Part shown: positions 1 through 42,157 of the stretch, in pieces
How the letters are laid out: the number at the start of each line of letters is the position of its first letter
Numbering within the stretch: position 1 is the stretch's first letter
Notes under the pieces: model-generated
Seen by the model: only the letters and a program-made list of their open reading frames with translations
Told to the model about the DNA's origin: nothing
The model's database searches: none
Position numbers and translations under genes: made by a program
Origin: a virus
Strand: one strand, 5' to 3'
Virus record (IMG/VR): IMGVR_UViG_3300010430_000146
Location: 1-42,157 of that record
Length of the DNA stretch: 42,157 nt

Positions 1-672
1 ATCCAGAGTCACATTGCAGACATCGCCGGAGATGCTGGTGATCACGCCAACGCGGTAGCGTGGCAGCCACTTCTGAACACCCGGGAGCAAGGCCGCATTG
101 AAGTAGGTCTGAATGCCGGTCTGGGCAAGCGCAGGAAACAGTGCGCCATCGCGCCGCCGGTCATAATCGGCAGAGCCATTGAAGCCAGGCTGTATGATCA
201 CGCCCTGCCCGCCCTCGTCATTCACATCAACCAGGCCAACCGTACCGGACAAATCCAGCGTGTAATCGGCACACCAGGCTTCCAGCTCTCGACCTTCCGG
301 GATCGACTGCAGGAGATTCCTGCGCTTGAGCGCGGCCAGGTTCTCTGAGGTCAGGTCGGACACTTTAATCTGGGCCTGGCGGGCAGCAGATTGCAGCGGC
401 ACCAGCTCCCTCTGCAAGTCCACAATCTGTTTTCGGGCGCCATCTACCCCGGCCCGGTAGTCTGGAATCAACAGGTCGATCTTTCGCGCTACGTCTTTAA
501 CAGCATCCTCGGCTTCGATCAGTGCCACCTGAGCCGCGGGCAAATCAGTCGCAAGCTTGGCGATGCGCTCGGAAAGCCGGGTGATTTCATCCTTGATGCG
601 CTGAATCGCCAGCTCTTGGCGCACCAGGTAACGCCCCTCCCCCAAGTGCCCCAGAATCACGCCCTTGCTCAC
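1..672 (-). CDS. Tail-tip/fibre-associated protein, partial (3' end missing)
   Basis: The frame starts at a GTG that overlaps the stop of the preceding gene (GTGA) and stays open for 224 codons to the window edge, so the C-terminus is missing. The first 115 residues or so are rich in charged heptads (for example RLSERIAKL and VDLQREL), which suggests a coiled coil. After this comes a less charged region with NDEGGQG and QPGFNGSADYDRR. It is the last visible gene of the leftward tail operon, directly after a LamG-bearing tail protein, so a tail-tip or fibre role is inferred from position. I do not recognise the family. A coiled-coil stalk followed by a receptor-facing domain would fit. Confidence 0.6.
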   Translation of the reverse strand, partial: MSKGVILGHLGEGRYLVRQELAIQRIKDEITRLSERIAKLATDLPAAQVALIEAEDAVKDVARKIDLLIPDYRAGVDGARKQIVDLQRELVPLQSAARQAQIKVSDLTSENLAALKRRNLLQSIPEGRELEAWCADYTLDLSGTVGLVDVNDEGGQGVIIQPGFNGSADYDRRRDGALFPALAQTGIQTYFNAALLPGVQKWLPRYRVGVITSISGDVCNVTLD

Positions 673-2126
673 CGCTCACCCACCTCGCAGAATTTGTCGT
701 TTTCATTCACGTAGTAGTTAATGAAGTCGGCCTGGAAGGTTTCGCCCAGGGCATCAACCGTCATACCAGGCTGAAGGAAAAGATCGATTTCACAGAAGAC
801 CCGGCGCTTGCCGTTCTGGGTGGTCTTCCAACGAACGGCTTTCAGAACCCTGTGTCCCTGCGAAAATGGCAGCCAGCGCCGGCGGCCGGATACGGTTAAG
901 GTACGGGAATAGCGGCCCGCTGCTGGCTGCAAATCCTGAAAAAAGGCGCGCATTATTTCTTCGAAGTACGTTTCCCCCGAAAGTAGCTTGTAGCCTTTCT
1001 GGATCACCAGATCCCCATCCTGTCTGGCAGCAATCGCAGCCATGTACTGGTCGGCGGCCGGGATCACCGCCTGCAGGTAGGCCGAGCGGCTGCCAGCCTG
1101 ATTGGTGGCTTGCCAACTGGAGATCCCGCCAATGACCAGATCATCGAGGCCATTACGGGAACCGGTGATCACCAGGCGGTAGAGCTCCTGAACCTCAACG
1201 GGGGGAAGCTTTGCCACCCAGTCCTGGTAACCGGAAACCGAAACATCGATTGGAAACTCGAAATCAAGCGACGCCTCGGCCGGGTTCGCCATGGCCGCGA
1301 ATTCGGCAGTTATGGGGAGCGTGAAATCCAATTCGACTTCGTAGGTTATTGGCGCAATGTTCGTGATCAGCGGCTCAGAGACGCCCTCCGTAGCCATCGC
1401 TGATATTTCGGCAGGAGAGAGCTTTTTGTTCCAGATCCCGACATCCTGAATGATGCCGTCGATAACAGTCTGATCAAGGTACGGGTCACCGCCATCCCAA
1501 TCACTCGCGCCTATCAAACAGCTATCGGCTGTGCTCGTGGAGTCATAGATTGCAAATTCACTCGCCCCCGGCGCTGAAGCCGCCAGCGAACCATTGATAT
1601 ACAGATCTACGCTGTTTGAATCGCCGACTATTACGAAGTCATACCATTGCCCCTCAACCATTGGGTCAGTAATTGTGGCGCCCTGGCTGCCCGCCAAATA
1701 GTCGAAATCGTTGCCGAAAACGTCGAGATAGACACCTTGTGGAAATCCTCGCCCCAGCATCAGGAGCGACAAAGATCTCATGGAGCTGTAGGTGTCCCAG
1801 ATTTTAGTCCGGTGAAAGTACCGCAGGCGAACCGTGATCTCGGAAAGCTTCGAATCCTGCGCGGACTGAGCAAGCTGGATAACCGCTATTCGGTTCCTGT
1901 TAGCATACGCGCCATCCCAGTTGGCACTCAGGTCACGGCCATGCCCCGCTGGCGTGACTACCGCCGTCGCATCGAACTCAGCAGGGGTAAGCCCGCCCAG
2001 GGCAATGCACTGGCCATTCCATCCTCCGATAATGTCAGCAACCGTCGTCCCCGCCGTTTCTTCCATTGCCCAGAAGTGGATCAGGCCATCGCTCTGCGCC
2101 GCCAATAGATCCGGATACTTCGCCAT
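669..2126 (-). CDS. Tail protein with N-terminal LamG/concanavalin-like domain
   Basis: A 485-residue protein. Residues 1-240 look like a LamG/concanavalin A-like lectin fold: the opening has GLIHFWAMEE and the middle has VDLYINGSLAAS, typical of sugar-binding jelly rolls. A linker of about 60 residues carries two LDF-x-x-PI repeats (ELDFTLPI and SLDFEFPI). The C-terminal 170 residues (starting at about YRLVITG) form a separate domain of a type seen in phage distal-tail proteins. It overlaps both neighbours by a few bases, in a run of coupled tail genes downstream of the tape measure. A baseplate or adsorption protein that binds surface sugar is the likely role, inferred from fold and position. 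Confidence 0.6.
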   Translation of the reverse strand: MAKYPDLLAAQSDGLIHFWAMEETAGTTVADIIGGWNGQCIALGGLTPAEFDATAVVTPAGHGRDLSANWDGAYANRNRIAVIQLAQSAQDSKLSEITVRLRYFHRTKIWDTYSSMRSLSLLMLGRGFPQGVYLDVFGNDFDYLAGSQGATITDPMVEGQWYDFVIVGDSNSVDLYINGSLAASAPGASEFAIYDSTSTADSCLIGASDWDGGDPYLDQTVIDGIIQDVGIWNKKLSPAEISAMATEGVSEPLITNIAPITYEVELDFTLPITAEFAAMANPAEASLDFEFPIDVSVSGYQDWVAKLPPVEVQELYRLVITGSRNGLDDLVIGGISSWQATNQAGSRSAYLQAVIPAADQYMAAIAARQDGDLVIQKGYKLLSGETYFEEIMRAFFQDLQPAAGRYSRTLTVSGRRRWLPFSQGHRVLKAVRWKTTQNGKRRVFCEIDLFLQPGMTVDALGETFQADFINYYVNENDKFCEVGER

Positions 2127-2530
2127 CAGACAGGCATCCTGACAACGCCGGAGGTCAGCAGCACGGGCTCACCCGCAGCCACTGTGCGAGGATTCACCGT
2201 AATCGGCGCCCCATCACCCGAACCACCAGCCGGCAGATACATGATCTCTTCGCCGGACTTGTTGAGGAACCGGGCCCACCCAGCTTCACCACCGGCCGGG
2301 GCTGCATCTTCATCAGTCCAGCCGCTAAACGTGATAACGCCGTTGGACTCAGCGCCCACCGCGGCGCTCAACACGAACTCCGCCAGCAAGGTGTCTGAAA
2401 TGGTGTTACCCATCGCTGCGGGCACGGTACCGGTATACAGCTGAATCTTCGGGTTGGCGCCAGCGCCAGACGCCAGGTCATTCAGCACGGCCTGGGCCAG
2501 CGTGGTTCCAAGCGACACGCGAATCTTCAT
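2126..2530 (-). CDS. Hypothetical tail-region structural protein
   Basis: 134 residues, small and glycine/alanine rich, predicted mostly beta, with GWARFLNKSGEE and VLLTSGVVRMP near the end. No cysteine-based or catalytic motif is visible. It shares one base with the LamG tail gene downstream and overlaps the 117-residue gene upstream by 4 bases, so the three are translationally coupled. Position three genes after the tape measure suggests a minor tail or baseplate component. I do not recognise the family. Confidence 0.55.
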   Translation of the reverse strand: MKIRVSLGTTLAQAVLNDLASGAGANPKIQLYTGTVPAAMGNTISDTLLAEFVLSAAVGAESNGVITFSGWTDEDAAPAGGEAGWARFLNKSGEEIMYLPAGGSGDGAPITVNPRTVAAGEPVLLTSGVVRMPV

Positions 2531-2880
2531 CCATCAATCCTCTTTTCAACCAGAATCTGAATCTGGGCCTCACCACTGCGCAGGGAGAACGGGCCAGGCG
2601 CACCCAGAAAGCAGCCCTCCTCCGTGGCAACGATCAACCGGTTGTAGGTCTTCGCCAACCTCATCACCGTTTCTACCTTCTGGCGGTCGATTGCCGGCCA
2701 ACTGATCGTCAGCGTTCGATCCGAGTCTGAGTACCCAAAGTCAGGAATGGCCGCCAGCCCGTCCAATGTGGGGGTGCGGCTGTTACGGCGCTCGAAGTTG
2801 GCTAGCCCGTCTGGGTCAACATCGGTCAGCCAAACATGGCCTTCCAGATCAAACAGGGGTGCGGTTATGGAAACGTTCAT
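2527..2880 (-). CDS. Minor tail protein (hypothetical)
   Basis: 117 residues. The beginning (NVSITAPLFDLEGHVWLTD) and the alternating hydrophobic pattern suggest a beta-rich tail-tip component. It lies immediately downstream of the tape measure gene, the place of lambda gpM or a distal tail protein, and overlaps the tape measure stop by 4 bases. No enzyme motif is visible. The assignment rests on gene order. Confidence 0.5.
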   Translation of the reverse strand: MNVSITAPLFDLEGHVWLTDVDPDGLANFERRNSRTPTLDGLAAIPDFGYSDSDRTLTISWPAIDRQKVETVMRLAKTYNRLIVATEEGCFLGAPGPFSLRSGEAQIQILVEKRIDG

Positions 2881-5621
2881 TGGTTAAGCCCCAGCAGCAT
2901 TTCCTCACCCTCTTGGCTGACTTTGACCTGCAGATTGCCGAGGATCTGATACCAAATCGCTTCAAGATGCTGTTCCAGACCAGGGGCATTCACCTGCAGC
3001 ATGGCGTCACCACGCTGGAGCGCTCGCGTTTTCTCCCGAATCAGTTGCACCTGGGCGTCAGTCAGCTTGCTTTGATCATCCAGCGCCTGCTTCCGGCGTT
3101 CGTTCTCTTTGCGGATCTGCGCTGAGATTTCCAGCTGATCGAAGCTGGAGGCGTTGGTGAAGGTTCCGAACAGGTCAGTGATTACCGTGCCGGTGTTCTC
3201 GAAGGTCTTTCCGATGGTGTCCGCAATCGCCTCAACCTGGCGGGCATTGGCTTCGACTTCAGCAATGTCGAGGGAAACCTTTGCTTCGATATTGGCGATC
3301 CGTTCATCCCGAGCGATCTCCAACAGCTTGAATTGGTATTCCTCAGACTTTTTAACCAGTTCCTCGGTCTTCTTCGCGGTGTCGTCAATGGCCTTGCCAG
3401 ATTTGACGATGGTGCCCGAAAAGGAATCGATCTTGCCCGTGGTTTCGTCATACCCGAGCTGCAGCGACTTGTTGTTGTCAGAGAGCTCTTTGGTGGTCTT
3501 CGAAACGTCTACCAGGGCACCGCCGCTTTCCTCAACGCTTCGGCTGAGCTCCGTCACCGCGTTGGTCACATCACGTTGGGAGCCGGTGAATTCTTCAGTC
3601 TTATTGGCGTTGTCCACCAGCTGCTGCGCGAACCGGTTGAACTCCTGCCGTTGTTCTTCCGTGATCGCCGTGGTGTAGCCCATCGTTTGGCCGAGGGTCT
3701 TGTTCATTTCCTCGTAGCGGCGACTGATGTTGGCCAGTTCTTCTGTTTCTTCCGCCAGCCGCTTCACCTCACCGGTGGCCGGTGCAAAGCCTCGGGCAAT
3801 TTCCTCTAACTCTTCAGCGTTGAAGAACTCAAAGAGGCGCTGGTTAAGAGCGCCCAGCTCTTCTTCGAATACCTCGTTGATGAAGGTGCCGAGACTGTAG
3901 CCACCAGTCAGGGCCAAGCCGATCAGGCCGCCCTTCCCTGCAGTCGTGGCGATACTCTTCACCGCCCCCAGATTGCCGATCAACGCCTTGAAACCCTGCG
4001 CTCCGGCCAGAGCAGTAAGGCCAGTGCCGATGGATTCCAGCCCGCCAGCCAATCCACCGATAGCTGGCAACACGGTATCAATGGCTTTGCCTACGCCGAG
4101 CAATTCCCCAACGCTGCGCTTGGTTGTGTCATCCAGAGATTCAAACTTCTCGATCCCGGCGCCGACGGCTTGGAAGAGCGGTTCAAGGCCATCCGCAATA
4201 CCGGCCGAGATCTGCACCAAGGCGGTGAACGCATCTACCACCCGCTGCATGGCAGACTGCAGGCCTTCGACCGTGGACAAATCCACGTTGCCGAACAGGC
4301 CAACAAACAGACCATCCAGCTCATCACCCAGATCACCGAAGGAATTCAGTAGGCTGGAAAGGTCCAGGCCGGCCAGTGCCTCCGGGAAGTTCGCGGCTAT
4401 GGTCTTCAGCTTCTGATCGATATCCTGAGCCAGCCCTTCCAGCCCGTTCAGGATCGGCGCGAACACGCCATCACTCAGGCGAAGCTCTGAACCAAGGCTG
4501 TTGAAGATGCTGGTAATGGATTTGACGATGCTCTGGGTTTCGTCGGTTAGGTTCGAACCGTAGGCGATGAGCGCGGAATTGAGGTTGTTCTGCAGGGTCT
4601 GGACGATTCGGCTGAGGTCGGCGGCCAACTCTCGCGATGCTGTTGCAGCTACGCCCGCGTTATCGCTGTATTTACCCAGGTTGTCGGCGAGTGCTTCCGC
4701 TGCGTTGCCAGTGAGGGCCAGAAGAGGAACGACGGCTTCCTGGGCTCCAAAGAGCGTCTTAATGGCCTCGGCGCTGCCGCCCGTTTTTTGGGCTATATCA
4801 TCAAGGAATCCGGCAAATCCTTTGCTCTCAAGCGCCGCAAGGTTGAACTCTAATCCAAGCTCGGCAGCCAGATCTTTGGCCTGCTTGGTTGGCCCAATGA
4901 CCGCGTTAATGGCTGCTGTCAGACCATTTACAGCTTTAGAGGTGCTGACACCAGTTCGAGCGGTCAGGGTGGCTATCGCCGCCCCCATCTCCTTGAAGGA
5001 CAGCCCCGCCGAGGCCGCAACTGGTGCGAGATTTCCTATGCTGCTGGAAAGCTCGGGAATCGTGGTTTGGCCAAGCTGTACGGTAGTGAAGAAGTCATCC
5101 GCATAGCCGCCAGCTTCATCAGCACTCGAACCAAAGGCGTTCAGCGTGCTTACCAGAGCCTTTGTGGTTTCGCCAAGGTCGGCCTTACCAGCAATCGCCA
5201 GCTGTTCAGCAGCTGCAATCAGCTCCAGCGAGTTCTGGTAATCAACACCGGCAGAGATGGCGCCATAGGTGGCTTTGGTGATTTCCTGCAGGGACGCGCT
5301 GGAAGTCTCGGAATAACGGAGAATCTGAGCCTGAAAATCCCGGAGATTATCAGCGGGCTGCCCGATGATGGTGGCGATCTCAGCGAACGCTGTATCAAAG
5401 TCGTCAGACAGCTTCACGGCGAAGGCGGTGATACCTACGCCAGCGGCCGCCAGCGCCAGATCCAGCTTTACGATGCTGTCGGTTACTCCAGCGAGAAAGC
5501 CAGTCACATTACCGGTCTTATCGACCAGGCTGTCCAAACCACGGCCCACTGAGCTGATCGCCGTGCCGGTGTTATCAACGCCGCCGAAAATCAGCTCAAC
5601 CGTTTTCTTGAGGTCTGCCAT
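2877..5621 (-). CDS. Tail tape measure protein
   Basis: 914 residues from the ATG at 5621, which has a GGAG ribosome site just upstream; an in-frame ATG at 5651 lies inside a terminator hairpin and is unlikely. The N-terminal 350 residues match the TP901/PhageMin tail-tape family in style, with long alpha-helical stretches such as ITKATYGAISAGVDYQNS and GLSFKEMGAAIATLTARTG. Hydrophobic segments near 550-610 (GGLAGGLESIGTGLTALAG) are usual for tape measures and may contact membrane. The C-terminal third is charged and coiled. It sets tail length and is ejected during infection. By length the tail should be a siphovirus tail of about 130-140 nm, using the usual 0.15 nm per residue. Confidence 0.9.
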   Translation of the reverse strand: MADLKKTVELIFGGVDNTGTAISSVGRGLDSLVDKTGNVTGFLAGVTDSIVKLDLALAAAGVGITAFAVKLSDDFDTAFAEIATIIGQPADNLRDFQAQILRYSETSSASLQEITKATYGAISAGVDYQNSLELIAAAEQLAIAGKADLGETTKALVSTLNAFGSSADEAGGYADDFFTTVQLGQTTIPELSSSIGNLAPVAASAGLSFKEMGAAIATLTARTGVSTSKAVNGLTAAINAVIGPTKQAKDLAAELGLEFNLAALESKGFAGFLDDIAQKTGGSAEAIKTLFGAQEAVVPLLALTGNAAEALADNLGKYSDNAGVAATASRELAADLSRIVQTLQNNLNSALIAYGSNLTDETQSIVKSITSIFNSLGSELRLSDGVFAPILNGLEGLAQDIDQKLKTIAANFPEALAGLDLSSLLNSFGDLGDELDGLFVGLFGNVDLSTVEGLQSAMQRVVDAFTALVQISAGIADGLEPLFQAVGAGIEKFESLDDTTKRSVGELLGVGKAIDTVLPAIGGLAGGLESIGTGLTALAGAQGFKALIGNLGAVKSIATTAGKGGLIGLALTGGYSLGTFINEVFEEELGALNQRLFEFFNAEELEEIARGFAPATGEVKRLAEETEELANISRRYEEMNKTLGQTMGYTTAITEEQRQEFNRFAQQLVDNANKTEEFTGSQRDVTNAVTELSRSVEESGGALVDVSKTTKELSDNNKSLQLGYDETTGKIDSFSGTIVKSGKAIDDTAKKTEELVKKSEEYQFKLLEIARDERIANIEAKVSLDIAEVEANARQVEAIADTIGKTFENTGTVITDLFGTFTNASSFDQLEISAQIRKENERRKQALDDQSKLTDAQVQLIREKTRALQRGDAMLQVNAPGLEQHLEAIWYQILGNLQVKVSQEGEEMLLGLNQ

Positions 5622-5636
5622 GTTTTCTCCGGGCAT

Positions 5637-5665
5637 AAAAAAACCCGGCACATGGCCGGGTTTTC
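5637..5665 (-). terminator. Intrinsic terminator upstream of the tape measure gene
   Basis: Perfect stem ACCCGGC/GCCGGGT with a 5-base loop. On the minus strand it is followed by a run of seven T. It lies between the secreted DUF4124 gene and the tape measure ribosome site. The stem is also flanked by T residues on the plus strand, so it may work in both directions. Confidence 0.75.
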
Positions 5666-5679
5666 TGAATCCTATTGGG

Positions 5680-6129
5680 TTAGCGGCACATATTGTCCCG
5701 GTGCCGGCGGGCGTCTCTTATTCGTTGCTCATGCCGATTCTTTTCACTTTGGGTATAGCCCTGCAGCTTCTGGTCTTCCCAACGCTCTTCGGCGCTCTTC
5801 AGCCGGTCTTCCGCACCCTGGCAGATATAGTCCTTGCGCTCGTCGTAGTCCTGCCGGATTTCAGATACACGTTCCTGGTATCGCTGCTCAGCGGTGCTCT
5901 GACTTTCGATTCGGTTTTTCTCTTCAAGCGCCCGGGCGCGGCGAACGATGTCGGATTCAACAGGCTGATCGGACGATGAGCTGGTGGTGTCCCGGATCTT
6001 CACTTCCTGCTGCTGGCCAGCCGGCGGCTGGGTACCGAAGTGCGTAACGCCGTTTTCATCGGTCCACTTGTAGACCTGAGCATTAGCCGAGAATGAGAGC
6101 GCGACAAGAAGCAATGCAAGAACTCGCAT
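5680..6129 (-). CDS. Exported DUF4124-domain protein
   Basis: 149 residues from the ATG at 6129, which has GGAGG seven bases upstream; the longer frame from 6162 lacks such a site. Residues 1-17 (MRVLALLLVALSFSANA) form a signal peptide. QVYKWTDENGVTHFGTQPP is the typical DUF4124 motif. The rest is a charged helix with two cysteines (YICQGA and NMCR) near the C-terminus, possibly a disulfide. DUF4124 proteins are periplasmic, of unknown function. It sits between the tail chaperone and the tape measure, where phages normally have nothing, and is followed by a terminator. This makes it a probable cargo gene rather than a tail part. Confidence 0.75.
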   Translation of the reverse strand: MRVLALLLVALSFSANAQVYKWTDENGVTHFGTQPPAGQQQEVKIRDTTSSSSDQPVESDIVRRARALEEKNRIESQSTAEQRYQERVSEIRQDYDERKDYICQGAEDRLKSAEERWEDQKLQGYTQSEKNRHEQRIRDARRHRDNMCR

Positions 6130-6168
6130 GGCGAACCTCCATGTATGGTTTTCCGAAAACATACCACA

Positions 6169-6800
6169 CTAATTCTTGCTCTGCGCTTCCAGCCACCTGC
6201 GCCACAAACACATCTCGGTTTCCGTAAGGTAGCCCTCTGGAAACACATCAGGCCGGATCTCAAACAGAAGCCGGCTGTTGCGACTCGCCAGGGCTAGGCT
6301 TGCCTGGATGCCCGGGTCTTTCCAGAGGGCCTGCGCTTTACCTGGGCAACCTTGCCCTGGCCGGTCAGGTCGTAGATGTGATTGGAGACTTCAAGGAAAT
6401 CCATAGGGTACGCATCGGCAATCCGCACCACATCCGGAAACTTCAGCTGCGGCTCAACCACCGCCATCTGCACATGGGCCAACTTTTTGGCCAGGGCCTT
6501 CGGCGTGTCATCCCCCAGGCCGAGCCCGTCCAGCAGCGCTTGTGCCTTTTCAGACTCAGAGCCCGCCAGCCGTTCAGCAACCTTCACCAGCAACTTGCTG
6601 TTGTCGGCTTCCTGGTCTGCCCGGGCCAACTCGTCAGCAGTCAGGCCACGAACTTTGAACACCACCGGCACTGGCTGCGAATCATCGCCCTCGCCTTCAT
6701 AGCCGCCAAATCCGCCAGCGGTAAGCCCAGCCAGGGGAACGTCCTGTTCCCGCGGCTGAAACTTCGCCTTGCGAAACGCGGCAAGGTCGAAATTGCTCAC
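6169..6800 (-). CDS. Tail assembly chaperone, -1 frameshift product (lambda G-T type)
   Basis: The frame one base back from the chaperone gene is open across its last third and continues to a TAG at 6171-6169. A -1 slip at T GGA AAG (6324-6318) would give 161 residues of the short protein plus 49 new ones: it begins DPGIQASLALASRNSR and ends RRWLEAQSKN. The extension has no start codon or ribosome site of its own. In lambda the slip at G GGA AAG makes gpG-T, which binds the tape measure and recruits tail tube subunits. The 49-residue tail is plausible protein with ordinary codon use. The exact slip site is an inference. Confidence 0.7.
6294..6800 (-). CDS. Tail assembly chaperone, short form (lambda gpG position)
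   Basis: 168 residues, acidic in the middle (GEGDDSQ and ADQEADNSK) with a helical second half ending in a basic tail. It overlaps the tube protein gene upstream by 4 bases. Position between the major tail protein and the tape measure, plus the overlapping -1 frame, identifies it as the gpG-type chaperone that coats the tape measure during assembly and is absent from the virion. Confidence 0.75.
   Translation of the reverse strand: MSNFDLAAFRKAKFQPREQDVPLAGLTAGGFGGYEGEGDDSQPVPVVFKVRGLTADELARADQEADNSKLLVKVAERLAGSESEKAQALLDGLGLGDDTPKALAKKLAHVQMAVVEPQLKFPDVVRIADAYPMDFLEVSNHIYDLTGQGKVAQVKRRPSGKTRASRQA
6318..6324 (-). promoter_or_regulatory. Candidate -1 ribosomal slippery site
   Basis: On the minus strand this reads T GGA AAG in the chaperone frame, one base from the lambda slippery heptamer G GGA AAG and in the same phase. 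It lies 8 codons before the zero-frame stop, within the stretch where the -1 frame is open. P-site pairing after slipping would be GGA to TGG, which is imperfect, so the efficiency is uncertain. Confidence 0.5.
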
Positions 6801-7771
6801 AGTGCTACCTCTTTGCCTTTCTCATCCACGTTGATGGTGCAGGTGGCTACAATTGCACCACCTGCTGGGAAAGTGCGGGCAATCCCCAGGAGACCCTGTT
6901 CGATGAAATGTTGTGGCTTGGTCTTGTCGGGGTAGAACCGGAAGTACAGGTTCTGGCCCTGAACGCGGGCGATGGTGTCACTGATACCGTCAGTCAGATC
7001 CACAGTGAAGGTGGCGTTGTTCAAGCTACGAGAGGTTGTGTTCTTGACACGCGTGTAAGTGGTCTTACTGGATGAGGAATACCCCACCTCTGAAGGCACG
7101 AAATCATAGGCATCAAAGGCTTCGATGAACTCTGGCGTGGCGAAGCTGGCGAACACACCCTTGGGAATATTGCCGGTGTGGATCTTCGGCAGCGCTGAGC
7201 TGAACTCAACCGCTCCGTTGATATAATCAATGGTTGGGATTGGGAAGGTGGCGCTTTCCTGGTGGCGGTTAACCAGCTGGAAGATTTCGCCTTGGGCCAC
7301 CGGGCCGGCAGTGTCGCTGCTCAGGCGCACCTGGCCAAGCTCGATAGAACCAACCGGAATCAGCGGAGGGCCGCCAGCCGCGCCACGGGTTTCCACGAAG
7401 CTGGAACCTTCAGTGCCAGCCACGGCGGTAACGTCGCCGGCAGAATCACAGACAATGCTGTTGATCATATGTGTACTGGTGCTGGCCCGGGTAACGGCAA
7501 CGCTGGCTTCTGCAGCAACTGCCAGCTCCTGGCCGCTCACGAATGCCGTGAACGCAGCAACCGCCACCGCATCATTACCACTGGCCGGGGTACAGGCCGC
7601 ACCAGTGATCACGCCATCAGGCCGAACCACCGGGGCAAAGCCAGCGGCCTGGGACCACAGCTCTTCGCCAGATTCGAACAGCTGCGCATCACCAGAATCG
7701 TTGGTCAGCGCAGTCATAGGAAAAGCATTCTGCCCGCCTTCAAATTCGAGCAGCGCGTTGTCTGTAGACAT
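6797..7771 (-). CDS. Major tail tube protein
   Basis: 324 residues. The gene lies directly before the chaperone pair and after the tail terminator gene, the standard place for the tube subunit. Beta-rich with alanine/valine runs (AVAVAAFTAF and ELAVAAEASVAV) and few charges, as expected for a ring-forming shell protein. GGAGAATAAATT precedes the ATG. It is longer than lambda gpV (246 residues), so residues 60-180 may be an extra surface domain. Identification rests on order and composition. Confidence 0.7.
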   Translation of the reverse strand: MSTDNALLEFEGGQNAFPMTALTNDSGDAQLFESGEELWSQAAGFAPVVRPDGVITGAACTPASGNDAVAVAAFTAFVSGQELAVAAEASVAVTRASTSTHMINSIVCDSAGDVTAVAGTEGSSFVETRGAAGGPPLIPVGSIELGQVRLSSDTAGPVAQGEIFQLVNRHQESATFPIPTIDYINGAVEFSSALPKIHTGNIPKGVFASFATPEFIEAFDAYDFVPSEVGYSSSSKTTYTRVKNTTSRSLNNATFTVDLTDGISDTIARVQGQNLYFRFYPDKTKPQHFIEQGLLGIARTFPAGGAIVATCTINVDEKGKEVAL

Positions 7772-7825
7772 AATTTATTCTCCAAGTGCTGGAAGCCCGA
7801 GCGGGCGTTTACGGACGTTTGGGCA

Positions 7826-7850
7826 CAAAAAAGCCCGCTCGGGGCGGGCT
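7826..7850 (-). terminator. Intrinsic terminator between tail terminator and tube genes
   Basis: Perfect 7-bp stem AGCCCGC/GCGGGCT with a 5-base loop, followed on the minus strand by six T. It lies about 20 bases after the end of the 144-residue gene and before the tube protein gene. Confidence 0.75.
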
Positions 7851-7869
7851 CGTTGTGCGAGGGGTTGGG

Positions 7870-8304
7870 TTATTGGCTGAATGGGTCACCGTTGGCGGTT
7901 TTGAACACCACATCAATGGTCACCGAACAGCCGATGACTTTCAGGCCGGATACTGGCGTGAGCACCATGGCATTTACTTCTGTCATGGACTCAGCCAGGC
8001 CGCCCAGAGTGGTCTCAGGATTGCCAGAGGAGTCATTGAAAAGGGCCTGCATCACCTGGCCATACATCGCATTGGCGGCGACAGCGTATGGCTTCGCCGC
8101 ATCCGCCTTCAGAAACTCAACGACCACCGGCATGGTGTGCTGGTTCGTTCGGTACCGGGTCTTTTCCGTGTCGTGCTCCCCGTCCCACACACAGACAAAC
8201 TCGTCTTCATCGGCATAGGTTTCACGGCGCAAAACATCAACAGCAGTTAGGCCATCCAGTCTCGCGACGATGGCTTTCACGACCTGCTCACGAATGGTGT
8301 CCAC
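7870..8304 (-). CDS. Tail terminator / completion protein (lambda gpU position)
   Basis: 144 residues. It opens MDTIREQVVKAIVARLDGL, a common start for gpU-like tail terminators that bind one subunit at the domain to be measured, and has an alpha-beta pattern. It shares one base with the gpZ-like gene upstream. Tail terminators cap the tube at the head end. The assignment is by order and general look. Confidence 0.6.
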   Translation of the reverse strand: MDTIREQVVKAIVARLDGLTAVDVLRRETYADEDEFVCVWDGEHDTEKTRYRTNQHTMPVVVEFLKADAAKPYAVAANAMYGQVMQALFNDSSGNPETTLGGLAESMTEVNAMVLTPVSGLKVIGCSVTIDVVFKTANGDPFSQ

Positions 8305-8879
8305 TACAAGAATCCTCGATCAATTAGCGCAACCTGGCGTTTGAGTTCACCCATCATTTTCTCCGCGGCAATCTGCTCTACTTTGCCCGCCAGGCCTGGG
8401 GTCTTCTCGTAAATGGTTGGAACACCTGGGCCAGACTTCCGCCGATATGGACCAAATCCGTTGAAGCGTGGGCTGTCCACGTTGGGCTCAAACACCCCCG
8501 TGTATCGCTCTTTAATCAGGGTCCAGATAAATGCGTGACGGTAACGTTCCAATGGCTGCCCCTTCCAAATTCTGAAGGAGACGCCTTTGGCCGTTTGCCT
8601 GGCTTTGTATTCAATCAACGAAATTGGCTCGCCCTTGAGTACAACCTTCGCACTCAGGGCGCTAATGCTGGTCGGATAAACCTTGGTGTGTTCCCGAATT
8701 GTCTTCTTGGTGAGATTGGCCTTCTTCGCCATCTCATCAACGCCGGTCTTCTGTCCTTGTTTCGCGCCGAAGTTAATCGAACGCTGGATGGCTTTCCGAC
8801 TGCTGTTTCGGTACGCAGTCATCAGAGCCCGAACTTCAGCCAGGCTACCCGGCTCAATCTGAATCGTTACCCCGCTCAT
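8304..8879 (-). CDS. Minor tail protein Z (GPZ-like)
   Basis: 191 residues, very basic. The N-terminal part has long helical stretches (SSRKAIQRSINFGAKQG and KKANLTKKTIREHTKV) that match the prophage minor tail protein Z family (lambda gpZ, 192 residues, almost the same length). gpZ acts at the top of the tail before head joining. The gene overlaps both neighbours by 1-4 bases. Confidence 0.75.
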   Translation of the reverse strand: MSGVTIQIEPGSLAEVRALMTAYRNSSRKAIQRSINFGAKQGQKTGVDEMAKKANLTKKTIREHTKVYPTSISALSAKVVLKGEPISLIEYKARQTAKGVSFRIWKGQPLERYRHAFIWTLIKERYTGVFEPNVDSPRFNGFGPYRRKSGPGVPTIYEKTPGLAGKVEQIAAEKMMGELKRQVALIDRGFL

Positions 8880-9187
8880 TCCTCAATCACCACCGCTCGA
8901 ATGGTATACCCGTCATTGCTAAGCTTTTCCTCCACCACCCAGGACTGAGCGCCCACATCGATCACGTCGCGCTTCTTGAGAGTGCCAACGTCCTCGGTAA
9001 GCATTTCCGCCTCGGTTCGGCGTTCCGGGGTTTGAGTCTCGCCAGCGGTCGTGAACTCCACATCACGGGAAAGGTGAACGTGAAGGTCGGGCACCACTTC
9101 ACCGCCGTTGTACCGCGTCAGCGTGCAAGGTACGCCCTGGCTCTCCAGCAGGCGGCGGGCCGATCGCTTGAAGGTTCTTTCGCTCAT
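8876..9187 (-). CDS. Head-tail attachment protein (lambda gpFII position)
   Basis: 103 residues, mainly beta with VIDVGAQSWVVEEK and DGYTIRAVVIEE at the C-terminus, a pattern common in head-tail connector proteins of the gpFII group. It lies between the capsid gene and the gpZ-like gene, as gpFII does in lambda. Confidence is limited by short length and lack of a signature motif. Confidence 0.6.
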   Translation of the reverse strand: MSERTFKRSARRLLESQGVPCTLTRYNGGEVVPDLHVHLSRDVEFTTAGETQTPERRTEAEMLTEDVGTLKKRDVIDVGAQSWVVEEKLSNDGYTIRAVVIEE

Positions 9188-9204
9188 AGATCAATCTCCA
9201 CAAA

Positions 9205-9230
9205 CTGAAACGGCCCCGGAATGGGGCCGC
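9205..9230 (-). terminator. Hairpin after the major capsid gene (weak terminator)
   Basis: Perfect 7-bp stem CGGCCCC/GGGGCCG with a 5-base loop lies 16 bases after the capsid stop. Only three T follow directly on the minus strand, so termination may be partial and serve to raise capsid over tail expression, or the stem may protect the capsid mRNA. Confidence 0.5.
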
Positions 9231-9245
9231 TTGGATTTGCAGAGA

Positions 9246-10241
9246 TCAGCCGGTGAGCTTGACCACTGCGTTCGGGCGGGTGCACAGCATGATTGGGTTG
9301 GACTGAGATTCCAGCTCAACACCTTTGTTCATGCGAAGCGGCTCGGTCTTGGAGTAATACGGGAGACCATTGGTACCTACTGTCTCCATGTAGTTGGCTG
9401 GGGCGAATCGGCCGATGAACAGATCAGGGACACCTACCGGTACAGCATAGGCCTCATCGTCACCGACGAACTTCACATTGCCGACCTGTCCACGATACTG
9501 CTCAAAAATCGCACCGGCGAACTCGAATCCACCCCTAACATCATCGCGGTTGGCAGAGCCCTCCTGCCAGCGCTCATAGGATTTCCGAACGTCATCATGA
9601 TCCACAAAATTCTTGAAGTAGTTGCGGCCACAAAGCACCCGGACACCGGTGAAAGACAATCCACCAAGCTGGTCCTCAATCTTGTCCAGCAACTCAAGAA
9701 CCTTCTTGCGCACCTTCGTGGTCGCAGTTCCCAGCACCAGACTGTGAGTGACCTGGCTGATACCAAAGCGACTGAACAGGTCCAACAATACCTTGGTTCC
9801 ATTTGAGTCCAGAATCTGGCCCTTGACTGCTCCAATCATGTGGTGCTCGAGCGTGGCATCGATTTGCCGGCGATGCTTTGCTTGGCGCTTTGCGACATAT
9901 GAAGCGACTGCCTGAACCTCGTCCTCTTCGCCAAAGGCCCGAATACCCTGAATTTCGTCTGCCATGATGGTTGAGCTCTGAGGCAAGTGCAGGGTTTCGA
10001 ACGGAATCATGTTTCGCGGGTCTTTTTCCACGACCAAACCTGGGGCGCCTCGATCAGCGGCCGGCACCAGAGCCAGAGCTGCGCCTTCCTTTTCGATACT
10101 TACGTGAGTGGTTGTCACCCCTTCGTTTTCGAAAAGTCCGAGCGAGCCAATTCGGCCAGGAATATGCGGTGTGTCTTGAATCGCCGCAGTCAGCGATTGG
10201 AGGCTGAAAGCGTCATCGTTAAAAACGTCCATAGAAGCCAT
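9246..10241 (-). CDS. Major capsid protein (lambda gpE family)
   Basis: 331 residues (lambda gpE is 341). SLTAAIQDTPHIPGRIG near the start, ADRGAPGLVVEKDPRN in the middle and the C-terminal GVELESQSNPIMLCTRP are typical of the phage major capsid protein E family. A GGAG site lies before the ATG. The gene follows the small decoration protein gene and is the last of the head-shell group. Confidence 0.88.
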   Translation of the reverse strand: MASMDVFNDDAFSLQSLTAAIQDTPHIPGRIGSLGLFENEGVTTTHVSIEKEGAALALVPAADRGAPGLVVEKDPRNMIPFETLHLPQSSTIMADEIQGIRAFGEEDEVQAVASYVAKRQAKHRRQIDATLEHHMIGAVKGQILDSNGTKVLLDLFSRFGISQVTHSLVLGTATTKVRKKVLELLDKIEDQLGGLSFTGVRVLCGRNYFKNFVDHDDVRKSYERWQEGSANRDDVRGGFEFAGAIFEQYRGQVGNVKFVGDDEAYAVPVGVPDLFIGRFAPANYMETVGTNGLPYYSKTEPLRMNKGVELESQSNPIMLCTRPNAVVKLTG

Positions 10242-10265
10242 GTCGATTTCTCCTGGTAGTCTGAA

Positions 10266-10601
10266 TTAACGGCAGATGATGCCGGCGGCGGCGAGGTCTG
10301 CCTTACCATCGGCGTCGATACCGGTAAGCAATGCCTCTGATACTTCGGCATCACGAGCGATGACGGCCTTCTCCAGATCCGAAGTGGCCGCATCTGCAGC
10401 GCTCCAGAGGATTGCGACGGCGGTTTCAGAGCCGTCACTGGCGCCGGCGTCATAGGCGGTGTATTTGTCAGAGGCGGTGATTTTTCCGAGCACCTGGCCG
10501 GCGGGGTAATTCCCACCAGTGACCGTTACCTGCTCGCGTGAACGACTGCCGTTAGCTTCTGAGACCAGAAATTCACCGGCGCGGGTTGCTTCAGTAGCCA
10601 T
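10266..10601 (-). CDS. Head decoration protein (lambda gpD family)
   Basis: 111 residues (gpD is 110). It begins with the disordered arm MATEATRAGEFLVSEANG, then beta strands with GNYPAGQVLGKIT and acidic-alanine runs. Trimers of gpD-type proteins stabilise the expanded capsid after packaging. It lies between the protease and the capsid gene, as in lambda. Confidence 0.85.
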   Translation of the reverse strand: MATEATRAGEFLVSEANGSRSREQVTVTGGNYPAGQVLGKITASDKYTAYDAGASDGSETAVAILWSAADAATSDLEKAVIARDAEVSEALLTGIDADGKADLAAAGIICR

Positions 10602-10616
10602 GATTAACCTCCAGGG

Positions 10617-11684
10617 TTATCGTTGGTTCAGTTGGTTGTATGCCTTCGAGAAGTCAGGCTGTTTTGCTTTGCCCGGGCCGGGCGTGTGGTGATGATCCAG
10701 ATCCTGATCAGTCAGGGCTTTCGCCTCGGTGATCGCAGTCCGGAGCATCTGTGTGGGATTGGAGATGTGCTGCATCAGGACATTAGCGTCCAGTCCGCCA
10801 GCAGCGGCAATGTCTTTAACTTCTGCGGCGAGTTTCAGGCGAGCCTCAACGGTGGCAAGCGGGAGCTTTTCCTTGGCCATGGCAACGGCCATGGATTCCA
10901 GACCAGCCTCGGCACACATGGAGATCACTTCGTCTGCGGTTGCAGCGGCCGGGTTCTTGAAGGCTTCCAACTCAGTCCGCAATTCATCCAGGGACTTCTT
11001 CTGCGCTTCAAGCTGCGCCTTGTAGCCGGCTGCTTCGGCCTCGGCAGCGCGGATCTTGCCCTGCATTTCGATCTGCTGCCGGAACTGGGCTGGGTCTGCA
11101 CTGGCCACGGCTTTCAGCTTGGCGTCTTTGTCAGTCGCGAAGCCCCATTCAATGGCTTCGTCAGCGCCCATGTATACATCGCCGCGATCCAGCAGTTCGT
11201 TGATCTCGTCGGCCGACTTCCCGGTGCTGGCGACGTACGCATCAACAATGGCGTTATCGATCGCAGCAATGCCGGCAGCATGCTCTTCCAGTTCCTTACG
11301 GCTGTAGAAGCCCATCATCAGAGTTGATGCACGGTGAGTCATGATGCTTGTGCCAACGCCCATGGTCCGGGTGTCGCCACCGAGCATGATCACCGTGGCA
11401 ATACTGGCCGCCATTCCGGTGACCCGAACATGAACTTCCGCATCATGGTTTTTCAGGTAGTTCATAATCCGAACGCCTGAAGCTACATCACCGCCTGGGC
11501 TGTTCAGCTCCAGATCAATGCGGTCCAGTTCGCCGAGGGCATCCACCGCTTCGATGAACTCGCGGGCTGGCTGTTCGCCGGTGAAGTCGGCCACCCAATC
11601 CGGAGCCCAGTCCGAACCAATGGCCCGGTCAATAACTACCTTGGCCGTCCGGTCACCGGAAGCCTGTGCTTTGAACCATGGCAT
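10617..11684 (-). CDS. Head maturation protease, ClpP/S49-like (lambda gpC position)
   Basis: 355 residues. The N-terminal 190 residues carry a ClpP fold: LNSPGGDVASG at 60-70, the nucleophile Ser94 in GMAASIATVIMLGGD, and His117 in MTHRAS. The C-terminal half is a long charged helical region (about 200-270) then an alpha domain, probably the scaffold part, as in lambda where C and the nested Nu3 share sequence. An internal start for a separate scaffold is possible but I cannot fix it. It processes the portal/scaffold during prohead maturation. It sits between portal and decoration genes. Confidence 0.85.
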   Translation of the reverse strand: MPWFKAQASGDRTAKVVIDRAIGSDWAPDWVADFTGEQPAREFIEAVDALGELDRIDLELNSPGGDVASGVRIMNYLKNHDAEVHVRVTGMAASIATVIMLGGDTRTMGVGTSIMTHRASTLMMGFYSRKELEEHAAGIAAIDNAIVDAYVASTGKSADEINELLDRGDVYMGADEAIEWGFATDKDAKLKAVASADPAQFRQQIEMQGKIRAAEAEAAGYKAQLEAQKKSLDELRTELEAFKNPAAATADEVISMCAEAGLESMAVAMAKEKLPLATVEARLKLAAEVKDIAAAGGLDANVLMQHISNPTQMLRTAITEAKALTDQDLDHHHTPGPGKAKQPDFSKAYNQLNQR

Positions 11685-11687
11685 TGT

Positions 11688-13127
11688 TTATTCCTCTTCG
11701 GTGAGCTCCGCCTTGCGGAGCATGTCTGACTTGCGTTTGCGTGCGTTGACGTTGGCCTGCTGGATATCCTTACCGCGATAACCACGCTTGGCGGTGGCGG
11801 CGTCCAGGCTTTCCAGGTCGTTCTCGATTTCCTTCACGACTGCGTTAACGTCTTGCTCGGGGTGAATGTGCGGCCAGCGCTGGGTGCGCCAGTCACGGCG
11901 GTTGTAGTCGTCATACCGCTCGGCATAGCCCGGGGCGCGAACAGCACCGGTCAGAACGGCGGCATCGGTGAACCAGAACCCAACCCGCTCACAAACCTGA
12001 TGGATGGCCAGATGGTCCTGGGCCATTTCGATCTCGCGGCGGTATTCGTTGATCATTGCCCGGTACACACGATCATTGATGTTCTTCCAGTCACCGGTCA
12101 TCAACTCATAGAGCGACTTGGTTCCGGCAGCGATGGCCAGCAATTGCTGGCGCTGGAAGTCGGAATAGCCGGCACCGGTGTTGTCGCCATCGAACAGAGT
12201 GAGCTTCTCGCCGGCGGCGCCAGTCAGCACAGTGCCGGGCTGGGCGTTGATTTCCGGTAGCGGATCGTCCTCATCCACCGGCTCACCGGTGACCGGGTCG
12301 AACTTCCAATCGGCATCGCCGGTGTAGTCCTTTGCCAGAAAACCAGTGAATGGTGCCCGGGTTTCCTTACGCACCAGTTCGCTGTCTTCGTAGCTGTCAT
12401 AGGTCTTGGCCCGAAGTAAGGCCTGAACTACGTCCGGCTCTCCCCTCACCTGCCCGGGGCGAATCGGCAGATAGTGGTGAATCACCTGGCTTGCCGGAAC
12501 CCGGATGGTTTGGCGCGACATCATGCTGCCGTCCGCATCCTGCGGATGCTCGGTATACATGTGGTAGGCCACGCGCTGACCGCGCTTATTGAACTCGATG
12601 CCGGCGATGATGCGGTTCCCGTTCGGGCGGGTTTCGTTCATCGTCTCCGGCACATGGTCCGGTTCGATAACCTGCAGCTGAATCGGAACGGCCATGCCAA
12701 ACGATGCCGGCCGGGAGCGCAGCCGGATGAACACTTCGCCCGCGCTGCGACGACTCCGGCAGGACTGCGCCAGTTGGCCGTAGAAATCCAGTACGCCGTC
12801 CGGGCTGGACATTCCCGTCCATGGCGTCCAGAGGTCAGACAGCCCTTCGTTGAACTCGTCGTTGCTGGACTCGAACAGCGGTGTGATACCGGTGCCGATC
12901 TCATTGGCCACGTTGCGGCTGATGGCGCGCTCAAGCCATGGGTTATTCCGGTAGGCTTGGCGGGCCCGGTTGCGCAGGGTGTTCAGGCTGCCGTTCAATG
13001 CGCGGTTTGGGCCAGTGGCGGGGGCGCTCCATCCGGAGGCCCGGCGGCCCTGGGTTGCGCCTTCATACGCCTGAGCTTTGAACTGTGGCACTTCACCAGC
13101 GCGAACACGGATTCTTGGCTTGGTCAC
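11688..13127 (-). CDS. Portal protein (lambda gpB family)
   Basis: 479 residues (lambda gpB 533). Signatures are NTLRNRARQAYRNNPWLERAI near the N-terminus, the helix-loop region with QVIEPDHVPE, and the FQRQQLLAIAAG stretch before the C-terminal wing. The portal forms the dodecameric ring for DNA entry and tail docking. It starts one base after the stop of the gpW-like gene and precedes the protease. Confidence 0.88.
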   Translation of the reverse strand: MTKPRIRVRAGEVPQFKAQAYEGATQGRRASGWSAPATGPNRALNGSLNTLRNRARQAYRNNPWLERAISRNVANEIGTGITPLFESSNDEFNEGLSDLWTPWTGMSSPDGVLDFYGQLAQSCRSRRSAGEVFIRLRSRPASFGMAVPIQLQVIEPDHVPETMNETRPNGNRIIAGIEFNKRGQRVAYHMYTEHPQDADGSMMSRQTIRVPASQVIHHYLPIRPGQVRGEPDVVQALLRAKTYDSYEDSELVRKETRAPFTGFLAKDYTGDADWKFDPVTGEPVDEDDPLPEINAQPGTVLTGAAGEKLTLFDGDNTGAGYSDFQRQQLLAIAAGTKSLYELMTGDWKNINDRVYRAMINEYRREIEMAQDHLAIHQVCERVGFWFTDAAVLTGAVRAPGYAERYDDYNRRDWRTQRWPHIHPEQDVNAVVKEIENDLESLDAATAKRGYRGKDIQQANVNARKRKSDMLRKAELTEEE

Positions 13128-13128
13128 C

Positions 13129-13338
13129 TTAAACCCCCTTGTTCACGTTCAGGCGAACCCCGCGCTTGGGCGCTTTGCCGCCTTTTGCATCGAGCGATTC
13201 TTGAATGTGTTGCTTGGCTCTCATCAGTTCGTTGATGGAGCGGTACCGGACGCGCTTTCCGTCCGCAAACTGCACTTCCAGCTCGCCGGTCGCAATCGCG
13301 TCATTGATTGCTGTCAGATCGTCCTGTGTAAATGCCAT
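13129..13338 (-). CDS. Head-tail joining protein (gpW-like)
   Basis: 69 residues (lambda gpW 68), starting MAFTQDDLTAINDAIATGEL. The pattern of an N-terminal helix, then a short beta hairpin around ADGKRVRYRS, then a second helix matches gpW. The ATG shares one base with the terminase stop (TGATG), so this start is preferred over in-frame starts further upstream inside the terminase gene. gpW binds the portal and stabilises packaged DNA. Confidence 0.8.
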   Translation of the reverse strand: MAFTQDDLTAINDAIATGELEVQFADGKRVRYRSINELMRAKQHIQESLDAKGGKAPKRGVRLNVNKGV

Positions 13339-15392
13339 CACTGAAACCTGATTCGGGAGCGCCGTTTCTGGCGTTGAGCCGGTGGCACTGTTGATTTGCG
13401 GGTTGCGGAGCGTTCGCCATCGGCCTGGATCTCGGAGTTGTTGTCCCAGTCCCGGGCCCACGGCGGGGGCGATGCCCAGTTGATCTTGTCGTAGCCGTAG
13501 AGCGTGGCCACCACATCGGCGTACACACAGAGGTCGAAGGCTTCGTTGGGCGCCTTGCCTGGCTTCTGCCACTTGCCGTTGGTCAGTCGCTGTTCGTACG
13601 TCAGCTCGTCAAAGAACCATTCACCCAGCCAGTCCGGGAAATGGAAGTAGTTCGGGCCGGGCTCTTCTCGCTCAAGGGCGTTGCTGATCGTGTCTTTCAC
13701 CAGGTTGGTGTTGATCAGGTACAGCGGTACATCGCCCTTGGCGTTGGCGTGTCGGTCTTTCCGACCGGTGTTGTCTGGCCAGGTTTCCTTAACCCGGGGC
13801 GCCGAGCGGGAACTGCCGCCCTTCAGTAGCCGCACCTTTCGGTGCAGGCCCTGGCGTTTCAGGATTCGGTAGAACTGGTATGCGCTTTCAGTAACCGAGG
13901 CGTGGCCGCCGTTCTTGCCTTCACCACCAGTATCGATGCCAGTAGCCAGCACCGGCATTTCACGGCCACTGCCGTCCGTCAGCGGATACTTTCGGGTGAT
14001 CACGTGGGTGATCAGCAGGTTCCAGTCCTCGATATGGCCTGCAGGATCAATTCGCAGTTTTTCACCGTTGTCGTCGGTTCTCTCCGACATCCGAAGGCTA
14101 AACCGGTCGATAACCCAGCGCTCCCGGTGTTCGCCGTAGCCAAACACCTGGACAACGAAGCGGCGCTTCTTGCCGCCCTGCACGTCCACTGAAGCAAACA
14201 GGCTGCGAACACCTTCCGGCACCACACGCTCACCGAGAGATTCCGCACGCTCCTGAATGGCATCGCGGCTGCGCACGTTCTCCGCTTTCCGGTATTGGTA
14301 CGGCCTGCCCCAATCTGTGTTGATCGTGGTCTTCAGCTTTTCCTGGCTGCCGGTCTGTTCGTAGACTTCCTCAGCCTGCTTGAGCTTTGCCGCCAGGCTC
14401 TCCCAGGTCTGGAATGTGGCTGCTGGGCCTTCCATCCAGAAACTGGCAATTCGGGTTTGTCGGGGCTCCCCGATCAGCTCACCGGCTGGCGTCAGGCTGC
14501 AACCTTCCGGTATCCATTCAGCCCGGGCGTTGAGCTTTCGCTTGCCTTCGGCAACCACGCCGCAATGCGGGCAAAACGGCTTCGCGGCATCGATGTTGAA
14601 GTTCTCAAGGATTGGCTGGAACCATTCGTCACAGCTGGTGCACTGCCAATACAGCCTTTCCCGGGTGCCAAGGTTGTAGAGCGCAAGCGCACCCTTGGTC
14701 GGTGGCGCCAGATGCGGCCGTTCCGGATCCGGCTTCCAGTCTGCATCTGTAATCTCCCAGCCCGGAGAGGTCTCAACCAGAGTCATGCCCGAAGACATAA
14801 AGGTCTGGGTCCGCTTGGATGCCAGGCTGAACGGGTCGCCCTCGCCGTTCAGGTCTTCGTCCAGGCGGTCGTAATCCGTGAGGGCCACGAACCGGTAATC
14901 GGAACTCGATAGAACGTTAACCGTGGGCCACTTGATGCCGAGGTAGTTTCCGGCCTTGAACGTTTTGTCGTGGACGTTGTTGTCATGGCCGTGCGGACTC
15001 ATCAAATCCGCCAGCTTCGGTGAACTCCGAAGCATGCGGTCTATCCGCTTCTTGCTGTATTCCCGGGCCTTATCCTCGCTGATCTGAACTATCAGCATAT
15101 CGCCGGGGTCGCAGCTGACCACGTAGGCCACCCACCCATCCAGCAGGCAGTTGGTTTTGCCAGAACGGGCCGGACCAATAAAGATCACCGCGTCATACTT
15201 CCGGCTGGACAGACAGTCCATTGGCCGGTTCATATAGGGCGTCAGGTCTTTGCGGAACTGGTCGATCTTGCCGCCGCCGTCCACCACCTTCATGTATTCG
15301 ACGGCGGCATCGCTGACATTGATTCGACGGGGCGCCTTGATGAGTTCGGCAATCTGGCGTTTGATCTGTGAAGCACAGGCCAGTGAGCTCAC
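13338..15392 (-). CDS. Terminase large subunit (GpA family)
   Basis: 684 residues (lambda gpA 641). The ATPase domain shows a Walker A-like GPARSGKT at 73-80 and a Walker B-like region VALTDYDRLDE at 169-179. A four-cysteine zinc pair (CTSC and CPHC) lies near 255-285. The nuclease half has FASVDVQGG, GIDTGGEG and DLCVYADV, which can supply the RNase H-like acidic residues. It cuts concatemers and pumps DNA into the prohead. It overlaps the small subunit gene upstream by 4 bases. Confidence 0.92.
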   Translation of the reverse strand: MSSLACASQIKRQIAELIKAPRRINVSDAAVEYMKVVDGGGKIDQFRKDLTPYMNRPMDCLSSRKYDAVIFIGPARSGKTNCLLDGWVAYVVSCDPGDMLIVQISEDKAREYSKKRIDRMLRSSPKLADLMSPHGHDNNVHDKTFKAGNYLGIKWPTVNVLSSSDYRFVALTDYDRLDEDLNGEGDPFSLASKRTQTFMSSGMTLVETSPGWEITDADWKPDPERPHLAPPTKGALALYNLGTRERLYWQCTSCDEWFQPILENFNIDAAKPFCPHCGVVAEGKRKLNARAEWIPEGCSLTPAGELIGEPRQTRIASFWMEGPAATFQTWESLAAKLKQAEEVYEQTGSQEKLKTTINTDWGRPYQYRKAENVRSRDAIQERAESLGERVVPEGVRSLFASVDVQGGKKRRFVVQVFGYGEHRERWVIDRFSLRMSERTDDNGEKLRIDPAGHIEDWNLLITHVITRKYPLTDGSGREMPVLATGIDTGGEGKNGGHASVTESAYQFYRILKRQGLHRKVRLLKGGSSRSAPRVKETWPDNTGRKDRHANAKGDVPLYLINTNLVKDTISNALEREEPGPNYFHFPDWLGEWFFDELTYEQRLTNGKWQKPGKAPNEAFDLCVYADVVATLYGYDKINWASPPPWARDWDNNSEIQADGERSATRKSTVPPAQRQKRRSRIRFQ

Positions 15393-15889
15393 TCTTCGTC
15401 GTCCTCGTCTTGCATTATCCGTAGGTACATCTGTTCACGCAGCGCATCCACGCTGTCCTGAACTCTGGTGATTGCTTCCGGAGGCAAATCGCAGTCACGC
15501 TCGAGAATGTCCGGCAGGCTATCCAGCGTGGTGGTCACCGCCTTGGCCAACTTGCTCATCTCCAGGTGGACTTCTTCGGCTGCCAGCAATTGGCGAAGCT
15601 CTTTCTCAAGCTTTACCCGTTCGTTCTCCGACTGATACCAGGCTTTCCGCTCTGAGGGCGGGAGGTTCGACGGGTCGTCTTCCGGATCGAACAGAACGTG
15701 TTCAGAAAACAGGGCCGGCCCAACGTCCCGAAGTGCGTAGGTGGGATAGCCGTTCTTTTTGCCGCTCGGCGTTATCCGACTGTCTTCGAGGCGGCGAGCA
15801 ACAGTCTTGCGGTCCATGCCGAAGGCACGGGCAATCTGACTGATCGACCAGTTGTGCGCATCAGCAATGCTGTTGACTTCGCCTGCCAC
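15389..15889 (-). CDS. Terminase small subunit (DUF1441 / Nu1-like)
   Basis: 166 residues from a GTG at 15889. The N-terminal VNSIADAHNWSISQIARAFG is the DUF1441 opening, a winged helix like lambda Nu1, with DRKTVARRLED as the recognition helix. A charged helix (residues 80-120) and an acidic C-terminus (QDEDDEE) follow, probably the oligomer and large-subunit contacts. It binds cos/pac DNA. First gene of the packaging group, after a 227-base gap with a terminator. Confidence 0.82.
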   Translation of the reverse strand: MAGEVNSIADAHNWSISQIARAFGMDRKTVARRLEDSRITPSGKKNGYPTYALRDVGPALFSEHVLFDPEDDPSNLPPSERKAWYQSENERVKLEKELRQLLAAEEVHLEMSKLAKAVTTTLDSLPDILERDCDLPPEAITRVQDSVDALREQMYLRIMQDEDDEE

Positions 15890-15954
15890 ATCGTTCTCGC
15901 TCGTTGCCTCGGATACTCAGATGAATCAGATTTAAGTGATTGTTTTTACAGGCA

Positions 15955-15980
15955 CAAAAAAAGACCTCTGGTGAGGCCTC
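15955..15980 (-). terminator. Intrinsic terminator before the packaging genes
   Basis: A 7-bp stem (one G-U) with a 4-base loop at 15962-15979, followed on the minus strand by seven T. It separates the three tail-like genes at 16117-18893 from terminase. The rest of the 15890-16116 gap holds no gene; the cos or pac site would be expected here but I cannot identify it. Confidence 0.75.
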
Positions 15981-16116
15981 ATACGGCGCCAAAAATTTTA
16001 CGAAAACCGCGTGGTTGCACCGTCCCCGCGGGGTTTTGCCGGCCCCAGGGTCCCCGGAGATTTCCGGCGAGGTACAGCCGGGGCGGGCTTCAAAGCTCGG
16101 GCGGGCACTGTAATCT

Positions 16117-16464
16117 TCACGCCGACACCACAAACTCGGTGGGGCCATCGGAAACGCAGCGCACCGCAGTCACAACTGAGGCCATCACAGCGCTTGTGAA
16201 TGTAGAAACATCCCCGGCATCCCAAGGACGAGCCTGGGGGGAGCCGGTTTCCAAATCCTCAACCGTGGCCTGGGTCCACTCAACGCGCGCGGATCCGCTG
16301 GAAGGCGCGACACTCAGGCAAACATCACCAATACCGGAGGGAATGATTAGCCAGTCACCTGTGGCGGCGTTCACTGTTTCGGAATGGAAATAGTGCTGCT
16401 TTGCGTCGGCATTGGTTTCAAAGGTTTCGTCTGTCTGATCAGCTGTAAGTGTGTTCACTGGCAT
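16117..16464 (-). CDS. Hypothetical protein of the tail-like group
   Basis: 115 residues with an acidic N-terminus (LTADQTDETFETNADAKQ) followed by a beta-rich part. No motif recognised and no signal peptide. It follows the LamG-like gene by 6 bases. The size and beta pattern would fit a small virion or fibre accessory protein, but function is not known. Confidence 0.55.
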   Translation of the reverse strand: MPVNTLTADQTDETFETNADAKQHYFHSETVNAATGDWLIIPSGIGDVCLSVAPSSGSARVEWTQATVEDLETGSPQARPWDAGDVSTFTSAVMASVVTAVRCVSDGPTEFVVSA

Positions 16465-16470
16465 GGCGAA

Positions 16471-17715
16471 TTACCTGAATAGTGGCTTGAACAATGACTT
16501 TTCGAGCGCTGAGAACAGGGAGCGGAACAGGCCTTCACCCTCAACCACCACGCTGCCATCCGAAACGGTTATGGTCCGGTCGAACTGATAGTCTTGGCCG
16601 GTCTCAGGAACAAACACGCCCAGCGTGACCGTGGTTACACCGTTGGCCACCGGGGTGGCATAGCTGGCAACGTCCTTGTGGAAGCCATCGTCAGCTTCCA
16701 GGGCGTTCCAGTTGATGGTGACCACAGAAGCGTTGGCATCCGCGATCACCTTCCACTCATAGGCCTGAGTGGTTGCGTAGGCGTTGGGATAGCTCAGCGA
16801 GTTTTCGCTGTACTCCGCCTCAGTCGCTGGGTGTGTCAGCTGGTCCCGGTCGTAGCTGTTGGCGTAAGCAATCGTTGCGCCAGCAGTGGTGCCATCAACG
16901 CTGACCACCAGATCGGCCGTGTCATCGTCGGCGATCAGGGGTGGTTCGTAGCTGTAGGTTTCGGTACCGGCCCCGGTGTTTTCAGAAACAAAGGTGATGT
17001 TGCTGCCGGCTTCACCGTTGATGGTGATGCCTGTTGGCGCATTCTCGTTGCCGGAGAGCGTGAAAGTGGCTGGCTGGGATTCGTCGGTTATGTCGTCGGC
17101 AGTGGTGGTGATTGAGGGACCTGAAGCACCCCAGGCTGCATTCAGATCAGCAAAGCCAGTAAGTGTTCCACTGTTACCCAGCGCGCCACTATCGTTTACA
17201 GCGTCCCCGGCTCCCTCATCAAGCAAATACAAACTTGAATTAGCCGGCGTCTCAAGATCAGTCAAAGCTACGGAATGCAGCACTGCACCTGCAGGAAGAA
17301 ACTCGCTTACCCCGCCGCGAGAGCCCAGGTGAGTTACCGTGTAGTCAACAAGCTCTTTTCCCGCATCGAAAGTGAGGGTTTCTGAAGGGCTCGCGGCGTC
17401 ATCAAAGTAAACTTCAACCGAATTGCTGGCCACCACCCGCAGAGCTATCTTTTTGACGACTTGGTACGCAACGCCAGTGCTCAGATACTTAAATTGGACG
17501 CTGGAACCCGCCCCTTCATAATTGAAAGCGTAGTTATCATTCCCAACGCGGACTGCACCTTTATTGTCATTCTTGCCAATCAATGAGGCAAAAACGTTGT
17601 AGCCAAGATCACCCGGGAACTCGAATTCGATTTCAACTTCAAAGTTCAATGGATTCGACGGTTTCCACGGCGAGACGAGAACAACCGTTCCCACTCCATC
17701 GAAATAGAGTGCCAT
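16471..17715 (-). CDS. LamG-like putative tail fibre/spike protein
   Basis: 414 residues. Residues 1-150 look like a LamG/concanavalin fold: MALYFDGVGTVVLV, LRVVASNSVEVYFDD and LDEGAGDAVNDSG resemble sugar-binding jelly rolls. The middle has Ig-like repeats (ATFTLSGNENAPTGITING). The last 20 residues are a repeat of L-F motifs (GLFRSLFSALEKSLFKPLFR), seen in some phage tail proteins as an anchoring tail. It overlaps the upstream gene by one base. It probably adds receptor or capsule binding, by inference. Confidence 0.55.
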   Translation of the reverse strand: MALYFDGVGTVVLVSPWKPSNPLNFEVEIEFEFPGDLGYNVFASLIGKNDNKGAVRVGNDNYAFNYEGAGSSVQFKYLSTGVAYQVVKKIALRVVASNSVEVYFDDAASPSETLTFDAGKELVDYTVTHLGSRGGVSEFLPAGAVLHSVALTDLETPANSSLYLLDEGAGDAVNDSGALGNSGTLTGFADLNAAWGASGPSITTTADDITDESQPATFTLSGNENAPTGITINGEAGSNITFVSENTGAGTETYSYEPPLIADDDTADLVVSVDGTTAGATIAYANSYDRDQLTHPATEAEYSENSLSYPNAYATTQAYEWKVIADANASVVTINWNALEADDGFHKDVASYATPVANGVTTVTLGVFVPETGQDYQFDRTITVSDGSVVVEGEGLFRSLFSALEKSLFKPLFR

Positions 17716-18893
17716 TAAATGCCACCTCTAATCAGGACGCCTTCTGAGTGCTGCGTATCGTCGTTAACAACAAATGCGTAGATTGAATCAGCCGGAGTAA
17801 AGTTGCCCTCTTCGACCTCAAATATAATGTCAGCTGGAACCCGGGATATTTGCTTCTGGACTACCAACTTAGTGCAGTCATCCATGATCGGAGCGTTACC
17901 CAGCTCAACCCTCTCAGCGGTGTTGTTCACATAGATACAGTCCACCCATGCCTCCATCCCCGGAATGCCAAGCTGCCCATCTGGGAGCATGGCGTAGGCG
18001 AAGTCCTCATTTCCGTATTCCACTTCTGTGCTATGGGCTTGTGGTGCTAACCAAGAAAGGGATGGATTTGCATCTCCAGCACTGGCGATGTAGGGGTGCT
18101 CAACCGGGATCTGCCTGTTCGTCCTATGTTCAATGATTCGGCCGAACCTTCGCCCGTTAGAGTTTGTAATTGGATCAGGCACTTCACCGTACATGACAAA
18201 CCTGTTCCAATTCTTGTTGAGCTCCCTGGGGGCTGCACTCCGAGACCAATCAGCGCCAGTGTCCGGGTCTATAAACGTGCCTTTATCATTGTCCCAAGCT
18301 TCAAGTCTTATGGCCGGGTTGTAGCGGTCGTCTACGCTGATGATCTGAAGATGGAGTTGTGGCTTTCCGTTGTAAGTGCCAACTCGACTACAGAGCCTGG
18401 ACAGTTTGACTTGAGGCCCGTACTCGGTGATATCCCAGTTATCCAGGTTCAGATATGCATGAAAGCTGATGAATAATTTCTTTGACCGGGCCGGAAGAAA
18501 AATATTCTGATTTCCTGCCAGAAATGACTGCTGGTCACCATCAACAAACTTTGCCTTCAGGCTTGCGCCAGACTTTGAAAATGACCTGGTAGTGTCGTAT
18601 CGATAGGTGTCCAATCCGGAATATCCCGAAGGAAGCCGGTTACCGTCAAAACCAACAAGCTTGTCGGCCAATTCTCCGTTTCTTGAGGGGTCACCAGTGA
18701 TGTATTCGACCTGCCCGTTCATTTCCGCGCTAAAGGAACCAGACAACGTTATTTCATTGCCTTGAGCGAACGTTCCGGAAAAAGAGTTTATAACCGGCGG
18801 CCCTATGGGTTCCGGATTCTGCCCCCCTTGCCCCAGCGTCAACAACAATTCACGAGTGGGCAAAATGCTGGCCGGAGATGCAGAAGTTGTCAT
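17715..18893 (-). CDS. Putative tail spike/virion protein, unknown family
   Basis: 392 residues. The N-terminal 25 residues carry TRELLLTLGQGGQNPEP, then an Ig-like strand set (NSFSGTFAQGNEITLSGSFS). Residues 90-330 form a large beta domain of a kind found in polysaccharide-binding proteins (KKLFISFHAYLNLDNW and NRFVMYGEVPDP). No signal peptide. It is the first of three genes read leftward between the lysis and packaging modules. Surface glycan binding is likely but not proved. Confidence 0.5.
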   Translation of the reverse strand: MTTSASPASILPTRELLLTLGQGGQNPEPIGPPVINSFSGTFAQGNEITLSGSFSAEMNGQVEYITGDPSRNGELADKLVGFDGNRLPSGYSGLDTYRYDTTRSFSKSGASLKAKFVDGDQQSFLAGNQNIFLPARSKKLFISFHAYLNLDNWDITEYGPQVKLSRLCSRVGTYNGKPQLHLQIISVDDRYNPAIRLEAWDNDKGTFIDPDTGADWSRSAAPRELNKNWNRFVMYGEVPDPITNSNGRRFGRIIEHRTNRQIPVEHPYIASAGDANPSLSWLAPQAHSTEVEYGNEDFAYAMLPDGQLGIPGMEAWVDCIYVNNTAERVELGNAPIMDDCTKLVVQKQISRVPADIIFEVEEGNFTPADSIYAFVVNDDTQHSEGVLIRGGI

Positions 18894-19050
18894 GAAGCAC
18901 CTCGTCGAGTTTGCATGGTGTGAGCTCGGCTTAGAGCGTCAGGTTTTTTTCCACGTTCAGCTGAAACATGAGCCTATGCGGTTGATTTCAAACGGTTGGC
19001 GCAACTCTTGCTGATTGCCAGTCTCTATGGAAATAACCAAGGACGACTAC

Positions 19051-19593
19051 ATGAAATGGTTAGTAGCTCTGATGGCTTTGCTGTCGTTTTCTGCTCAGGC
19101 AGCATTGATCGAATACACTTATGAATTGACGACAGCGAAGATTGGATCAAGCTCAACGGAGCTGCGGCCAGGGACAGCCCAAATCGTCGTTAACACCGCC
19201 ACCGAAACCCTTAACAAGTACTCGTACCAAGACGAGTTCGGCAATTTGATTAACTGGTCAGGCTCAGTAACACCGATCATTGCCTTCTTCAATTTCGGCC
19301 AACCAGGGTTCCAACTAATGTCAGTTGCCGCCACTATTGGCTTTCCGGGAACCCCATATTTTGGATTTTATCTGGAGCATAACCCGCAAATCTTTGAGGG
19401 GTCTGGGCTCAACTATCTGGACACAATCAATATTGAGTCCTATTTCGAGGTCAATCTCGACGATGACGGTTTCGAATACTGGGGCGACGTTAAGTCGGCA
19501 ACGAAACGCGTCATTTCAGTTCCCGAACCAGCCACCCTATCCCTGCTTGCGCTTGGTCTAGCGGCTATCGGTCTCAGGCGCCGACTGGTTTAA
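19051..19593 (+). CDS. PEP-CTERM sorted exported protein (cargo)
   Basis: 180 residues from the ATG at 19051; an in-frame ATG at 19027 would only add residues before the signal peptide. MKWLVALMALLSFSAQA is a signal peptide. The C-terminus is a standard PEP-CTERM tag: VPEPATLSLLALGLAAIGLRRR, consisting of the PEP motif, a membrane segment and arginines. Exosortase would remove this and pass the protein to the surface. No exosortase lies in the window, so the host must supply it. The gene runs opposite to all neighbours and its 3' end overlaps Rz1 by 36 bases tail to tail. These are signs of a transferred cargo gene. Confidence 0.85.
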   Translation: MKWLVALMALLSFSAQAALIEYTYELTTAKIGSSSTELRPGTAQIVVNTATETLNKYSYQDEFGNLINWSGSVTPIIAFFNFGQPGFQLMSVAATIGFPGTPYFGFYLEHNPQIFEGSGLNYLDTINIESYFEVNLDDDGFEYWGDVKSATKRVISVPEPATLSLLALGLAAIGLRRRLV

Positions 19594-19860
19594 CTGGTTG
19601 ACTCGCTCGGCCTGGTCTTTGTCCCAGGCCTGAATATCATCCTTGTCACCTTCGCAGGCCAGAGCCACGGCTTTCACGCGCTCAGCCCAGCCGGGGCACT
19701 GGTCAATCTGCTTTGAGGGCGCCGGCAGTTCACGGTCAATCAGATACTCTGCCGGTACCGCTTGCCGGACGTACTCGGTCCGGGTCAGATACTGTGTGCT
19801 GCCGCATGATGTCAAAAACACCATCAGGCCACAGGTACTCAGGGCCGCTACAAGGCGCAT
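19558..19860 (-). CDS. Rz1-like outer-membrane spanin lipoprotein
   Basis: 100 residues. MRLVAALSTCGLMVFLTSC is a lipoprotein signal with lipobox LTSC, making Cys19 the lipidated residue. Short mature chain, with PAPSKQ. It starts inside the Rz gene in another frame and runs past its end, the classic Rz/Rz1 arrangement. Together with Rz it fuses inner and outer membranes in the last step of lysis. It is longer than lambda Rz1 (60 residues). Confidence 0.82.
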   Translation of the reverse strand: MRLVAALSTCGLMVFLTSCGSTQYLTRTEYVRQAVPAEYLIDRELPAPSKQIDQCPGWAERVKAVALACEGDKDDIQAWDKDQAERVNQLNQSAPETDSR

Positions 19861-20173
19861 TCTTTACCAGCTCCTCCAGCTCGGCCACGGTCTGGGCCAG
19901 CTGATTACTCAGGTCTTGCTCTCGTTTGGCCCGGACAACCGAGCGATCGTTAAGCCAACGAATGTCGGCCTGAAGTTGATCGATCTGTTCCAGGTTCTTT
20001 GTGTTGGTGATATTGGCCTGTTCCATGGCTTGCGTCAGCTTGGCGTTTTCGGCCTTCTCGGCGTCAAGCGTCTTCATCAGCGCCCAGATAGAGCCGGCCA
20101 TCACGAATACCAGCACAGCAATACCGCCGGCCAGATAGGCGCCGGCTTTGGTTTTGAGGGCATGAAGGATCAT
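19736..20173 (-). CDS. Rz-like inner-membrane spanin
   Basis: 145 residues: a short cytoplasmic start, one membrane segment (AYLAGGIAVLVFVMAGSIWAL, about residues 12-32), then a coiled-coil periplasmic domain with KLTQAMEQANITNTKNLEQ and DLSNQLAQTVAELEELV. This is the standard i-spanin plan and length (lambda Rz 153). It overlaps the preceding small membrane protein by 4 bases and contains the Rz1 start. Confidence 0.85.
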   Translation of the reverse strand: MILHALKTKAGAYLAGGIAVLVFVMAGSIWALMKTLDAEKAENAKLTQAMEQANITNTKNLEQIDQLQADIRWLNDRSVVRAKREQDLSNQLAQTVAELEELVKNAPCSGPEYLWPDGVFDIMRQHTVSDPDRVRPASGTGRVSD

Positions 20174-20385
20174 TCCTTGCTCCGATGGTGCTGGTAGAAG
20201 GCAATCACCGTTGCCAGGATGCCGATAACGGCCACCACCACAGACCCGCCAGCCGGAGTCAACGTGCTCAGAACCTCGGGTTCCGTTGCCCGCTCAACAA
20301 CAACCGTGATCAGCACGATGGCCCAGATCAGAGTCAGCCGCCGAATCAGCTTGTGCTTTTCAATCAGGTCAACGAGATTTGCCAC
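20170..20385 (-). CDS. Putative holin, two membrane segments
   Basis: 71 residues with two hydrophobic segments (LTLIWAIVLITVVV and VVVAVIGILATVIAFY) separated by a short acidic-glycine linker, and a basic end (HHRSKE). This is class II holin topology. It lies directly before Rz in the lysis operon with overlaps on both sides. Holins form the inner-membrane lesion that triggers lysis. The partner with one segment could be the antiholin, or the roles could be swapped. Confidence 0.65.
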   Translation of the reverse strand: MANLVDLIEKHKLIRRLTLIWAIVLITVVVERATEPEVLSTLTPAGGSVVVAVIGILATVIAFYQHHRSKE

Positions 20386-20674
20386 GATACTGTGACTCCA
20401 GAGCGTCCAGCCGGGAATGAATCATCTGGTCGCGCAGTAGCTGCGTCTCTTTGGCGGCTTCGGCTTCACGCTTGGTTTGGTATTTGTCGAACCGCTCATC
20501 CATCGCTGCGATAGTCGATTCGATGTTCTGGATTCGGTTCAACACCACACCCATAGTGCCAGTGAGATCGGTGATCCCCTTCCCAACCCAGATAATCGCG
20601 GCAAGTATCAGGGCGGCAATAATGCTCTGTCCGTGACGTTCCCAGGTTGTCACTGAATCTCGGGTCATGGGCAC
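20369..20674 (-). CDS. Lysis-cassette membrane protein, one membrane segment and coiled coil
   Basis: 101 residues. One membrane segment (SIIAALILAAIIWVG, about 17-31) followed by a charged coiled coil (QNIESTIAAMDERFDKYQ). Such proteins occur beside holins in many prophages and may act as holin partner or antiholin. It overlaps the DUF5675 gene by 10 bases and the two-segment holin by 17 bases. Confidence 0.6.
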   Translation of the reverse strand: MPMTRDSVTTWERHGQSIIAALILAAIIWVGKGITDLTGTMGVVLNRIQNIESTIAAMDERFDKYQTKREAEAAKETQLLRDQMIHSRLDALESQYRGKSR

Positions 20675-21120
20675 TCCATCAGGAAGGGGCGGATTTCAAG
20701 GCGCCAACTCTCGCGGCCATCAAGAGCACCCATAACCTGAGCGAATGCCATGCGGGATGACGCGACGCCGGACTTCCATTGGCCGTCAGATGGGTCTTTG
20801 ATAATCATGTATTGGAGGCCAACACCGATGCAGCCCTCAAAATTCCGAGGCCAGTTGCCGGGGTGAATCATAATGAACGTGCGCCCAGGCACATGAGTGA
20901 CTTCCCAGCCTTCCAGATAGTCACCGCCGGACGTTCGCTCAACTACTGGAGAGCGACGCTTTTCCAGCGTGTAGATGCCATCAGGAATGCATGACTCGAA
21001 CGGCTTATTGCCCAGCCAGGGACGCTCGACTGTAAAAACCACTTTGCCATTGGGCAGCTTGAGGCGACCAAACGTGCCATCGGGCGCGTAAGAGAACCGC
21101 TCCAGAATGACTTTCGGCAT
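20665..21120 (-). CDS. DUF5675 protein, candidate endolysin
   Basis: 151 residues from the ATG at 21120, which has GGAGG just upstream; the frame open to 21147 runs through a terminator. The motif IHPGNWPRNFEGCIGVG holds a His and a Cys set as in YkuD-type L,D-transpeptidase or related cell-wall enzymes, and DUF5675 members have this pattern. It is the first gene of the lysis operon, and no lysozyme, amidase or SAR endolysin is seen elsewhere in the window. It is therefore the best endolysin candidate. No signal peptide is visible, so a holin would be needed to release it. The reaction is inferred. Confidence 0.6.
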   Translation of the reverse strand: MPKVILERFSYAPDGTFGRLKLPNGKVVFTVERPWLGNKPFESCIPDGIYTLEKRRSPVVERTSGGDYLEGWEVTHVPGRTFIMIHPGNWPRNFEGCIGVGLQYMIIKDPSDGQWKSGVASSRMAFAQVMGALDGRESWRLEIRPFLMECP

Positions 21121-21135
21121 GGCAACCTCCAGAAA

Positions 21136-21160
21136 TAAAAAAGCCACCGCAAGGGTGGCA
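21136..21160 (-). terminator. Intrinsic terminator just before the lysis operon
   Basis: Perfect 6-bp stem GCCACC/GGTGGC with a 5-base loop, then six T on the minus strand. It lies about 15 bases before the DUF5675 start, so lysis transcription must pass it from upstream or start after it. Confidence 0.75.
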
Positions 21161-21199
21161 GGGGTCTGCTGGCGCGCAGATCGTCAGGTACGCAGTAAC

Positions 21200-21226
21200 A
21201 AAAAACCCGCCATTTGGCGGGTTTTG
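21200..21226 (-). terminator. Intrinsic terminator after the second PEP-CTERM gene
   Basis: Perfect stem ACCCGCC/GGCGGGT with flanking A and T runs, so it can work in both directions. It follows the PEP-CTERM stop by about 13 bases. Confidence 0.75.
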
Positions 21227-21238
21227 TAGGTCTTCAAT

Positions 21239-21898
21239 TCACTTTCGGCGCCTGGCCGTTAAACCAACAAGGCCTAAACCAAGGAGAGCCAGCGTAGAAG
21301 GTTCCGGAACAGAGACCGGCTGAGCTGAACGGACCAGAGCAACGCCCATGTTTGGATCTGCATAGTCCAACGGCACATAGGAAAGGTTTAAAACAGCGGC
21401 ACCGTCAAAGTTTGCATTCGGGATGTACACCTGCCCCCACCTAACGGGATTGTTTTGATCCGCATTGGTCCCGTAAACCACTCGCGAGAATACTTGATCA
21501 TCCCGATAACTGTATTCCCAAGTCTTTCCGAAAAACTGGACAAAATTTTGAGCCAACGCAATTTCCTGAGCGTCAAACCGGCCCAAAATCACATCCTGAA
21601 TGACATTGGCATTCGGATCCCAAGAATAAAAACCACCACCAAAACCCCATTGACTGAAAAGGCCAGTCATGTCTGCCAGAGACGCCACTCTCCAACCAGC
21701 CTGGTAGTAGGAACTGTTAGTGTCCGTTACGTCGTTCCAGCTTAGGTTTGTCGTTGCATCCCACTGCAACCACTCCAACCCACCACCAGTTACGATATTG
21801 GTGTTGGTATCCAGCGTATAGCCGTTATGGGTAATCAAACTCGCCTGCGCCCCGCCTCCCACGGACAGCGCGAACAGAAGTGCAATCATCCTTTTCAC
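21239..21898 (-). CDS. PEP-CTERM sorted exported protein 2 (cargo)
   Basis: 219 residues from the GTG at 21898, chosen because GGGGAGAG lies six bases upstream; the frame is open to 21949 without such a site. MKRMIALLFALSVGGGAQA is a signal peptide. The body has GLEWLQWDATTNLSW and GWRVASLADMTGLF, a pattern seen in many PEP-CTERM proteins. The tag VPEPSTLALLGLGLVGLTARRRK ends the protein, with PEP, membrane segment and arginine cluster. It is bounded by terminators on both sides, like a moron. No exosortase in the window. Confidence 0.85.
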   Translation of the reverse strand: MKRMIALLFALSVGGGAQASLITHNGYTLDTNTNIVTGGGLEWLQWDATTNLSWNDVTDTNSSYYQAGWRVASLADMTGLFSQWGFGGGFYSWDPNANVIQDVILGRFDAQEIALAQNFVQFFGKTWEYSYRDDQVFSRVVYGTNADQNNPVRWGQVYIPNANFDGAAVLNLSYVPLDYADPNMGVALVRSAQPVSVPEPSTLALLGLGLVGLTARRRK

Positions 21899-22087
21899 AA
21901 GAACTCTCCCCGAATCTGTGTTTTTGGTTGTGCAGCCTCGGTAAAGCAAATATCAATCCGGTGTCGGTAGCTGCCTGAAGCCAAAACAAAAGTTCGGGGG
22001 CGGGATTACACCCCGCGAGAGATCCGTTAAAAAACTCGACATAAAGCGAGATTGGCTGGGCTCAATCTAAAAACAGGCGAAAGAGCA

Positions 22088-22121
22088 CAAAAAAACCGCC
22101 AGCTCTTTCGAGGGCGGTTTC
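22088..22121 (-). terminator. Intrinsic terminator downstream of the Q-like gene
   Basis: Stem AAACCGCC/GGCGGTTT with a second short inner stem (CTC/GAG), then seven T on the minus strand. It is the first of three terminators before the lysis genes. The remaining sequence of the 21899-22175 gap shows no gene. Confidence 0.75.
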
Positions 22122-22151
22122 TTGTGGGGCAATACTTTGAAGTTACTGATC

Positions 22152-22179
22152 AGTGTATTCGTTTGTGACCGGTTGTCAA
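22152..22179 (-). promoter_or_regulatory. Late promoter candidate (PR'-like)
   Basis: On the minus strand a perfect -35 TTGACA (22179-22174) overlaps the stop of the Q-like gene. After 16 bases follows TACACT (22157-22152) as a 4/6 match to -10. A terminator begins about 25 bases downstream of the expected start. This copies the lambda arrangement Q, pR', tR'. No experiment supports it here. Confidence 0.5.
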
Positions 22180-22676
22180 GCAACCTGACTGATCTGTTGT
22201 AGAACATTCTCGATCTGCTGATAAGCGCGGCTCACCCGCTTACGGTAGGTGTCCTGGGACAGCCCCAAAAGCTCGGCGCAGTATGCTGTGGTGTAGGTGA
22301 TCTCCAGCCGCTTCTCATTGAGAGGGTCGATGGCCACAACCCGAGTTTTTCCGCGCAGGAGCTTGTCCAGGCACACCGCCTCCTGGTGGTCTTCCGCCAG
22401 CTGGCCGACGATGCTGTCTGCCTCAACCATCCGGCTGGTCACTTCCTGGAAGCGGATACGATCGACTTTCGCGGCCAATGTGCAGAAGCCACTGAAACCA
22501 GAACCCCGCGGGATCTCTCCGTGCGACTGGTAAATGCCCAGAATGTGCCGCCCCTCATGGGCGATATCATCAACCCGGCGGATAGCCAGCAGGTAATCGA
22601 TGAAATTATCAACCACGGCCTCGGCCTTTGCCCGCAACTCTCTCTGCTCTGCCGTCTTCCGGTTCTGCTCAGCCAT
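22176..22676 (-). CDS. Q-like late regulator with C-terminal HTH
   Basis: 166 residues from MAEQNRK at 22676; longer starts up to 22730 lie inside the upstream gene. The N-terminal part is a charged helix. The C-terminal 60 residues have AELLGLSQDTYRKRVSRAYQ, a clear helix-turn-helix like that of sigma region 4 or phage antitermination regulators. It is the last gene of the replication/nin block and sits just upstream of a promoter and terminator, the place of lambda Q. Antitermination is inferred from position; a plain activator is possible. Confidence 0.6.
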   Translation of the reverse strand: MAEQNRKTAEQRELRAKAEAVVDNFIDYLLAIRRVDDIAHEGRHILGIYQSHGEIPRGSGFSGFCTLAAKVDRIRFQEVTSRMVEADSIVGQLAEDHQEAVCLDKLLRGKTRVVAIDPLNEKRLEITYTTAYCAELLGLSQDTYRKRVSRAYQQIENVLQQISQVA

Positions 22677-22905
22677 TCGATTCGCCCTCGCCCTTTCTCT
22701 CATTGATCCAGTCAGCCCGCCAGCCAACATACCTATAATCGTTCACTTCGCTTTTGTACTGCCTTGCCGCATTCCTGGTGATGGATTCGTAGACTGCTGG
22801 CGGATACTTCTTCTGCAACTCCGCCAGCCTGGCCTTGTAAGCTTCACGGTCTCCGGTGTGCGCCAGATCGATCAACTTGTTGGCCTCACGATGCTCTGGT
22901 CTCAC
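22669..22905 (-). CDS. Small nin-region protein
   Basis: 78 residues, strongly charged, mostly helical (REAYKARLAELQKKY), with a tryptophan-bearing end (VGWRADWINE). No recognised domain. It overlaps the nuclease-like gene upstream by 20 bases and the Q-like gene downstream by 8. Such small early genes often modulate host functions. Confidence 0.6.
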   Translation of the reverse strand: MRPEHREANKLIDLAHTGDREAYKARLAELQKKYPPAVYESITRNAARQYKSEVNDYRYVGWRADWINERKGEGESNG

Positions 22906-23272
22906 TCATTGCCTCCATGAGCTCTCCGATGACCTTCACCGCTTCGCCGTTCTTGATCAGCTCACCGGCCGTCCGGTATATCGTCCAGCCCATACGCTGG
23001 GCTTCCTGGTACTTCTTCAAATCCTCAATGAAGCCCTTGCCTCGCGTATGACGCCCACCTACCCAGGCACCGCCCTCCACTTCCACCGCCAGCATCAGAT
23101 CAGGCCAGGCGAAATCGAAACGCCAATCCTTCAGTCCGGAATCCGCCAGCCTTGTCCGGACACCAGGGCCGGTACCGCCCGTTGCCTCGGCAGCGAACCG
23201 ATATTCCCGGACCGGGACCGGAAGCTTTCTGGCTCGAATGTGAAAAGCCAGGGTCCGTTCCAGCTCACTCAT
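22886..23272 (-). CDS. PD-(D/E)XK nuclease-like protein (possible resolvase)
   Basis: 128 residues. The core FDFAWPDLMLAVEVEGG has the D-x10-E-x-E spacing of the PD-(D/E)XK/DUF559-like nucleases, preceded by a basic arm (RARKLPVPVREYRF). The C-terminal half has GWTIYRTAGELIKNG, a usual end of this fold. In the nin region, where lambda has the resolvase Rap, a junction-resolving or recombination nuclease is likely. It overlaps both neighbours by 4-20 bases. Confidence 0.65.
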   Translation of the reverse strand: MSELERTLAFHIRARKLPVPVREYRFAAEATGGTGPGVRTRLADSGLKDWRFDFAWPDLMLAVEVEGGAWVGGRHTRGKGFIEDLKKYQEAQRMGWTIYRTAGELIKNGEAVKVIGELMEAMSETRAS

Positions 23273-23643
23273 GCCGCCACCTTCACGAACTTGTACCCCT
23301 GCTCTACCAGCAGGCGCTGTGTGTTGATCACCCCTTCCAGGTGGTACAGATCACGCTCGGCCCGGGTGTGGGTCTTCACGTAACCACCATCCAGCCATTC
23401 GTGACAGGCGCTGCAGGCATAGGCAGCTTCGTGATCATGGGCTTTCAGGGCCAGACCTGCGCCATTGAGGTGGGCCAGTACCGTGGTGGACGAATCCCCG
23501 TTGCAGATGAACGGCACCCGAACCTGGCAAGGCTGGCCATTTGCGCTCTGGCGAATGGGTGTTGCCTTTGGCCGGCTGGAACGCTTCATCGGCGCCCTTG
23601 CCTTGAACGGAGTCTTGCGTTTAATCGGGCCGCTGCGTTTCAT
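23269..23643 (-). CDS. DUF1364 family protein (putative nuclease)
   Basis: 124 residues. It begins with repeated basic units MKRSGPIKRKTPFKARAPMK, then a cysteine/histidine region: CQVRVPFICN, TTVLAHLNG, HDHEAAYACSACHEWLDG. This is the DUF1364 pattern of lambdoid nin regions, thought to be an HNH-like zinc nuclease. It overlaps the nuclease-like gene downstream by 4 bases and is separated from the zinc-binding gene upstream by 5 bases. Confidence 0.78.
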   Translation of the reverse strand: MKRSGPIKRKTPFKARAPMKRSSRPKATPIRQSANGQPCQVRVPFICNGDSSTTVLAHLNGAGLALKAHDHEAAYACSACHEWLDGGYVKTHTRAERDLYHLEGVINTQRLLVEQGYKFVKVAA

Positions 23644-23648
23644 TCTGC

Positions 23649-23951
23649 TCAGTCTCCCCGGTAGTAGGTGCCCATCGGGCCGTGTTTGTTCTCGGTGGGG
23701 CTGGTGTTCACCAGCTGGCTGCGAAGCCGGTCGATCTCATCCTGTTGATCGTTGGCCTTCAGCCGGAGCTGCAGAACCAGATCCTCAAGCGCCAGCGCCT
23801 CACCGGTCGCCTTGTCCACCACCCCGCCAGCGTTGCAGTCCGTACAGGGCATTTCGTAGAACATGGGCTTCACCACTCCCCTGCCGTGGCAGGCTGGGCA
23901 CTTCTTCAGCTCTACCCGCTGCCGGCGGAATGAAGGACCTAATCTCTTCAC
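23649..23951 (-). CDS. Small zinc-ribbon protein (DnaJ-type CxxCxGxG)
   Basis: 100 residues. CPACHGRG and CTDCNAGG form a four-cysteine DnaJ-like zinc centre at about 18-47. A coiled coil (LEDLVLQLRLKANDQQDEIDR) follows. Similar proteins are common in phage early regions, often beside Q genes. It overlaps the gene upstream by 4 bases. Function unknown. Confidence 0.6.
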   Translation of the reverse strand: MKRLGPSFRRQRVELKKCPACHGRGVVKPMFYEMPCTDCNAGGVVDKATGEALALEDLVLQLRLKANDQQDEIDRLRSQLVNTSPTENKHGPMGTYYRGD

Positions 23952-24187
23952 GCAGCCTCCGGTTCTGGTGAATACCCACCAGCGTTCAGCCGGAACAGTT
24001 CAGGGCCATCCTCGCGGCCAACCATCAACACCATTCCGCTGTCCGCCAGCCGGTGAAGCGATGCCCGGGAATCCTCGGCAGATTCGCTGATGCCGATCGC
24101 CACGTTGCAAACGGTCTGGGGCGGCTGCCCCACCAGGAATTCCAATACCCTCTTATCGAAGGCCCGCTGTTCAGTCAGGCTTCTCAC
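23948..24187 (-). CDS. Small winged-helix-like protein
   Basis: 79 residues. RVLEFLVGQPPQTVCNVA then SRASLHRLADSGMVLMVG look like a winged helix with recognition helix and wing; a phage regulator or DNA-binding accessory is likely. It overlaps the gene on each side by 4 bases. Confidence 0.55.
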   Translation of the reverse strand: MRSLTEQRAFDKRVLEFLVGQPPQTVCNVAIGISESAEDSRASLHRLADSGMVLMVGREDGPELFRLNAGGYSPEPEAA

Positions 24188-24360
24188 GGTTTCAGCCCTC
24201 CATCCAGTTGACGTACTGCTTCAATCCGGGATTCCAGCCACTGGCCATAGCGCTCGTCGGTTACAGGAACCAGAGGGGCGGTGCAGGTGCCGAGCGGGCA
24301 ACCTTTGCAGCCCGGGTGCTTCTGGCAATGGTCGATAACGTCCTGTGGCAACTGGGTCAT
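24184..24360 (-). CDS. Small cysteine-rich protein
   Basis: 58 residues from ATG 24360 with GGAGGTGAG upstream. CQKHPGCKGCPLGTC holds four cysteines and a histidine in 15 residues, a possible metal site. Each end overlaps a neighbour by an ATGA stop-start junction, strong evidence that it is translated between the loader and the winged-helix gene. Function unknown. Confidence 0.7.
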   Translation of the reverse strand: MTQLPQDVIDHCQKHPGCKGCPLGTCTAPLVPVTDERYGQWLESRIEAVRQLDGGLKP

Positions 24361-25187
24361 GCCTCACCTCCCTGTCGGAAAGACTGCCAGTCGAAATCGT
24401 ATGCCTTACCTCCACTCTCACGCAGGCGATCAACCACACGCTCGCCCAGACAAACGCTGAGGTCATTGGCGGGTAGATTGGTTACCACCACGGTGGGCTT
24501 TTCCAGCAGGTACCGGGCATTGATTGCTTCATACGCCACGGTTTGCTCGAACTCTGTGAAGTTCTGCATGCCAACCTCATCGATCACCACCAGCTCCGGT
24601 TTGGCGAAATCGTCGTAAACATCCTGCTCGGTGTAGTCTGCTGACTTCCGCCAGCTGCCCTTCACTTCGCGAACCAGCTCGGCAAAGGTCCAATAGGCTC
24701 CTGGCTTGCAGGTCCGCAAGATCACGTCACGGAGCAATGCACACGACAGGTGAGTTTTTCCGTTGCCCACATTGCCAAGAAGAATCAGGGACCGACCTTC
24801 ATGCTTACCGGAGGCCAGCAAATCGGCGTACTCCTGAATTTTGCGAAGCACGCTGGCGGACTTGCCGTTGGCAGGCCTGTAATCACTGAAGCCCTTGTTG
24901 GCGAAGCGCTTTGGGATGCCGCTCTGGGCAACGTACCGTGATGCCTTATGGCGCATCATCTCCAGCTGTCGCTGACGCTCTTCCTCCCGCATTCGAGACT
25001 GAAGCGCTTCCTCGGCGCATTCAGGACAACCCTTCCAGCCTTGTTGAACCCGGCCTTTACCGCTGTGGTGGATATCGATGAAGTTGCCATGCTGAGGGCA
25101 TTCACCTTTTCGCCGATCATCGATACCCAGGATGTGATCCATCTGATCGTCGGGCTGACCAAGCAGCTCAGAAATTAGCGACCCCAT
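24357..25187 (-). CDS. DnaC-like helicase loader (AAA+ ATPase)
   Basis: 276 residues. Walker A GNVGNGKTH at 138-146 and Walker B LVVIDEVG at 199-206. The N-terminal region has two Cys/His pairs (CPQHG and CPEC, about 30-57), a zinc centre found in phage loaders. The loader passes the host DnaB helicase to the phage origin. It follows the O-like gene with a 20-base overlap and is the counterpart of lambda P in position. Confidence 0.85.
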   Translation of the reverse strand: MGSLISELLGQPDDQMDHILGIDDRRKGECPQHGNFIDIHHSGKGRVQQGWKGCPECAEEALQSRMREEERQRQLEMMRHKASRYVAQSGIPKRFANKGFSDYRPANGKSASVLRKIQEYADLLASGKHEGRSLILLGNVGNGKTHLSCALLRDVILRTCKPGAYWTFAELVREVKGSWRKSADYTEQDVYDDFAKPELVVIDEVGMQNFTEFEQTVAYEAINARYLLEKPTVVVTNLPANDLSVCLGERVVDRLRESGGKAYDFDWQSFRQGGEA

Positions 25188-26169
25188 CGGGCACCTCCTG
25201 TTTCAGACCTTTGCTGTAATCGATCTCACCGAACCCGGAATGCCGGGGGCGCTCCGGGAAAGGCTCAGGAGGTGACCACTCGTTTTCGAATTCGCAGGAT
25301 GGCCCGAAGAAGCGCTGGGCCTGCATGACGTACTCTGTGTTGGCTTTGCCGGTGGACTGACAAAATCTCGCGTAGCGGATAACGCCCGCCAAGATCACGG
25401 CAGGATCATGGCCATCCTTGGTTCGAGCCTTCCAAGCCTTGAAGGCCTGGCGCTTCGGATTGCTTCCCGGGCGTTTTGGATATTTCCCCCAGGCAAGTTC
25501 GAACTCCTGAGGATATGCCTGCTTTTTCTCAGCGTCGTCACCCGCCAATGACTCATCCCGATTCGGCGCATCGCTTGCCGATGTGCCATGTGTGTTTATG
25601 GGTTCAGGATTCAGAGAATCAGGATTCAGAGAATCAGGGCGATTTCTACCGTTATGACTTTGTGGGTCTACCGTAGATTCACCGTAGGTCTCCGGTAGGT
25701 CTACAGTAGGTTTACCGTTATCGTTCGGTAGTTCTTTGTCCTGTCCACGGTGATCATCAGTCGGTGCGGCGGTAGGTTTACCTGTGGCGCCCTTCCCTTT
25801 AACGGGCTCTCGGGCCGCCTTCTTCGGGTTGCCCACCGTGTCGTAACCGGCCTTTCCCGGTAGTTCGCTGCGCTTCTCCGAATGGTGAGGCGACTGGTGC
25901 TCGGCAAACTTCGTGATCAGGATGACTTTCACGCCCTCGTATTCGTAACGCTCCAGTAGGCCGAGGGCGCAAAGCTCCTGCAGGCCTGCTTCAACGTTCA
26001 CGTTGTCGCAAGGGAACAGCTCCATCTTGATGCGCTTCGGGCGATCCTCGAGGCGTCCCTCACGATCCGCCAGCATCCACAGCCCGATGAAAAGCAGTCG
26101 GTGCTCGAAAGCCAGGTCAACCAAATCTTCATTCTTCCAGAAGCCCGGTTTGATGTTGCGCGCTCGCAT
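25168..26169 (-). CDS. Phage replication initiator (lambda O-like)
   Basis: 333 residues. The N-terminal 100 residues look like a winged helix (ARNIKPGFWKNEDLVDLAFEHR, LLERYEYEGVKVILITKFAEHQ), common in phage replication initiators. A low-complexity hydrophilic middle (130-220) corresponds to DNA full of short repeats. The C-terminal domain has AWGKYPKRPGSNPKRQAFKAW and FFGPSCEFENEW, as in DnaT/O-like proteins. The initiator would bind the iterons inside its own gene, as lambda O does. It shares TAATG with the Rha gene upstream. Confidence 0.75.
   Translation of the reverse strand: MRARNIKPGFWKNEDLVDLAFEHRLLFIGLWMLADREGRLEDRPKRIKMELFPCDNVNVEAGLQELCALGLLERYEYEGVKVILITKFAEHQSPHHSEKRSELPGKAGYDTVGNPKKAAREPVKGKGATGKPTAAPTDDHRGQDKELPNDNGKPTVDLPETYGESTVDPQSHNGRNRPDSLNPDSLNPEPINTHGTSASDAPNRDESLAGDDAEKKQAYPQEFELAWGKYPKRPGSNPKRQAFKAWKARTKDGHDPAVILAGVIRYARFCQSTGKANTEYVMQAQRFFGPSCEFENEWSPPEPFPERPRHSGFGEIDYSKGLKQEVPDGVANF
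25606..25635 (-). repeat. Two tandem 15-bp repeats, each a short dyad
   Basis: AGGATTCAGAGAATC occurs twice without a gap. Each unit contains GATTC-AGA-GAATC, an inverted repeat. It encodes the repeat PDSLN in the middle of the initiator. Located beside the 11-bp iterons, it may be part of the origin. Confidence 0.65.
25647..25734 (-). repeat. 11-bp iteron array, candidate phage replication origin
   Basis: Eight units of 11 bp in exact phase, consensus TACCGTAGGTC on the plus strand; the core GTAG, GTTA or GTGG falls at 25651, 25662, 25673, 25684, 25695, 25706, 25717 and 25728. A ninth matching unit lies four periods further on (GTAGG at 25772). One helical turn per unit places all cores on one DNA face. 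The period is not a multiple of three, so it is not caused by protein repeats. Lambda has its origin iterons inside gene O in the same way. Confidence 0.65.
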
Positions 26170-26915
26170 TACGCGGCCTCCGAATTTTGTTCAAACAGCA
26201 GGTGTGTGTATTTCCCATCCCAGTCCCGGCGCATTTCGAGTTTGCCCTGTTCGTACTGGGAATAGAGCCACGCAGCGCCTTTCTGAGTAAGAATCACTTT
26301 CTCGCAGGGGCGATCATCACGGTTCAAGGTGCGGCGTTCGGTAAAAAGCCTGTCTCGATAAGGCGCCGCGCTCCGGTACCCATGACGAGTTTTCAGGAGC
26401 CTTTTGCGCTCAACCAGGAGGGGCTGAACCCGGTTCAGGTTGACGCCGTTTAGCATCCGGCAGAACTCAACCGGCGTTAGCCCGGCCCTCAGATTGGCCG
26501 CCAGATCGTTGCACACCTCATTCAGGCGGCTGGCTTCCTGTCGGTAGTGGTTGACCTGAGAGTTGAGGTCCTCGATAACTACCCGAGCATGTGGGCTGAG
26601 GTTTTCCAGCCATGCGGGCATGGAACGCTGCTGCTCCAGCTCGTGCAGGCGCTTAATTACCTTGTGCCTGAGCGGGATGCTGTAGCCGGTAACCAGGGTC
26701 TCGGTTAGCTCTTTGTTCAAGTGGATGCAGGCGGTATATCCGCGGCGATCCCTTTCTTCGTGGACATGACGCAAATCTGCGTCATCTTTCAGAGCGTCCA
26801 GCATGGTCCGGATATCTCTGATGACATCACCGTGACGCTTACCGGTAAGGTCCGCAATGTCCTGGCTGCTCATGGTGAGCGGCCGGTCGTTGATTGTCGG
26901 CATAAGTTGCTGCAT
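26169..26915 (-). CDS. Rha-type phage regulatory protein
   Basis: 248 residues from ATG 26915, which has AGGAGG upstream; the longer frame from 26963 lacks this. The N-terminal half has MSSQDIADLTGKRHGDVIRDIR and ACIHLNKELTETLVTGYSI, the Rha/pRha motif set. The C-terminal half carries a coiled region and a KilA/Ant-like DNA-binding part (LTPVEFCRMLNGVNLNRVQ, ILTQKGAAWLYSQYE). Rha proteins interfere with growth of some infecting phages and regulate phage genes. It is a PR-operon gene before the O-like initiator. Confidence 0.78.
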   Translation of the reverse strand: MQQLMPTINDRPLTMSSQDIADLTGKRHGDVIRDIRTMLDALKDDADLRHVHEERDRRGYTACIHLNKELTETLVTGYSIPLRHKVIKRLHELEQQRSMPAWLENLSPHARVVIEDLNSQVNHYRQEASRLNEVCNDLAANLRAGLTPVEFCRMLNGVNLNRVQPLLVERKRLLKTRHGYRSAAPYRDRLFTERRTLNRDDRPCEKVILTQKGAAWLYSQYEQGKLEMRRDWDGKYTHLLFEQNSEAA

Positions 26916-26983
26916 ACTTCCTCCTATCTCGTCCACAGAACCCCGGTAGGCCTGCCAGCCCATGACCCGGGGTTTTGTCTTTT

Positions 26984-28189
26984 CTAGGCGGTCACTTCCG
27001 CCCGTTTCGGTGCCAACACTTCCCTGACTCCGTTATGGTCAGCAGGGCTCACCACTCCATTTACTTCCAACTCATCCATGAGATGGCTCGCCCGGTTGTA
27101 CCCAATCTTGAAAACGCGCTGGATTCTGCTGATCGATGCTCGCCGGGATTCGGTAACGAGCTGCACGGCTTCGAAGTACAGCGGGTCAGCGCCCTCCCCA
27201 TGCACAGGCATGACGGCCGATGTGTCCGGCCCGGATGCCATATCCACTCCGATCACCAAGGGGTCATCCTCAACAATCGCAGACCGATCCTCGCCGCCCA
27301 GCGCTTCCAACAACGCCGGAATCATTCGCTCCAGCTCCAGAGTCATCAGGCAGAACCCGGCGTCGAACTTCGCCAAAGCGTCGTCGGCATCAACGTCATC
27401 CAGCTGGTCTTTCAGCGTGTCGCCAAACTTCACGCGGGTGATCGCCAGGGTTTCATCCAGGCAGAAGGAAACGTTGTCATCCCAGGTCAGGGCCACTTTG
27501 GTGACCTGCATCCCGGCTTCCAGGTGGTTTCGTACTTCGTCGGCCTTCAGGTCCAGGCCGCGGGCAATCACCTTGCCGCCGTCTTCTGAGGGGTCAGCCA
27601 TCCAGCAGTCGGCGCCAAGTACCGCCACATCGGGCAGATCAATGGTTTCGTTAATCCAGCCGGTAAAAGTGAAAGCCGGGGCTTGCTCAACAACAGGCGG
27701 GCGCACAGGCAGAGAGCCGAGCGACTTGCGCAGCGTGCTGGCGAAATCTTCCGCCGCTTTGGCGCTACCGGCGTCAACGATCAGGTAACCATTTCTCGCG
27801 GACAGGTAGCCGTAGGTCTTGCGGTTACGCGGGAATGCCTGGGGCAACATTTCCAGAATCACCTGTTCCCGGATCTCGTCTTTCTCTTTCCGGCGCACCT
27901 TCCGGCCCTGCTCGATCTCGATGGCTTCGGCGCGCTCTTCAACGAATTCCTTGACCACCGGGCCTGGCAAAATCTTCTCCTGGTGCTGAAGACAGATCAG
28001 CAGATCACCATTGGCGGCGTGCACCAGCTGTTCACTGTGCTTGCCCAGCGGCGTACACCAGCCGCGGCGGTTCTGCTCTTGTGGACCACACGGCTTGAAG
28101 GCATCCGCCTGCAGTTTTTCCTCCAGCAGCTCGGCGGTGATCTCGATTGGCCGGGTGAAACGGAACATTCGGATATTTCTGAAAAACAT
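26984..28189 (-). CDS. rdgC: RdgC domain fused to FtsK-gamma DNA-binding domain
   Basis: 401 residues. Residues 1-310 align along the whole RdgC family, including KPCGPQEQNRRGW, QHQEKILPGPVVK, FASTLRKSLGSLPV and FDAGFCLMTLELE. RdgC forms rings on DNA and limits RecA. From 335 the chain becomes an FtsK gamma winged helix: DPLYFEAVQLVTESRRASIS, FKIGYNRASHLMDELE, HNGVREVLAP. This domain reads KOPS (GGGNAGGG) in FtsK. The linker is acidic/glycine rich. Usual RdgC proteins are about 300 residues and lack this tail. Frame and spacing are intact, so the fusion is not a frameshift artefact. It is in the early leftward operon. Confidence 0.85.
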   Translation of the reverse strand: MFFRNIRMFRFTRPIEITAELLEEKLQADAFKPCGPQEQNRRGWCTPLGKHSEQLVHAANGDLLICLQHQEKILPGPVVKEFVEERAEAIEIEQGRKVRRKEKDEIREQVILEMLPQAFPRNRKTYGYLSARNGYLIVDAGSAKAAEDFASTLRKSLGSLPVRPPVVEQAPAFTFTGWINETIDLPDVAVLGADCWMADPSEDGGKVIARGLDLKADEVRNHLEAGMQVTKVALTWDDNVSFCLDETLAITRVKFGDTLKDQLDDVDADDALAKFDAGFCLMTLELERMIPALLEALGGEDRSAIVEDDPLVIGVDMASGPDTSAVMPVHGEGADPLYFEAVQLVTESRRASISRIQRVFKIGYNRASHLMDELEVNGVVSPADHNGVREVLAPKRAEVTA

Positions 28190-28278
28190 GTGATCCCCCA
28201 GTTTGTTGTTCCTCGAATCCGTAGAAAGGGCCTCAGTCAGAAGCCCTTTCCGGCTTCGCGCTCTATCGAGCGATTCAT

Positions 28279-28614
28279 TTAGGCGGTGTCAGGGCCGCGT
28301 ATACCGGTGGCGGCAACGCCAGCTGCACCCCCGGGCAGCACTTCCACTCTGGATACGGTGACCTTGGAATTGGAGCTGCCGCCCCCGATCACGTGCACCC
28401 CGCCGGGTGACCCTGGCAATCGTTCCGGTTGGATCAGGCTTTCAGTTACTTCATCCAGGCCATAAACCGGAGTAGTCACAGCGGATTGCTCCGCCGGAAC
28501 GAGCTGCAGAGCGTGTTCTTCACTCACTTCCGCAGCAGCTGGCGCTGATGCCAGTGAACACAACGCAAATACCGCAGAAGCCGATAAGAGAAGTGCAATT
28601 CTCCGTCGTGCCAT
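28279..28614 (-). CDS. Exported hypothetical protein
   Basis: 111 residues. MARRRIALLLSASAVFALCSLASAPAAA is a signal peptide with a Sec cleavage after APAAA; no lipobox. The mature part is small and disordered, with VHVIGGGSSNSK. It lies between cro and the RdgC fusion in the early operon. Function unknown; superinfection control at the envelope is one option. Confidence 0.55.
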   Translation of the reverse strand: MARRRIALLLSASAVFALCSLASAPAAAEVSEEHALQLVPAEQSAVTTPVYGLDEVTESLIQPERLPGSPGGVHVIGGGSSNSKVTVSRVEVLPGGAAGVAATGIRGPDTA

Positions 28615-28702
28615 CCGATGTACCTCGTCGTCAGTTGCCGGGCTTCAAGGCGGGCCCGGATTCGCCTCGTCGGTTTTCAACATGCAGCTTGTCATCGCTG
28701 GT

Positions 28703-28791
28703 GATGCCATTGGCATCGGTGAAATGCCCCCTTGGAAGGTTCCCGCTTTAGACGGAAAGGACATTTCCCGATGCCGGCTCCACCTGGAGCC
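28703..28791. promoter_or_regulatory. Structured leader with mutually exclusive hairpins
   Basis: GATGCC (28703-28708) can pair with GGCATC (28712-28717) in a 3-base-loop hairpin. The same GGCATC can instead pair with a second GATGCC (28770-28775) in a 14-bp stem with one bulged base (28712-28726 with 28762-28775). A separate perfect hairpin GGCTCC/GGAGCC lies at 28776-28791. Only one of the first two folds can form, as in an attenuator. It lies between cro and the exported protein gene, so in the early leftward transcript. Strand and role are inferred. Confidence 0.5.
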
Positions 28792-28864
28792 AAACCACTG
28801 GGTGTTTATCCACCCCCAAACAACCGGGTAATCCGCCAGCCCGAATTTGTTGAAATAGACTCAT
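28748..28864 (-). CDS. Possible small ORF after cro
   Basis: A 38-codon frame (MSLFQQIRAGG start) whose ATG shares one base with the cro stop (TGATG). Coupling is the only support; it runs through the structured leader element and shows no domain. It may equally be non-coding. Confidence 0.25.
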   Translation of the reverse strand: MSLFQQIRAGGLPGCLGVDKHPVVWLQVEPASGNVLSV

Positions 28865-29115
28865 CACGCTGCTTCTCCGTCACGCTTGCTCAGCGGGAGG
28901 CCGTCGGCAGGATGTGGGTAGATATCTGGACGAAGTTCATGCGGCGTCACCGCCCAATCGACACTTCTCGATACAGGTATGACAAACTCCGCAGGAACGG
29001 CATGGTCTCGATTGAGCCAGTTCCAGATGTATGGCTGCGATAGCCCTAGACTTTTCGCTAAAAGTGTTTGGCTGCCTGCAATCGAAATGGCCTTTCTCAG
29101 GGCTTTCGTACTCAT
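28864..29115 (-). CDS. cro: Cro-like repressor (YdaS-like HTH)
   Basis: 83 residues from the ATG at 29115, chosen over 29169 because GGAGG lies 8 bases upstream and the longer form would run through the operators. LAKSLGLSQPYIWNWLNR is a helix-turn-helix of the Cro/YdaS group, and the HELRPDIYPHPADGL end is typical. It is divergent from cI across a 119-base operator region. It would bind the same operators and favour lysis. Confidence 0.82.
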   Translation of the reverse strand: MSTKALRKAISIAGSQTLLAKSLGLSQPYIWNWLNRDHAVPAEFVIPVSRSVDWAVTPHELRPDIYPHPADGLPLSKRDGEAA

Positions 29116-29140
29116 CAATGCCTCCCTCCGCATCGGCACA

Positions 29141-29169
29141 ATAACAACACTAGTTGTTTTTGTTGTCAA
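29141..29169 (-). promoter_or_regulatory. PR-like promoter for cro and the leftward early operon
   Basis: On the minus strand -35 TTGACA (29169-29164), 17-base spacer and -10 TGTTAT (29146-29141). It matches the rightward promoter at 33671-33699 in both boxes and spacing. Operators cover the -10 (29143-29158) and the -35 (29165-29180), so repressor would block it. Confidence 0.7.
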
Positions 29170-29205
29170 CAGTTGTTGTTGGACGCTTTTATAACATTTG
29201 TTTTA
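29143..29205. promoter_or_regulatory. CI/Cro operators, right cluster
   Basis: Consensus AACAAC-N4-GTTGTT. O1 at 29143-29158 is perfect (AACAAC ACTA GTTGTT). O2 at 29165-29180 matches 10 of 12. O3 at 29190-29205 matches 8 of 12 and would overlap the cI promoter (TTGGAC at 29179, TTTAAA at 29202 as a weak guess). Three sites of graded strength resemble lambda OR. Confidence 0.7.
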
Positions 29206-29234
29206 AATTGGGTTTTTATGCACTTGAGGTCGCA

Positions 29235-30143
29235 ATGGCATTAGGACAGAGACTCAAAGAAGCCCGGCAAGCTGCGGGCATGTCCCAGAGCGAATTGGCT
29301 GAGGCTGTCGGAATGACGCAGGCTGCTATTGGCGCGCTCGAAATAAGAGACAGCAAGCAGTCAAGCAAAGCCTCGGAACTGGCCAGAGCACTCAACGTAA
29401 GCGTTGATTGGCTACTCACGGGCGAAGACGACTGCAGAAGCCTAGAAACCATTCAGCTCGCAAGGGTAATCCGCGATACTGCTGCCAAATATCGTCGTCC
29501 AGAAGATAAGGATCTCACTGATTTTGAGATCTATAAGCGCGTTCAAGATGAGATCTCCGCAAAGCGTGAGGACACGGCGGTCGATGCGTCAGTGAGGAGC
29601 GCTATCGGTAAGGACGAAACCGCAAGAGAAATCGTCCGAGAACTCCGCCAGCCGAAGAAAGACGAGCTTGAATTCTTCGGGCACATGGACGCTTGGGATA
29701 GCCAAACGCCATTGGATGAGGATGAAGTGGAATTGCCTCTATTCAGAGAAGTCGAGCTGGCGGCCGGTGCGGGCGCCACTCAGGTGATTGAGAATCACGG
29801 CGCAAAGCTACGTTTCGCAAAGTCCACGTTGAGCCGGGCCGGCGTTCCAGCTGAAGCCGCGGCCTGTGCCTTTGTGCGTGGCAACTCCATGGAGCCGGTC
29901 ATGCCGGATGGTACTTGTGTTGGCGTGAACACTGCCGATAAGACCATCAAGGATGGCGAGATCTACGCGATCGACCACGGTGGCATGCTTCGGGTGAAGT
30001 ATTTGCACCGCCGACCAGGTGGCGGCATCAAGATCGTGAGCCAGAATGCGAGCGAGCACCCAGTTGAAGAAGTGACTGCTGAAGAAATGGCAGCCAATGT
30101 ACGCGTGATCGGGCGTGTGTTCTGGTGGTCTGTGTTGCGTTGA
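29235..30143 (+). CDS. cI: CI-like prophage repressor, HTH plus S24 peptidase
   Basis: 302 residues from ATG 29235 (GAGG upstream). N-terminal HTH: MSQSELAEAVGMTQAAIGALE at 16-36. A linker of about 100 residues follows. The C-terminal S24/LexA-type domain has Ser218 in RGNSMEPVMPDG and Lys255 in MLRVKYLHR. The region ELAAGAGA at about 174-181 is the usual start of this domain. RecA-driven self-cleavage at DNA damage would lift repression. It binds the operators on both sides of the immunity region and keeps early promoters silent. Confidence 0.9.
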   Translation: MALGQRLKEARQAAGMSQSELAEAVGMTQAAIGALEIRDSKQSSKASELARALNVSVDWLLTGEDDCRSLETIQLARVIRDTAAKYRRPEDKDLTDFEIYKRVQDEISAKREDTAVDASVRSAIGKDETAREIVRELRQPKKDELEFFGHMDAWDSQTPLDEDEVELPLFREVELAAGAGATQVIENHGAKLRFAKSTLSRAGVPAEAAACAFVRGNSMEPVMPDGTCVGVNTADKTIKDGEIYAIDHGGMLRVKYLHRRPGGGIKIVSQNASEHPVEEVTAEEMAANVRVIGRVFWWSVLR

Positions 30144-30190
30144 CCGCAGAAGTAATGGCTTGTTTGAATCGACAATTTCGTGAATGTCAT

Positions 30191-30219
30191 CTGACAAACG
30201 CCAATTAAGCGTATAAAAT
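30191..30219 (+). promoter_or_regulatory. Promoter of the exclusion-cassette operon
   Basis: CTGACA (30191-30196, 5/6 match), 17-base spacer, TAAAAT (30214-30219, 5/6 match). No CI operator overlaps it, so it could be active in the lysogen. AAGGGGCGG precedes the ATG at 30250. Confidence 0.55.
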
Positions 30220-30249
30220 GCGTTCCAAACTATGAGGTAAGGGGCGGAA

Positions 30250-31041
30250 ATGGAGAACGTCCAGTTCGACAGGAAGAATGCGAGCCACTCTTTAGCAGAG
30301 GTCGCATTGGTTATAGCGTTTGAATCGCCACTGGCGGGAGAGCGCTTACAAAAACTGAAATTTCTACCAGCAGCCTTCAAAGATCAGTTCCCTGCAGCCT
30401 CCGAAAACAAGGAGCTCAGCCTTTCCGTGACAGATGGGCGATCTTCTACTGTTACGTCATTCAATGGTTGGACGTTAGAAAAGAAGGATTTAGAGACAGA
30501 CCTTGTAGAATGGCAGCTTATAGTCGAGAAAAACCGAATCGTCGTGAAAGGTTTTGAATATTCGACTTGGCCAGAATTTAAGAACGAACTGCTCGCTCTA
30601 TTTGAGCGCCTGTCAGAAGAGCTAGACCTGAGACACCTGCATACAAAGGAAGTGGTTATCCAGTTCGTGGATCGTTTTCACTGGATGATATCTCCCGAAG
30701 AATATCGATTGGATAAGTTTTTCAACCCTGAGAGCAGTTACCTACCGTATGCAGCGAAAAGGGGCGGCCCTCTTTGGCACTCTTTCCAGGGCTGGCTCAA
30801 GGAAGAAGAGGGCCTTCGTGTTATAGTGAACTTAAATCTTTCGACACAAACGCCCGCGGAACGGCCACACCGTACAGAGATCCTGCACTCACTTCGGGCA
30901 ATTGGTCATGAGGGATACGATGGCTTCTCAGAACTTGACAGTAAATTAATCAGTCAGATACTTGATATAGCTCACATCGACAATAAGAGTACGATGCAGG
31001 GTCTTTTGAACGAAGAAGCTTCCACGTCTATAGGGCTCTAG
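30250..31041 (+). CDS. TIGR04255-like protein, gene A of candidate exclusion cassette
   Basis: 263 residues. Short N-terminal strand (LAEVALVIAFESPL), a central beta domain with WQLIVEKNRIVVKGFEYSTW and a helical region (FKNELLALFERLSEEL) then VIQFVDRFHW match the style of TIGR04255, a sporadic family in defence loci. The C-terminal half (LRVIVNLNLS and HRTEILHSLRAIG) contains an invariant-looking H-R-T. Base composition by eye is AT-richer than the phage genes around it. Two bases separate its stop from gene B. The role is inferred from locus type. Confidence 0.6.
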   Translation: MENVQFDRKNASHSLAEVALVIAFESPLAGERLQKLKFLPAAFKDQFPAASENKELSLSVTDGRSSTVTSFNGWTLEKKDLETDLVEWQLIVEKNRIVVKGFEYSTWPEFKNELLALFERLSEELDLRHLHTKEVVIQFVDRFHWMISPEEYRLDKFFNPESSYLPYAAKRGGPLWHSFQGWLKEEEGLRVIVNLNLSTQTPAERPHRTEILHSLRAIGHEGYDGFSELDSKLISQILDIAHIDNKSTMQGLLNEEASTSIGL

Positions 31042-31043
31042 AT

Positions 31044-31655
31044 ATGCAAACTTATGCAGAGTTTCAGGCGGCTGACACCATTCTCTCTGGAATAAAAGAT
31101 GAGGAACCTATCGAAAAGAAAGCGGTTCCCGTAGGTTTTCTGGACGAAAGGTTTGGCTGCGTCGTGCAAACTCGTTGTCATAGCCCGAGCCTCAGCTTTA
31201 CCACTCTGATGGCAGACTCACCTGCGCTTGATGATCTAGAGGCTTTCATAAACAAGGTAGAGTCCTTTACCACGGTCAAGGAGATTTGGAACCTTGAGCG
31301 TGGACTGGCTCAAAACGCTGACGAAGTCGTGAGCAACCTGGCAACAATTTGTGACATCCCTATGGTAGGCCATGTTAAGCGCTTCTTGTCATTAAATTCA
31401 GACCTATGCGAAGCGGCTTGGGACGTTGCGCGGTTCGCTAGCGAATTGAGCGAAATAAAAAGCCTTCGCCTTGAAGTTTCTAAAGATATTGACTCATCTA
31501 TCGAAAGGCTTTGTCTAAATTGCTTTCTTGATTCTGACGACATGGATCTGTGGGATCAGGTTGAGGATAGAATTCTGCAGTCTGCTTTCGAAAAATGGGC
31601 GACTGTGAATAGAACCAGGATGTTTGTATCGCTATCTCATGTTGACGAACTTTGA
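31044..31655 (+). CDS. Unknown protein, gene B of candidate exclusion cassette
   Basis: 203 residues. No recognised domain; mostly helical with acidic patches (IKDEEPIEKK, WNLERGLAQNADEVVSN). No signal peptide or membrane segment. Its 3' end overlaps the HEPN-like gene by 17 bases. AT-rich like its neighbours. Always being between a TIGR04255-like gene and a HEPN-like gene would suggest a bridging or sensor part; this cannot be tested here. Confidence 0.6.
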   Translation: MQTYAEFQAADTILSGIKDEEPIEKKAVPVGFLDERFGCVVQTRCHSPSLSFTTLMADSPALDDLEAFINKVESFTTVKEIWNLERGLAQNADEVVSNLATICDIPMVGHVKRFLSLNSDLCEAAWDVARFASELSEIKSLRLEVSKDIDSSIERLCLNCFLDSDDMDLWDQVEDRILQSAFEKWATVNRTRMFVSLSHVDEL

Positions 31656-31995
31656 AGGCAAGCAGTTTTTAGATGCCGCAGAACAGATTCTTAGAATCGA
31701 GAACCTGACAGAGGAACTTGTCAGGACCTCGGTTGGACGCTTCTATTACGCAGCCTTTCTGGAAGCTAGGGAATCAGCACGGATTACGAACAACAGCGGT
31801 AGCGTCCACGAAGACGTTATCAGATATTACTCGTCTCGGAATCCCACGCTCTCAAACAGGTTGGTCTCCCTTAAACGCAAAAGGGCGAAGGCCGATTACG
31901 ACTTGTCCGACTCTGTAACGGAAAGGGATGCGCGAGATGCGAAGCGACTAGCTTACAAAATAGTATCCAGCCTAAACGAGCGTCCCAAGCGCTAA
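31639..31995 (+). CDS. HEPN-like protein, gene C of candidate exclusion cassette
   Basis: 118 residues from the ATG at 31639; a TTG at 31624 with AGGA upstream is an alternative start. SVGRFYYAAFLEARESARI and the later KRKRAKADYDLSDS are the two helix signatures of HEPN proteins. A clear Rx4-6H catalytic motif is not seen, so RNase activity is uncertain. HEPN toxins usually work with a partner that restrains them; gene A or B could do this. Last gene of the operon. Confidence 0.65.
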   Translation: MLTNFEGKQFLDAAEQILRIENLTEELVRTSVGRFYYAAFLEARESARITNNSGSVHEDVIRYYSSRNPTLSNRLVSLKRKRAKADYDLSDSVTERDARDAKRLAYKIVSSLNERPKR

Positions 31996-32171
31996 GACGC
32001 GCTTCCAGATTATCACCAATCCCAGCCGGCAATGTTCGGCGCTTCAATATTTCCTGAAAGCCACCACACGTTTGGCATTAGCCAACTCTTTTAATTTGAA
32101 TGGTTCCAAGCAGTTGCTGCATATATCCCGGAAAACAATGCATGCGCAAATGCCACACGTCGATAGAGTCG
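31996..32171. other. Intergenic gap between converging transcripts
   Basis: No gene seen. A perfect 6-bp hairpin AAGCGC/GCGCTT lies across the HEPN stop at 31987-32004 without a following T run, so it is not a standard terminator. AT-rich stretch with no clear promoter. Confidence 0.4.
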
Positions 32172-32816
32172 CTATTGAAAGATAGGCTCTCTTGGTGGAC
32201 ACGCCGACACCATCTGCCTAGAAGCCGCGTCCAAACCGGATATGTCAAACACCGAAGTTAAATCACCGCCCATCGAGATGTCCCTGTGCAATCGAACAAC
32301 CAGCTTGTCGCTTTGAAGGAGCTTGAAAAGAAACTCGTTCTCGTCCTTTGGATAAAACGTCATTCTGGGATTGCTGGAGGATATCCAAGTGCTGGTCTCC
32401 GCTTCGCCTTCACCAATTCGAATTGTTACTCGCAGTGAACTCTCGTCAACTGGAACTCCCCAAAGGACAGCTATCTCCAAAGTCCTATGTGTACATCTCA
32501 AAAAGAGTGTACGCCGGCCGTCATAGCCATAATATGAATCTCGCTCTTCTACTTCATCTAATGCCAAGATTGTAGTGACCCTATCACTAATGGGATCCAC
32601 TTTAGAGCCAACGCGCCACTGCTTTGCTGCTGCTTTAGCTTCGGCAACCTGGGCGAAATAAGAGCTTGCAGCAGTGTCAAAACACTGGAGTCGAGCTATA
32701 TCATTATCGATGTTCCGACATCGCCCAACTTCCTCAGAAAGACTGCTGGCCTGAGCATAAGTCCCTAAAGACCACACCAGCATTAGCGGCAGTACCGCGG
32801 CTCTCAGTCCTCGCAC
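32172..32816 (-). CDS. Exported VasI/TagO-like protein
   Basis: 214 residues from a GTG at 32816 with GGAGAAGG upstream. A signal peptide ends at YAQAS. VGRCRNIDNDIARLQCFDTAA is the conserved cysteine motif of VasI/TagO-type proteins, which are tied to type VI secretion or cell-envelope functions. The later part is a beta domain (LFLRCTHRTLEIAVLWGVPV). No type VI genes are near. In a prophage it may alter entry of other phages; that is a guess. Confidence 0.6.
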   Translation of the reverse strand: MRGLRAAVLPLMLVWSLGTYAQASSLSEEVGRCRNIDNDIARLQCFDTAASSYFAQVAEAKAAAKQWRVGSKVDPISDRVTTILALDEVEERDSYYGYDGRRTLFLRCTHRTLEIAVLWGVPVDESSLRVTIRIGEGEAETSTWISSSNPRMTFYPKDENEFLFKLLQSDKLVVRLHRDISMGGDLTSVFDISGLDAASRQMVSACPPREPIFQ

Positions 32817-32858
32817 AGACCTTCTCCCTTTTCTCCTTTTCAGTCTTTAAATAGTGCC

Positions 32859-33596
32859 CTATTCACAAAGCTCCGTCATCTGCTGTCGATAACGGGCATA
32901 GTCAGCCTTTGAAGGCTCCAGCGCATACATCTTCACTATCCTCACAAATCGACTGACGTACTGGCACTTGCTAGACGGCGGTAACCAGCTTTCCGGGCCC
33001 TGGGCGCCTTTGCTGCGGTTCAGGCTGGCCTCTACCGGTATCAGGTTTACCGGATCGTTTGCGAATTTCTCCCGCTTTTCCTTCGTCCAGGAGCTGGCGC
33101 CGTGATCCCAGGCCCACTTCAGGGGCACCACATGGTCAATATCAATATCGCCGGCGTTCTGTATCACGTTGCCGGTAAACACGCTGATCCAGCGGCCTGT
33201 GACCACCCTGCACCGCTGCTCATCCGCAAACTTCACGGGCGTTGTTGAAGTCGAGATCAGGGCCTCTGCCCTACTGTCTTGGCAGTCTCCGTCTGCATCA
33301 TCCCATCCGTGGCCGAACTGGGCTCTGTCATAGCCAGGGCTGGCGGGTTGCCGGCTGATCGGCTCTGCATTGGCAATTGCCGGGTACCCGCTCAGGCTCT
33401 TTGGCAAACGCCCTCCAGACTGAAGGCACGCATAAACCGAGTCGAAAGCCAGGTAACTCTTTGTGCGCTCGTAGTGAGAGCTGGCTGGCGGATGACAGAT
33501 TCCGGACTTCGACTTTTTGACCAGCTGGGCCGCAGCGCTGGCCGACCCGAACACCAAACAGACAACAACAACTTTGAGCAAAACTCTCAACTTCAC
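32859..33596 (-). CDS. Secreted HNH/DUF1524-type nuclease
   Basis: 245 residues from the GTG at 33596 with a GAGGGGAGGG site; an in-frame ATG lies 24 bases upstream. Residues 1-23 (start VKLRVLLKVVVVCLVFGSA) form a signal peptide. The nuclease core IDIDHVVPLKWAWDHGA with later FANDPVNLIPVEASLNRSKG matches secreted HNH/DUF1524 endonucleases: the D-H-V pair and N residues are present. It would act in the periplasm or medium. The gene is divergent from the PL-like operon across the left operators. Confidence 0.75.
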   Translation of the reverse strand: MKLRVLLKVVVVCLVFGSASAAAQLVKKSKSGICHPPASSHYERTKSYLAFDSVYACLQSGGRLPKSLSGYPAIANAEPISRQPASPGYDRAQFGHGWDDADGDCQDSRAEALISTSTTPVKFADEQRCRVVTGRWISVFTGNVIQNAGDIDIDHVVPLKWAWDHGASSWTKEKREKFANDPVNLIPVEASLNRSKGAQGPESWLPPSSKCQYVSRFVRIVKMYALEPSKADYARYRQQMTELCE

Positions 33597-33656
33597 GCCC
33601 TCCCCTCTTGAGGCGCGCAACGATACCTCATTTCCCAGTCGGTCAAAAACAACTTA

Positions 33657-33697
33657 AACAACATTTGTTGTTGACACATGAAACAACATCTGTTGTT
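33657..33697. promoter_or_regulatory. CI/Cro operators, left cluster
   Basis: Two perfect copies of AACAAC-N4-GTTGTT at 33657-33672 and 33682-33697, centres 25 bp apart. The second covers the -10 of the rightward promoter in the same geometry as O1 at cro; the first touches the -35. This is the counterpart of lambda OL. Confidence 0.75.
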
Positions 33698-33699
33698 AT
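33671..33699 (+). promoter_or_regulatory. PL-like promoter for the rightward early operon
   Basis: -35 TTGACA (33671-33676), 17-base spacer, -10 TGTTAT (33694-33699), the same as the cro promoter. Overlapped by operators at both ends, so it is repressed in the lysogen. It drives the genes from 33731 to int. Confidence 0.7.
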
Positions 33700-33730
33700 T
33701 GTTGTTAGTGCAATGACGGAGAGAGTTGTC

Positions 33731-34138
33731 ATGACCCGCAAATTGAAACCGAACTATCCGCGAATGGAAGTGGAGCTTGCCGAGCAGGAATCGCTGCCGC
33801 CGCGCCGGGCCGAAGTCGTGATGCTCGCCGCACGCGGAATGAGCGCTAAAGAGATTGCCCGGGAGCTGGGCATTTCACCGGAAACCGTGAACTGGCATCT
33901 GGATGAAGCCAAAGACCAGTTCCACGCACACAGCCGGGTCGATCTGATCTGCCAAATGTGGATGCACGGGATTCTCCAGGCGCGGGTCATGAGCTGCGTG
34001 CTCGTTTGCTTCCTTTGCATCCTTTCCACCTTCCCCATGGCCAGAACCAGCCGCCCTAACCAGAACAACCGTCAGGTGGTGAGCGTCGTTCGGATTGGCC
34101 GGAAGGAAGTTGCCGCGATTATCGGAGGGCTTCACTGA
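33731..34138 (+). CDS. LuxR-type HTH protein with hydrophobic segment
   Basis: 135 residues from ATG 33731 (GGAGAG upstream; an in-frame ATG at 33713 is less well placed). AARGMSAKEIARELGISPET (about 35-54) is a LuxR/GerE-type helix-turn-helix. Near 88-105 a hydrophobic segment (MSCVLVCFLCILSTF) may insert in the membrane. First gene of the PL-like operon, the place of lambda N, but no N-like arginine-rich motif is visible. It may be a regulator tethered to the membrane; the segment could also be a buried helix. Confidence 0.65.
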   Translation: MTRKLKPNYPRMEVELAEQESLPPRRAEVVMLAARGMSAKEIARELGISPETVNWHLDEAKDQFHAHSRVDLICQMWMHGILQARVMSCVLVCFLCILSTFPMARTSRPNQNNRQVVSVVRIGRKEVAAIIGGLH

Positions 34139-34425
34139 TGACTTCCAAGTTTCATGTGGCGCGCCAGGAGGGCGTTAAGGGGCAGAGCGCTGTCGCCCCT
34201 CTTTTCTCCCTGATTGCCCGCATCACCAAACGCAATCCCCTGCGATCTTCCCCGGCTCAGCAAGTAGTCGAGCCGGTCTTTTTGCAGGCCGCAGAGGGCG
34301 AATCCGGGTTCTACGAAATCCCAGCCTACATTCGCAAGCGCATTTTCCGGATTGACGACGACAACCGGGCCCGGCTGGCAGCTTATGCCGAACGCGTTCG
34401 GGCCCACTTTGAGGATGCTGCGTGA
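34138..34425 (+). CDS. Hypothetical early protein
   Basis: 95 residues, basic in the first half (LIARITKRNPLRSS) and with RARLAAYAERVRAHFEDAA at the end. No domain recognised. It shares one base with the HTH gene stop and the TGATG junction with the next small gene. Confidence 0.5.
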   Translation: MTSKFHVARQEGVKGQSAVAPLFSLIARITKRNPLRSSPAQQVVEPVFLQAAEGESGFYEIPAYIRKRIFRIDDDNRARLAAYAERVRAHFEDAA

Positions 34426-34550
34426 TGGAAGGCTACAACCCCCTATACGACATCCTGATCCTCGGCATACCGACACTTGCCATTGGGTTCTACCTGGTCT
34501 GGAACTGGGCTTACAACAAACTGGAGGCGAGAAAGCCATGGAACAACTGA
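34425..34550 (+). CDS. Small membrane protein
   Basis: 41 residues. MEGYNPLYDI, then a membrane helix (LILGIPTLAIGFYLVW), then a basic tail. The ATG overlaps the preceding stop (TGATG), and the end overlaps the next gene by 13 bases. Small early membrane proteins often act on host division or superinfection, but nothing here shows which. Confidence 0.6.
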   Translation: MEGYNPLYDILILGIPTLAIGFYLVWNWAYNKLEARKPWNN

Positions 34551-34816
34551 GAATCCACAGCGAAATTCTGATGATCGTGAGCCTGGTGATGCTGATCAAC
34601 GATCTGAACTCCGACAAGACGCTGCACATTTCCGTCACAGACAAGCGGGTGAGCCTCACCTGTTTCGATTGTCACGACAAGATTGAGTTTCAGCGTGATG
34701 TTTACGCCTGGGCCCGCCAGCAGCCATTCCTTCCGAAGTTGCGGGTTCTTCGGCATGAGCTGGAACAGATCCGGGATGCGGAGTTCGCACAGAAAGCGGC
34801 GGAGGTGTCGGCATGA
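34538..34816 (+). CDS. Hypothetical early protein
   Basis: 92 residues from ATG 34538, with GGAGGCGAG upstream. EQLRIHSEILMIVSLVMLIND may be a helix, then a small beta region with CFDCHD (a CxxCH-like metal site) and a charged C-terminal helix. No family recognised. It overlaps the methyltransferase by 4 bases. Confidence 0.55.
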   Translation: MEQLRIHSEILMIVSLVMLINDLNSDKTLHISVTDKRVSLTCFDCHDKIEFQRDVYAWARQQPFLPKLRVLRHELEQIRDAEFAQKAAEVSA

Positions 34817-36534
34817 GCCAGTTCGCTCTTGATCTCGGCCATGAGCTTGTTGTGGATCTTTTCGCCGGCGGCGGCGGTGCCTCCTGCGGCATCGAACAGG
34901 GTATTGGACGGCCGGTAGATATCGCCGTTAACCACGATCCCATGGCCGTGGCGATGCATGAAGCCAACCACCCTGGCACAACCCACTTCTGTGAAAGCGT
35001 GTTCAGCGTCAACCCGGTTGCCGTTACTGGTAACCAGCCGGTCGGGCTGCTGTGGGCTTCACCTGATTGCACGCACCACAGCAAAGCGAAGGGCGGAAAG
35101 CCGGTTTCGGCAAAGCGCCGGGGTTTGGCATGGGTTGTTGTTAAGTGGGCGCGCCGGACACGCCCCCGGGTAATCATGCTGGAGAACGTCGAGGAATTTG
35201 AAGATTGGGGTCCAGTGATCCCGAAGAAAGGGCCTGACGGCTCGATCTTGAGATTCCCAGACGGAAAGCCTCAGCTGGTGCCCTGCCCCGAGCGCAAAGG
35301 TCAGGAGTTCCGAAAGTTCGTCGCTCAGCTGGAGCGAATGGGCTACCAGGTGGAGTGGCGGCAACTCCGGGCCTGTGACTACGGCGCCCCGACAATCCGC
35401 AAGCGGCTGTTTCTGATCGCCCGCCGGGATGGCAAGCCCATCGTTTGGCCGAAGGCAACACACGGTCAGCCCGGCTCTCTGCCAGTGCGCCGCGGAAAAC
35501 AGAAGCCATACCGAACCGCTGCGGAGTGCATTGACTGGAGCATCCCCTGTCCGTCGATCTTTGAGCGCAAGAAACCGCTGGCTGCCAACACCATGCGGCG
35601 GATTGCCCAAGGTATGAAGCGCTTTGTCATTGAGGCTCAGGAACCGTTCATCGTTAAGCCGAACCACACGGCATCATGGTATGACCAATTCCGAGGCCAA
35701 GGCCTGACCCAGCCACTTCAGACAGTGACGGCATCCCATGGTTTTGCGCTGGTAACCCCTTACGTCACCAAGTTTCGCAATGGCGCTATCGGCCATCGCG
35801 CTGACGAGCCGCTTCACACGATTACGGCAAACAGCTTTGTGAAGCGACCAGGCGGCGCTGCTCCCATCGGTCTGGTTGCACCAACAATGATTGCGATAGA
35901 CCACGGAAGCGCACGCAGCGGCTGCAACTGGAGCGCTCAAGAACCGCTGACGACCATCACCACCGAAAACCGTCACGCGCTTGTCACGGCATTTTTGGCC
36001 AAGCATTACGGGGGCGTTGTGGGAATCCCGGTCACTCAGCCTACGGGCACAGTGACAACCATTGATCACCACGCCGTAGTGGCAGCGCACATTCAGCGGC
36101 AGTTTGGTAGCAGCGTCGGCAACGATGCCCGAGACCCACTCGGGACAATCACGGCTGGTGGAGGGGGCAAGTCCGCGTTGGTTGCCGCCTTTATGGCGCC
36201 CTACTACGGCAGCGGTTCCGGCGAGACCGGACGAGACCTGCGGGAGCCTGCACCTACAGCAACCACCAAAGACCGGCTGCAATTGGTTACGGTCCAGATC
36301 GACGGCGCCACTTACGTGATCACGGATATCGGCATGCGCATGCTGCAGCCGCATGAGTTGTTCAAGGCTCAGGGCTTCCCAGATGACTACGTGATCGCAC
36401 CAGAGTTTCAGGGTAAGCCAATTCCGAAATACGCCCAGGTGCGCATGTGCGGCAATTCCGTCCCGCCTGTATGGCCAGAGGCCTTGGTGAAAGCGAACTT
36501 CAAACACGAACGGAAGCTGGAGGCGACAGCATGA
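34813..36534 (+). CDS. DNA cytosine-5 methyltransferase, orphan
   Basis: 573 residues. Motif I DLFAGGGGAS (15-24), motif IV WASPDCTHHS with the catalytic Cys86 (the usual Pro-Cys is Asp-Cys here), motif VI ENV at 124-126, motif VIII around IRKRLFLIARR, and motif X MLQPHELFKAQGFP with CGNSVPP near the end. Between VIII and X lies an unusually long target region with about six repeats of the form EPLxTITT. No restriction enzyme gene is near. It probably protects phage DNA from host restriction or marks it. Confidence 0.88.
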   Translation: MSQFALDLGHELVVDLFAGGGGASCGIEQGIGRPVDIAVNHDPMAVAMHEANHPGTTHFCESVFSVNPVAVTGNQPVGLLWASPDCTHHSKAKGGKPVSAKRRGLAWVVVKWARRTRPRVIMLENVEEFEDWGPVIPKKGPDGSILRFPDGKPQLVPCPERKGQEFRKFVAQLERMGYQVEWRQLRACDYGAPTIRKRLFLIARRDGKPIVWPKATHGQPGSLPVRRGKQKPYRTAAECIDWSIPCPSIFERKKPLAANTMRRIAQGMKRFVIEAQEPFIVKPNHTASWYDQFRGQGLTQPLQTVTASHGFALVTPYVTKFRNGAIGHRADEPLHTITANSFVKRPGGAAPIGLVAPTMIAIDHGSARSGCNWSAQEPLTTITTENRHALVTAFLAKHYGGVVGIPVTQPTGTVTTIDHHAVVAAHIQRQFGSSVGNDARDPLGTITAGGGGKSALVAAFMAPYYGSGSGETGRDLREPAPTATTKDRLQLVTVQIDGATYVITDIGMRMLQPHELFKAQGFPDDYVIAPEFQGKPIPKYAQVRMCGNSVPPVWPEALVKANFKHERKLEATA

Positions 36535-36806
36535 ACTTCAACGATCCCTCAGAGTTCGGCAAAGCGTTTGCGCGCCTGGTGACAGACCCCAAGGAAATCC
36601 GGGACGCCTTTGAAGCCGACCAGCTGGCAGAAGACAACTTCGACCTGATGACCGCCGAAGTATTCCAGGCACCGGACGGCGAGCACTTTGAAGTGGCCTA
36701 TGTCCGCGAAGACGGCATCCGGGTCACCGATCAAGGCCGCTGGCTCTCCCCCGAGGAATGGGCCCAGTGCCGCCAGGTACAAGTTCAGAAGAAACCGGAG
36801 GCCTGA
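36531..36806 (+). CDS. Hypothetical early protein
   Basis: 91 residues, acidic, beginning MNFNDPSEFGKAFARLVTD, with DGEHFEVAYVREDGIRVTDQ. No domain recognised. ATGA overlap with the methyltransferase stop shows coupling. Confidence 0.5.
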   Translation: MNFNDPSEFGKAFARLVTDPKEIRDAFEADQLAEDNFDLMTAEVFQAPDGEHFEVAYVREDGIRVTDQGRWLSPEEWAQCRQVQVQKKPEA

Positions 36807-36807
36807 T

Positions 36808-37182
36808 ATGTGCAGCCTGAAAGATCTGACAAGCAACGAGTTGCTGGCCCTCGATGAAGACATCCTGCAGCGCCTGACCTTACAGCGCGCGATGGCCGCG
36901 AACACCCGGGCAGTGCTGGAGCTGGAACTGGGCATCAGCGATCGCACCATCAGCAACATCGAGGCCGGCCAGTACGAGCACGTTTGCCCCTACAAGGTCT
37001 CTGCCGAGATCCGCCGAGAAGTCCGGGCCCGCCGAAAGCTCTGGCACATGGGCAACGAGGCCATGCAGAGGTTCACGATTGAAGCCCTGGTTAAGCGCCA
37101 TCGAGTAAGCAGCCGGGTTATCGAAAACCGGATCCGTTGCTTGAAGACAGTGGCCAACCGGGTGGAGGTGCAGGCGGCATGA
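36808..37182 (+). CDS. Putative HTH protein of the early operon
   Basis: 124 residues from ATG 36808. ELELGISDRTISNIEAG is helix-turn-helix like, and a second possible recognition helix lies in ALVKRHRVSSRVIENRI. It overlaps the next gene by 4 bases. A phage regulator is likely; the target is unknown. Confidence 0.5.
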   Translation: MCSLKDLTSNELLALDEDILQRLTLQRAMAANTRAVLELELGISDRTISNIEAGQYEHVCPYKVSAEIRREVRARRKLWHMGNEAMQRFTIEALVKRHRVSSRVIENRIRCLKTVANRVEVQAA

Positions 37183-37550
37183 ACCAGATGGCTCTGATCG
37201 AAATGCCAAAAGCCGCGGGGCCGGTCATCCCACCAGTCGGGTACTACTTGGACCGACCCGGCATGCGGGAGCTGGTTCAACCGATTATCCCGGGAGTAGT
37301 GAGCGGAATCATGCGCGCACTGAAGCGAGGAGCGGCTGGCCGCCAAGAGCTGCACCGGGCGGCATGCCCATACATCTGCTCACACACTCTGGGCAAGCAC
37401 CTGGACATGCTTATTCAGACCGGTTTCGTAACCGAGACCCACAATTTCAACGCGCAGCTTTGGGAAGAACCGGCCCTGTATTCCCTCGCCGGCGGTAATG
37501 CCGGTGCCGCAGGATTCATGATGCCCATTGGCTGGGAAGGCGGGGCGTGA
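37179..37550 (+). CDS. Winged-helix-like protein
   Basis: 123 residues. IMRALKRGAAGRQELHRAAC and LGKHLDMLIQTGFVTETHNF resemble a winged helix with a following wing. ATGA overlap with the gene before and GTGA overlap with the gene after. Role unknown. Confidence 0.5.
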   Translation: MNQMALIEMPKAAGPVIPPVGYYLDRPGMRELVQPIIPGVVSGIMRALKRGAAGRQELHRAACPYICSHTLGKHLDMLIQTGFVTETHNFNAQLWEEPALYSLAGGNAGAAGFMMPIGWEGGA

Positions 37551-37705
37551 GCTGCGACAAATGCAGCGCCCTACTGGAGCGCCTGAGCAAACTGCGTGAC
37601 CGGAAAGACTACTACGTGCGCGAGAACAAAAGGCTTCGGGCGCAGGTGCGAAATCAGCGCAAGAAGCTGAACGAATGGGAGAAGAAGCATGGCAATGACG
37701 TTTGA
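37547..37705 (+). CDS. Small coiled-coil protein with CxxC
   Basis: 52 residues from a GTG. CDKC near the start, then a basic helix (LERLSKLRDRKDYYVREN, KRLRAQVRNQRKK). It overlaps the stop of the gene before by 4 bases and the gene after by 17 bases. Too short for domain assignment; a small nucleic-acid binding helix is possible. Confidence 0.55.
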   Translation: MSCDKCSALLERLSKLRDRKDYYVRENKRLRAQVRNQRKKLNEWEKKHGNDV

Positions 37706-38153
37706 AGAGTACGAGGAAAAGCACCTGCACGACCTCAATCACGAGGCCAGGCGGCTTGTTCGCATGGGGTGGAATGCCCGGGCCAGCCATGGCGAAAACG
37801 ATCAAAAGCTTACCGATGAGCAAGTGGATGAAAGCGTATACCTAGAATGGGCTCAGTCAGTTAACGAAGAACTGGACCCCCACGGAATCGGATTTTGTGA
37901 AAAGGATCTGGCGGAAAAAGCCAGGGCGCTTGTTAACAAGGTCTCAGCAGTCCAACAGACCGGCAGTGCAGACCATCTTCCTGACGCCACGCAAATGGTC
38001 CAGGGCGATGTGCAACTCATGGGTGAAGTCACTGATGAAGAAGGCAACACCTACTCGCCAGCCATGGTCGTCGAGTTTCCCACAGTCGAGGACTTCCTCG
38101 CAGCCAAGAAGGCTGGCCAGTGCCGCTTTACGGTGTTTGGGGGTGAGGCGTGA
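37689..38153 (+). CDS. Hypothetical early protein
   Basis: 154 residues, acidic, with YEEKHLHDLNHEARR, QVDESVYLEWAQSV and GNTYSPAMVVEFPT. No domain recognised. Start at 37689 has GGAG 8 bases upstream; MTF at 37695 is another possible start. It shares GTGA with the next gene. Confidence 0.5.
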   Translation: MAMTFEEYEEKHLHDLNHEARRLVRMGWNARASHGENDQKLTDEQVDESVYLEWAQSVNEELDPHGIGFCEKDLAEKARALVNKVSAVQQTGSADHLPDATQMVQGDVQLMGEVTDEEGNTYSPAMVVEFPTVEDFLAAKKAGQCRFTVFGGEA

Positions 38154-38749
38154 GCAACGAAAAACCAATCCTGTTCAAAGACGAAATGATCCGGGCGATT
38201 CTGGAGGGGTGGAAGACGCAGACTCGGCGGATTGTGAAGCCTTGTAAGTGCAAAGACTCACTGTGCGAGCTGGCGCCCCATGAAATAGCTGGTGAGATAA
38301 ACCGGGGGCATTACAGAAATTGCCCCTACGGCAAGCCCGGTGACCGGCTGTGGGTGCGGGAGAATTTTCTGCAGCTCATGCACGGGCAGGTAACCGATGG
38401 GCGTGTGAAGTATTGCGCAAGCATCGACCCTCGCTCAACCGGAACGCCAAAGAACGACGGTTACTGGTGGCGCAAGCGCCCATCCATCCACATGCCCCGC
38501 TGGGCCAGCCGAATCACGCTGGAGATCACCGATGTTCGGGTGGAGCGGTTGCAGGATATTAGCTCGGCAGATGCCAAGGCTGAAGGCGTGGCTACGCCGG
38601 ACCTGAACGATTGGTGCGACGACAGCAAATGGGTTAGCCAATTCGCTTGGCTGTGGCGATCGATCAACGGCCCTGACTCGTGGGACGCCAACCCCTGGGT
38701 GTGGGTAATAGAATTCAAACGCATCGATCAGGAGGCAAAGGCTGCATGA
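38150..38749 (+). CDS. ASCH-like domain protein
   Basis: 199 residues from GTG 38150. KPILFKDEMIRAILEGWKTQ with TRRIVKPC, then YGKPGDRLWVRENF and RITLEITDVRVERLQDI are the fold marks of ASCH-like proteins, which bind RNA or modified bases. Common in phage early regions. Four cysteines in CKCKDSLC and NCPYG may bind zinc. Exact job unknown. Confidence 0.7.
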   Translation: MSNEKPILFKDEMIRAILEGWKTQTRRIVKPCKCKDSLCELAPHEIAGEINRGHYRNCPYGKPGDRLWVRENFLQLMHGQVTDGRVKYCASIDPRSTGTPKNDGYWWRKRPSIHMPRWASRITLEITDVRVERLQDISSADAKAEGVATPDLNDWCDDSKWVSQFAWLWRSINGPDSWDANPWVWVIEFKRIDQEAKAA

Positions 38750-39357
38750 ACATCGAACTAAAACCAATCGCAGAATCCAAAGTCCGCCAGCTCGGCGGTG
38801 ACGTTTGCGGGGTGCTGGTGCGGACGCAGGACAGCGAGGTAATGGCTGTGTCCGAGCATGGCCGGTGCACTCGTCTTGATGCTGGGGTTATGGGGCCGGT
38901 TGACGGTGCTCAGGGTGGCCAGGGTGCGGAAGTTGTGGCGTGGGCCAGCCCCTTGCCTGACGGTACCGAACAGGTCACGAAAGAGTTGCCAGAGAGAATC
39001 TACGGCGTGGTACCGAAAGACTATCAGTGGTATGTGCGCCCTCTCGTATACGCCGACACCCAGCCCCAGCCCGCCGTGCCGGAGGGGTGGAAGCTGGTGC
39101 CGGTTGAGCCTACAGGCGATATGGAAGAAGCCGGGTGCCAAGGATATATGGAGGCAGATGGCAACTGGGTAATGCACAGATCGTCAATGGGCTTTGCCTA
39201 CAAAGCCATGCTGGAGGCTGCCCCTACCCCCACCACGCCCCAGGCTGATGGGCGAATCGATCACCAGTGCGAACGCTGCGGCCACAAGTGGAGCAGCAAC
39301 GATCTGATGGATGATTGCTCGGTGTGCACTAAACCAGCCGGACAGGAGGGCGCGTAA
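38746..39357 (+). CDS. Early protein with C-terminal zinc-ribbon
   Basis: 203 residues from ATG 38746. The C-terminus has CERCGHKWSS and CSVCTKPAGQ, a four-cysteine ribbon. The middle is proline rich (YADTQPQPAVPEGWKLVPVEP), a piece widely seen in phage proteins (PxGWKLVPxxPT). No enzyme motif. Confidence 0.55.
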   Translation: MNIELKPIAESKVRQLGGDVCGVLVRTQDSEVMAVSEHGRCTRLDAGVMGPVDGAQGGQGAEVVAWASPLPDGTEQVTKELPERIYGVVPKDYQWYVRPLVYADTQPQPAVPEGWKLVPVEPTGDMEEAGCQGYMEADGNWVMHRSSMGFAYKAMLEAAPTPTTPQADGRIDHQCERCGHKWSSNDLMDDCSVCTKPAGQEGA

Positions 39358-39620
39358 TGGCAAAGGCAATAGCGCGACTCTGCGATATGAGAGAAGGCAA
39401 GGCCCTTCAGTTATTCGTTGAAGATGATGGCGATGTGATCGTGTCCGTTATCTCAGAGAATGGGATCTATGCAAAAGGCGCCCAATTCTGCGTTTCTGGA
39501 TCTCAGTCACGCCGCACGGTTCGTGCATTACATGAGCTTTTCGAGGCGATGGCCGAAGACGAGAAATCACTGCCTCATGGCGTTGGTATGAAGTTGGAGG
39601 GCGAAGGCGATGAGCACTAA
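39357..39620 (+). CDS. Hypothetical early protein
   Basis: 87 residues, beta-alpha, with DGDVIVSVISENGIYAKGAQ. No domain recognised. It overlaps the stop of the ribbon protein and the start of the next gene. Confidence 0.5.
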   Translation: MAKAIARLCDMREGKALQLFVEDDGDVIVSVISENGIYAKGAQFCVSGSQSRRTVRALHELFEAMAEDEKSLPHGVGMKLEGEGDEH

Positions 39621-39939
39621 ATACAGAAACAGTCGGGATGTGCCTCTGGGTACCATCATCACTCGCCTGAACGAGCTGTCTGATGCCGTAACCGGTGGCC
39701 GCGAATCTCAAGCAGTACAGTTCACGATGCGCATTCCGGCTGAGTGTGACCGGGATGCAGACCTGGTTATTGGTGAGGCAGCAGCAAGGCTCGCAAAGCT
39801 GGGGCGAGTGCGGGAGCTTGCGGAAAAGATAAGAGATATTGCTATCGACTCGCCTGCATCCAACAACATGCAGCTGATCTACCGCCTGGCATGCCAACAA
39901 GCCGACGAGATCGAGAAAGCGGGAGGTGAGCATGCTTAA
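39610..39939 (+). CDS. Hypothetical early protein
   Basis: 109 residues, helical second half (EAAARLAKLGRVRELAEKI). Its last codons carry the repeated ribosome-site cassette, giving the end EKAGGEHA. No domain recognised. Confidence 0.5.
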   Translation: MSTKYRNSRDVPLGTIITRLNELSDAVTGGRESQAVQFTMRIPAECDRDADLVIGEAAARLAKLGRVRELAEKIRDIAIDSPASNNMQLIYRLACQQADEIEKAGGEHA

Positions 39940-40576
39940 AGCCTATAGCTTCCATGACGGCGAGCCTATTGATGGCGCTGTCTTGGTATTCGCGCACAAC
40001 TTCCAGAAAGCAAAGAAGATTGCCTACCGAGCAGTCAATTCGTGGACCGGCTGCGAGTTCATTGATGTAAAGGGTCACTGGATCAGGAACGATGCATGGC
40101 TGAAAGCGAACGCAGCGAACCAGGAAAAACTGGCCGCTGACGAACCTCACGTGATCGACAACCCGCCCACCTGTAAGGGGTGCGAATTGTGGCATGACGA
40201 ACTTGACGCCTTCGGTTATTGCGAGACCTGCACCGAGGAGCGTGAGGAAGAAGAAGCCGAGCGGGCGGGAGGTGAGCATGGCTAAGTATCAGCATGGGGA
40301 ATTGATCGTCTTGTATTTCGACGAATACAACCACCCCGAGTACATCAAGGGCGAAGTTACACTGAAGGAAGCCCAAAATGCCGTGAGCAAACATTTTGGT
40401 GATGACAAAGTGGTTACCGAAATAGCGCACAAGTACGCATTTTGGGGCGTTGGTCAGGATGAAATGGGCGAGCCCTGCCAGGTCCTCTATGACCGTGACG
40501 AGCCAGGGCGAGGCCGGTTCAAGGTGACAGAGTGCGCGTGCCATTGGGCTGATGCAGGAAGAGTGGGAGGTGAGCA
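39921..40576 (+). repeat. Three copies of a stop-overlapping ribosome-site cassette
   Basis: GGGAGGTGAGCA occurs at 39921-39932, 40267-40278 and 40565-40576, each time just before a start codon and inside the last codons of the preceding gene. It gives each preceding protein the end GGE(H/Q). The copies are at three successive gene joints. Confidence 0.7.
39932..40285 (+). CDS. Hypothetical early protein with Cys pairs
   Basis: 117 residues from ATG 39932 (GGGAGGTGAGC before it). CKGCELW and YCETCTEE could form a zinc site. Acidic tail with EREEEEAERAGGEHG. It ends in the same cassette as its neighbours. Confidence 0.5.
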   Translation: MLKAYSFHDGEPIDGAVLVFAHNFQKAKKIAYRAVNSWTGCEFIDVKGHWIRNDAWLKANAANQEKLAADEPHVIDNPPTCKGCELWHDELDAFGYCETCTEEREEEEAERAGGEHG

Positions 40577-40580
40577 GTGA
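40278..40580 (+). CDS. Hypothetical early protein
   Basis: 100 residues from ATG 40278 with the same cassette before it. LIVLYFDEYNHPEYIKGEVT and CHWADAGRVGGEQ. No domain recognised. It overlaps xis by 4 bases (GTGA). Confidence 0.5.
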   Translation: MAKYQHGELIVLYFDEYNHPEYIKGEVTLKEAQNAVSKHFGDDKVVTEIAHKYAFWGVGQDEMGEPCQVLYDRDEPGRGRFKVTECACHWADAGRVGGEQ

Positions 40581-40774
40581 GCAGAATCCCACTTAGCGAC
40601 TGGAAGGAAAAGAACTACCCGGGCAAATGCCCGAGCATGCGCACCTGCCGGAATTGGGCCAATGATGGCTTGATCCCGGGCGCGGTTAAGGTGGGTGGTC
40701 TATGGTTCGTGGATGAGTCCATTGAGAAACAGGCCAATGGCAACAACCGGGTGGCAAGGATACTGGCAGCGTAA
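40577..40774 (+). CDS. xis: Excisionase-like protein
   Basis: 65 residues from GTG 40577. SMRTCRNWANDGLIPGAVKV with GLWFVDES is the MerR-like winged helix of phage excisionases (lambda Xis 72). It is coupled to the gene before and its stop is shared with the integrase start (TAATG). It would bend DNA at the attachment site and steer Int to excision. Confidence 0.75.
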   Translation: MSRIPLSDWKEKNYPGKCPSMRTCRNWANDGLIPGAVKVGGLWFVDESIEKQANGNNRVARILAA

Positions 40775-41916
40775 TGGCACCACGTAAGCGGCTTCGCCGA
40801 AACACGGATCTCCCCGATAACCTTTACCCCAACAAGGTTGGCGGGGTGATCTATTACCGCTACAAGCGGCCAGATACCGGCACCTTCCACAGTCTCGGAA
40901 CGGTCAAAGGCCAGGCAATTGCAGATGCCCGCCAGCTGAACGCCATCCTGATGAAACCGGCCGATCGTGTCGGTCAGGTCCTGGGCACGGCTGAACAAAC
41001 AATGTCGCACCTTATCGGCCGATACCGGAAAGAGTTTCTGCCAGAGCAAGCGCTGGCGCCGAGTACCGTGAAGCTGATCGGTTACAGGCTCAACCGTTTT
41101 GAAAAGGATCTGGGCGACAAGCTGGTGGAATCCATCGATGTGAAGGCATTGGCCGAGTACCTGGACGACAACTTCAAGCGCGATGCCTACATCAAGCACC
41201 GGACCACACTGATCGACCTGTTCCGATTTGCCCAGATGAAAGGCCTGTATCCGTCCGATCTGGATAACCCGGCAGCGGTCACCTACCCCAAGGCCAGCTA
41301 CGAGAAACAGCGCCAGAGGATGACCCTGGAACAATTCAAGGCCATCCATGCCATCGCGCCGGCGTGGATGCAGAACGCTATGGAGCTCGGCCTGGTGACA
41401 CTCCAGGGGCGAACCGAAGTCATCAACATGCAGTTCTCAGACTTCGACGAAAAGACCGGTGTGCTTCGCGTGGTTCGTCAGAAGGTGAAGAAGCACGAAC
41501 ATGCCTACCTTGAGATTGAAAGCCCATGGCTCAAGGGCATCATTGCCCGGGCGCGGAAATCCGATGTGGCCAGCCCGTACATCGTGCACCGGGTGCCGGT
41601 GCGCAAGAACGAAGCACAGGACCGCCAGCACTGGACCCAGTTAACGGCCAACCATTTCTCTGCCGAGTTCCGGAAGTGGCGGGACAAGACCAAGCTGTTT
41701 GACGATGTGCCGAAAGAGCAGCGCCCTACTTTTCACGAGATCCGGGCCTTGGGCTCATGGCTCTACAAGAAGCAAGGATTCGATACGGAGAGCTACGTTC
41801 AGCCGCTCATGGCTCACGCCACGGAGGCGATGACAGAGCATTACCAGAAGGGCCACGAACAGGAATGGGTGCGGGTAAAAGCAGAGCTGGACATCACTAA
41901 ATTACTGCCGAGGTGA
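40774..41916 (+). CDS. int: Tyrosine integrase (lambda Int type)
   Basis: 380 residues. The N-terminal arm-binding domain (NLYPNKVGGVIYYRYKRPDT) is of lambda Int type, followed by a core-binding domain at about 75-165. The catalytic set is R213 (QGRTEV), K237, H321 and R324 (FHEIRALG), H348 (MAHAT) and Y357 (EHYQKG). All are present, so it should be active. It lies beside attR at the end of the rightward operon. Confidence 0.93.
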   Translation: MAPRKRLRRNTDLPDNLYPNKVGGVIYYRYKRPDTGTFHSLGTVKGQAIADARQLNAILMKPADRVGQVLGTAEQTMSHLIGRYRKEFLPEQALAPSTVKLIGYRLNRFEKDLGDKLVESIDVKALAEYLDDNFKRDAYIKHRTTLIDLFRFAQMKGLYPSDLDNPAAVTYPKASYEKQRQRMTLEQFKAIHAIAPAWMQNAMELGLVTLQGRTEVINMQFSDFDEKTGVLRVVRQKVKKHEHAYLEIESPWLKGIIARARKSDVASPYIVHRVPVRKNEAQDRQHWTQLTANHFSAEFRKWRDKTKLFDDVPKEQRPTFHEIRALGSWLYKKQGFDTESYVQPLMAHATEAMTEHYQKGHEQEWVRVKAELDITKLLPR

Positions 41917-42034
41917 CTGGATTTATACAGTGCGTAATTCCCTGATTTCCTTGGTTTCCCCTCTTGCCGTCATTGCCTGCCGGCATTAAGGAGGTTTCTC
42001 TTTGACTTCATGCACTTAGCGCCGCAATGTCGGC

Positions 42035-42082
42035 ACCTTGACATGGTAGAGGTCCGCGGTTCGAATCCGCGTGGTCCTACCA
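42035..42082 (+). other. attR: 3' part of tRNA-Val(GAC)
   Basis: Anticodon loop TTGACAT (GAC at 42040-42042), then stem GGTAG, a variable region, T arm CGCGG/CCGCG, and acceptor half TGGTCCT-A-CCA. The 5' half is absent: the bases just before the loop (GC) do not pair with the 3' side of the anticodon stem, and no D arm lies upstream. This is what integration into the 3' half of the tRNA gene leaves at one end; the full gene should be at attL, outside the window. The gap from 41917 to here holds no gene and must contain Int arm sites, which I cannot mark. Confidence 0.75.
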
Positions 42083-42094
42083 ATCCTGCAGAAG

Positions 42095-42127
42095 AAGTCG
42101 CTTACAGCTTTGCTGGGCGGCTTTTTT
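42095..42127 (+). terminator. Host tRNA terminator
   Basis: Stem AAGTCG/CGGCTT with an inner CAGC/GCTG stem and TTT loop, then seven T. It follows the tRNA end by 12 bases and should be host DNA, marking the prophage-host border just before it. Confidence 0.7.
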
Positions 42128-42157
42128 TGTGCCTCGCATTTGCTGTTAGCAGTCGTA

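Follow-up and report, generated by a model that had tools for sequence, protein, structure and literature searches.

Two PEP-CTERM genes of a temperate Marinobacter siphophage are predicted to use the sorting and regulatory machinery of the host

The window analysed here (the whole of one IMG/VR virus record, 42157 bp) contains exactly two PEP-CTERM tags, on the genes that we call PEP1 and PEP2, and a search of the window found no exosortase, in agreement with the original prediction. The terminase, portal, head protease, capsid, tape measure, repressor and integrase genes are all present, and the phage is a temperate Marinobacter siphophage. The sequences nearest to the window are Marinobacter phages and prophages, namely PS3, L004 and L005. 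L004 shows about 96% DNA identity with the window across 9 kb, while L005 is part of a prophage, both record ends mapping within contig 1 of M. nauticus DSM 50418. From these close relatives we infer that the host of the window is Marinobacter, a marine bacterium.

The genes of the region are as follows (positions in the window).

17715..18893, - strand: structural gene candidate, divergent from PEP1
19051..19593, + strand: PEP1, a 180-aa PEP-CTERM protein (signal peptide, beta-rich ectodomain and tag), antisense to the late operon
19516..19584, + strand: PEP-CTERM tag of PEP1, near-constant between phage types
19558..19860, - strand: Rz1-like outer spanin, overlapping the 3' end of PEP1 by 36 nt
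19736..20173, - strand: Rz-like inner spanin
20665..21147, - strand: lysin candidate (phrog_1501, a family with no assigned PHROGs function)
21239..21898, - strand: PEP2, a 219-aa PEP-CTERM protein with a GTG start
22176..22730, - strand: regulator candidate of 184 aa, matching sigma-70 region 4 weakly (below cut-off); by position likely a late-gene (Q-like) regulator

The Rz1-like, Rz-like and lysin candidate genes lie between PEP1 and PEP2, so that the two genes do surround a lysis cassette, and the outer limits first proposed for the region equal the two gene starts. PEP1 is the gene that had been described as antisense to its neighbours, being on the + strand amid - strand genes.

Both proteins had been credited with signal peptides and full tags, and this held when we scored them against curated models. 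PEP1 gave 30.6 bits with PF07589 (cut-off 20.7) and 24.9 bits with TIGR02595 (cut-off 16), and PEP2 gave 36.7 and 30.0 bits with the same two models. The signal peptides were judged by eye, from the n, h and AxA regions. PEP1 has the N-terminus MKWLVALMALLSFSAQA^A... and the C-terminal end VPEPATLSLLALGLAAIGLRRRLV, with the ribosome-binding site AAGGA 7 nt ahead of its ATG. For PEP2, starting at the GTG at 21898 places a good ribosome-binding site (GGGGAG) before the gene and gains a KR n-region (MKRMIALLFALSVGGGAQA^S...), which gives a normal signal-peptide start; its C-terminal end is VPEPSTLALLGLGLVGLTARRRK.

The AlphaFold2 model of PEP1 showed a beta-rich ectodomain and a C-terminal helix. 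The fold search with this model found no PDB match at E <= 0.001 (the best was LolA-like, at 0.004 and TM 0.25). A single uncharacterised phage protein matched it, weakly. As these structural neighbours are uninformative, we claim no function for PEP1 from its fold. A model of PEP2 alone reached a pLDDT of 36 and was discarded. PHROGs held no family for either protein, tblastn against the phage collection left both unmatched, and PEP1 was not found in plasmids. Homologues were seen in Marinobacter chromosomes, at about 30% identity for PEP1 (L076/L077) and at 38-41% along its length for PEP2 (L078 and L079). They resemble the phage proteins over their full length and carry the tag. The chromosomal relatives of PEP1, unlike PEP1 itself, are set among ordinary chromosomal genes, and no prophage of the window's type was seen in their surroundings.

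Alignment with L004 and L005 showed that the window has about 890 bp extra, from the terminator on the lysin side to the terminator of the regulator gene at 22176. The segment contains a terminator, PEP2 and the predicted PEP2 promoter and enhancer.

21191..22082, no strand assigned: insert that comprises PEP2, its control region and its terminator and that L004 and L005 lack
21225-21202, - strand: strong terminator downstream of PEP2, within the insert
22090..22121, - strand: terminator of the regulator gene that precedes PEP2, on its upstream side; also present in the relatives with the empty site and hence part of the phage backbone

PEP2 is thus the gene bounded by terminators on both sides. 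The moron-like organisation that had been proposed also stood, since PEP2 is an insertion relative to L004 and L005: it forms an extra transcription unit between genes that adjoin in the relatives, with a promoter and a terminator of its own, both predicted from sequence. Elsewhere in IMG/VR we found PEP2 in only one contig, where it is 100% identical.

As the window encodes no exosortase, the proteins had been expected to use the sorting system of the host. Of the 124 Marinobacter genomes, 111 gave an exosortase match and 115 a PrsR match. M. nauticus DSM 50418, with its related integrated prophage, encodes an exosortase with a DUF3485 domain, PrsR about 7.5 kb from the exosortase gene, and RpoN. 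It has five PEP-CTERM genes, one of which is supplied by the prophage. The exosortase that the original prediction proposed to look for is thus found in the genus and in the host of the related prophage, the window's own host being assigned through its relatives. In two Marinobacter genomes with a chromosomal relative of PEP1, the exosortase search gave no match.

We then considered the control of these genes. A PEP-CTERM box has been described upstream of proteobacterial PEP-CTERM genes, made of a 17-nt motif with a TTTACA end, a spacer of 32-92 nt and a -24/-12 sigma-54 motif, and PrsK, PrsR and PrsT match its distribution (Haft et al. 2006, PMC1569441). For an Aquincola PEP-CTERM gene, RpoN dependence has been demonstrated (PMC9850573). 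We built a two-block box matrix from 29 non-redundant sites upstream of chromosomal Marinobacter PEP-CTERM genes, with phage sequence excluded. The seed pattern for motif 1 was written after viewing the phage upstream regions, and it is the matrix alone, made of host sites only, that is independent of them. The gaps in the training sites clustered near 43, 52, 64 and 76 nt, with steps of about one helical turn.

When both strands of the window were scanned, the best site (34.6) was upstream of PEP1 and the second (29.4) upstream of PEP2, both correctly oriented, while the third scored 18.6.

18938..18953, + strand: PEP1 enhancer-like motif 1, GTCAGGTTTTTTTCCA, PrsR-type
18997..19012, + strand: PEP1 sigma-54-type promoter, TGGCGCAACTCTTGCT, with a gap of 43 to motif 1; the best box site of the window
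21945..21960, - strand: PEP2 sigma-54-type promoter, CGGATTGATATTTGCT; the second-best box site
22025..22040, - strand: PEP2 enhancer-like motif 1, GTCGAGTTTTTTAACG, gap 64

The PEP1 box lies in the intergenic stretch between PEP1 and the divergent structural gene candidate. In 150 dinucleotide shuffles the mean maximum was 16.7 and the highest 29.3, and neither score was reached. The predicted PEP1 site stood clear of the shuffles, and that of PEP2, on score alone, exceeded them marginally (29.4 against 29.3). The PEP2 box is nevertheless hard to ascribe to chance, as it is the second-best site in the window and lies upstream of the only other PEP-CTERM gene. Motif 1, a spacer within 32-92 nt and a -24/-12 element in the right orientation were found at both genes, strongly at PEP1 and more weakly at PEP2, whose motif 1 has TTTAAC instead of TTTACA. 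In a scan for sigma-70 sites, none came up ahead of PEP1 or near PEP2, the sole - strand match (22179-22152) lying past the upstream terminator.

Both genes carry the sigma-54/PrsR-type PEP-CTERM box of the host, a feature that the original prediction had missed, and their expression would therefore be expected to follow the host regulon and not lysogeny alone. The same spacing was seen in the chromosomal relatives, with a gap of 43 in those of PEP1 (L076/L077) and of 64 in the PEP2 relative L018 (the same gene as L078). Such agreement would be expected from joint capture of gene and promoter. In M. nauticus, boxes were found on all four chromosomal PEP-CTERM genes (one of which was in the training set) and on the prophage gene, with scores of 28.0-41.6. 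PEP1 and PEP2 share with the published PEP-CTERM/exosortase system the tag, the signal peptide, the single-gene unit and the order of motif 1, spacer and motif 2. They differ from it in being phage-borne, away from exopolysaccharide loci, with short intergenic control regions and no exosortase or Prs genes close by.

We further surveyed the PEP1 slot by running a DNA pattern for the tag core LGLAAIG.RRR over IMG/VR. This gave 12 contigs, all with a PEP-CTERM-type gene. In 9 of the 12 the fetched stretch held a homologue of the window's Rz, Rz1, lysin or Q-like gene, on the opposite strand as expected, and in the other three it reached just tail, terminase or nearby genes. The ectodomains were of three types: A (window, L004, L005, L088), B (PS3, L086, L089, L092, L094-L097) and C (L087, L091). 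The identity of the tag was far above that of the ectodomain. In type B an M or I replaces the first P of PEP, and these tags fall just under the Pfam cut-off. An overlap of 36-51 nt between the slot gene and the last lysis gene is usual, and in 8 other phage loci the best box site was always at the slot gene, always with a gap of 43.

Type B is common to phages with very different terminases (TerL about 22% identical to the window's in PS3 and L096, and about 78% in L094 and L095), indicating that the slot gene moves between phage backbones. For type A, dN/dS was 0.19-0.27 over the whole gene (with dS saturated) and 0.09-0.15 in the tag, and by this measure the type A slot genes are under purifying selection. 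No empty PEP1 slot was seen, the gene being present in all comparable relatives; around the slot of two prophages found by TerS (G113 and G015) there was no PEP-CTERM motif. On these comparisons the PEP1 slot is conserved across many Marinobacter phages with its ectodomains exchanged, which had also been missed before.

A wider survey of IMG/VR, using two degenerate box patterns, gave 51 stretches, 9 of them at the Marinobacter slot. Five further contigs had a downstream Pfam PEP-CTERM match (L107, L113, L114, L131 and L133), and three of these (L113, L114 and L133) were confirmed as phage by neighbouring portal, terminase or capsid genes. Boxed PEP-CTERM genes thus occur in at least three phages unrelated to that of the window. 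Their boxes scored 39-44; high scores are expected here, since the contigs were selected by the pattern. At most of the other 42 loci the box pattern was not followed by a PEP-CTERM gene, and we took these for chance matches. L126 was left out of the count as it had no Pfam tag match, and L132 as its C-terminus lay beyond the locus.

Taken together, we consider it likely that PEP1 and PEP2 are lysogenic-conversion genes, derived from host chromosomes along with their control units and wired into host sorting and host regulation. The prophage itself supplies neither the sorting enzyme nor a dedicated regulator. Each box would act as a PrsR-type enhancer followed by a sigma-54 promoter at helical spacing. 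When the host PrsK/PrsR/RpoN system is on, the prophage genes would be transcribed alongside the host's own PEP-CTERM genes, and the proteins would be exported by Sec. The host exosortase would then recognise the tag, leading to release or anchoring in the exopolysaccharide-rich surface. During lysis, transcription of the late operon, to which PEP1 is antisense, should act against PEP1. Whenever the host program is on, the dormant prophage would thus probably place additional proteins on the cell surface. An effect on adsorption, aggregation or biofilm may follow. A change in aggregation or matrix is our first guess for the function, since floc formation elsewhere involves a PEP-CTERM protein (PMC9850573).

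Exchange of the ectodomain with retention of the tag and box at the PEP1 slot fits selection for surface variation. It could also mean superinfection exclusion: the ectodomains would cover or alter the receptor that related phages use, and competition between phages would underlie the exchange. The constant tag under exchanged ectodomains and the predicted surface location agree with this. However, no known exclusion protein matched the PEP1 model convincingly in the fold search, and one would less expect a constitutive shield to be under a host regulon, so we judge this explanation unlikely. It is a narrower version of the lysogenic-conversion reading, and both could hold together, with phage exclusion as a possible consequence.

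The genes might instead be neutral passengers, host PEP-CTERM genes acquired by illegitimate recombination and briefly kept with no benefit to phage or lysogen. That we saw PEP2 in a single phage population would suit this, but the PEP1 slot is kept in many phages of differing backbones, with intact frames, boxes and low dN/dS, and boxed PEP-CTERM genes recur in unrelated phages. We find it quite improbable. More doubtful still is a role in virion release from exopolysaccharide-coated cells as the reason why the genes adjoin the lysis cassette. The slot does lie beside the spanins in related phages; however, PEP1 is antisense to the late operon, both genes have predicted host-type sigma-54 promoters instead of late promoters, and terminators shield PEP2. 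That the tag is conserved only because the gene overlaps Rz1 in antisense (by 36-51 nt in most phages), with no part for sorting, we reject as barely credible, because L088 and L094 retain the tag with no lysis-gene overlap, and because tag codons beyond the overlap are also conserved, with synonymous changes.

For the lysogenic-conversion reading, the position of PEP1 can be likened to that of the lambda moron bor. That gene, too, is found right after Rz/Rz1 and runs antisense to the late genes; lysogens express it, and its product is a surface protein. Bor is a lipoprotein, without an exosortase tag or PrsR/sigma-54 box. That phages convert the cell surface is known, and so is PEP-CTERM sorting. 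What seems to be new is their combination: phage cargo that has the promoter of a host regulon and a host sorting tag, with exchanged ectodomains, and that brings neither enzyme nor phage promoter, plugging (as predicted) into host sorting and the regulon for exopolysaccharide-associated proteins. This combination is unreported in the open-access literature that we searched. We extend it tentatively, at somewhat under even confidence, to the temperate phages of PEP-CTERM bacteria as a class, in which exosortase-sorted, PrsKR/sigma-54-wired proteins with exchangeable ectodomains would diversify the surface or matrix of the lysogen on the host's schedule. If the lysogenic-conversion reading holds, prophages alter the matrix and aggregation proteins of bacteria that form biofilms and flocs in the environment, and the box offers a simple sequence test for such cargo.

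The phage vB_MalS-PS3 (MF959999, PMC8424206) has, like the window, an antisense tagged gene in the same slot with the same box and a gap of 43; it differs in its ectodomain and in its tag, VMEP. This gene, which we reached via its position, is annotated as hypothetical, and its annotated start is an internal one that lies after the signal peptide.

Chromosomal relatives of PEP1, one of the window's two PEP-CTERM genes, were located in two Marinobacter genomes, both of which also encode PrsR:

L076 4540-5094, chromosomal PEP1 relative, genome G089
L077 10646-11200, chromosomal PEP1 relative, genome G026

An exosortase search of these two genomes gave no match, possibly reflecting a divergent sortase or an incomplete assembly.

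We observed that PEP1 and its promoter (window 18850-19593) were almost identical to those of a close relative, L004, with 3 nucleotide differences and no amino-acid changes in the gene. As the aligned flanks diverge by about 4%, this pattern hints that the stretch may have been exchanged recently.

The gene at the same position beside the lysis genes in Marinobacter phage PS3 was also evaluated:

L009 (MF959999) 32554-33102, PS3 slot gene, ATN93354.1

The annotation of ATN93354.1 begins at an internal start, and thus leaves out the signal peptide. The tag reads VMEP (VIEP in the IMG/VR relative L086) rather than VPEP, and scores slightly under the Pfam cut-off.

Five further contigs in IMG/VR (L107, L113, L114, L131 and L133), none of them from the Marinobacter phage group, also carry PEP-CTERM genes preceded by the PrsR-type enhancer-like motif and sigma-54-type promoter; some of these genes adjoin packaging and head genes.

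In the G113 prophage, a single long frame (L074 5500-8133) carries, as judged by eye, a formylglycine-enzyme-like variable domain and an apparent reverse transcriptase, an arrangement suggestive of a diversity-generating element. The window's recombination exonuclease (26984-28189) matches FtsK/SpoIIIE-like phage families in its C-terminal part.
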